Below, piece by piece: positions 1-38,450 of a stretch of DNA of 38,450 bases (position 1 is the first letter of the stretch; each line of letters opens with the position of its first letter). This DNA comes from Thermoflexus hugenholtzii JAD2. Its GTDB lineage: Bacteria > Chloroflexota > Chloroflexia > Chloroflexales > Roseiflexaceae. The position numbers and the translations under genes were made by a program. The stretch lies in assembly GCA_945881915.1 (NCBI GenBank), contig CAMCVW010000033.1, forward strand, positions 1-38,450. Direction: 5' to 3'. The notes under the pieces were generated by a model. The model was not told the DNA's origin and made no database searches. It worked only from the letters and a program-made list of their open reading frames with translations.

Positions 1-312
1 GCTGAATCGGTAGGCGACGTTTCGCGACGGTGTATCGCAGCCTGGGATGGATTGTTGCGACGTCATCGTGGTCAACGGGTTGTGGTGGTCACGCAGGCAT
101 TACCAATCCAAATGATATTGTGTGCAGTACTCGGGACCCCACTCGCGCAGGCGTGGAGCTGGCGCATGGATAATGGTGGACTCACTTGTTTTGATCTCTA
201 TGGACAGACCTCAATCGTGCGTTGTATCAATGCAACGGTCAGTCTCCAACGCGCAGATATCGATGCTGCGAACGGGTCACTTCCTCCCAATCCCGAAGCG
301 AGTTTTACATGA
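1..312 (+). CDS. Histidine phosphatase (phosphoglycerate mutase-like) family protein, C-terminal part
   Basis: The reading frame is open from the first base of the window, so the gene starts upstream; only about 103 C-terminal residues are seen. The order AESVGDV, then a helix, a beta strand RVVVVT, then PIQMILCAVLGTP and a short tail with NGGLTCFDLYG is the ending of the histidine phosphatase superfamily, which hydrolyses phosphomonoesters using two catalytic histidines. In the family the strand is followed by S/T-H-G carrying the second catalytic His; here the codons read T-Q-A (positions 106-114), so the His is replaced by Gln. The stop codon overlaps the next start as ATGA. The N-terminal RHG motif is outside the window. 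The family call is good; activity is doubtful. Confidence 0.75.
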   Translation, partial: AESVGDVSRRCIAAWDGLLRRHRGQRVVVVTQALPIQMILCAVLGTPLAQAWSWRMDNGGLTCFDLYGQTSIVRCINATVSLQRADIDAANGSLPPNPEASFT

Positions 313-2165
313 CACTGCGCGTATCCACGCAACGAACTATTTTGTTCATGACACTGTGCTTGGCTGCTGCGCTCTGGTTGGGCGGGGGAGTGGCTCGGTG
401 GTTTGTCGTTTTTGGCAGTCTGCTCATCGTGCCGGGTTGGTGGTTACAAGAATGGACGGCGAGTCGCGTTCCTGCATTTGTGCGTGCGTGTGTAGGGTTT
501 GCCGGTATTGCGGTCGTCTATACCTGGGCCGCTTGGCTCGACATCGCAATTTCTGTCTGGATCTGGCAAGGTCTCCTCGGTATTGGAACCCTGTTTTTGC
601 TTCGTCGCTGGTGGGCACGCAGCACCGATCGAAAGTTTTCGACCCCATCGTCTATCGGGATTATTGCAAGTGTCATTGCAATTGGAATGCTTCTGGCATC
701 ACGCGTCGCACAGATTGAAGCAATCGCCATGCCACCGTGGGTAGACGCGGTGCACCATGCGCTATTGATTCGGGTGGCGTTCGAAGCTGGGCACGCTCCC
801 TGGAGCCTCGAACCGTACCTGCCGGTGTCCGCATTGACATACCACAGTGGATTTCACAGCATCATGGCCGTGCTGATGCAATTGAGTACCATCGCGAGCC
901 GTGATGTGGCAGAGTATTTGCGTGTGAGTGGGCAAGTATGGAGTGTCTGTGCCGTTTTGGCGCTCGCAGCACTCGTGTGGCAGTGGTGGCGCTCGTGGCC
1001 GGCGTTCTATGTGTCTATCGTGGTCGTAGGGATTGTGTCGATTATGCCGGCCTACTACCTGAGTTGGGGGCGCTACACGTTGCTCGCGGGCATGACGATC
1101 CTGCCTGCGGCACTCTGGCTTATGAGTACGTTGTGGCGACCCAGAGACCAACGACCACACTGGCTGTGGCTAGCGACAATCATGGCGGCGTTGGCATTGA
1201 CGCACATGGTTGTGTTTGTGCTGGCACTGCTCTGGGGGTGTGCGCTGGTGCTCATTCATGGCTTCCCTGGGCGCACGGTGCTCAAACCGATTGGTGTTGC
1301 GCTCCTGCTGACTATCCCCTGGTGGGTGTTTGTGGGGGGGCATGCACAGGCAGGTGCCGGTGCGTCTGCGATGCATGTGGTCGGGAATGTGAGCCATAAC
1401 GGGGTCGTTTGGGGGCTGGTGTGGGCATTGAATAATCGTTGGCTGGTGCCCGCGTTGGTTTTTGCATTGGGATTGACCATCAAACTCCGTTCACGGATTG
1501 GCCTGGCACTCTTGTTTTGGGTTGTTTTGACGGTATTGATGGCAAATCCACCGCTCATCGGGTTGCCGTATGTGTCTTTTTTTACGAACGAAACGGTCAC
1601 CACCGCATTGTACGTCCCCATCGGGTTGAGCATCGGGTGGGCGTTGATGGTCTGTGCGCGTCGATTGCCTGAATGGGTCATCGTCGTCTGTGCGTTGGCA
1701 ATTGGTGGAGGAACGTACCCGGGCATCGCAACCGTCGTCCGCGAAAATACCATCATTGCCACTGCAGACGATCGTGCTGCACTCCAATGGGCAGTGGACA
1801 ACCTGCCCGCAGATGCCACGGTGATGACCAATACTGCTGGCTGGATGTGGGGCGTTGATCGCGGCGGCGATGGTGGTTGGTGGTTATTGCCGATTGCGGG
1901 GATAACCGTGACAACGCCGCCTGTTTTGTATACCTACGCAGCGCCTGCCGCTGTCGCGGGGATTGCTGCGACCACCGCAGACCTCCGTACTGCGGATGGG
2001 TCCCTCGGGTATGTCGAGCAATTTGTCGCTGCGCATCGCGAAGTGACGTATATCTATGCGAGTGAGCGAGGAACCGCTGCCAAACCGTCGGTGCTCGATA
2101 CGTCGGCTCAATTTGCATTGCGTTTTCGCAGTGGCGATGTGGCAATCTATGCGGTGATTTGGTGA
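309..2165 (+). CDS. Multi-pass membrane protein, GT-C glycosyltransferase-like
   Basis: A 618-residue integral membrane protein with roughly ten or more hydrophobic helices. The start is the ATG that overlaps the preceding stop (ATGA), giving MTLRVSTQRT; an upstream ATG at 222 would overlap the phosphatase gene heavily. An early extracytoplasmic loop holds PWVDAVHHALLIRVAFEAG followed by TYHSGFHSI, the arrangement of an acidic residue with His pairs seen in polyprenyl-phosphate-dependent GT-C enzymes. The C-terminal part (about residue 470 on) is soluble, with DDRAALQWAVDNLPADA and a GGDGGWWLLPIAG stretch that I associate with GT-C-like proteins. Its probable role is sugar transfer to or from a lipid carrier at the outer face of the membrane; substrate unknown. 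It is translationally coupled to both neighbours. Confidence 0.65.
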   Translation: MTLRVSTQRTILFMTLCLAAALWLGGGVARWFVVFGSLLIVPGWWLQEWTASRVPAFVRACVGFAGIAVVYTWAAWLDIAISVWIWQGLLGIGTLFLLRRWWARSTDRKFSTPSSIGIIASVIAIGMLLASRVAQIEAIAMPPWVDAVHHALLIRVAFEAGHAPWSLEPYLPVSALTYHSGFHSIMAVLMQLSTIASRDVAEYLRVSGQVWSVCAVLALAALVWQWWRSWPAFYVSIVVVGIVSIMPAYYLSWGRYTLLAGMTILPAALWLMSTLWRPRDQRPHWLWLATIMAALALTHMVVFVLALLWGCALVLIHGFPGRTVLKPIGVALLLTIPWWVFVGGHAQAGAGASAMHVVGNVSHNGVVWGLVWALNNRWLVPALVFALGLTIKLRSRIGLALLFWVVLTVLMANPPLIGLPYVSFFTNETVTTALYVPIGLSIGWALMVCARRLPEWVIVVCALAIGGGTYPGIATVVRENTIIATADDRAALQWAVDNLPADATVMTNTAGWMWGVDRGGDGGWWLLPIAGITVTTPPVLYTYAAPAAVAGIAATTADLRTADGSLGYVEQFVAAHREVTYIYASERGTAAKPSVLDTSAQFALRFRSGDVAIYAVIW

Positions 2166-2170
2166 ATGCC

Positions 2171-3394
2171 ATGCTGAGTGAGCGTGAACAACAAATTTTG
2201 CTGTTGGTCGCTGAGGGCCTGAGTAATCGGCAGATAGCGGGCCAGTTGGATATCAGCGAAAACACGGTGAAAGTCCATGTCCGCAATATTTTCGCAAAAA
2301 TCAACGTCTCTTCACGGACCGAAGCGAGTCTCTATGCAGTCCGGCAGGGTTTCATCTCGGTACTACCGCTGCCCACAGAAGCGGCGAGCGATGTTCCTGA
2401 GATAGAGGAATTTTTGCCGACGCAGAGAGGGGAGCAGACACCAGACCCGCCGCAACCGAACATGCCGCTGCAGCCTACACGCCGCAGTCTGCGATGGGAC
2501 GTAGTCTTCGTCGCTGGTGCGGTAATCGCTGTTACCGTTGGATACAGCTTTTGGCGCACGCAGCAAATCATCCCCGTCCCTACTGTGGTCACTCCCAACG
2601 TGAGTCGCTGGGAGGCATTGCCTGCGCTCCCCGAACCGCGCGCGCAGGTCGTCATCGCGGTTGCCGATGGTGAGCTCTATGCCATGGGTGGTGGGGAGAC
2701 TGTCGCACAACAGCATCGGGTCGACCGCTATGATCGCAGCACGCAACGCTGGGTAGCAGCAGGGGAATTACCCTTTGCACTGCCACGTGGGTATGCGTGG
2801 TCTGACGGTAGCGGAGTCTGGCTGACTCGTGCGCAAGCCGGCGCAGATGTGCGGCATTGGGATGGCGTGCAGTGGACGAGCGTGACAAACCTGCCCCAGG
2901 ATGTGAATCCTGCGCAGATTGTCCGTTGGCAAGGGCAGTGTGTGGTCCTTGGTATCACCGGCGCGGGAGTCACCGTGAGGGTCTTTGCAGATTCCTGGCA
3001 ACCACTCGCTACGCTCCCGGGAGGCGTATCCCCCGTCACGCTTGTCGTCAATGCAGACCGATTGATGGCAGTATCTGCCGCTGGGGAGGTCTACGAATAT
3101 CGCACGCCGAGCCGTGAATGGCAGATGGATGGGAGTCTGGGGAATCGATGGGATGGGTCGGTTGCAGCGAGTGTCCTTGGAGCAGTATTGGTGGTTCGGC
3201 CAGGGAGCCCAGCGACGATGCGTGCATATAGTGTGGGGCAAGGAGTCATCGGTGATGAAGTGATCCCTGCGTATGTAAAAGGTGGAGCACAATTGGTGCC
3301 ATGGCAATTGCAACTGGTCCTCAGCGACGAATCAGGAACGCATATCGCTATGTACCAAGCGCTGTACCAGAATTTTGCACCCATCGCACAATGA
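2171..3394 (+). CDS. Membrane-tethered LuxR-type regulator with kelch-like outer domain
   Basis: A 407-residue protein with three parts. Residues 1-62 are a LuxR/GerE helix-turn-helix (LSEREQQILLLVAEGLSN, then ISENTVKVHVRNIFAKI). A proline-rich linker leads to one membrane helix at about 109-128 (VVFVAGAVIAVTVGYSFW). The rest is a beta-propeller-like region with kelch-style repeats (WEALPALPEPRAQ, ELYAMGGG, RYDRSTQRWVAAGELP). The orientation would place the HTH inside and the propeller outside, as in CadC/ToxR-type regulators, although those use a different HTH. No receiver or kinase domain is present. I chose ATG 2171 because GGTGA lies five bases upstream; a GTG at 2162 overlapping the previous stop as GTGA is an alternative. 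It is co-transcribed with the membrane protein before it, which may be its partner or target. Confidence 0.8.
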   Translation: MLSEREQQILLLVAEGLSNRQIAGQLDISENTVKVHVRNIFAKINVSSRTEASLYAVRQGFISVLPLPTEAASDVPEIEEFLPTQRGEQTPDPPQPNMPLQPTRRSLRWDVVFVAGAVIAVTVGYSFWRTQQIIPVPTVVTPNVSRWEALPALPEPRAQVVIAVADGELYAMGGGETVAQQHRVDRYDRSTQRWVAAGELPFALPRGYAWSDGSGVWLTRAQAGADVRHWDGVQWTSVTNLPQDVNPAQIVRWQGQCVVLGITGAGVTVRVFADSWQPLATLPGGVSPVTLVVNADRLMAVSAAGEVYEYRTPSREWQMDGSLGNRWDGSVAASVLGAVLVVRPGSPATMRAYSVGQGVIGDEVIPAYVKGGAQLVPWQLQLVLSDESGTHIAMYQALYQNFAPIAQ

Positions 3395-3410
3395 GATTTT
3401 ACGAACAAAA

Positions 3411-3450
3411 AACCACCCCTCCTGCTATGCAGGAGGGGTGGTTCTGTCTT
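3411..3450. terminator. Bidirectional intrinsic terminator
   Basis: A perfect 15-bp stem (AACCACCCCTCCTGC at 3411-3425 pairing with 3429-3443) closes a three-base loop. It is followed by CTGTCTTTATT on the plus strand and by a T-rich TTTTTTGTTCG on the minus strand. It sits between the convergent ends of the LuxR-kelch gene and the secreted protein gene and can serve both. Confidence 0.85.
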
Positions 3451-5093
3451 TATTGCGGCGTGCCGTTATAGTCATCGCCGGTCTGCCCGAGCGTCGACAT
3501 CGACAACACGCGCACCACGACGGCCAAGGAAGATGCAGGTGCGGTACCGGCGCTGTCCAACGATTCGAACACGGCACTGCCTGCGTAGATGACATTACCT
3601 GAAACGACGGTGTAGCCGAATTCATTCAGTGAAGCCGTTGTGCCCGGACTGACCGGGGTCGCACTGGTTGGATTCAATGAAATCTTCGCACCTGCAGCGA
3701 TAATAGGTGACGTATACGTCCCAACTACTGCGCCGTTGTAGTTGTACAGTGTCATTTTGATTTTTGCAGCTGCATTCCCGATGTTTTGTACCGCAAAAAA
3801 CGTCCGTTGCCGAGATTCACTCCGGCACACTGTTGCGGTTGGTCTGGCCAAAAAGCAGCTGGTGGTATACCGAACAAACGGGGTGTACACCGTGCTTCCG
3901 CCTGTTATCACTGCGGGCGTCGCGGCCGAAATCCCTCCGCCACTGACCTTCTGGAGGCCGACAATCTTTTGGTCTGACGTGATGATTGCCGAACCGACCG
4001 CTGCAGGCGGCATCGCGTTCCCGGTTGCTGCGTTGGTGTTGCCGACACTGTTTTTGGAGGCATCACAGCCTGGAATGCTGCCCTTTGAATTGGCGGGAAT
4101 GACCAGACTCAGGGTTTTGGTTAGCTGTGCGCCGAGAGACCCGTTGGTAGCCCGGATTTGATATTTGAACGCAACATCGATGGTTGCTGCGGTGCTGCTG
4201 AGATTTTGGATGGCGTATGAAGATGATTGTTCGCCGTCACCATAATTCACACTGCACATCGCCGAGGGCAAGTAGAGTGTCAGAGCACCGTCAGCAGTGC
4301 TGCCGGGTAACCCTTCGAAGCTGTTTGCATATTTATTGACTTTGCTGAGCTCGACTGCAGTCGCTACGAGCGATCCGCTCGCGGTCGATATGACGGCTGA
4401 ACCATTGAAGCCACATCCTGACGGCACTGTCACACCTGCAGGTACAGAGCCCACCGTTATGCCATTCAGGTCGAATTGTTGCACATCACCGGCAGCAAGC
4501 GTAAGTCCTGACAAGCCTGTGGTAGAAGCTGCTGTACCATTCGGCCAGTAGAGATCAATGTTGACATCAGTTAGCGTCGAAGCACCGGCGTTTTGCACAC
4601 TAAAGCGGGTCGTCAACGCATCGGTGAAGCAACTCTTCATAACAGATGGCAATACGATTGTGGAACTCGCATCACTGCTGCGGAACCCGTTCGAAATAGG
4701 TTGTGTGCGGATGATGCTGTCATTTGCGACCTGCATCATTGTTGCAATCAGTGGTTGGTTGGATGTGACGACTGCACCGTATTTTTGGGTAGTCGACAAA
4801 TCTGCAACGGCCGAAACTGCCAACGAAGCACTCGCCATACTGGGAATGACGCGGGCAGACCCGTCGGTGTCGAGCAGTTGGTAGTTGACGGTGCATGCAG
4901 TGACGCAGGCAGGATCCGCATTGTAGAACGTCAAATTCAGATTTGCATCCTCAGCCCCGACATTCATATACGAGACGGAAGTGACATATTTGGCGTCATA
5001 GGCATTGGTCGCAGCGTGTGCAGAGCCGACGCTGGCCATCACCAAAATCAAGACGAGACCGAGTTGTACGAACGTACGGCGCATGAATTCCAT
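3450..5093 (-). CDS. Secreted protein with four Ig-like repeat modules
   Basis: A 547-residue protein with a classical signal peptide (MRRTFVQ, hydrophobic core LGLVLILVMASV, cleavage near SAHA-A). The start at 5093 is supported by AGAGG five bases upstream. The mature part consists of about four beta-rich modules of 110-125 residues (roughly 26-140, 143-265, 270-395, 400-525). Each has a F-x-V/I-Q-N-x-G-like strand (RFSVQNAG, YAIQNLS, FFAVQNIG), a long loop, and a strand pattern ending in G-x-A/V-x-I-x-S. Paired cysteines (for example CVTAC) suggest disulfides. There is no sortase motif or C-terminal membrane helix. The function is unknown; it is probably a surface or secreted structural/adhesive protein. 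It is transcribed away from the small lipoprotein gene. Confidence 0.7.
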   Translation of the reverse strand: MEFMRRTFVQLGLVLILVMASVGSAHAATNAYDAKYVTSVSYMNVGAEDANLNLTFYNADPACVTACTVNYQLLDTDGSARVIPSMASASLAVSAVADLSTTQKYGAVVTSNQPLIATMMQVANDSIIRTQPISNGFRSSDASSTIVLPSVMKSCFTDALTTRFSVQNAGASTLTDVNIDLYWPNGTAASTTGLSGLTLAAGDVQQFDLNGITVGSVPAGVTVPSGCGFNGSAVISTASGSLVATAVELSKVNKYANSFEGLPGSTADGALTLYLPSAMCSVNYGDGEQSSSYAIQNLSSTAATIDVAFKYQIRATNGSLGAQLTKTLSLVIPANSKGSIPGCDASKNSVGNTNAATGNAMPPAAVGSAIITSDQKIVGLQKVSGGGISAATPAVITGGSTVYTPFVRYTTSCFLARPTATVCRSESRQRTFFAVQNIGNAAAKIKMTLYNYNGAVVGTYTSPIIAAGAKISLNPTSATPVSPGTTASLNEFGYTVVSGNVIYAGSAVFESLDSAGTAPASSLAVVVRVLSMSTLGQTGDDYNGTPQ

Positions 5094-5179
5094 CAGAACC
5101 TCTTTCTTCTACCCCATTACCATACCAACGGGCAGAGCCGTATGCAATAATACCTTCGGGTTATAGAGAGGTTTTTTCT

Positions 5180-5605
5180 ATGTATAACAGACGCAAAATA
5201 CTCCGCATCTGCGTGCTCGGGCTTTTTTTGGTGGGTTGTAGTGCAGGGACGCCGCAGGCAGCACAAACTGGCGTGCAATCACAGGGCATGGGTCTGTTGC
5301 GCGGTCAACTCCTCAGTGAAAACAATCAACCACTGGCGAATCGGACAGTACGTCTGGCTGCGATGTACGGTGAAGGTGCGACGCAAGCATATATTTCAGA
5401 CGATTCAGGTGGTATCGGCGGCGTGACCGATGCGAGTGGGACATTTGCTATCAGCAATATTCCACCGGGGCGGTACGTCATTTTGTTGGTCATCCGTGAA
5501 GGGGTGTCGGTCGCGTTGATGCAAAAAAATGGGACGGAACGCGTGGTTGAAATCCGCGCTGATGCACTCGAAGACCTCGGTCCAGCGACTATTTCTCTGC
5601 CGTAA
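5180..5605 (+). CDS. Lipoprotein with carboxypeptidase-regulatory-like (prealbumin-like) domain
   Basis: A 141-residue protein with a lipoprotein signal: RRK followed by a hydrophobic stretch and the lipobox LVGC, lipidated Cys at residue 20. Residues about 38-135 form one beta-sandwich of the carboxypeptidase regulatory-like/transthyretin-like type: GLLRGQLLSENNQPLANRTV, then DASGTFAISNIPPGRYVILL. Such domains act as stalks or ligand-binding modules on the outer membrane-face of the cell; no catalytic residues are evident. AGAGG upstream of ATG 5180 serves as the ribosome site. The end overlaps the convergent flippase gene by 17 bases, so the two 3' ends share sequence and no terminator separates them. 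Confidence 0.75.
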   Translation: MYNRRKILRICVLGLFLVGCSAGTPQAAQTGVQSQGMGLLRGQLLSENNQPLANRTVRLAAMYGEGATQAYISDDSGGIGGVTDASGTFAISNIPPGRYVILLVIREGVSVALMQKNGTERVVEIRADALEDLGPATISLP

Positions 5606-8045
5606 CTCCCGCGGCATTGACGAGTGCCGCCTCCCAGCTGCTCCGTTGTTCATCTATCCGCACGAGTGCGGCGGTGAGCAACGGATTTTGTTGAGCCCGA
5701 GTGTCGATTGCCGATTGTACCTGCATGCTCGTGATGCTCGCAATCGGGATGTGCCAGCGTGAGAGGCCGAGGTCTTTCATCAAGGCCGCTGCTTTTGGGA
5801 GGTAGCCAATCACCACGCAGGTACCGCCATTGCTCATCCGCAGGATGGCCGCATGCATGCGTGTCGCCACCAGACAATCGACGGTCGCGTAGGCAGCTGC
5901 GAGCGCCTCGGGTGTCGCGTAGTCTGGCATGAGCTCACCGGCGGAACCAAGTCGTTGTGCAATGCGCATGCTGACGAGTCGATCGTCCCACGCCGGCTGC
6001 GCCTCGCGGCACTGGCTAAACAGCTGGATACGCCAGCCCTGGGCAGCATAGTGAAGCAGTGCCTCGACCAGTGCATCTTCGTAGCGTGCCTGTCCGCTGA
6101 ATGCTGAGTACTGCGCTCCCCAATCCAGTGCGCTGACCCCCAGGATCGGCGCTTTTTTCATATCAGGTGTACTGCTCCGCGGCAGTGACCATGCCAGATC
6201 AGGTGCGACGCGGTGTGTAATCTGCCACTCGCTCAGCAGTGCAGCACTCGTCGAATCACGCACGTAGATGGTATGCGCGCGGGTGAGGGTCCAGCGCACC
6301 AGTCGTCGTAACGGTCCACTGGAGTAGGGCCCGATCGACTGTGGCAAGAGGACGAACGGTCTTCCCCAGGCAATGGCAATCAGCAGGTCCGCCAACAGCC
6401 ACCAATCCCACAGTACAAACCGACGCCACCGCTGCGCCGTGGGTGCCTCATACAGATAGCCCCCGCCGGTGGCATAGACGATGTCTGCTTCCTGCAGGGT
6501 CAACAGTGCCTCGTACTCGTCGTTGGTCATGCCCCAATGCGGAATGGTCATCCAGCGACCCACCAACAGCGCACAGCAAAACACGAGTTGTCTGCGTAGA
6601 CGTATGTGCAATGGTGCTACCGCTCCCGTCGGACCATACACCCAGCTGTGTACCCCACGCAAGACCGTCGTGTGCGGGAATCGTCGTTGCGCAGGTTCGG
6701 GCAGGACATACAGGAGTGAAATCTGGGCCTGCGGGAAGAGACGGGTCAGCAGTGATAATTGTGCTTGGTGGATGGCTGCGTCTCCGACATTCGCGAGGCC
6801 ATGCAGATTTGTCACGACGATGCGCTTGGGTGGCCAGACCGGCGTTGCAGTCAAACGGAGCGAAAAAGCGGCAATCAGCAGATAGCCAATGCCCAAGAAC
6901 CCCTCACTCAACAGTTGCGCGTGCACCGCACCGGCGATCCCCGCAGTGCCTATCAACGAAGGCGCGGTCAGCCAGACGAGTGTCACGACCAGTACTTGGA
7001 CGACGATGCGGCGGCGAATTTGTTTTTGCATCAACAAAATCAGGATGGCATAGAAGCTCATCGCTTTGAACAGTGGGATCCATGCGAAGGCTGGGAGCAA
7101 CGCTGCACTAGGCAGAAAAGACTGACCATACAAAATGGGCAAGACCCACGGTGCACCGTACACAATGAATGCCCCCATCGCTCCCGCATACAGCAAAAAA
7201 AGCACTCCCGTGCGCAGCAGGATGTGCTTGCGGATGTTCGGCCGTACTTCTGCATTCAGATGCGGCAGTGTCGTCTGGAACAATACCGCTGGGACGATAA
7301 ACGAATACCCAACCAGACTCCAGGCACCGCGATAGATACCCACCGCAGTATTGGCCATCAAGCTGCCCACAAGAATCGTAGTGCTTTGGGTGTATATCTG
7401 CGCGCAGACATCCGAAAAAACGAACGGAATTGCGCCCGTCAGCGCACGGCTTGCATCTGCATTCCCGCGTATGCGGAATGGTTTGACTTGGTACGCCACC
7501 GTGAGACTGGTAATCCCGGCAACGGCGAGCTGGATCCACACGACCTGCTGGACATTCGACGCGAGCCCGAATACCACTGCACAGAGCAAAACAACTGGCC
7601 CGATCAGCTGGAGGATTGCCACGAGTGGATGGCGATTCTGGCCACGCAACATCTGTAGCCCCGTGCTCGACAGAGAATCAATCAGAATCACGAACATCCC
7701 ACTGAGGATCAACAGGTGGGGCAAGTTGTTCAGCCAGATGAGTGCGCTACCCAGACAGCAGATCCAGACCGCGCATTTGATCCCCATGATGCGCCGAATC
7801 GCGCCATCCAATTGCTGTGCACTGCGACTCTGGGCATCCAACATCCAGGTATCGATGCCGGCACCGAGCAGCGCAGTGGCTATCGCCAACCACGCATAGA
7901 GAAGCGAGTATTGGCCGTAGCCGGCAACGCCGAGTGTCCGCACGATGAGTACCTGCGCAACGCCTGAGAGGATTTGGCCCAACGCGGTGCCACTCAGTAC
8001 TGCGCCGACGTGTACAGACCAACGCGAATTGGTCACTGCTGCCAT
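5589..8045 (-). CDS. Fusion of Wzx-type flippase and polysaccharide pyruvyl transferase
   Basis: An 818-residue two-domain protein. Residues 1 to about 400 are a polysaccharide flippase of the MATE/Wzx type with about 12 membrane helices (TALGQILSGVAQVLIVRTLG, then GYGQYSLLYAWLAIATALLG). From about 405 to 800 follows a polysaccharide pyruvyl transferase domain like CsaB: RIVVTNLHGLANVGDAAI, ADIVYATGGGYLYE, RPFVLLPQSIGPYSSG, RAHTIYVRDSTS and VDCLVATRMHAAILRMS. The flippase would move lipid-linked glycan outwards and the second domain would add pyruvate ketals or act as a related GT-B transferase. I chose ATG 8045 (MAAVTNSRWS) because GCGAGG lies six bases upstream and because it overlaps the previous gene by only 13 bases; an ATG at 8093 would overlap it by 61. 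It is the last gene of the tatD/glycosyltransferase operon. Confidence 0.85.
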   Translation of the reverse strand: MAAVTNSRWSVHVGAVLSGTALGQILSGVAQVLIVRTLGVAGYGQYSLLYAWLAIATALLGAGIDTWMLDAQSRSAQQLDGAIRRIMGIKCAVWICCLGSALIWLNNLPHLLILSGMFVILIDSLSSTGLQMLRGQNRHPLVAILQLIGPVVLLCAVVFGLASNVQQVVWIQLAVAGITSLTVAYQVKPFRIRGNADASRALTGAIPFVFSDVCAQIYTQSTTILVGSLMANTAVGIYRGAWSLVGYSFIVPAVLFQTTLPHLNAEVRPNIRKHILLRTGVLFLLYAGAMGAFIVYGAPWVLPILYGQSFLPSAALLPAFAWIPLFKAMSFYAILILLMQKQIRRRIVVQVLVVTLVWLTAPSLIGTAGIAGAVHAQLLSEGFLGIGYLLIAAFSLRLTATPVWPPKRIVVTNLHGLANVGDAAIHQAQLSLLTRLFPQAQISLLYVLPEPAQRRFPHTTVLRGVHSWVYGPTGAVAPLHIRLRRQLVFCCALLVGRWMTIPHWGMTNDEYEALLTLQEADIVYATGGGYLYEAPTAQRWRRFVLWDWWLLADLLIAIAWGRPFVLLPQSIGPYSSGPLRRLVRWTLTRAHTIYVRDSTSAALLSEWQITHRVAPDLAWSLPRSSTPDMKKAPILGVSALDWGAQYSAFSGQARYEDALVEALLHYAAQGWRIQLFSQCREAQPAWDDRLVSMRIAQRLGSAGELMPDYATPEALAAAYATVDCLVATRMHAAILRMSNGGTCVVIGYLPKAAALMKDLGLSRWHIPIASITSMQVQSAIDTRAQQNPLLTAALVRIDEQRSSWEAALVNAAGVTAEK

Positions 8046-8971
8046 GGTGTACCTCGCCTGATGGCTGACCAACAGCCCAGCATACATCCCCAAACGAGCG
8101 CACCGAGCTCGCGGATGTACCAGCCAAATTCATGCTTCAGCTGCGGACTGGCATAAAACCCTGCAGGAATGAGTGCCGCACGCAGGCGAAGCCGGAAGGC
8201 TACTTCGTTGCGGGCGACGCGATTCCCGTACCACGCATACCAGACATGCACCGCCAGCATACCGATGGTCGCAGCGTGACCTGCACGCGCCGATGCACGC
8301 GGCGCCATCCATGCATCGTGAATCATCACGAGCCGGGGATCGTAGGCACACGAGAAGCCCTTGCAGAGCATGCGCAGCGTATATTCGACGTCTTCGCCAG
8401 ATGCGCCGATAGCGCCTGCACCGAGGAGTGGTTCAAATGAATGACCCGGAATAATCCGTACCAGCATATTGTTGCCCTGACCGAGCAATTCGAGGATTGC
8501 ACAAGGCTCTTGGGTTATAAATGATTGGGTCGATGCACGCAGTGCTTGACACACGTATCCATCTGGTCGTGATGCCCAAGTGGTGCTCCCAGCGTGGGTA
8601 TATGCGTAGTGAATGCGGGCATCGCCCCCACTGGGGAACGTCGTTCCGAACCACACCACGACATCTGGATGTTCTGCGATGAGGTTTGTTCCGACGACGA
8701 GCCAATCGTGTGCGGGGCGGCAATCGTCATCACAAAAAGCTACGGCTGCGGTCTGTGCGGTTGCAATGATGAGATTGCGCGCAATCGCTAATCCTTTGCC
8801 CGGCCGGTGAACGTATGATACGTTCGCGGCCATACGCAGGCTGCTCGGCTCATCAGACTGATCGACGACGATAATCGGTACGCTGTCCCCGCCCGAAATC
8901 GTCGCAATGTGCGTCAACCAGGCTGCCAAGTGGTGCGGGCGATTACGGGTCGCCATCCCTACGGTCAGCAT
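8033..8971 (-). CDS. Family 2 glycosyltransferase
   Basis: A 312-residue GT-A fold enzyme. MLTVGMATRNRPHHLAAWL starts the nucleotide-sugar domain, PIIVVDQSDEP is the second strand, GKGLAIARNLII follows, and AVAFCDDDCRPAHDWL contains the metal-binding DxD. GEDVEYTLRML is the acceptor-side ED motif. A hydrophobic C-terminal segment (ALVWGCMLGCWSAI) may be membrane-associated. ATG 8971 was chosen because it gives the normal GT2 N-terminus and overlaps the preceding stop by seven bases (ATGCTGA); the frame is open further upstream but that part has no domain. It should transfer a sugar from an activated donor to a growing glycan on the cytoplasmic side. Sugar specificity cannot be read from sequence. 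Confidence 0.85.
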   Translation of the reverse strand: MLTVGMATRNRPHHLAAWLTHIATISGGDSVPIIVVDQSDEPSSLRMAANVSYVHRPGKGLAIARNLIIATAQTAAVAFCDDDCRPAHDWLVVGTNLIAEHPDVVVWFGTTFPSGGDARIHYAYTHAGSTTWASRPDGYVCQALRASTQSFITQEPCAILELLGQGNNMLVRIIPGHSFEPLLGAGAIGASGEDVEYTLRMLCKGFSCAYDPRLVMIHDAWMAPRASARAGHAATIGMLAVHVWYAWYGNRVARNEVAFRLRLRAALIPAGFYASPQLKHEFGWYIRELGALVWGCMLGCWSAIRRGTPWQQ

Positions 8972-9819
8972 TGTGGAGCTCGTTGTCCGGTAGGGCCAGT
9001 CAACCAGCCAAGATACCACCAACCACGTAACCACGCATACCCGAGCCAATAATTCCATGTGGTGGAAGTACACGCATCGTAGAGTGCCAAAAACGGCAGC
9101 GCAGGAATCATTCCCATCCGCAGTACCAGGGGTAATCGGCGCACACGCTGTGATGGTCGATTGCTCTGTGCCACCACTCGCCCCCAGGCAATTCCGAAGC
9201 GCCAGAGGCGCCAGGTGGCAGGCCAAAAGCCGTCGGGGTCTGGATTGTGATGAATGCGCACACTGCGGTCGATGCAGATGCCCCCTATTCCTGCGAGGCG
9301 CATGGTCAATGCAGTGTCCTCACCAGCGGGACTCTGATAGCGCTCGTCAAAGCCGCCCATTGACCAGAATGCCGCACGACGAACCATGAGGAGCATGCTC
9401 ATCAGCGCGACAGGTGATTGGATCGGATGTCCGCTGAATTGCGCTCCTGCCATGACGCGATGCATGCAACGCCGCCAATACCCATCCAAAGGGGCATCTG
9501 CCAACAGTGGTCCCGCTGCGACGAATCCTGCTTGCATGCAGCTGTCTACGAGCATCATCAATACATCTGGGTTCAGTACCACATCATCGTCGATGAAGCA
9601 CATGTATGGTTTGGTTGATTCCCGTGCACCGCGATTACGGGCTGCGGCTGGACTCAGTACCGGACCGGTTGCGATGGTGCGCGCGCCGAAGAGTGCGATA
9701 GGCACACCGGGGTGAACAACCACGCAGTCATTCCACCCTGCTGCATGCAAGGCGTGCACCAACGCAACGACACGCGAGGGATCAAGCGTAGGGATGATTA
9801 TGCTGACGTCATCGTGCAT
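8965..9819 (-). CDS. Family 2 glycosyltransferase
   Basis: A 284-residue GT-A enzyme: VSIIIPTLDPSRVVALV at the N-terminus, AARNRGARESTKPYMCFIDD with the DDD metal motif at about residue 75, SMGGFDERY and GEDTALTMRLAG for the acceptor side. After residue 200 come basic and hydrophobic segments (RRLPLVLRMGMIPALPFLAL), suggesting membrane attachment. It resembles rhamnosyl/galactosyl-type transferases of surface polysaccharide loci, but the donor is unknown. The start overlaps the previous gene's end by 11 bases and its own end overlaps the next start by seven, so it is internal to the operon. Confidence 0.85.
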   Translation of the reverse strand: MHDDVSIIIPTLDPSRVVALVHALHAAGWNDCVVVHPGVPIALFGARTIATGPVLSPAAARNRGARESTKPYMCFIDDDVVLNPDVLMMLVDSCMQAGFVAAGPLLADAPLDGYWRRCMHRVMAGAQFSGHPIQSPVALMSMLLMVRRAAFWSMGGFDERYQSPAGEDTALTMRLAGIGGICIDRSVRIHHNPDPDGFWPATWRLWRFGIAWGRVVAQSNRPSQRVRRLPLVLRMGMIPALPFLALYDACTSTTWNYWLGYAWLRGWWYLGWLTGPTGQRAPQC

Positions 9820-11005
9820 GCGCGACCTCGGGGAGCATCAGTTTGTGTGCGCGATACCAGCGTGTGGCAAGTATGTCCCACCGGAAGGCAGCGCCAAGAC
9901 GGGGCAGTTCGACACCAGAATCATGCTGCGTGCATGCGTAATCGATTGCTTCTGCATACGAATCAACATCCCCCGCAGTCGCATAGATTCCAGCGGTGCC
10001 AAGCAGTGCCTGCCTATCCCCGACGGGGCTCGTGATGACAGGGATTCCCTGGGCAATGCTTTCGATGATTTTGAGGGGGCAACGTGCAGCTGCTGCAGGC
10101 GTATCACGAATGGGATCGATGCTCGCACGTGCCCCTGCCAGCAGCAGGATGACCTCTGCAGGCGAAAGTGTCTCGATCCAAACCACTGTTTCACCGATGC
10201 CAAGGGATTCTGCCAATGCGCACAGGACGGAACGGTCATGCCCTGAACCCGCTAGCACGAGTGGCAAACGCCGCTCTGACGCGGCATACGCCCTGATGAG
10301 TAGGTCAACGGCATGTGCGCGCGTCGACCAATTGCCAATGTAGACCAGGTATGCAGCAGGGAGGTTCTGCTGTCTCCGAAAGGCTTCGAGCGCAGCCTGC
10401 GTCGGTGATGTGCATTGCTGAGCCGTTACCCCATTGGGGATGGCCGACACGCGCACGTTCCCGATTTTCACTATCTGGTTAGTTTGCCATTGTGTCGCAC
10501 AGGTCGTGGATTTCACCCAGCCCGGCAGGCGACGCGCAAACCACGAGAGTGCCCGCACGACAAATGGGTGTGCGTGCGTATGCGAGCCGGCTTCATCGTC
10601 ATCCGTATCTAGCAAAACAGGAATCCGACGACAGGCACCGACAATCAACCCCGCGATGCCATTCATCGGCTGCGACTTCGCAATGACAAGCGCGTCTGGT
10701 CTGCTGTGCAACGCTGCGAATGTCAGTGTGCCGGTGGCGCGCAGCACCATCCACCACAACCATACCCCCGTGAATGGAGCTCCATCTGCACCGATATGCA
10801 TCTGCGCTACATTCATCACCGTCACACCGGTATCCTGAACCTGTATGCGCGGATGCTGCGCAAAAGCAGGATCGAGGCACAGCACGGTGACCGCAACTCC
10901 CCGAGCCGCCGCATGGGCAGCCAGAGGCAATATGCGGGCACGCGGCCCTGGGTGCCAGGGTGCGCTGGTGCAGATGAATGTCAGCCGCTCGATGGAAGGG
11001 TTCAT
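9809..11005 (-). CDS. Family 4 glycosyltransferase (GT-B fold)
   Basis: A 398-residue retaining GT-B enzyme. The N-terminal domain has LTFICTSAPWHPGPRARIL and LLDTDDDEAGSHTHAH. The C-terminal Rossmann domain has SAIPNGVTAQ, YLVYIGNWSTRAHAVDLLI, and an SPAEVILLLAGARASIDP region, then PLKIIESIAQGIPVITSP with the E-x7-E-type donor-binding motif (KIIES region). The start at 11005 gives an ATGA overlap with the preceding gene; an open frame continues to 11032 but adds only nine residues. It would build the glycan on the inner face of the membrane, as one of the five transferases in the operon. Confidence 0.85.
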   Translation of the reverse strand: MNPSIERLTFICTSAPWHPGPRARILPLAAHAAARGVAVTVLCLDPAFAQHPRIQVQDTGVTVMNVAQMHIGADGAPFTGVWLWWMVLRATGTLTFAALHSRPDALVIAKSQPMNGIAGLIVGACRRIPVLLDTDDDEAGSHTHAHPFVVRALSWFARRLPGWVKSTTCATQWQTNQIVKIGNVRVSAIPNGVTAQQCTSPTQAALEAFRRQQNLPAAYLVYIGNWSTRAHAVDLLIRAYAASERRLPLVLAGSGHDRSVLCALAESLGIGETVVWIETLSPAEVILLLAGARASIDPIRDTPAAAARCPLKIIESIAQGIPVITSPVGDRQALLGTAGIYATAGDVDSYAEAIDYACTQHDSGVELPRLGAAFRWDILATRWYRAHKLMLPEVAHAR

Positions 11006-11700
11006 GTCGGCCGGTACTTTCGATAGCGCCACATCGTCCGTACGGCAGCAAATGCATCACTCGGGCGGATTTTCTTGCCGGCCCGGTATGGTCTGCCGAG
11101 GTAGTGGACCGGAACCTCGACAATCTGGTACCCCGAACGAATGCATTTGGCCGTCAGCTCCGGGTCTATATCAAACCGATCATTGTCGATGCCGATTTGG
11201 CGGAGGGCACCGACGCGGAACATTTTGTAGCAGGTTTCGAGGTCACTCAGATGCGTTCCATACAGCAGATTGAATAGTGCGGTCAAGACGCGATTGCCGG
11301 CGTAGTGCGTTGCGAGCATTCCTAATGGGCGATGGACGCCAAACCGTGTTCCATAGACGACGTCTGCGCCCGCTTCAATACACTTCAGCAGCGAGAGGAG
11401 TTCGGTTGGATTGTATTCGAGGTCAGCGTCTTGGATGACCACCACTGTCCCTTTGACCAACGCGAGTGCGGACCGGATGGCTGCCCCTTTGCCGCGATTC
11501 TGGGGGTGCTGCACCATCGTCAGTAGGTGCGCATACTCGTGCGCGCTTACTACTGCGGCAGTGTCATCGGTAGAAGCATCGTCGACGACGATAATCTGGG
11601 TGGCACACGGCAGGTTGGTCAGCAGCGTGAGAACTTGACCGATGGTCTGTTCCTCATTGAAGACTGGAATGACGATGCTCAGCACATGTGTCGAATCCAT
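11002..11700 (-). CDS. Family 2 glycosyltransferase, dolichyl/polyprenyl-phosphate mannosyltransferase-like
   Basis: A compact 232-residue GT-A enzyme with LSIVIPVFNEEQTIGQVL, QIIVVDDASTDDTAA, HPQNRGKGAAIRSALALVKG and VVVIQDADLEYNPTEL, the classical order of polyprenyl-phosphate sugar synthases. GTRFGVHRPLGMLATHYAGN and DLETCYKMFRV are also typical of this subgroup. There are no membrane helices, as in the short DPM1-like forms. It probably loads a sugar onto a lipid carrier for use on the outer side, possibly by a GT-C enzyme. ATG 11700 shares its A with the TAA stop of the upstream gene (TAATG), and its own end gives ATGA with the next gene. Long upstream extension in frame is non-domain sequence. 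Confidence 0.85.
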   Translation of the reverse strand: MDSTHVLSIVIPVFNEEQTIGQVLTLLTNLPCATQIIVVDDASTDDTAAVVSAHEYAHLLTMVQHPQNRGKGAAIRSALALVKGTVVVIQDADLEYNPTELLSLLKCIEAGADVVYGTRFGVHRPLGMLATHYAGNRVLTALFNLLYGTHLSDLETCYKMFRVGALRQIGIDNDRFDIDPELTAKCIRSGYQIVEVPVHYLGRPYRAGKKIRPSDAFAAVRTMWRYRKYRPT

Positions 11701-12842
11701 TAGGGTGCCTTCGTGTGCGTGCGGCTGATAGCCGCTGCGTGTTCTTCGATGGCGCGCTGGAGTGCCTGCCAGCTGGGCTGGACAGGCACTGGCGCGACGG
11801 GTGCACCGGGCTCGTTGCACAGCCTGGTCAACGCCGTTGCCCAGGCATCAGGGGTGTTGGGGTGCACCACGTCACGTACGGCCGCCAGGCCGGCCAGCGC
11901 GCCGATGGCACTCACCAGCAGCGGCACGCCTGCAGCCGCTGCCAAGGTTGCCACACCACTCACCGTGCCGCTGCGGTAGGCCATAGCGACGACAGTCGCT
12001 GCGGCAAAGTAGCTCCCCACTGCCTCATTTGGCACGTAGCGGTCGACGATGTGGACGCGCCGTCGCACAGCCTCGTGGTCGCACAATAGGTGCAAAGCGC
12101 GATCGTGCTGCCACCACTCACCCACGATGAGCAGATGGACAGATACGGGAGTCTGCTGGAGTGCCGTCACGATGATATCGATTCCTTTGTAAGGGCGCAC
12201 AAACCCAAAGCAGAGTACGACAGTGGCATTTTCCGGAATCCCCAAATCCTCCCGAATGCAGAGGCCAGGGTTCGCACGCCGAAGTAAAGCACCGTGAATC
12301 GGCAGCGCGATGGTCGATTGCCGCCGGTGCACCCGGGAAGATGTACCGAAATCTATCACTGCATCTGCAAGAGCGAGCATCCACCGCGCAAAAACCGCCT
12401 GCCAGGCAGCTGCATCGGGCTCAACAAGCTGGTGATTGAGGGCAATGGACGGAATGCCACGTAACCGCGCCTGGAGCAACAGCATCAGCAAAAACGGTAT
12501 CCAATAGGGAGTCCACCACTGCCAAATCAAGACGTCATAGTGATGAGCGGGTGTCGTGCGCCAGATGCGATACCAGGCATAGGGATTCCACCCGTGCAGA
12601 CGTGCATCGATGGTGCAGGTGACGGGGTGAATACTTGGGTCTGCCGCGGTATTGCCCGGGAACAGCAGGGCTGGATAGAGTGGATCAATGGCCCAGAATG
12701 TAACGCAATGGTCGTTCGTGAGCGTGTTGCCCAGCATACTGCTGAATTGGGCGATTCCCCCACGATGTGGCGCGGTCGGTGCAACGACGAGGATGCGTAG
12801 TGCATGCGCGATTGGCGCTGTTGCGGAGTCACGGGGTGTCAT
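11700..12842 (-). CDS. Family 4 glycosyltransferase (GT-B fold)
   Basis: A 380-residue GT-B transferase. N-terminal domain: LRILVVAPTAPHRGGIAQF, with the glycine-rich first loop. C-terminal domain: TVVLCFGFVRPYKGIDIIV, HLLIVGEWW, VHIVDRYVPNEAVGSYFAAA and SGVATLAAAAGVPLLVSAIG. The expected E of the E-x7-E motif is not obvious in the last element (GVATLAAAAGVP), which is a departure from the classical form. ATG 12842 starts just inside the end of tatD (14-base overlap), so it is translated from the same message. Donor and acceptor are unknown. Confidence 0.8.
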   Translation of the reverse strand: MTPRDSATAPIAHALRILVVAPTAPHRGGIAQFSSMLGNTLTNDHCVTFWAIDPLYPALLFPGNTAADPSIHPVTCTIDARLHGWNPYAWYRIWRTTPAHHYDVLIWQWWTPYWIPFLLMLLLQARLRGIPSIALNHQLVEPDAAAWQAVFARWMLALADAVIDFGTSSRVHRRQSTIALPIHGALLRRANPGLCIREDLGIPENATVVLCFGFVRPYKGIDIIVTALQQTPVSVHLLIVGEWWQHDRALHLLCDHEAVRRRVHIVDRYVPNEAVGSYFAAATVVAMAYRSGTVSGVATLAAAAGVPLLVSAIGALAGLAAVRDVVHPNTPDAWATALTRLCNEPGAPVAPVPVQPSWQALQRAIEEHAAAISRTHTKAP

Positions 12843-13623
12843 CGGACAATCCAAAGAGCCGATTGGCATTCTGCCATGTGGCATGTGCAACTTCAGCGAG
12901 CGACATCCCTTTGCGGTCTGCGATGAAGGCTGCAACCAGCGGGACGTTTGTCGGTTCATTGCGCTTACCGCGCAACGGATGGGGAGATAAGTACGGACTG
13001 TCTGTTTCGATGAGCAGATGCTCGAGCCCGATTGCAGTGACCACGTCGTGCATGGCGTGATTGTTTTTGAAGGTTATCGGGCCGCTCAGCGACAGGGTGC
13101 ACCCGATATCGACGCACGCTTCGGCATACGTGACGTCTCCCGCAAACGAATGCATGATGACGCCATAGGGATGCCGCACATCGGTGAGGACGCGCAGGGT
13201 GTCGGCGTGTGCATTGCGACTGTGGATGACGATGGGGAGGTGGTGGCGGGCAGCGAGGGCGATTTGGGCACGGAATAACTCCTCTTGCTCGGCGACCGGG
13301 GCAATTGCGTAGTGATGATCAAAACCTATCTCGCCGATGGCAACGACGTTGGGTTGTTGGGCGAGCAGGTCGAGTTGATCAAGCCAGGTCGGGTCTTGGG
13401 CGACTTCGGGATGATTGGGTTGCACCCCCACAATTGCCCAACAGCCGGCTTCTGCGGCGGCGCTGGAGATTGCATTCCGTGAGGATTCCAGGTCGTAGCC
13501 AATCTCGCACACCCTGAGCACCCCCGCATCCTGCATGCGTCCACGTACTGCGGCACGGTCGTCCGTGAATTGGTCATTATTCAGATGAGCATGGCTGTCA
13601 AAAAAGCGCAGCGAAACAGACAT
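12829..13623 (-). CDS. TatD family metal-dependent deoxyribonuclease
   Basis: A 264-residue TIM-barrel hydrolase. FDSHAHLN carries the H-x-H metal site, GEIGFDHHY the Glu, PIVIHSRNAHADTL and GVIMHSFAGD two further His ligands, and ETDSPYLSPHPLRGKRNEP the catalytic Asp with the family signature. TatD enzymes are 3'-5' nucleases involved in DNA repair and in D-aminoacyl clean-up in some relatives. ATG 13623 gives the canonical N-terminus MSVSLRFFDSHAH; the in-frame extension to 13728 would run through the promoter. The gene heads the operon of glycosyltransferases and shares a divergent promoter region with the flavin reductase gene. Confidence 0.9.
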   Translation of the reverse strand: MSVSLRFFDSHAHLNNDQFTDDRAAVRGRMQDAGVLRVCEIGYDLESSRNAISSAAAEAGCWAIVGVQPNHPEVAQDPTWLDQLDLLAQQPNVVAIGEIGFDHHYAIAPVAEQEELFRAQIALAARHHLPIVIHSRNAHADTLRVLTDVRHPYGVIMHSFAGDVTYAEACVDIGCTLSLSGPITFKNNHAMHDVVTAIGLEHLLIETDSPYLSPHPLRGKRNEPTNVPLVAAFIADRKGMSLAEVAHATWQNANRLFGLSDDTP

Positions 13624-13650
13624 GGTGTGCTTTCTGGTTAAATCACTCAC

Positions 13651-13690
13651 ATTATAGCGGTGAGTACTAGAGGCCGTGGAGGCGTATAAT
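13651..13690. promoter_or_regulatory. Divergent promoter pair for tatD operon and flavin reductase
   Basis: Two perfect TATAAT boxes face away from each other: 13651-13656 read on the minus strand (about 28 bases before tatD) and 13685-13690 on the plus strand (about 28 bases before the reductase ATG). Neither has a clear TTGACA box at the normal distance. An AAAGGAG ribosome site at 13706-13712 serves the plus gene. Confidence 0.6.
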
Positions 13691-13718
13691 TCATCCGGAG
13701 TACACAAAGGAGACACGA

Positions 13719-14816
13719 ATGACTGCACAGTTGTTTACCCCCATCCAGGTCGGCCCATTGACCATGCCGAATCGCATCGTGGTTGCCCCGATGTGCCAAT
13801 ACAGTGCCAATGACGGCGTCATGACCGACTGGCACCTCGTCCACTTAACCGGAGTCGCTACTGCGAGCCCTGGAATGGTCGTCATCGAGGCGACTGGGGT
13901 CGAGCGCATCGGACGCATTTCGCACGGCTGTTTGGGCATGTATTCTGACGCATCGATGCGTGCCATGGCAGATGTCATCCGCTATGCAAAGGTCGTCGCG
14001 CCGGCAGTGACGTTCGGTGTGCAACTCGGTCACGCCGGCCGCAAAGGATCTTCGCCGCTCCCTGGCCAGGGAGCGGGACAAATCAGCCCCGACCACGGTG
14101 GCTGGCAGGTCGTTGGTCCGAGTCCCATCCCCTACGACAACGGCTGGCAGACCCCCCAAGAACTCGACGATTCCGGCATTGAACGAATTATTGCCGCCTT
14201 CCGTGATGCAGCGGTGCGCTCCGTCAACGCCGGGGTCGACAGCATCGAACTGCACTTGGCCCATGGGTATTTGCTGCAATCATTTGTGTCGCCGTTGAGC
14301 AACAAACGCACCGATCGCTGGGGTGGGGATTTGAAGGGTCGGATGGCCTTCCCGTTGGCGGTCGTGCGGGCGGTCCAATCCGTCATTCCTGCCCACATCG
14401 CATTCGGGGCACGTATCAACGGCACCGACTGGCACGAAGAAGGCCTGACCGCCGACGATGCCGTTGCCCAAGCACACATCCTCAAGGACGCCGGGTTGCA
14501 CTTCATCTGTGTCTCGAGTGGCGGTGCGACCCCCCACGCCAAGGTCGTCGCCGGCCCCAAATACCAGGTCCCCATCGCCACCCGCGTCAAAAACGAAGTG
14601 GGAATCCCGACCCGCACCGTCGGTCTGATTAGCGATCCGCTCGTGGCCGAGGCAATCATCGCCGATGGCGAAGCCGATATGGTCGCGCTGGGCCGAGCCT
14701 TCCTCGATGATCCACGCTGGCCGTGGCGTGCTGCCGATGCACTCGGCGTTCCCGGCGTCTATCCCATCCAATATGAACGCGGCTCGAGCAAGCTTTGGTC
14801 CATGCGCGCCAAGTAG
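13719..14816 (+). CDS. Old yellow enzyme family NADH:flavin oxidoreductase, YqjM-like
   Basis: A 365-residue FMN-dependent TIM-barrel ene-reductase. The N-terminus LFTPIQVGPLTMPNRIVVAP continues to Cys26 in MCQYSA, the redox-sensing Cys typical of the YqjM (class III) branch. HAGRKG and IELHLAHGYLLQSFVSPLSN supply the substrate-binding His pair, and RTDRWGG and DMVALGRAFLDDP the FMN-phosphate contacts. It should reduce activated C=C bonds of enals, enones or nitro compounds using NAD(P)H in the cytoplasm. AAAGGAG six bases before ATG 13719 fixes the start. It is a single-gene unit ending in a palindromic terminator. Confidence 0.92.
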   Translation: MTAQLFTPIQVGPLTMPNRIVVAPMCQYSANDGVMTDWHLVHLTGVATASPGMVVIEATGVERIGRISHGCLGMYSDASMRAMADVIRYAKVVAPAVTFGVQLGHAGRKGSSPLPGQGAGQISPDHGGWQVVGPSPIPYDNGWQTPQELDDSGIERIIAAFRDAAVRSVNAGVDSIELHLAHGYLLQSFVSPLSNKRTDRWGGDLKGRMAFPLAVVRAVQSVIPAHIAFGARINGTDWHEEGLTADDAVAQAHILKDAGLHFICVSSGGATPHAKVVAGPKYQVPIATRVKNEVGIPTRTVGLISDPLVAEAIIADGEADMVALGRAFLDDPRWPWRAADALGVPGVYPIQYERGSSKLWSMRAK

Positions 14817-14832
14817 ATGCTTCCGTCTCTCC

Positions 14833-14869
14833 AAGTCGAATGCGCACACGTGTGCGCATTCGACTTTTT
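14833..14869 (+). terminator. Palindromic terminator of the flavin reductase gene; repeat copy 1
   Basis: A perfect 34-base palindrome (17 bases per arm, centre between 14849 and 14850) runs into TTTTT and begins 17 bases after the reductase stop. The transcript can fold into a strong hairpin followed by U residues. Its core CACACGTGTG and the flanking GCATTCGA recur twice downstream at 14978-14999 and 15077-15100, so the element may be more than a terminator. Confidence 0.7.
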
Positions 14870-14977
14870 GTTGAACATGCCTCTTTGTCAGCGCACACAC
14901 ACAGCGGTCGCGCAGTGATGTGCGGAAAATTCATCCTCGCCCACGGGTTTTTGCCAAAACTGCGCGCGACATCTCTA

Positions 14978-14999
14978 GCGCACACGTGTGCACATTCGA
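14978..14999. repeat. CACACGTGTG palindromic repeat, copy 2
   Basis: The core CACACGTGTG (14981-14990) is flanked by GCG on the left and CACATTCGA on the right, matching the right arm of copy 1 with one change. The centre is 136 bases from that of copy 1. There is no T-run after it, so it is not a terminator. Confidence 0.6.
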
Positions 15000-15076
15000 T
15001 TAGCAAGACATAATGCTGGTTTTTGTATTCGATGCTTGAATAACAATATGTAGTACTATATTTTGCAGTATTTTAC

Positions 15077-15100
15077 AATGCACACGTGTGCGCATTCAAT
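15077..15100. repeat. CACACGTGTG palindromic repeat, copy 3
   Basis: The core CACACGTGTG (15081-15090) is flanked by AATG and CGCATTCAAT; both arms are close to copies 1 and 2. The centre is 100 bases from copy 2. It lies in AT-rich DNA upstream of the receiver-domain lipoprotein gene. The rest of the 463-base gap (14817-15279) shows no convincing gene. Confidence 0.6.
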
Positions 15101-15220
15101 CTGACGTGCCGTTTGCGCGCAGCGATACCCACAGGGGATAGGATAATGCGCTGTCACACACAGGTCTGCTGATCGACATCAGTATCCAGCTACACGAACT
15201 GCCGCATATATTTTTCTTTA

Positions 15221-15248
15221 TTGCATCGTATTGAAAATGTTTTATAGT
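15221..15248 (+). promoter_or_regulatory. Likely promoter of the receiver-domain lipoprotein gene
   Basis: TTGCAT (15221-15226) and TATAGT (15243-15248) are separated by 16 bases in an AT-rich stretch, with AGAAGG (15268-15273) six bases before the ATG at 15280. The match to the housekeeping consensus is good. Confidence 0.55.
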
Positions 15249-15279
15249 AAATTGCAGAAGTTGTAAAAGAAGGTACCTG

Positions 15280-15822
15280 ATGAAATTTACCGCTATCGTC
15301 GTGTTTATTGCGATTACTCTTACCGGCTGTGGCTCGAATATTTTCAGTGATGGCACCGCTGCAGATACTCCCATGGGACAATCGGGCAATACCGCGCTCG
15401 AAGCTCCGTTGGGGAGCGACAACAAGAATGCAAAAGAGACACTGAACGAAATAAAGCGTGTACTGATTGTGGTTGATTCTGCGTCGGAACGGCAGTATTT
15501 GGTAGAATTGCTCACAAAGAATGGCTTTTTGGTGAGTACGTCAGCGGATTCCGCGCAAACAATGAAAGTTCTCAAGGAGGCTTCTGCAGATGCACTGCCT
15601 AATGTGATTTTGATGGATGTGCTGACTGGGCAGAACGGCTTCAAACTCACCGGCGCGCTGACACGCGATGAGCGTTACGCGCATATTCCAATCATCATGG
15701 TCATTGCGAAAAACCAAGACGCCGACACAGTCTGGGGTATGCGACAAGGAGCGACAGACTTCGTTGTAACCCCCGTCGACCCGGATGATCTGGTTCAAAA
15801 AATCAATGCATTCGTCGAATAG
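15280..15822 (+). CDS. Lipoprotein with a degenerate response-regulator receiver domain
   Basis: A 180-residue protein. Residues 1-17 are a lipoprotein signal (MKFTAIVVFIAITLTGC, lipidated Cys17), 18-58 a Ser/Asp/Asn-rich linker, and 59-180 a CheY-like receiver fold close to the PilH type: KRVLIVVDSASERQYLVELL, PNVILMDVLTGQNGF, TRDERYAHIPIIMVIAK and VWGMRQGATDFVVTPVD. Of the five canonical residues, the phospho-accepting Asp (D113) and one acidic partner (D66) remain. The first acidic residue is Val65, the switch Thr/Ser is Ile142, and the conserved Lys is Thr164. The signal would place the domain outside the cytoplasm, where no kinase partner or ATP is expected. No histidine kinase is adjacent. 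The fold call is firm; the role is unknown. Confidence 0.8.
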   Translation: MKFTAIVVFIAITLTGCGSNIFSDGTAADTPMGQSGNTALEAPLGSDNKNAKETLNEIKRVLIVVDSASERQYLVELLTKNGFLVSTSADSAQTMKVLKEASADALPNVILMDVLTGQNGFKLTGALTRDERYAHIPIIMVIAKNQDADTVWGMRQGATDFVVTPVDPDDLVQKINAFVE

Positions 15823-15964
15823 GTCATGCTGCGTACTACGGGCATATTCGGTCACTTGCGGAATTGATGCTGCAGCATATTGACAGTCGGGCCGTTCCGT
15901 GAAAGATGCAATCTTGTGACCAGTACGGTACACTACATGTATCGTTTTACCGAAAGGGAATACC

Positions 15965-16543
15965 GTGATTGAGTTCATCAAAATTCGCCATCAAATGTTG
16001 CATGGCGATGCACTTCCCAAATTGCTTGCAATGCCAGAATCCACACTGCGGAGCCGTCCGCAGGCCGGAGTCAATTCCATTGCGTGGAATGTATGGCATC
16101 TGCTCCGCATCGAAGATATCACGTTGAGCCGTTTTGTCGGGAACGTCCCTCAGTCACATACCACCGGGAATTGGCAAGCCAAAATGGGCATTGCCTACGG
16201 CCATATGGGCACCGCAATGCCTGATGCAGATGTCGATGTGCTGTCCAAAACCATCGATATCGCCGGGTTGCAAGGCTACCAAAACGCCGTCGCAGCACAG
16301 AGCACGCAGATTTTGGCGAATCTCGATACCTCCCGCCTGCAGCATCAATGGGATGCAGCGCACATGCGCGCCGTCGTTGCGGGTGAGGCTGTGTGTATCC
16401 CGGCGATTACCGAGGGAGTTATTTCGTATTGGGGTGCGTTGAACGTTGGGCGCTTCGTGGTGGACTACACGCAAGTGCACCCACAGAATCACATTGGTGA
16501 AATTGGTGTGATTGCTGGATTGCTGGGCGTCAAACTCCCATAG
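15965..16543 (+). CDS. DinB-fold protein (paralogue 1)
   Basis: A 192-residue four-helix DinB/YfiT-like protein. WNVWHLLRIEDITLSRF carries the first metal-binding His with the following E-D, and HPQNHIGEIGVI near the C-terminus the other two His residues (H-x3-H-x-G-E). The family contains thiol-dependent transferases and hydrolases of detoxification as well as damage-inducible proteins of unknown role. The start is GTG 15965 with AAAGGGA upstream. It ends in a hairpin terminator. The domain is shared with a decayed copy (19023-19575) and an intact copy (19589-20194). Confidence 0.8.
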   Translation: MIEFIKIRHQMLHGDALPKLLAMPESTLRSRPQAGVNSIAWNVWHLLRIEDITLSRFVGNVPQSHTTGNWQAKMGIAYGHMGTAMPDADVDVLSKTIDIAGLQGYQNAVAAQSTQILANLDTSRLQHQWDAAHMRAVVAGEAVCIPAITEGVISYWGALNVGRFVVDYTQVHPQNHIGEIGVIAGLLGVKLP

Positions 16544-16560
16544 TGTTTGTGCCAAATCGC

Positions 16561-16595
16561 ATCCCCCATGCGGTAATCAGCGTGGGGGATTTTGT
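16561..16595 (+). terminator. Intrinsic terminator after DinB paralogue 1
   Basis: ATCCCCCATGC (16561-16571) pairs with GCGTGGGGGAT (16580-16590) over an eight-base loop, with one wobble pair, followed by TTTTG. The stop codon of the convergent gene on the other strand lies within the loop. Confidence 0.75.
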
Positions 16596-17140
16596 GTGTA
16601 GTGCGAAGCTGGTAAGCTCGTGCAGCGATGCCGCGTCTGCAGGTAGTGCTGCTGGCGCTCCGCGAAGTAGGTCAGTGCTGCGGGCGTGTGCTTGGCGCAG
16701 ACCCCTGGATTCATGCGCGTCGTGGCCGCCTTGTCGATAATCCGCTGATGAGCCTCCCAGAGGATGGGAGCGTACTGGTCGAACACATCGGGGTCGAAGT
16801 AGGTATAGGTCGAGCCAGGGACAGATGGGTATATTCCCACCAGAGGATCCGGTTCTGACGCTTCGCTTCCGACATCCTCAGCGGGCGCGAGCTCGGGGAT
16901 GTGTGCATAATCCACCATCACTTCGAGCCAGTCGGTGCGGAGCATCAGCGTATGCATGAGGCCGACGTTGAGGTTGAGGTGGTCCTGGCCGTGCGTGACA
17001 ACCCAGCGCATCGGCGCCTGCTGGTGGCTGTAGAGCAGACTATCGACGAAAAACTGTTCATAGGCGCTGCGCGCTGCGGGATTACGGAAGTACCGATCAA
17101 GGTACGCGCTGATGTCTGTACGAGAGTGTCGTTGTGTCAT
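16577..17140 (-). CDS. Hypothetical protein
   Basis: A 187-residue soluble protein that I do not recognise. It begins MTQRHSRTDISAYLDRYF, has a segment MRWVVTHGQDHLNLNVGLMH with two His and several conserved-looking Asn/Asp residues, an acidic middle (ELAPAEDVGSEASEPDP), and a His/Arg-rich tail with FAERQQHYLQTRHRC. There is no signal peptide or membrane helix. GGAGG upstream of ATG 17140 supports the start. It lies 45 bases downstream of modB on the same strand, so it may share that transcript. It converges with the DinB gene. Confidence 0.5.
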   Translation of the reverse strand: MTQRHSRTDISAYLDRYFRNPAARSAYEQFFVDSLLYSHQQAPMRWVVTHGQDHLNLNVGLMHTLMLRTDWLEVMVDYAHIPELAPAEDVGSEASEPDPLVGIYPSVPGSTYTYFDPDVFDQYAPILWEAHQRIIDKAATTRMNPGVCAKHTPAALTYFAERQQHYLQTRHRCTSLPASHYTQNPPR

Positions 17141-17185
17141 TGCTCCTCCCGATGCAGGGAATGCTGCCCTGCCACGTCCCGACGA

Positions 17186-17986
17186 TCAAAACGATGTGTC
17201 GGTTGCAGACCCGCGATTTGTGATGCCGAGGAGTACCAATGCGATTGCCAAAAGCAGGATGCTCATGGCGGTGGCGGCTTCTGGGTTGGTGTCGGCCGCA
17301 ACATAGATGGCCAACGCCATGGTGCGCGTCCGTCCGGGCATATTGCCGGCAAAAAGCGCCGTAGCGCCAAACTCCCCCAGGGCGCGTGCGCTGGTCAATG
17401 CAATCCCTGCCTGGAGCCCATGTCTGGCGATTGGCCACACCACCTGTGTCCAGTATTGCCACTGCGTCGCGCCATCGATGCGGGCCGCATCGGCAAGGAG
17501 TGGATCGAGCCGGTCGAAGGCAATCATACAGGCGCGGATATAGAGCGGTGCAGCCACAAAGAGTTGGGCTAAAATCACCGCCGCCGTGGTAAATGGGATG
17601 AACACGCCATAGGGTGCGAGCTGCTGGCCCAACAGACCGAAGCGGCCAAACAGACTGAGGAGCGCGATCCCGGCTACCGCGGGCGGGAGCACCGCAGGGA
17701 TATCGATGAGCGTGCGTGCCCAGTGGAACTCTTTTGTGCGCGTACTCATCAGGATGGCCAGTGGCGTCCCGGCCAGGATTGTGCACAGCACGACGATGCC
17801 GGTCGTCGCTATGGTCAGGATGAGTGCCTGCAGGACCGCTGGCGAAAGCATGGCTCCCCATAGCGCAGCAGGACTGCTGCGGGTCAGTAGCCCCAACAGC
17901 GGCATGACGATGAGTGCCACGAGCGGGAGCCCGAGCACGACCAGGATGGTCCGCCGAAAATTACTTTCGAATCGTTCGGAAGCCAT
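17186..17986 (-). CDS. modB: Molybdate-type ABC transporter permease
   Basis: A 266-residue inner-membrane permease with about six helices. The loop LADAARIDGATQWQYWTQVVWP and the following SARALGEFGATALFAGNMPG are the EAA-type coupling region and the ModB signature. IDIPAVLPPAVAGIALLSLFG is also characteristic. It would form the channel for molybdate or tungstate. ATG 17986 (MASERFESNF) has GGAG five bases upstream and overlaps modA by 26 bases; a start at 18016 would overlap further. No ATPase gene modC lies next to it. It is coupled to modA and possibly to the hypothetical gene downstream. Confidence 0.88.
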   Translation of the reverse strand: MASERFESNFRRTILVVLGLPLVALIVMPLLGLLTRSSPAALWGAMLSPAVLQALILTIATTGIVVLCTILAGTPLAILMSTRTKEFHWARTLIDIPAVLPPAVAGIALLSLFGRFGLLGQQLAPYGVFIPFTTAAVILAQLFVAAPLYIRACMIAFDRLDPLLADAARIDGATQWQYWTQVVWPIARHGLQAGIALTSARALGEFGATALFAGNMPGRTRTMALAIYVAADTNPEAATAMSILLLAIALVLLGITNRGSATDTSF

Positions 17987-18815
17987 ATTCGCTCCACACC
18001 GCTGTGTTGGTGGCATCTGTGAGTAGGTTCACGAATTCGATTGCGCCGATTTTGGCTCCTGGGAGCACGACTGCAAAATACGTCGAGGTAATGTGTACCT
18101 GTTTCGGTAACGGAATGATGCTATACGTGGCAGGCTCACGACCGTGCAAATCTGCGGCATACATGACTGCCACATCGACGTCGCCAGCAAAGAATTTTTG
18201 TGTCACCGCACTGGCTTTGTCCTCGTACGAAACGACGTTTTGTGTAAATGATGCCACGAATCCTATCTCCCCCGTCCGCTTTTGTATGGCTTTGAGCAAT
18301 AACGTCGTGTATCGACCGGCTGGGACGGTTTCGTCTGCGACGACGATTTTGACGCCCGGTTTTGTGAGGTCGGTAATCGATACCAAACCTCTATCCGGCC
18401 GCGCCACGATGACCAAATCTGTTTGGGCGATCGCGTGTACATCCGACTCTGCGATGATGTTGGCCGCAATCAAGGGCTGCATGGCAGACATGTCGGCGGC
18501 GATAAACACATCGAACTGCGCACCTGCGACGATTTGTTGGGCGAGTGCACTCGATGCAGCTGCTTGTGTCAACGGTTGTGGCGCTTTGTAGAGCTTGGCA
18601 TACCGCGGGCCGAGGGCCTGCATCACCGCAGCGAGTGAAGACGCAACCGCAAGCGACAGCGGCTCGTTACTCACCGCAGAAGAACCATCATTCGCTGTAC
18701 TCATTCCACTTGGTGTGCCGCTCGTTGTCGGTAATGTGGCAGGCACGCCGCACGCGCTGAGCACGCCGCCGAATAGACTCGCACCAATCATCCCGAATAT
18801 CCTGCGACGTCGCAT
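17961..18815 (-). CDS. modA: Molybdate/oxoanion-binding lipoprotein of ABC transporter
   Basis: A 284-residue substrate-binding lipoprotein: RRRR, hydrophobic helix, lipobox LSAC (Cys22), then a Ser/Thr-rich linker and a ModA-type bilobal domain. LSLAVASSLAAVMQAL and AGAQFDVFIAADMSAMQPL match the oxoanion-binding start. VIVARPDR, VPAGRYTTLLLKA and VDVAVMYAADLHG match later ModA segments. It captures molybdate (or tungstate) outside the membrane and delivers it to ModB. AAGGA lies about six bases before ATG 18815. The upstream 120 bases are AT-rich, with a small TCAGAG/CTCTGA inverted repeat (18856-18875) of unknown meaning. Confidence 0.88.
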   Translation of the reverse strand: MRRRRIFGMIGASLFGGVLSACGVPATLPTTSGTPSGMSTANDGSSAVSNEPLSLAVASSLAAVMQALGPRYAKLYKAPQPLTQAAASSALAQQIVAGAQFDVFIAADMSAMQPLIAANIIAESDVHAIAQTDLVIVARPDRGLVSITDLTKPGVKIVVADETVPAGRYTTLLLKAIQKRTGEIGFVASFTQNVVSYEDKASAVTQKFFAGDVDVAVMYAADLHGREPATYSIIPLPKQVHITSTYFAVVLPGAKIGAIEFVNLLTDATNTAVWSEYGFRTIRK

Positions 18816-19022
18816 GTGCGTCCTTCATGGTGTACATACTTATACGATAAATATATCAGAGTTGGGTTGCTCTGATGCCATTGTGGATCATTATGATGGA
18901 CGAAATATTCGCCAGAAGCGGGAAAACCCCGTGTGGCACGCGATACACCATACCACCATGACCGATGGATTGGCGACATTGCATGCCATCTTCCATTGCG
19001 AATTCAAGCGTCCCTTTGTACC

Positions 19023-19575
19023 ATAGCCTCGGAACGCCTGCGTCGTCACTCCATGACTGCGATGATCGCGATTGCCAGGTGCATGTGGCACATGTGCCGC
19101 ATCGAGGACGAACGCATCAACCGGATAACAGGTGTTCGTGCGCTGGGTGCCGCACATCACGCGGTGCAGCCTACCGTGCAAATGGCTTTGGGGGCAGAGT
19201 GACGATGTGTGTGCACGGAGCGATGCAGTCAAACTCGGGCAGTTCGCTGACGACGGATGGACCGTTCAGGCACTGGGTGCGTACGCGCTGGCAAATCGGC
19301 ATGAGTGAGCGTTCAGCACATCGTTCCCGGCCGCACACTTACGGCTATTGTCGAAGCAGATGACTGTAGGGATGCCGATTATTCCGAGCAGACGATCGGT
19401 TTTCTCAGTATGATGAAAAGGGTGATTGGCTGATAAAACACATGGATGGTCACTCTTCGTGTCATCTCGGCGAGATTGCCGCAAACGACGGTGCATTGGC
19501 AGGCGATCGAAGTTCCACCTGGAAGGCACGCAAACCGGTATGGTCGCCCACTCTGGATCCGCCTTTTTCTCAATA
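19023..19575 (+). pseudogene. Decayed DinB-family gene, frameshifted
   Basis: No long ORF exists here, but four frame-shifted pieces align in order with the two intact DinB genes. At 19023-19202, ERLRRHSM and MWHMCRIEDERINRI match the first-His helix (RLRTRPHA, IWHSYRCEDACIARF in the next gene). At 19201-19308, DDVCARSDAVK and DDGWTVQALGAY follow. At about 19318-19421, QTIGFLSMMKR matches GTIPYMLSMTK. At 19424-19575, DWLIKHMDGHSSCHLGEIA matches ADYLMKHLYGHSQYHLGEI. Each piece is in a different frame from the one before, and stops interrupt two of them. The metal-binding His motifs are still readable, so the decay is fairly recent. The N-terminal boundary is unclear. Confidence 0.8.
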
Positions 19576-19588
19576 AAATGGAGACTGT

Positions 19589-20194
19589 ATGAACACACAC
19601 GCGTCTTTTTGTGCAGCACTGCTGGCAAACAACGTCCGTACCAATGATGAATTACAGGCTATTTTGACCAAAACCAGCCACGATCGGTTGCGCACGCGGC
19701 CACACGCGAACATGAATACCATGATCTGGAGCATTTGGCATTCGTATCGCTGCGAAGACGCCTGTATTGCACGATTTGTGGTGCCCAAGCAACAGGTTTT
19801 GACAACGACGCACGCAAATGCAGCCATGCAGGTCCCGTATCTCGGTGATGGGTATGGAATGAGCGAAGCAGACGTGTTGGCCTTGAGCGCGACCATATCC
19901 ATCGATGGGTTGATTGCCTATGGCGCTGCGGTGACCGCACAATCGGCAGCATTTGCAGGATACATTGCAGATTGGGACCTGACCGTACCATTCAGCGAGG
20001 CAGAGGTCCGGGTCATACTCGGTGCATATGCGGATTTGGCCGATGACGATGGCAGCGGGACGATTCCCTACATGCTGAGTATGACCAAAGCGGACTACTT
20101 GATGAAGCATCTCTACGGGCATTCGCAGTATCATCTCGGCGAGATTTCTGCCATTGATGGACAAATCCCGGGGACCCGGTTCTTCACCTGGTAG
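19589..20194 (+). CDS. DinB-fold protein (paralogue 2)
   Basis: A 201-residue DinB-like four-helix protein with the same plan as paralogue 1: MIWSIWHSYRCEDACIARF (first His and E-D) and MKHLYGHSQYHLGEISAIDG (the second and third His). GGAG lies five bases before ATG 19589. Its start is just 14 bases after the end of the decayed copy, so the two look like a tandem pair of which one was inactivated. The stop codon lies only six bases before the arg operon promoter, so no terminator separates them. Confidence 0.8.
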   Translation: MNTHASFCAALLANNVRTNDELQAILTKTSHDRLRTRPHANMNTMIWSIWHSYRCEDACIARFVVPKQQVLTTTHANAAMQVPYLGDGYGMSEADVLALSATISIDGLIAYGAAVTAQSAAFAGYIADWDLTVPFSEAEVRVILGAYADLADDDGSGTIPYMLSMTKADYLMKHLYGHSQYHLGEISAIDGQIPGTRFFTW

Positions 20195-20200
20195 GGAAAA

Positions 20201-20229
20201 TTGACAGGCGGCGTTTTTCCTATTAATAT
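20201..20229 (+). promoter_or_regulatory. Promoter of the arginine operon
   Basis: A perfect TTGACA (20201-20206) is followed after 17 bases by TAATAT (20224-20229), a reasonable housekeeping promoter. The expected start point, about seven bases downstream, is at 20236-20237, which coincides with the ATG of the leader ORF. Confidence 0.65.
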
Positions 20230-20236
20230 AGACACC

Positions 20237-20329
20237 ATGATTAACCTGACACACGCTACCCCTATGTTGCGACGAGCAGACCGACGACGAGTCCGAACAG
20301 GACCCGGGTCGGTGATTCGCATTGGGTAG
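20237..20329 (+). CDS. Arginine-rich leader peptide of the arg operon
   Basis: A 30-codon ORF with seven Arg codons: codons 12-13, 16-18, 20 and 28. Six of them are CGA and the last is CGC. The central part reads MLRRADRRRVRTGPG. Its stop (TAG) lies 91 bases before argC. No Shine-Dalgarno sequence precedes it, and the predicted transcription start is at its ATG. The peptide is not expected to have a function of its own: ribosome stalling in the Arg cluster would leave 20303-20316 free to form the antiterminator, while completing translation would mask it. The same segment lies inside codons 23-27, just after the Arg cluster, as required for attenuation. Confidence 0.75.
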   Translation: MINLTHATPMLRRADRRRVRTGPGSVIRIG

Positions 20330-20367
20330 GGCGGGAACGTCTCCAATACTGAGTATCACCCCTCGGG
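20303..20367 (+). promoter_or_regulatory. Antiterminator of the arg attenuator
   Basis: CCCGGG-TC-GGTGAT (20303-20316, within the leader ORF) can pair with ATCACC-C-CTCGGG (20355-20367): twelve base pairs, one a G-U, with a small internal loop. The 3' arm includes the whole 5' arm of the terminator (20359-20367), so the two structures exclude each other. Confidence 0.7.
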
Positions 20368-20393
20368 AGCTATACGCACCCGGGGGGATTTTT
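20359..20393 (+). terminator. Attenuator terminator before argC
   Basis: CCCCTCGGG (20359-20367) pairs with CCCGGGGGG (20379-20387) with one wobble, over an 11-base loop, followed by ATTTTT. It lies 28 bases before the argC ATG and would stop transcription when Arg is plentiful. Confidence 0.8.
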
Positions 20394-20420
20394 ATGTACT
20401 GGCTGAGGAAGGACGACACG

Positions 20421-21431
20421 ATGGTGCGAGTAGGAATCTGTGGGGTGACAGGGTACGCCGGCTACGAAGCATTCCGTTGGTTGCGGCGCCACCGCGGTGT
20501 AACGGTCGTCTTTGCGACGTCGGAAGCACAGGCGGGTAAGTCATTGGCAGAGGTATACCCGGGCCCGCTCAATATCGCGCTCACATCGGTCGAGGATGCA
20601 CCGTTTGACCAGGTGGATGTGGTGTTGTTGGCGTTACCACACGGTGCTGCAGCGAAGGTTGCCGTGCGTGCGCTGGCTGTAGGTGCCAAGGTAGTCGATT
20701 TTTCGGCAGACTTCCGCCTCGACACTCCCGAACGCTATGCAACCTGGTACGGCCACGCGCACGGCTTCCCTGACATGTTGCCGGTACCCTACGGCATGCC
20801 CGAACGCAACCGCGCAGCCATCCGTGCGGCACGGTTGGTCGCTGCACCGGGGTGTTACCCGAGCTCGGTGATTTTGGGTACACTGCCGCTCGTCGAGGCC
20901 GGTGTCATCACGGATTCGACCATCATCGTCGACGCCAAATCCGGTATTTCGGGGGCGGGACGATCCGCCAAGCTGAACACGTTGTTTGCCGAAACGCACG
21001 ACACGGTCACCCCATACAACATCGGGCATGTGCATCGCCATGTGGGCGAAATGGAGCAGGAACTGGCCAAAAACAGTCACGGCTTCAGCCCGACGGTGTT
21101 GTTCCACCCGCACCTCGTTCCCGTGGTGCGCGGAATGTTGAGTTCTATCTATGTCCGTGTCGATGCGACGTTGAGCGAGGCTGACATCCGCGCGCTGTAC
21201 GAGAAACGCTACGCCAACGAGCCGTTTGTGCGGGTATTGCCAGCCGGTATGCTGGCAGCGATGGCGCACACGACCAATACCAATATGTGTGCCGTCTCGA
21301 TTACGGTGACGCAGCCAGGCTGGGTGACTATCATGTCGAGTGTCGATAACTTGGCAAAAGGAGCCGCCACACAGGCCATTCAGTGTATGAATGTGATGTG
21401 TGGATTCGCCGAGACGGAGGGATTGCTGTGA
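20421..21431 (+). CDS. argC: N-acetyl-gamma-glutamyl-phosphate reductase
   Basis: A 336-residue NADPH-dependent reductase, third step of arginine synthesis. VRVGICGVTGYAGYEAFRWL is the dinucleotide-binding start, VDVVLLALPHGAAAKVA follows, and APGCYPSSVILG holds the catalytic Cys near residue 145. SGISGAGRSAK and HRHVGEMEQEL are standard ArgC segments. ATG 20421 has AGGAAGGA seven bases upstream; the frame stays open to 20322 (TTG), but that extension covers the attenuator and is not conserved sequence. The end overlaps the next gene as GTGA. It is the first gene of the operon after the attenuator. Confidence 0.95.
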   Translation: MVRVGICGVTGYAGYEAFRWLRRHRGVTVVFATSEAQAGKSLAEVYPGPLNIALTSVEDAPFDQVDVVLLALPHGAAAKVAVRALAVGAKVVDFSADFRLDTPERYATWYGHAHGFPDMLPVPYGMPERNRAAIRAARLVAAPGCYPSSVILGTLPLVEAGVITDSTIIVDAKSGISGAGRSAKLNTLFAETHDTVTPYNIGHVHRHVGEMEQELAKNSHGFSPTVLFHPHLVPVVRGMLSSIYVRVDATLSEADIRALYEKRYANEPFVRVLPAGMLAAMAHTTNTNMCAVSITVTQPGWVTIMSSVDNLAKGAATQAIQCMNVMCGFAETEGLL

Positions 21432-21898
21432 CGATTTCGATTATTCCAGTGACAGAGGCAAACCTCGATATGGTATTGCACTTGATTGCAGCCTATCAGA
21501 CGTTTTATCACGTCACGCCTGATACAGAACGCAACCGCGCGCACTTTGGTGCGTTGGCCACAACGCCCGCCCTGGGCGCGCAGTGGGTTGCAACGACACA
21601 TATTGGGCAGGCGGTGGGTTTTGTAACGGCGTATCGTACCTTGTCTTCGGTGTCTGCTGCCAAACGTTGTCTGCTGAATGATTTGTACGTCACTCCAGAC
21701 CAGCGCGGCACGGGCGTGGGCCGGCAGTTGATTCTGCATTGCACGCACTGGGCGTTGGCCGAAGGCTACCCCGGCGTCTACTGGCAGACTGCACTCGATA
21801 ATCACCCTGCGCAGAAGCTGTATGACGCACTCCCTACCAGCCGTGAGGCTTGGTACACCTACACATTGCAGGGTTCAGACCTGACCAAACAGGGCTAG
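21428..21898 (+). CDS. GNAT family N-acetyltransferase
   Basis: A 156-residue GNAT enzyme. LNDLYVTPDQRGTGVGRQLI is the acetyl-CoA-binding signature (Q/R-x-x-G-x-G), and WALAEGYPGVYWQTALDNHPAQKLYD the C-terminal part with the usual Y-D. The start is GTG 21428, overlapping the argC stop (GTGA), with GGAGG about eight bases upstream; an ATG at 21383 would lie inside argC. The acyl acceptor is unknown. It is clearly not the short ArgA-type enzyme that follows argB, as it lacks that protein's Cys-rich tail. Confidence 0.85.
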   Translation: MTISIIPVTEANLDMVLHLIAAYQTFYHVTPDTERNRAHFGALATTPALGAQWVATTHIGQAVGFVTAYRTLSSVSAAKRCLLNDLYVTPDQRGTGVGRQLILHCTHWALAEGYPGVYWQTALDNHPAQKLYDALPTSREAWYTYTLQGSDLTKQG

Positions 21899-21910
21899 AA
21901 AGGCGTCGCA

Positions 21911-22702
21911 TTGACCACACTCCGTGTCATCAAAATAGGTGGGAACGACATCGATGACCCAGCGTTCGTGCAGCGACTGGTGAACGCCATCGCCGCCATG
22001 CAGCCCAAACCGGTCATTGTCCACGGTGGTGGCAAAGAAATAGGGCAGATTCAGCAGGCGCTGGGCGGTGAACCGCGCTTCGTCGCGGGCTTACGCGTCA
22101 GCGACGAGACCGCCATGGCGGCTGCCGAGATGGTCCTCGCCGGCGCGGTCAACACGCGCTTGGTGGTGGCACTGGGAGTCGCCGGGGTCGACGCCGTGGG
22201 GATGTCGGGTGTCGATCGTGGGCTCATCCGTGTGACGAAGCTCCTACATCCCGATGGTGATTTAGGACGCGTCGGACTGCCTGTTTCGGTACGTACCGCA
22301 GTGCTTTGGCAAGCGCTCGAAGCCGATGTCGTGCCGGTGATTGCACCTATCTCGTTGGGCGACGATGGCAGTTATAATGTGAATGCCGATGACGCTGCCG
22401 GCGCGATTGCCGCAGCATTGGCCCTAGACGGTCGCAGTGCAGCGGTAGAAGTGACCTTTGTCACCAACGTGCCCGGGGTCAAACTCGACGGGGCAGTGGT
22501 CGCGCAGTTGGACGCACCGGCCATCGATAGTGCCATCCTCAGCGGGGCAATCTATGGTGGCATGATTCCCAAAGTCAGAGCGGCACTGGCCGTCCTTGCG
22601 GCCGGGGTAGCCCAAGCACGGATCGTCGATATACAAGGTCTTGAAGCATTGGCGACGGGCAGTGAAGCAGGCACCGTGATTCTTGTCGGAGGTGTCGCAT
22701 GA
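21911..22702 (+). CDS. argB: Acetylglutamate kinase
   Basis: A 263-residue amino acid kinase, phosphorylating N-acetylglutamate with ATP. RVIKIGGNDIDD is the N-terminal phosphate loop, PVIVHGGGKEIGQI the substrate-binding G-rich loop, FVAGLRVSDETAMAAAEMVL the acetylglutamate site, and YNVNADDAAGAIAAAL with FVTNVPGVKLDG the nucleotide half. The start is TTG 21911, with AAAGG eight bases upstream; no ATG or GTG is suitably placed. The N-terminal helix of arginine-inhibited hexameric forms is absent, so feedback control by arginine at this step is unlikely. The end overlaps argA by ATGA. Confidence 0.93.
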   Translation: MTTLRVIKIGGNDIDDPAFVQRLVNAIAAMQPKPVIVHGGGKEIGQIQQALGGEPRFVAGLRVSDETAMAAAEMVLAGAVNTRLVVALGVAGVDAVGMSGVDRGLIRVTKLLHPDGDLGRVGLPVSVRTAVLWQALEADVVPVIAPISLGDDGSYNVNADDAAGAIAAALALDGRSAAVEVTFVTNVPGVKLDGAVVAQLDAPAIDSAILSGAIYGGMIPKVRAALAVLAAGVAQARIVDIQGLEALATGSEAGTVILVGGVA

Positions 22703-23232
22703 CGATTATTCGTGATGTCGCCACCAGTACGCCGCCATCTGCAGTCCATATGCGACTGGCTACCCACGATGATGTGGATGCAATCAAAGTCGTGGTCGAC
22801 GAAAACGTCGCACTCGGGCATCTGTTGCCACGGACACGTGAGAATATCGTCTCGTCCGTGGGCAACTGGATGGTCGCCGAAGTCGATGGGAAGGTCGTCG
22901 GCATTGGCTCACTGCTCGAGATGGGTCCTGCCTTGGTCGAAGTACGCTCGCTGGCAGTCTTGCCCGAATATCGCCGGTATGGCGTGGGCGGTGAAGTCGT
23001 CACTGCGCTGGTACACGAAGCACAGCAACGTGGCTACCCGACGGTGTTCGCATTGACGCGAGCGGTGAGTTTTTTTGAGCGCCAAGGGTTCGTCGTGACT
23101 GAACACGAACGATTCCCCGAAAAAGTCTGGCGCGATTGTGTGCTGTGCCCGTTACAGGCGCGGTGCGATGAAGTAGCAGTTGTCATTGAATTTGCCACGC
23201 GACGTTCCGACGTCGATGGGAAGGGACAGTAA
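22699..23232 (+). CDS. argA: Short-type N-acetylglutamate synthase (GNAT)
   Basis: A 177-residue GNAT protein of the single-domain NAGS group. The core has VHMRLATHDDVDAIKVVVDE, VEVRSLAVLPEYRRYGVGGEVV (acetyl-CoA loop) and RAVSFFERQGFVVTEHERFP. The tail KVWRDCVLCPLQARCDEVAV, with three Cys, is typical of the short ArgA proteins fused to ArgH in some bacteria or encoded alone. It transfers acetyl from acetyl-CoA to glutamate; together with argJ this primes the acetyl cycle. It lacks the amino acid kinase domain that gives classical ArgA its arginine inhibition. ATG 22699 overlaps the argB stop. Confidence 0.85.
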   Translation: MTIIRDVATSTPPSAVHMRLATHDDVDAIKVVVDENVALGHLLPRTRENIVSSVGNWMVAEVDGKVVGIGSLLEMGPALVEVRSLAVLPEYRRYGVGGEVVTALVHEAQQRGYPTVFALTRAVSFFERQGFVVTEHERFPEKVWRDCVLCPLQARCDEVAVVIEFATRRSDVDGKGQ

Positions 23233-23235
23233 GGC

Positions 23236-24363
23236 ATGCAGGCAGGGTTCCTCCGTACACCAGCCGTCCTCGCACTCGAAGACGGTACCATTTGGGCAGG
23301 TAGTGCATTCGGCGCAATCGGCCAACGGACCGGTGAAGTGGTATTCAATACGGCAATGACTGGCTACCAAGAAGTCTTGTCCGATCCGTCGTATTACAAC
23401 CAAATCGTCGTCATGACCGCACCGCATATCGGCAACACCGGCGTGAACGATGCCGATAACGAAAGCCGGAAGTACTGGCTATCGGGATTTGTGGTACGTG
23501 CGGCAAGCCCACGCGTCAGCAATTACCGTGCTGATTCTTCGCTCGATGACGAAATGCGCACCCAGGGCATCGTCGGCATCACCGGCATTGATACGCGCGC
23601 GCTGGTGCGACACATTCGCTCCGCTGGCGCTATGCGTGGTGTCGTTTCGTCCACGGTGCTCGATCCCGCCGAACTCGTCGCCATGGCACACAGCGTGCCC
23701 ACGATGGAAGGGCTCGACCTCGTCCCGCAGGTCACCTGCACTGCTGCCTATACCTGGAATACCGGCGTGGGCGAATGGGGTTTGGGCTCGCGTGGGACCA
23801 AAGCCAAACGGCACTTGCACGTCGTGGCCTATGATTTCGGCATCAAACAACACATTTTGCGCCTATTGGCAGAGCGTAACATCACGGTGACCGTGGTCCC
23901 TGCGACGACGCCTGCTGCAGAAGTACTGGCGCTGAAGCCAGACGGCGTCTTTTTGTCGAACGGCCCTGGCGACCCTGCCATGGTGACCTATGCCATTGCA
24001 AATACGAAAGCGTTGTTGGGCAAGGTGCCCCTGTTCGGCATCTGTCTGGGTCATCAAATCCTCGGCTTGGCGCTGGGCGGGACGACCTACAAGCTGAGCT
24101 TCGGCCACCATGGCGCTAATCAACCTGTCGCTGCCTACGGCAGGGTCGAAATCTCGTCGCACAATCATGGCTTTGCCGTGCAGGCAGATTCACTGCCTGC
24201 TGGTGCAGCGGTTACCCACGTCAATCTGAATGACAACTGTGTCGAAGGACTCGAAGCACCAGGGCTGAAGGCATTTAGTGTGCAGTACCATCCCGAAGCA
24301 GCCCCTGGTCCCCACGACGCAGCCTACTTGTTCGACCGTTTCGTACAGTTGATGGAAGGGTAA
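23236..24363 (+). CDS. carA: Carbamoyl-phosphate synthase small subunit
   Basis: A 375-residue glutaminase subunit, releasing ammonia from glutamine for the large subunit. The N-terminal domain ([34 protein letters not shown]) is of normal type. The class I amidotransferase domain has [26 protein letters not shown] with the nucleophilic Cys, and [14 protein letters not shown] with the catalytic His-Glu pair. It lies three bases after argA and just before carB. Its product feeds both arginine and pyrimidine synthesis. Confidence 0.95.
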
Positions 24364-24372
24364 GACGCCGCA

Positions 24373-27300
24373 ATGCCTAAGCGTACCGACATACACAGCA
24401 TTCTCATCATTGGTTCTGGCCCGATTGTCATCGGTCAAGCCTGTGAATTCGACTACTCCGGCGCCCAAGCCTGCAAAGTGCTCCGTCGTGAAGGCTACCG
24501 CGTCATTCTGGTGAACTCCAATCCCGCCACCATCATGACCGACCCCCAATTCGCCGACGCCACCTACATCGAGCCGTTGACGCCCGAGGCGGTCGAGCAG
24601 ATTATCATCAAAGAAAAACCCGATGCCATCCTGCCCACGGTGGGTGGGCAAACGGCACTCAACCTGGCCATGAAGTTGCACGAATTGGGCATGCTCACCA
24701 AGTACAACGTCAAGTTACTCGGTGCTCAGCCGGAGGCGATTGCCCTCGCCGAGGACCGCGAGTTGTTCAAACAAGCGATGCTCGAGATAGGCCTGGGCGT
24801 TCCATTGGGCGAAACCGTCACCACCGTCGACCAAGCGGTCGTCGTAGCCGCCAAAATCGGCTACCCGATTCTCATCCGCCCTTCGTTCACCCTCGGTGGT
24901 AGTGGCGGCGGCATCGGTTATGACGAAGCACAACTGCGCGAGATCGCAGAACGTGGCTTGCGCGCGTCACCCGTCACGCAAGTGCTCATCGAACAATCCG
25001 TCATCGGCTGGAAGGAATACGAGCTCGAAGTCATGCGTGACCGGGTTGACAACTTTGTGGTCGTCTGCACCATCGAAAACATCGACGCCATGGGCGTCCA
25101 CACCGGCGACTCGATGACCGTTGCCCCCGCGATGACATTGACCGATCGTGAGCTTCAACGCCTGCGCGAGATGGCCAAAATGGTCATCCGCCGCATCGGT
25201 GTCGAGACCGGCGGTTCAAACATCCAGTTCGCCGTCGACCCCAAGACCGGCACTCCTTTGGTAATCGAAATGAACCCCCGCGTCAGTCGTTCGTCGGCTT
25301 TGGCCTCCAAAGCGACCGGCTTCCCCATTGCCAAAATTGCTGCCATGTTGGCAGTGGGTTACACCCTCGACGAAATTCCCAACGACATCACCAAACTCAC
25401 CCCCGCGTCGTTCGAGCCGAGCTTGGATTATGTGGTGGTCAAATTGCCGCGTTGGGCATTCGAGAAGTTCCCCGGTGTCGATCCCATCCTCGGCCCACAG
25501 ATGAAGTCGGTCGGCGAGGTCATGGCCATCGGTGGCACGTTCGCCGAAGCATTCCAGAAGGCCATGCGTGGCCTCGAAATAGGTGCAACCGGCTTTGTAG
25601 GCAGTAATCAGGTCAAGATGGTCGGCAATGACGACATCCGTATTCCCACCCCGCGGCGTGTCTTCCGCGTCTGCGACGAAATCCGCGCGGGTGCGTCGCT
25701 CGAATCGATCTGCGAACGGACGGGTTTTGATCCGTGGTTCGTCGAGCAGTTCCAAGACATCGTCGCACTCGAGAAGGAGCTCAGCGGCTATAGCCTCACT
25801 GCGCTCCCGAACGAATTGTTGTTCACGGCAAAGGAATACGGCTTCTCTGACGCACAATTGGCAACGATTTTGTCAGATAAACCGACTATTTCTGCTGTCC
25901 GTAGTCACCGCAAAGCACACAAAATTGTGCCGGTCTACCGCAAGATTGACACCTGTGCTGCGGAGTTCGAGGCATCCACGCCGTACTTCTACAGCACCTA
26001 CAGTCGTCAGCCGGGCAGTGACGAGGCCAACGTCAGCGATAAACCCAAAGCTATGATCATTGGCGGTGGCCCCAACCGCATCGGTCAGGGCATCGAATTC
26101 GACTATTGCTGTGTGCATGCATGTATGGCGTTGCGTGACCTCAATATCGAAACCATCATGATCAACTGCAACCCCGAAACCGTGTCGACCGACTACGACA
26201 CCGCCGACCGGTTGTACTTTGAGCCGTTGACACTCGAAGACGTGCTTAACATCTACGACCGCGAAGCGGGTGCAGACTTCGGTCCCGCTGTACGCAGCGT
26301 GCCAGCATTGGTGCAGTTCGGGGGGCAGACTCCATTGAATCTGGCGCACGGCCTCGAGTCAAACGGGGTCCCCATCTGGGGCACGTCGCCCGATGCGATT
26401 GATTTGGCCGAGGAGCGCGGTCGCTTCGGTGCATTGCTGAACAGCATGGACATCGAAATGCCGCCCAACGGCATGGCAAACAACCTCAGCGATGCCCGCG
26501 CCATTGCACACCGCATCGGCTACCCGGTGCTCGTTCGTCCGAGCTATGTATTGGGTGGGCGTGCCATGGCAATTGCCTATGATGACACGTCGTTCGAAAA
26601 ATACATCGCCGAAGCAACCGTGGTCAGTGCGGGTGCACCGGTGTTGATCGACAAATATCTCGAAGACGCATTCGAAGTCGATGTCGACGCCATCGGTGAC
26701 GGTACCCAGATGGTCATCGCCGGCATCATGGAACACGTCGAAGAAGCCGGGGTCCACTCTGGTGACTCGGCCATGGTGTTGCCGCCGTACAAAATCACCG
26801 CATACCACCTCGAAATCATCCGCGATGTCACCAAGCGTATCGGTATCGCCTTGAACGTCAAGGGACTGATGAATGTCCAGTTTGCCATCAAGGACGACGT
26901 GGTCTTTGTCATTGAGGTCAACCCACGTTCGTCACGGACCGTCCCATTCATCGCAAAAGCGACAGGGTACCCGTTAGCCAGCATTGCGGCGCAGGTGGCT
27001 GCCGGCAAGACGCTCAAGGAGCTCAACTTCACCGAAGAGCCGAAGGTCGATGGATTCTTTGTGAAGGAAGCAGTCCTGCCGTTCGACAAGTTCCCCGGCG
27101 CAACCATTATGCTCAGCCCCGAAATGCGTTCGACCGGTGAAGTAATGGGACATGCATCAAACTTCGGTCTGGCTTTTGCCAAAGCCGAAATGGGTGCGAA
27201 TCAGAAGATTCCGACCAAGGGTGGAGCCCTGCTCACGGTGAACAACAATGACAAAAACGCGATTGTGAAAATCGCCAAGGATTTGGCGCATCTCGGCTTT

Positions 27301-27633
27301 TCGTTGTACGCCACCAGTGGCACTGCCGAGATGTTGCTCGGGGTGGGCATTGCCTGTGAATCCGTCAACAAAATCTCTGACGGGTCACCCCACACCGCAG
27401 ATTTGATTGCATCGGGCAAAGTTCAGTTGGTCATCAGCACTCCGCTCGGATCGACGGCGTACAACGATGGACAAGCGCTGCGAGCGGCGGCGATTCGTTA
27501 CGGTGTCATGCTGGTGACCACGTTGACGGGTGCTGCAGCAACCGTGGCGGGGATCCGTGAGCTGCAGCAGCGCACACTCACCGTCCGTTCGTTGCAAGAT
27601 CACTACGGCATTGCCAAGGGACGCCAGGCATGA
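24373..27633 (+). CDS. carB: Carbamoyl-phosphate synthase large subunit
   Basis: A full-length 1086-residue synthase with two ATP-grasp halves: the first begins [20 protein letters not shown] and has [14 protein letters not shown] and [15 protein letters not shown]. The second half begins at about 560 with [20 protein letters not shown] and has [19 protein letters not shown]. The C-terminal MGS-like domain is at about 940-1086 ([20 protein letters not shown]), where UMP and ornithine act in enterobacteria. No frameshift is visible. The stop overlaps the start of the SNF2 gene as ATGA, so the helicase is co-translated with carB. Confidence 0.96.
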
Positions 27634-30600
27634 CGAATGCACGGGTGCAGTTGATAACCCCAGCGCTCCTCGATGGATTTTTGCAGGCAGTTGAGCCGGC
27701 GTTGCGGCGCCGGGCAAACGCACTGTTGGCCAGTGGGAGTGTGACCCTCGAGCAGGTAGAACCTGCCAGTGCGGTCGTTGTGGTCGTCGACAATACCCTG
27801 GTGCGCCGTGTCACAACGATGCTGATTGCCGGGCGAGTTACCACGTTGTGCGATTGTGTACACCGCGACGAAGGACCATGCCTGCATCGCGTCGTGGCGA
27901 TCAGCGCGTTATATGCGCACATGACCAGCAATCCACCACAATCGTGGGAAACGCTCTTTGCGCTGTCGGATAAACCACGAATCAGCACCGCGACACCCAC
28001 GGCGACGGTGGTGTGTTTCTTTTTACAGCAATATCATTCGTTCGGCGTCGGCGACGAGCAGTGGGCAGTGGTTCCGGCCAGTGTGACACCGCGGTCGGGG
28101 CAATCTGACTGGCAGGGTGCCGACATCCGCCCACTTCGGGCTCCGCCGACGCCTGCTGGGTATCCGCAGAGTTCAACCGCAGTACTCCAAGCTGCGGCAT
28201 TACTCTGTGAGCAGTCTATTGCGCTTGTGCAACCCGGACAACGCGCATGGCTGTACGCAGCGGCCTTGGCGTTACTCGCTGAACAAACCGTTTACGTGGG
28301 TAAAGGACCGATGACGTTCAGTCAGCCGGTACATGTATATGGTGATCCTGGCGAACTGCAAGTTTCGTGCGATGAAGACGGGTCTGATTTACTCCTGCAG
28401 AGTATCGTCTATAGTGCACAACGCAGCGTGGTCATCGATCAAGCCAATCGCACCCTCCTGCCATTCAGTCCGCATTGGGTCTGGACGGGAGCCAACCTCG
28501 TGTGTGTCGGGGATCGTACCCCGTTAGTGGATCAATTGCTGCTCAGCCCGACGATGCGGGTGCGCGCCGAGGATCGGGAACGATTTGACCAGCGTCTGCT
28601 TGAACTCGCTGCGCGTGTGCCGCTGTGCGGCTCCGCAGTGCGTTGGGATGAGGTCATTGTCGATCCGATCGGTCAGGTCACGCTCCAAGAATCCGACGGA
28701 ACGGCCGTCGTGCGGTTGGAATTTGCCTATGCGACCCACATGTTGGCGTTCGATGCGCTGTACCCGCATCATGCTGTCTTGCACGGCGGCGAAGAGCTCC
28801 ACCTGGTGCGCATCACGCGACAGAGCGACCTCGAACGCGAGTGTGTGAGTTTGCTCGAACAACAGGGGCTACGGATGTCGGAGGACGGTACGTTCCGCCT
28901 TCGCAAGAATATCCCAGCTCGAGATTTTCTCATGCGTGTGATTGGCGTCCTTGCCTCGCATGGGATGCGGATTCTCGGTGAGGATGCATTGCCGTCCGTT
29001 CGCATGCGCACAGATGTGCCCGAGCTGGCAGTGACAGTCCGCTCACATATCGATTGGTTCGACGTGGCTGCGGTGGTCCATTTTGGTGATTTATCCGTCG
29101 ATGTGGCGGTGGTGCGCCGTGCGGTGCTCCGGCGTGAGCGCTATATTTTGCTCCCTGATGGTTCGATTGGCTATGTCCCGAACGAACTCGCCCAGCGGCT
29201 GGCCCCGTTGTTGGCAATGGGCACTGAGGGGGATGGTCGCCTGCGCTTTGCAGCGGCACAAACGGCGATCGTCGACCAACTCATCCAAGAAGCCCAACGC
29301 GCAGAAGTCGATGCAATGTTTGAGCAACGTCGTGAGCAACTCCGGCTGTTTGAACGTATCGAAGCACAGGAATTGCCATTGGGATTCCACGGGACATTGC
29401 GCAGTTACCAGAAGGCTGGGTACGACTGGCTCCACTTCCTCAATCGATATGGATTTGGTGGATGTCTTGCTGACGATATGGGCGTGGGCAAAACTATTCA
29501 AACCTTGGCGTTTATCCAATCACTCCGTGAGCGTAATCCTGGGGCCAAAGCAATTCTCATCGTCCTGCCGCGCTCACTGGTCTACAACTGGTTGCGTGAG
29601 GCATCGACATTCACCCCTGGCCTCACGTTGCTGACCCATATCGACCAGGGGCGTGCCAAAGACGCAACGCCGTTTGATGCATATGATGTCGTCCTGACGA
29701 CATATGGCACGATGCTGCGCGATATAGAATTTTTGTCTGCGTACCGCTTCCAGTATCTCATTTTGGACGAATCGCAGGCAATCAAAAATCCGACCGCCGA
29801 GACAGCGCGTGCGGTGCGCCGCTTGCAAGGTGAACGGCGCTTGTCGTTGACCGGGACCCCCATCGAAAACAACGCCGTCGAACTCTGGTCACAGTTCGCG
29901 TTCCTCAATCCGGGCTTGCTGGGCACTGCCGAGGCCTTCCGTGACACGTTTGCGCGAGAGGGTGAAGGTCGCGATGCTGCCATTCAACTGTTGCGTCGCT
30001 TGACATTCCCATTCATTCTGCGCCGTACCAAAGACCAGGTCGCACCCGATTTGCCATCGCGCACCGAGCACATCCTGATGAGCGACATGGAGCCAGAGCA
30101 GCGCAAATTGTACACCACGCAACGCGATCATTACCGGGCGTTGCTGCTCGGCATGATCGATACGGGTGGACCACAGCAAGCCCGCGTCAAGATGCTCGAA
30201 GGATTGCTTCGTCTGCGTCAAATCTGCAATCACCCGCGCCTCATCGACCCCAATAGTGCGGGCGGTTCAGGGAAGTTCGAGTCGTTGTTGGCCACGCTCG
30301 AATCGCTTAAAGAAGCAGGTCATCGCGTGCTCGTTTTTTCGCAGTTCGTGCAGATGCTCACCCTGGTCCGGGCAGCCTTGGACGAACGCGGTATCGCCTA
30401 TGCGTACCTCGATGGACGGACCCGTGATCGGCAGAGTATCATTGACGCATTCCAGAATGATATGCGTTATCCGTTTTTTCTCATCAGTCTGCGTGCCGGC
30501 GGGGTTGGACTCAATCTGACGGCGGCAGACTATGTCATTCATATCGATCCGTGGTGGAATCCCGCGGTCGAAATGCAGGCGACCGACCGTACCCATCGCA

Positions 30601-30773
30601 TCGGCCAGACGCGTCCCGTCATGGTCTACAAAATGGTCGTGCGCGACTCGGTCGAAGAAAAAATCTTGCAGCTCCAAGAGCGCAAGCGTGAATTGGTAAG
30701 TCAGCTCATCACACCAGAACGCGGGGGAATCAAGACGCTGACCCGTGCAGATGTTGAGCTTTTATTTACATAA
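27630..30773 (+). CDS. SNF2-family helicase with SWIM zinc finger
   Basis: A 1047-residue protein. Near the N-terminus is a SWIM zinc finger, [20 protein letters not shown] (residues about 72-91, C-x-C...C-x-H). A long middle region resembles SNF2-associated domains. The SNF2 ATPase core begins at about 585: [31 protein letters not shown] (Walker A, about 615), [10 protein letters not shown] (DEAH-box variant DESQ), [19 protein letters not shown], then the second RecA-like lobe with [33 protein letters not shown] and [14 protein letters not shown]. It is a DNA-translocating ATPase of unknown target. Its position between carB and argG, with an ATGA overlap, is unusual for an arginine operon. 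Confidence 0.92.
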
Positions 30774-30784
30774 AGGAGTGGGCA

Positions 30785-31996
30785 ATGGAACGTCCGAAGG
30801 TCAAGAAGGTCATGCTGGCGTATTCAGGCGGACTCGATACCAGCATCATTGTGCCGTGGCTCAAACAAAACTACGGCAATCCCGAAGTGATTTGTTATTG
30901 CAGTCATCTCGGTCAAGACGACGAAATCGAAGGCCTCGAAGCTAAAGCAATTGCATCAGGTGCGTCGAAGTGCTACGTCGAAGACCTGCGCGAAGTCTTC
31001 GTCAAAGACTACTTGTTCCCATTGATTCAATCCGGTGCCAGCTACGAACGGTTGTACCTTTTGGGTACGTCTGTTGCCCGCCCCCTCATTGCCAAGCGCC
31101 AAGCCGAACTCGCACTGCTCGAAGGGTGTGATGCACTTGCCCACGGCTGTACCGGCAAAGGGAACGACCAGGTCCGCTTCGAACTGACCTATATGGTCTA
31201 TGCACCGCAACTCACGGTCATCGCTCCATGGCGCGAATGGAACATCCGCTCCCGCGAAGACGCCCTCGACTACGCTGCCGAGCACAATGTGCCCGTCACT
31301 GCCACGTTGAAGTCGATCTACAGCCGCGACCGCAACATCTGGCACATGTCCCACGAAGGTGGCGTGCTCGAAGACCCATGGAACGAGCCTGAGGAAGTCA
31401 TGCACACCTTGTCGGTATCGCCCGAGAATGCTCCGGACAAGGCTGAATACGTCGAAATCGCCTTCGAAAAGGGTATTCCCGTGTCGGTCGATGGCAAACG
31501 TCTCGGTCCGGTTGAATTGTTGACCACCTTGAATAATCTGGGCGCCAAGCATGGCATTGGCCGCATCGACCTGGTCGAAAACCGACTCGTCGGTATGAAA
31601 TCGCACGGCGTCTACGAGACTCCCGGTGGCACCCTGATTCGCGTCGCGCATCAAGCCCTCGAGCAGTTGACGTTGGATCGCGACACCCTGCATTACAAAG
31701 ACGTTGTCGCACAGCGCTACGCCGAAGTGGTCTATTACGGTCAGTGGTTCACGCCGTTGCGTCGCGCCATGCAGGCATTCTTCGACATCACCCAAGAGAA
31801 CAACACGGGTGTGGTCCGGCTCAAGCTCTATAAAGGCAATGCAATCTTGGTCGGCCGCAAGGCAGACCGCACGTTGTACAACCCGGATATCGCCAGCTTC
31901 ACGATGAGCGACACGTACAACCAACAGGACGCTGCAGGTTTCATCAAGATCTTTGGTCTGCCCATGAAGGTGCAGGCTTTGGTGGACGGGAAGTAA
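30785..31996 (+). CDS. argG: Argininosuccinate synthase
   Basis: A 403-residue ATP-pyrophosphatase-type ligase joining citrulline and aspartate. VMLAYSGGLDTSIIVPWL is the PP-loop. Further conserved parts are LGTSVARPLIAKRQ, AHGCTGKGNDQVRFE, IWHMSHEGGVLEDPWNEP and GVYETPGGTLI. Length is normal. AAAGGAG lies six bases before ATG 30785, so its translation is independent of the helicase. A long open frame on the other strand (30956-32146) is a coding shadow. It is followed directly by argJ. Confidence 0.96.
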   Translation: MERPKVKKVMLAYSGGLDTSIIVPWLKQNYGNPEVICYCSHLGQDDEIEGLEAKAIASGASKCYVEDLREVFVKDYLFPLIQSGASYERLYLLGTSVARPLIAKRQAELALLEGCDALAHGCTGKGNDQVRFELTYMVYAPQLTVIAPWREWNIRSREDALDYAAEHNVPVTATLKSIYSRDRNIWHMSHEGGVLEDPWNEPEEVMHTLSVSPENAPDKAEYVEIAFEKGIPVSVDGKRLGPVELLTTLNNLGAKHGIGRIDLVENRLVGMKSHGVYETPGGTLIRVAHQALEQLTLDRDTLHYKDVVAQRYAEVVYYGQWFTPLRRAMQAFFDITQENNTGVVRLKLYKGNAILVGRKADRTLYNPDIASFTMSDTYNQQDAAGFIKIFGLPMKVQALVDGK

Positions 31997-32000
31997 AACC

Positions 32001-33203
32001 ATGACGGATGCATTTTTGCTCGCTCCCGGATTTCGGACGGCTGCCACAGCCTGTGGTCTCAAAAAAGATGGTGCGTTAGATCTGACTCTGATTGTCAGCG
32101 ATGCGCCGTGTAGTGCAGCGGGAGTGTTTACCACCAACCGCGTCAAAGCGGCACCGGTGCTCTACGACCAGGCAATGCTCGCGACGTCAGCCGGCCGCAT
32201 GCGTGCGGTCGTCGCCAACGCGGGCTGTGCCAATGCCTGTACGGGGACCGAGGGTGCGCAGAATGCGCAGCGTATGGCCGAACTCGCCGCCGAGATGGTC
32301 GGTACCAGTGCCGATGCGGTGCTGGTACTCTCCACCGGTGTAATCGGGCGCCAACTCGACATGACCAAAGTCAGTGCCGGGATCCGGAGCTTCACACCCG
32401 CCACGATGAGTCGCGATGCAGTGCGTACATCGCAGGCAATTATGACCACCGATACACGCCCCAAGCGGGCAACTGCCACCGGTACCATCGCTGGCAAAAC
32501 GTTCACCGTCGCCGGTATGGCTAAGGGTGCCGGGATGATTCATCCCGGTATGGCGACCATGCTGTCGGTTATTACGACCGATGCTTCCTGTGAACCTGCG
32601 CTGCTGCAGCGTGCCGTCAAAACGGCTGCAGACCAGAGTTTTAATCGTATCAGCGTCGACGGCGACATGAGTACGAACGACACGGTGCTGCTGCTTGCGT
32701 CGGGTGTTTCGGGGGCGGTCGTGACCGATGCAACGTTTGATGCATTCGTTGCGGTGCTGGCCGAGGTATGTATGGACCTTGCCAAGAAAATCGCCCGTGA
32801 CGGCGAAGGTGCCACCAAACTGGTCGAAATCCGCATCACTGGTGCTACCGATGGTGCCATGGCGCATCGCGTCGCCGATAGTATCGCCTGCTCACCGTTG
32901 GTCAAAACTGCCATTCATGGCAATGACCCCAATTGGGGTCGGGTTGTCTGCGCGGCTGGCTATAGCGGCGCCGAGATTAATCCTAATACGCTAACCCTTG
33001 ACTTTGGTTTGGGGATTGAACAAATTCGCCTGGTTGCTGCAGGGATGCCATTGGATGCAGATTTGAACGCCGCATCACAACTCTTGAACCGTGAGCATGT
33101 CTTTGTTACATTGGATCTCGGTTTGGGGAGTGCAGCTACGACCATGTGGACCTGCGACTTTTCGAAGGAATACGTCGAAGTCAACGCACACTATACGACG
33201 TAA
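32001..33203 (+). CDS. argJ: Glutamate N-acetyltransferase / ornithine acetyltransferase
   Basis: A 400-residue N-terminal-nucleophile enzyme that moves the acetyl group from N-acetylornithine to glutamate. FLLAPGFRTAATACGLKKDG and GVFTTNRVKAAPV start the protein. KGAGMIHPGMATMLS contains the Thr (near residue 185) at which the precursor cleaves itself into two subunits and which is the nucleophile. FNRISVDGDMSTNDTV and NDPNWGRVVCAAGYSGA complete the signature. With argA present, the pathway can both recycle and replenish acetyl groups. ATG 32001 lies four bases after the argG stop. Confidence 0.95.
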   Translation: MTDAFLLAPGFRTAATACGLKKDGALDLTLIVSDAPCSAAGVFTTNRVKAAPVLYDQAMLATSAGRMRAVVANAGCANACTGTEGAQNAQRMAELAAEMVGTSADAVLVLSTGVIGRQLDMTKVSAGIRSFTPATMSRDAVRTSQAIMTTDTRPKRATATGTIAGKTFTVAGMAKGAGMIHPGMATMLSVITTDASCEPALLQRAVKTAADQSFNRISVDGDMSTNDTVLLLASGVSGAVVTDATFDAFVAVLAEVCMDLAKKIARDGEGATKLVEIRITGATDGAMAHRVADSIACSPLVKTAIHGNDPNWGRVVCAAGYSGAEINPNTLTLDFGLGIEQIRLVAAGMPLDADLNAASQLLNREHVFVTLDLGLGSAATTMWTCDFSKEYVEVNAHYTT

Positions 33204-33277
33204 CCGGTGTTACGCGTTATCTGTTGGTATGCGGATAACTCTGCGAGGGAATGTTCTTCCATGATTGTTAGGGAGGG

Positions 33278-35707
33278 ATGAGCTTGGTGCAAATAAAGAT
33301 TGTCGTATGGAAATCATTGATGCAATATATGCATCATCTGTGGGCTCGTAAACCTGCAGATGTGTGGTTTGTGGTCATCATCTTTGGTGTGATAACGACA
33401 ATTATGGCGCCCGTGTTGATCGGCCAACATACCTGGCTCCCACTCAACATCATGGTGCATTTACCCCCTTGGAATTATTCATATGAGCGCATGCCTATTG
33501 GCAACACATTGCCGAGCGATTTAATTTTGAAACATTACCCACAGCGGCTCTTTTATGCGCGCGAGTTGTGGTCGGGTCATTTGCCCCTGTGGAATCCATA
33601 TATATTGAGTGGGACGCCATTTCTTGCGGTTGCAAACAGTAGTGTCTGGTATCCGCTCACTGCTCTCTTTGCACTCCTTCCAACTGACTACGCTTTTGGC
33701 GTGGTAGCGTGGCTTCATCTGCTGATTGGCGGAGTGAGTGCCTGGTTGCTGGCGCGCTCTCTACGGATAGCGCCGTTGCCCTCCTTGTTGGTACCCGTCA
33801 TCTATTTGGGCTCGGGATTTGCAACTAAATGGCTCGCCTTGCCCACCATGGGTGGCGTCATCGCATGGACACCAGTGGCAATGTATGGTGCTATTGCTTT
33901 GGGAACGAGTATGGCAAGCGCTGACTGGGCGGGGGCAAGGCGAGCGGCAGTCTACTTTGGTGCTGGTGTTGTACTAGCCGGCTTATCACAGCCCGACACA
34001 GCGTTGTATATGGTTATTGCCGGAAGCATAGTGGCCATTGGCATCGTGTGGAGTCTGCAGAAACGCTATGTGCCACATATGATTGCCGGCTTGGTAGCGA
34101 TTGGCGTGTTGGTCTTTGGTTTGATGGCACCTCAAATTTTACCCACTGTAGAGCTCGGCTTGTCGGTATCACGGGCGGGCGGGAAGGGAGGGTACAACCC
34201 ATTAGCGATTGTGACTACCATTGCTCCCGAATTATTGACGAGTCTGCACACTACGGGGAATTGGGGCTTCAAAGATGGGTCGTTGCCTGACTGGCAAATC
34301 GGTCTTTTGCCGTTGTTGCTCTGGTTGTACGGGTGGTGGCTTCTCGCTGATGCACGACTGCGGGTGTTTTCTGGTGTCGCTCTTCTCTGCGTTTGCTATG
34401 CAATATCGCCGATATCGTGGTGGCAAAGTGTGCCGCTTTTGTCGCAGTTTCGGGAATTGAGCCGTGCCATGTTGCCAGCGTCGTTGTTGATGGGTGTGAC
34501 GGTCGCATCCACGGTCATGCGTTTGCAATCCTCGACTCCGATTCGTTTGCATCTGATCGGCATGGTGCCAGCACTTGCATTTGCGCTTGCCCTCGGGTAT
34601 GCGTGGCGGGTTACCCCCGGTTTGCCATGGCTGATATTAGCATCTTACCAAGGCGTTGAGTGGCTGTGGCCGAGTTTGGCTGTTGTTGCTACAGCAGCGG
34701 TCTGGTGGCGCCGTGTGGCTCTCCATCCCTTGATGCCGGTGGTTGTACTATGCATCGTGGCGACGCAACTGTGGTGGTACTGGCGTCCGTTGAACCAACC
34801 AGTCGACCCTCGAACGGTTGTGGCCACGAGTGATTTTCGGGCTGAAGTGCCAGCCGATGTGCCATCGGATCCAGTATTACCAATGACACGCATGCAGTAC
34901 TTTTTACAACGTCAACCCGGGTTATTTCGTATTTTTGCTGCCGACTACCCATTTTATCAAGCCAATACCAACATGGTGGCACAGCTCTACGATGTGCGTG
35001 GCTTTGATTCGCTTATTTGGGGCGAGTATGCACGCTTTGTAAGGCGTTGGGAAGGGAAGCTGCAGGATGGTGGCAACAGTGTGAGCATGTACTTGACCAA
35101 CGCCCGTGTTACACCACGTTGGCTAGACTTGACCAATGTACGCTATGTGTTATTTCGGCCGAAGTCACCCCTGATTGCACAGTTCCCCGGGTTAGAGTTG
35201 GTACACCAGAGTGATGAGGGAAGTATTTATTTCAACCCGAACGCGCTGCCGCGAGCTTACATGGTGCATCGAGTTGAGCAGTTGGCTACTCAGGATGCCG
35301 TGTTTTCGCGATTACGTGAGCCGCAGTTCCCTATGGGGGAGCTGGTTGTCACCAATGTGGCGATTCCCGTCGTGGAGCGCGTGACTGGTGAGGTGACAGC
35401 CCCCGAGGTACGAAGCTACCAGGCTAATCGAGTGGTTGTCACAGGAGTGGCAAAGGCGTCCGGTGTCCTTGTTTTGAGTGACACCAATTATCCGGGGTGG
35501 CAGGCTACGCTCAACGGTGCAAGTGTGCCCATTTACCCCGTAAACGGCATCTTCCGTGGTGTCTGGGTGCCTACTGGAGCATACGAGGTGGAATTCACGT
35601 ATTGGCCGGCGAGTTTGAGCTGGGGGTTAGCCTTGTGGGGGACAACCGTGGGAGTGCTGGTGGCTGGGGTAGTCTATTTCCGCCGGCGGGTAACTGTGGA
35701 CCGGTGA
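33278..35707 (+). CDS. YfhO-family multi-pass membrane protein
   Basis: An 809-residue membrane protein, with about a dozen helices and a large C-terminal outer domain. The first loop, LILKHYPQRLFYARELWSG, and then HLPLWNPYILSGTPFLAV, and the C-terminal SDTNYPGWQATLNGASVPIY, FRGVWVPTGAYEVEF, are typical of YfhO, a family linked to glycosylation of lipoteichoic acid or surface glycans. GGGAGGG at 33271-33277 touches ATG 33278, so a TTG at 33284 or GTG at 33287 may be the true start. The DNA seems richer in A and T than the neighbouring arg genes. The protein interrupts argJ-argH and has no evident link to arginine synthesis. Confidence 0.85.
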   Translation: MSLVQIKIVVWKSLMQYMHHLWARKPADVWFVVIIFGVITTIMAPVLIGQHTWLPLNIMVHLPPWNYSYERMPIGNTLPSDLILKHYPQRLFYARELWSGHLPLWNPYILSGTPFLAVANSSVWYPLTALFALLPTDYAFGVVAWLHLLIGGVSAWLLARSLRIAPLPSLLVPVIYLGSGFATKWLALPTMGGVIAWTPVAMYGAIALGTSMASADWAGARRAAVYFGAGVVLAGLSQPDTALYMVIAGSIVAIGIVWSLQKRYVPHMIAGLVAIGVLVFGLMAPQILPTVELGLSVSRAGGKGGYNPLAIVTTIAPELLTSLHTTGNWGFKDGSLPDWQIGLLPLLLWLYGWWLLADARLRVFSGVALLCVCYAISPISWWQSVPLLSQFRELSRAMLPASLLMGVTVASTVMRLQSSTPIRLHLIGMVPALAFALALGYAWRVTPGLPWLILASYQGVEWLWPSLAVVATAAVWWRRVALHPLMPVVVLCIVATQLWWYWRPLNQPVDPRTVVATSDFRAEVPADVPSDPVLPMTRMQYFLQRQPGLFRIFAADYPFYQANTNMVAQLYDVRGFDSLIWGEYARFVRRWEGKLQDGGNSVSMYLTNARVTPRWLDLTNVRYVLFRPKSPLIAQFPGLELVHQSDEGSIYFNPNALPRAYMVHRVEQLATQDAVFSRLREPQFPMGELVVTNVAIPVVERVTGEVTAPEVRSYQANRVVVTGVAKASGVLVLSDTNYPGWQATLNGASVPIYPVNGIFRGVWVPTGAYEVEFTYWPASLSWGLALWGTTVGVLVAGVVYFRRRVTVDR

Positions 35708-35726
35708 CAATGAGGAGGGCGTAACG

Positions 35727-37088
35727 ATGTGGGGTGGACGATTTAGTCAGGGACTCGACGCTTTGATGGCCGAGCTCAACAACTCGTTTCCGTTTGACCG
35801 TGCGATGTGGGCCCAAGACATCCGTGGCAGCATGGCGTGGGCACGTCAAATCTGCGTCGCCGGAGTGATTACGAGTACCGAACGCGATGACCTTTTACGC
35901 GGACTGCAGGTGGTCTATGATGAATTTGCATCGGGTGCGTTCCCCGCCAAAACAGCCGACGAAGACATCCACTCCGCAGTCGAACGACGATTGGGCGAGG
36001 TCGTCGGAGCAGTAGCAGGCAAACTCCACACCGGTCGGAGCCGCAACGATCAAGTTGCCACCGATATTCGGCTCTGGGTGATGGCAGCAATAGCGCGTAC
36101 CGATGAGTGTCTCCAAGAGGTGCAACGTGCCATCCTGGTACAAGCTGATGCCGCGGGGGATTTGATTATCCCAGGTTATACTCACGTCCAACGCGCACAG
36201 CCGATTTTGTTGCGGCATTGGTTGTTGTCACACTTCTGGCCATTGCAACGTGATCGTGAGCGGCTCGCGGATTGTCTGACCCGCGTTGCGGTGTTGCCGC
36301 TGGGTTCAGGGGCCATCGCTGGCACTCCGCTTAAGGTTGATCGGCGCGCTTTGGCTGCAGAATTGGGGATGCACGACATCAGCCGTAACAGCGTCGATGC
36401 AATCAGTGATCGCGACTTCATCGCCGAATACTTGTTTGTGGCAGCCATGGTCGGCATCCACATCAGCCGTTTGTCCGAAGACATGGTTTTTTTTAGCAGC
36501 GCCGAGTATGGCTTTGTGTCGCTGGCCGATGCGTATTCGACCGGTTCGAGCCTGATGCCCCAAAAGAAAAACCCCGATTCGTTCGAGTTAGCCCGCGGCA
36601 AATCCGGTCGGTTGGTGGGCAGTCTGATGACCATTTTGACGGTGCTAAAAGGGTTGCCGTCGGCCTACAACAAGGACCTGCAAGAAGACAAAGAACCCTT
36701 GTTCGATGCAGTTCGCACCATTGAATTAACCTTGCCCGTGGCTGCAGGTGCATTGGCTACGGCGACATTCAACCGCGCTGCGTTGCTGCGTGGTTTGGAT
36801 GATGCGATGTTGGCGACAGATGTTGCCGACTATCTTGTTGATCGTGGCGTCCCATTCCGTACTGCACACAAAGTCGTCGGTCAGTTGGTCCGCATCGCCG
36901 AGGAACGCGGGGTCAAGATGGTCGCGTTGCCGCTCGACGTATTCCAGAGTGTCGACGCAACCTTCAAGGCAGATGTGATGGAGTGCTTCAGCATGGCGGC
37001 GTCAGTGGCGGCACGTACGGTGCCTGGGGCAACTGGCCATCAGGCCGTTGCAGAGCAGTTAGCTGCAGCGCACGCATGCCTGGCTTAG
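35727..37088 (+). CDS. argH: Argininosuccinate lyase
   Basis: A 453-residue lyase of the fumarase/aspartase superfamily releasing arginine and fumarate. MWGGRFSQGLDALMAELNNS, HTGRSRNDQVATDIRLW near residue 100, GYTHVQRAQPILLRHWL and the signature GSSLMPQKKNPDSFEL near 272, which carries the catalytic Ser, are all intact. There is no C-terminal ArgA extension, in agreement with a separate argA in this operon. GAGGAGGGC upstream of ATG 35727 is a strong ribosome site. Confidence 0.96.
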   Translation: MWGGRFSQGLDALMAELNNSFPFDRAMWAQDIRGSMAWARQICVAGVITSTERDDLLRGLQVVYDEFASGAFPAKTADEDIHSAVERRLGEVVGAVAGKLHTGRSRNDQVATDIRLWVMAAIARTDECLQEVQRAILVQADAAGDLIIPGYTHVQRAQPILLRHWLLSHFWPLQRDRERLADCLTRVAVLPLGSGAIAGTPLKVDRRALAAELGMHDISRNSVDAISDRDFIAEYLFVAAMVGIHISRLSEDMVFFSSAEYGFVSLADAYSTGSSLMPQKKNPDSFELARGKSGRLVGSLMTILTVLKGLPSAYNKDLQEDKEPLFDAVRTIELTLPVAAGALATATFNRAALLRGLDDAMLATDVADYLVDRGVPFRTAHKVVGQLVRIAEERGVKMVALPLDVFQSVDATFKADVMECFSMAASVAARTVPGATGHQAVAEQLAAAHACLA

Positions 37089-37222
37089 GTGTTCCGCCCA
37101 TTGGACGCTGGGCGCAGCGCATCCAGGCACCGGCGCAGACCGGACAGACCTGTGCGCGCAATCCCTATGATGTCGAACGCTGCCGTGAGCTTCCGCAGGT
37201 GGCGGCCGCTGCGCCGGTGTAG
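37076..37222 (+). pseudogene. Remnant of the N-terminal domain of a Nudix hydrolase
   Basis: A 48-codon frame overlapping the end of argH. Its part GRWAQRIQAPAQTGQTC and NPYDVERCRELPQVAA matches the helical N-terminal domain of nucleoside-diphosphate-X Nudix hydrolases, which from memory reads like [28 protein letters not shown]. Several differences look like decay (Pro for the usual Ile/Leu, Gln for Leu, Cys for Tyr twice). A stop follows where the Nudix domain should continue, and argF begins 36 bases later. The remnant sits in the operon gap, suggesting a lost gene between argH and argF. Confidence 0.65.
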
Positions 37223-37258
37223 TTTGATTAATTTCGTCTGTGTAGGGAAGGTGAGAAC

Positions 37259-38212
37259 ATGACGCATTCGCTCTATGGTCGTGATTTGCTCAAGATGAAT
37301 GATGTGAATCAGGCCGAAGTCGCAGATTTGATCACGGCAGGTTTGACGCTCAAAGGGCGACTGCGACGCGGGGTGCCCCATCAGCTCTTGCAGGGCAAAA
37401 ATTTGGCCATGATGTTCTTCAAACCATCGACGCGCACACGCAGCGCGTTCGAAATAGGTATGCAACAGCTGGGCGGTCATGCGATGTTTTTGTCGGCCAA
37501 CGACATGCAATTGACGCGTGGCGAGACATACGCCGACACCGCCCGCGTGCTCGAACGTTACGTCGATGCCATCATGGCGCGTGTGTTTGATCACGATACC
37601 TTGGTCGAAATGGCCGGCGCAGCCCGCATCCCCGTCATCAATGGCCTGTGCGATATGCACCACCCCACCCAGACGTTGGCCGATTTGATTACCGTCAAGG
37701 AACTCTTTGGCGGCACGCGCGGCGTGCGTATCGCCTATGTGGGTGATGGCAACAACATGGTCCATTCCTTGCTCCACGCTGCTCCACTGGCTGGAATGCA
37801 CATCGCAGTAGCGACTCCTGCGCACTATGCACCCGATGCGCAAATCGTCGCCGAAGCGCGGGCAATTGCGCAACAGAGCGAAAGTGAAGTGCTGCTCACG
37901 ACAGATCCGTACGAGGCAGTAGCCAATGCCGATATTGTCTATACCGACGTCTGGGTCAGTATGGGCCAATTCGATGCCGCCGAACGCGTCGCGGCGTTGC
38001 AAGGCTATCAGGTCAACGAAAAACTGATGAGCGCTGCCCGGCTGACGACCAAATTTATGCACTGCTTACCCATGCACCGTGGCGAAGAAGTCACCGCTGG
38101 CGTCGCTGATGGGCTCCATTCGGTGGTGTTTGATCAAGCCGAAAATCGCTTGCACGCCCATAAAGCGATTTTGGCACTCCTCTGCAGCCCCGAAGGACAA
38201 AGCCTGTTGTGA
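37259..38212 (+). CDS. argF: Ornithine carbamoyltransferase
   Basis: A 317-residue transferase condensing carbamoyl phosphate and ornithine to citrulline. MMFFKPSTRTRSAFEIGMQQ carries the S-T-R-T-R carbamoyl-phosphate site. CDMHHPTQTLADLITVKE is the H-P-T-Q motif. DVWVSMGQ is the SMG ornithine loop, and FMHCLPMHRGEEV holds the catalytic Cys, all as expected for ArgF rather than aspartate or acetylornithine carbamoyltransferases. AGGGAAGG precedes ATG 37259. It is the last gene of the operon; its stop codon is the first three bases of a heptamer repeat. Confidence 0.95.
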   Translation: MTHSLYGRDLLKMNDVNQAEVADLITAGLTLKGRLRRGVPHQLLQGKNLAMMFFKPSTRTRSAFEIGMQQLGGHAMFLSANDMQLTRGETYADTARVLERYVDAIMARVFDHDTLVEMAGAARIPVINGLCDMHHPTQTLADLITVKELFGGTRGVRIAYVGDGNNMVHSLLHAAPLAGMHIAVATPAHYAPDAQIVAEARAIAQQSESEVLLTTDPYEAVANADIVYTDVWVSMGQFDAAERVAALQGYQVNEKLMSAARLTTKFMHCLPMHRGEEVTAGVADGLHSVVFDQAENRLHAHKAILALLCSPEGQSLL

Positions 38213-38266
38213 ATTATGAATTATGAATTATGAATGGGGAATTATGAATTATGAATGGGGAATTGG
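38210..38266. repeat. Heptamer tandem repeat TGAATTA with GAATGGGG interruptions
   Basis: TGAATTA occurs three times in tandem from the argF stop codon on (38210-38230), then TGAATGGGG, AATTA, TGAATTA and again TGAATGGGGAATT. The whole stretch is AT-rich and unlike the sequence around it. It lies between argF and the end of an IS30-type transposase gene, so it may be tied to insertion or slippage. Confidence 0.8.
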
Positions 38267-38270
38267 CTGA

Positions 38271-38450
38271 TTGTCACTTCAACTGCGACAACGCTGTAAG
38301 AAATAACTCACTCGTCGATCGCCACTGATGACATTTCCGAGGACGGTAATTAATCAGCGCAACAGCTGATGAAAGCTGCTGGTTTGAGACGGTGGTAAAA
38401 TCCGTTTCCTTTGGGTAAAACTCGCGCAACAGCCCATTGTGATTCTCGAT
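38271..38450 (-). mobile_element. IS30-type insertion sequence, one end
   Basis: The element is defined only by the transposase fragment; its near boundary is probably within or next to the heptamer repeats after argF. Whether the argF 3' end was altered by the insertion cannot be seen. Confidence 0.5.
38274..38450 (-). CDS. IS30-family transposase, C-terminal part
   Basis: The minus-strand frame is open from the window edge to a TGA at 38274-38276 (58 residues). It reads IENHNGLLREFYPKETDF, then INYRPRKCHQWRSTSELF, the ending of IS30-type DDE transposases: the catalytic Glu followed by N-x-N-G-L-L-R and F-P-K, then L-N-x-R-P-R-K. The rest of the gene and the far end of the element lie beyond the window. 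The inverted repeat at this end should lie between 38213 and 38273; I cannot identify it without the other end. No frameshift is visible in this part. Confidence 0.85.
   Translation of the reverse strand: MENHNGLLREFYPKETDFTTVSNQQLSSAVALINYRPRKCHQWRSTSELFLTALSQLK

Follow-up and report, generated by a model that had tools for sequence, protein, structure and literature searches.

Known leader-peptide attenuators sense tryptophan, histidine, leucine, isoleucine/valine, threonine or phenylalanine, and the control of arginine biosynthesis is usually ascribed to the repressor ArgR or, in some bacteria, to T-boxes. In the trp, his, leu and ilv attenuators a short leader ORF rich in codons for the amino acid of the pathway is followed by RNA segments that pair alternatively as 1:2, 2:3 and 3:4, with an intrinsic terminator ahead of the first structural gene. 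The locus described here appears to share this arrangement and differs from those systems in that the amino acid is arginine, the leader is probably leaderless in its translation, the host belongs to the Chloroflexota and ArgR was not found. A precedent for translating a leader peptide that lacks a ribosome-binding site is Corynebacterium glutamicum ilvBNC (Morbach et al. 2000, as given in PMC10272879), but the system concerns branched-chain amino acids and Actinobacteria. Arginine codons serve as sensors in the Salmonella orf34/speF leader, where consecutive Arg codons sense arginine via ribosome pausing; unlike the present case, the target is polyamine synthesis, the control runs via Rho, translation and RNase G, and there is no intrinsic-terminator switch (PMC6386406). 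The Staphylococcus aureus rbfL leader peptide likewise uses rare Arg codons and Arg-tRNA charging, but it blocks translation of a biofilm regulator and involves no transcription attenuation (PMC13009471). Arginine T-boxes also regulate arginine genes according to the charging of tRNA-Arg, although there the RNA binds the tRNA directly, without a leader ORF. A survey of Actinobacteria noted arginine T-boxes in other bacteria and mentioned no arginine RNA element in Actinobacteria (PMC1262725), and a 2010 survey of premature terminators extended the leader-peptide systems known from Proteobacteria and Actinobacteria to bacilli (PMC2965389). Within our partial coverage of the literature no leader-peptide attenuator of arginine biosynthesis was found, and an earlier prediction may exist.

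The window, by which we mean the whole 38,450-nucleotide stretch analysed, comes from a freshwater Roseiflexaceae genome (Chloroflexota). We propose, with a probability of roughly 0.87, that the region ahead of its argC gene acts as a ribosome-mediated transcription attenuator, responding to the charging of tRNA-Arg and governing an argC-argB-carAB-argG-argJ-argH operon.

A leader ORF and three predicted hairpins ahead of argC

An earlier note on this DNA had described a promoter, a 30-codon ORF with seven Arg codons (six of them CGA), a terminator stem with a T-run and a twelve-pair alternative stem that uses the 5' arm of the terminator, and each of these elements is present (Table 1). The -35 and -10 boxes are separated by a 17-nt spacer and the leader ATG lies 7 nt past the -10 box, a distance that leaves no room for a Shine-Dalgarno sequence and makes translation from a leaderless mRNA probable; transcription is expected to start at the ATG itself or 1-2 nt before it. 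The leader peptide reads MINLTHATPMLRRADRRRVRTGPGSVIRIG. Its seventh arginine, at codon 28, is encoded by CGC and stands apart from the regulatory cluster, and dinucleotide shuffling of 20195-20420 yielded an ATG-initiated ORF with at least six Arg in nine codons in 7 of 5000 cases.

The terminator folds at -21.8 kcal/mol (z -3.2), a stability equalled by 3 of 200 shuffles. The antiterminator comprises exactly 12 pairs, appears in the minimum free energy (MFE) structure of 20300-20372, and is mutually exclusive with the terminator, whose 5' arm it shares, while its own 5' arm sits just 3' of the regulatory Arg codons. Its energy is ordinary for its composition (z -1.06), and for this reason its support rests on the comparison between species given below. 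Folding of the leader, which the earlier note had proposed as a check, further placed in the MFE a protector hairpin which that note had missed, formed by the Arg codons and the segment that follows them; this hairpin would complete the classical 1:2 / 2:3 / 3:4 scheme, and most relatives have a hairpin at about the same position.

The arg genes downstream lie on the same strand with tight spacing, from which we infer that they are co-transcribed; attenuator control may extend to the distal genes of the operon. Two further genes lie among them on that strand: a SNF2-type helicase gene (27630-30773) with carB on one side and argG on the other, and a gene for a YfhO-like large membrane protein (33278-35707) that separates argJ from argH.

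Table 1. Positions of the leader elements and downstream arginine genes, numbered from the first nucleotide of the window.
Feature	Coordinates	Strand	Remarks
Sigma-70-type promoter, TTGACA-17-TAATAT	20201..20229	+	-35 TTGACA 20201-20206; -10 TAATAT 20224-20229
Leader ORF, 30 codons + TAG	20237..20329	+	stop 20327-20329; homologous leaders in relatives
Regulatory Arg codons 12, 13, 16, 17, 18, 20, all CGA	20270..20296	+	
Putative protector hairpin (1:2)	20280..20313	+	20280-20294 (Arg codons) x 20300-20313; in leader MFE
Antiterminator (2:3), 12 pairs	20303..20367	+	20303-20308 + 20311-20316 x 20355-20360 + 20362-20367
Intrinsic terminator (3:4)	20359..20393	+	20359-20367 x 20379-20387; T-run 20389-20393
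argC, first gene controlled	20421..21431	+	translation, homologues
GNAT gene between argC and argB		+	
argB	21911..22702	+	TIGR00761
GNAT N-acetyltransferase, argA-like	22699..23232	+	best model under its cut-off
carA	23236..24363	+	
carB	24373..27633	+	
argG	30785..31996	+	
argJ	32001..33203	+	
argH	35727..37088	+	TIGR00838

Conservation of the leader and co-variation of the antiterminator arms

Conservation in relatives, whose absence the earlier note had named among the results that would refute its reading, turned out in favor of that reading: within the family and far outside it, the leader ORF is retained together with its Arg codons, its promoter spacing and the terminator, and the antiterminator arms co-vary. 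An Arg-rich leader ORF followed by a terminator was found in 67 of the 77 Chloroflexales genomes with intact upstream sequence, located upstream of argC, of argG, or of a phosphoglycerate-mutase-like gene adjoining argJ. The leader precedes argC in all 23 Roseiflexaceae genomes and in 8 of 9 Herpetosiphonaceae genomes with intact upstream sequence. It lies upstream of argG instead in four genomes of a second family (f2) and in one Herpetosiphonaceae genome (G048), and in 31 of 41 genomes of a further family (f4) it is found before argG or before the phosphoglycerate-mutase-like gene that precedes argJ; the other 10 of the 41 f4 genomes have no leader at the sites examined. The leaders of f2, f4 and G048 were recognized by a scan for Arg-rich ORFs and terminators together with inspection. 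At argC, an Arg-rich leader with a terminator was not recognized in the other families of the class.

Detailed scoring used 22 Roseiflexaceae and 8 Herpetosiphonaceae sequences (n = 30, window included). All 30 share TTGACA and the 17-nt spacer, the distance from the -10 box to the ATG varies from 7 to 10 nt, and every leader holds at least five Arg codons and is followed by a terminator. Among the leaders scanned, a terminator was detected in 30 of 31, the exception being a Roseiflexaceae genome (G018) that has the leader and an interrupted T-run which failed the terminator filter. An alignment of 25 f4 leaders, judged by eye, has near-invariant arms. Chloroflexus-like genomes carry a longer 5' region before the leader with an SD-like GGAG, and leaderless initiation is therefore not universal.

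How far are the pairing arms themselves under selection? For each of 14 lineages we computed the pairing of the segment 3' of the last clustered Arg codon with the terminator 5' arm of its own lineage and with those of the other lineages. The summed energy of the own 2:3 duplexes is -318 kcal/mol, as against -255 ± 11.5 kcal/mol when partners are permuted, and 0 of 100,000 permutations reached the own sum (z = -5.44). Dinucleotide shuffling of arm 2 gives z -0.19 ± 0.95, the spacer after the stop codon gives no signal (p 0.83), and the first 33 nt of the ORF give a weak one (p 0.045). The co-varying stems that the earlier note had hoped an alignment might reveal are thus borne out for the antiterminator, the arms of which match within species better than between them. 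The same kind of test on the 1:2 hairpin yielded no co-variation signal (z -0.1), which may reflect conservation of the arms themselves or a weaker constraint on the hairpin.

Outside the Chloroflexales, loci were found by scanning genome contigs with an argC alignment, and an Arg-rich leader and a terminator precede argC in 32 of 48 named Chloroflexota loci, for example PRRRRSRRPQTNEVMPGFLR. These 48 loci belong to Anaerolineae, Ardenticatenia, Aggregatilineales, Thermoflexales and unnamed Chloroflexota; eight Latescibacterota and Gemmatimonadetes records were left out and one locus labelled Pleurocapsa was kept in. The contig titled Pleurocapsa minor carries an Anaerolineae-type argC and an arginine leader and is probably a mislabelled bin. 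Many Anaerolineae leaders follow the pattern RRR(R)SRRPxTxEVxxGxLR, within which the third bases are nearly fixed at the T (ACC, 22/24) and at EV (GAG, 24/24; GTC, 21/24). The sequence GAGGTC is complementary to the GACCTC of the terminator's 5' arm in this class. As third bases are fixed where the RNA would pair with that arm, RNA pairing best explains why T and EV are constant. The Arg codons of these leaders vary between CGU and CGC, and their retention is best explained by selection for arginine. The permutation test on the Anaerolineae 2:3 duplex gave z -1.07, the arms there being too conserved for the test. A Herpetosiphon leader, LRLRRPRTNEVRW, also contains RRPxTxEV, and its occurrence in both Herpetosiphon and Anaerolineae suggests common descent. 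Leaders of this design occur in several orders of Chloroflexota, in genomes where ArgR was not found.

Short ORFs rich in Ile, Leu and Val and followed by strong terminators also occur upstream of ilvB, in the window's own genus and in a Roseiflexus-like and a Chloroflexus-like genome; in the window's own genome the short ORF lies ~185-110 nt upstream of ilvB. These are probable branched-chain leader-peptide attenuators. The regions upstream of trpE in six genomes held no convincing tryptophan-rich leader.

Proposed mechanism and competing explanations

The earlier note had likened the arrangement to the logic of the trp/his/leu attenuators, and the conservation of leader and terminator together with the co-variation of the antiterminator arms supports that comparison. 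Leader translation, stalling, termination and readthrough would proceed as follows. The transcript would start at the leader AUG or immediately ahead of it, and ribosomes would translate this leaderless mRNA as it emerges. When arginine is plentiful, the ribosome would pass the Arg codons, reach the stop codon and cover segment 2 (20300-20316), whereupon the 3:4 hairpin would halt RNA polymerase. When charged Arg-tRNA is short, the ribosome would stall at Arg codons 12-18 and disrupt 1:2, so that the freed segment 2 could capture segment 3 while segment 4 has yet to be transcribed, and allow readthrough into argC. With no translating ribosome, 1:2 and 3:4 would form together and transcription should stop.

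This scheme was modelled by folding the 30 sequences with a ribosome at fixed positions, the RNA being masked as far as 13 nt beyond the A-site codon's first base. While segment 4 is still missing, the antiterminator has a mean probability of 0.47 if no ribosome is present; a ribosome stalled in the middle of the cluster raises this to 0.79, whereas one at the last Arg codon lowers it to 0.41 and one at the stop codon to 0.26. For the window itself the probability is 0.58 without a ribosome and 0.74, 0.29 and 0.55 at these three positions, a contrast between ribosome positions that is weaker than the 30-sequence mean. At equilibrium on the full leader the terminator wins in most species even with a stalled ribosome, which means that the decision must fall during transcription and that readthrough would be kinetic.

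Of the explanations that compete with attenuation, the one that survives best, though improbable, is that ArgR or another, possibly unrecognized, repressor acts on the promoter and that the leader is minor or vestigial. ArgR is the usual bacterial regulator, and its C-terminal domain (PF02863) is present in 66 of 301 genomes of an even sample of the phylum, in several of them with ArgR on the contig of argC. However, PF02863 was found in none of 100 genomes of the class, the window's own genome (98.6% complete) included, in a search for which 8 of 14 control genomes were positive. Moreover, a leader at argC occurs in 0 of 20 ArgR-bearing and 11 of 52 ArgR-less genomes (Fisher p 0.028, with kinship ignored and with two of the 11 leaders looking like chance ORFs). 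The absence of ArgR does not in turn predict a leader, since many ArgR-less lineages have neither. The earlier note had placed control by Arg-tRNA charging "instead of, or besides" ArgR; the failure to find ArgR in 100 of 100 class genomes favors the first of these, and "besides" is not favored.

Less probable still is a nascent-peptide arrest of the TnaC or SpeFL kind, in which the leader peptide together with free arginine (or ornithine), rather than a lack of charged Arg-tRNA, would stall the ribosome. Such an arrest would account for a recurrent peptide, and LRRxxRR..R.G does recur in the Chloroflexales while RRRRSRRPxTxEVxxGFLR is strikingly constant in the Anaerolineae. The residues N-terminal of the Arg cluster are nevertheless unconserved even within the window's genus, and the constant T and EV of the Anaerolineae are those whose third bases are kept and pair with the terminator arm, a constancy that RNA pairing explains. 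The sign would also be wrong, as stalling at high arginine would activate a biosynthetic operon in the presence of ample arginine.

Weakest by a small further step is a ribosome-independent terminator/antiterminator (a T-box, a metabolite riboswitch or a protein-binding leader) with an incidental ORF: antiterminator logic alone fits any attenuator, but no Rfam family was matched at gathering score anywhere in the window, no T-box was found there at that score or among the permissive matches of the region, the permissive matches NsiR1 and D12-methyl are weak and unrelated, and the ORF, its start position and its Arg codons are kept in ~100 genomes and loci while the intervening RNA is not.

Arginine codons, tRNAs and the evolution of arginine control

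Under the attenuator reading, the choice of Arg codon would determine which tRNA is sensed. CGA makes up 9.5% of the Arg codons in 14 coding sequences of the window. In the window's genus it is used for nearly all clustered leader Arg codons, whereas the other Roseiflexaceae genera use mostly CGU/CGC, such that the Arg residues persist through synonymous change. Bacteria commonly read CGN codons with an inosine tRNA, and a set lacking an ACG anticodon is unusual. The tRNA-Arg genes seen in the window's own genome have the anticodons GCG, UCG, CCG, UCU and CCU, an additional tRNA gene, truncated at a contig end, was read as CCU by eye, and no ACG gene was seen among them. With such a set, the UCG tRNA should decode CGA and the GCG tRNA CGU/CGC, and the sensor here is expected to be the charging of tRNA-Arg(UCG). 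According to selective-charging theory, attenuators should use the isoacceptor with the charging most responsive to starvation, and we speculate that the switch to CGA retunes sensitivity, as this theory would allow (PMC1183508).

A broader proposal can be offered tentatively, at somewhat less than even odds: that Chloroflexota without ArgR adjust their arg genes to arginine mainly or solely through an ancient, phylum-level attenuator, leaderless in several lineages, and that its sensing codons changed concertedly from CGU/CGC to CGA in the window's genus, that is, to another tRNA-Arg isoacceptor. If a conserved arginine attenuator does operate across several orders of one phylum where ArgR was not found, repressor and attenuator would be evolutionary alternatives for the control of one pathway. 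The replacement of CGU/CGC by CGA throughout the cluster offers a natural test of the theory of isoacceptor choice (PMC1183508).
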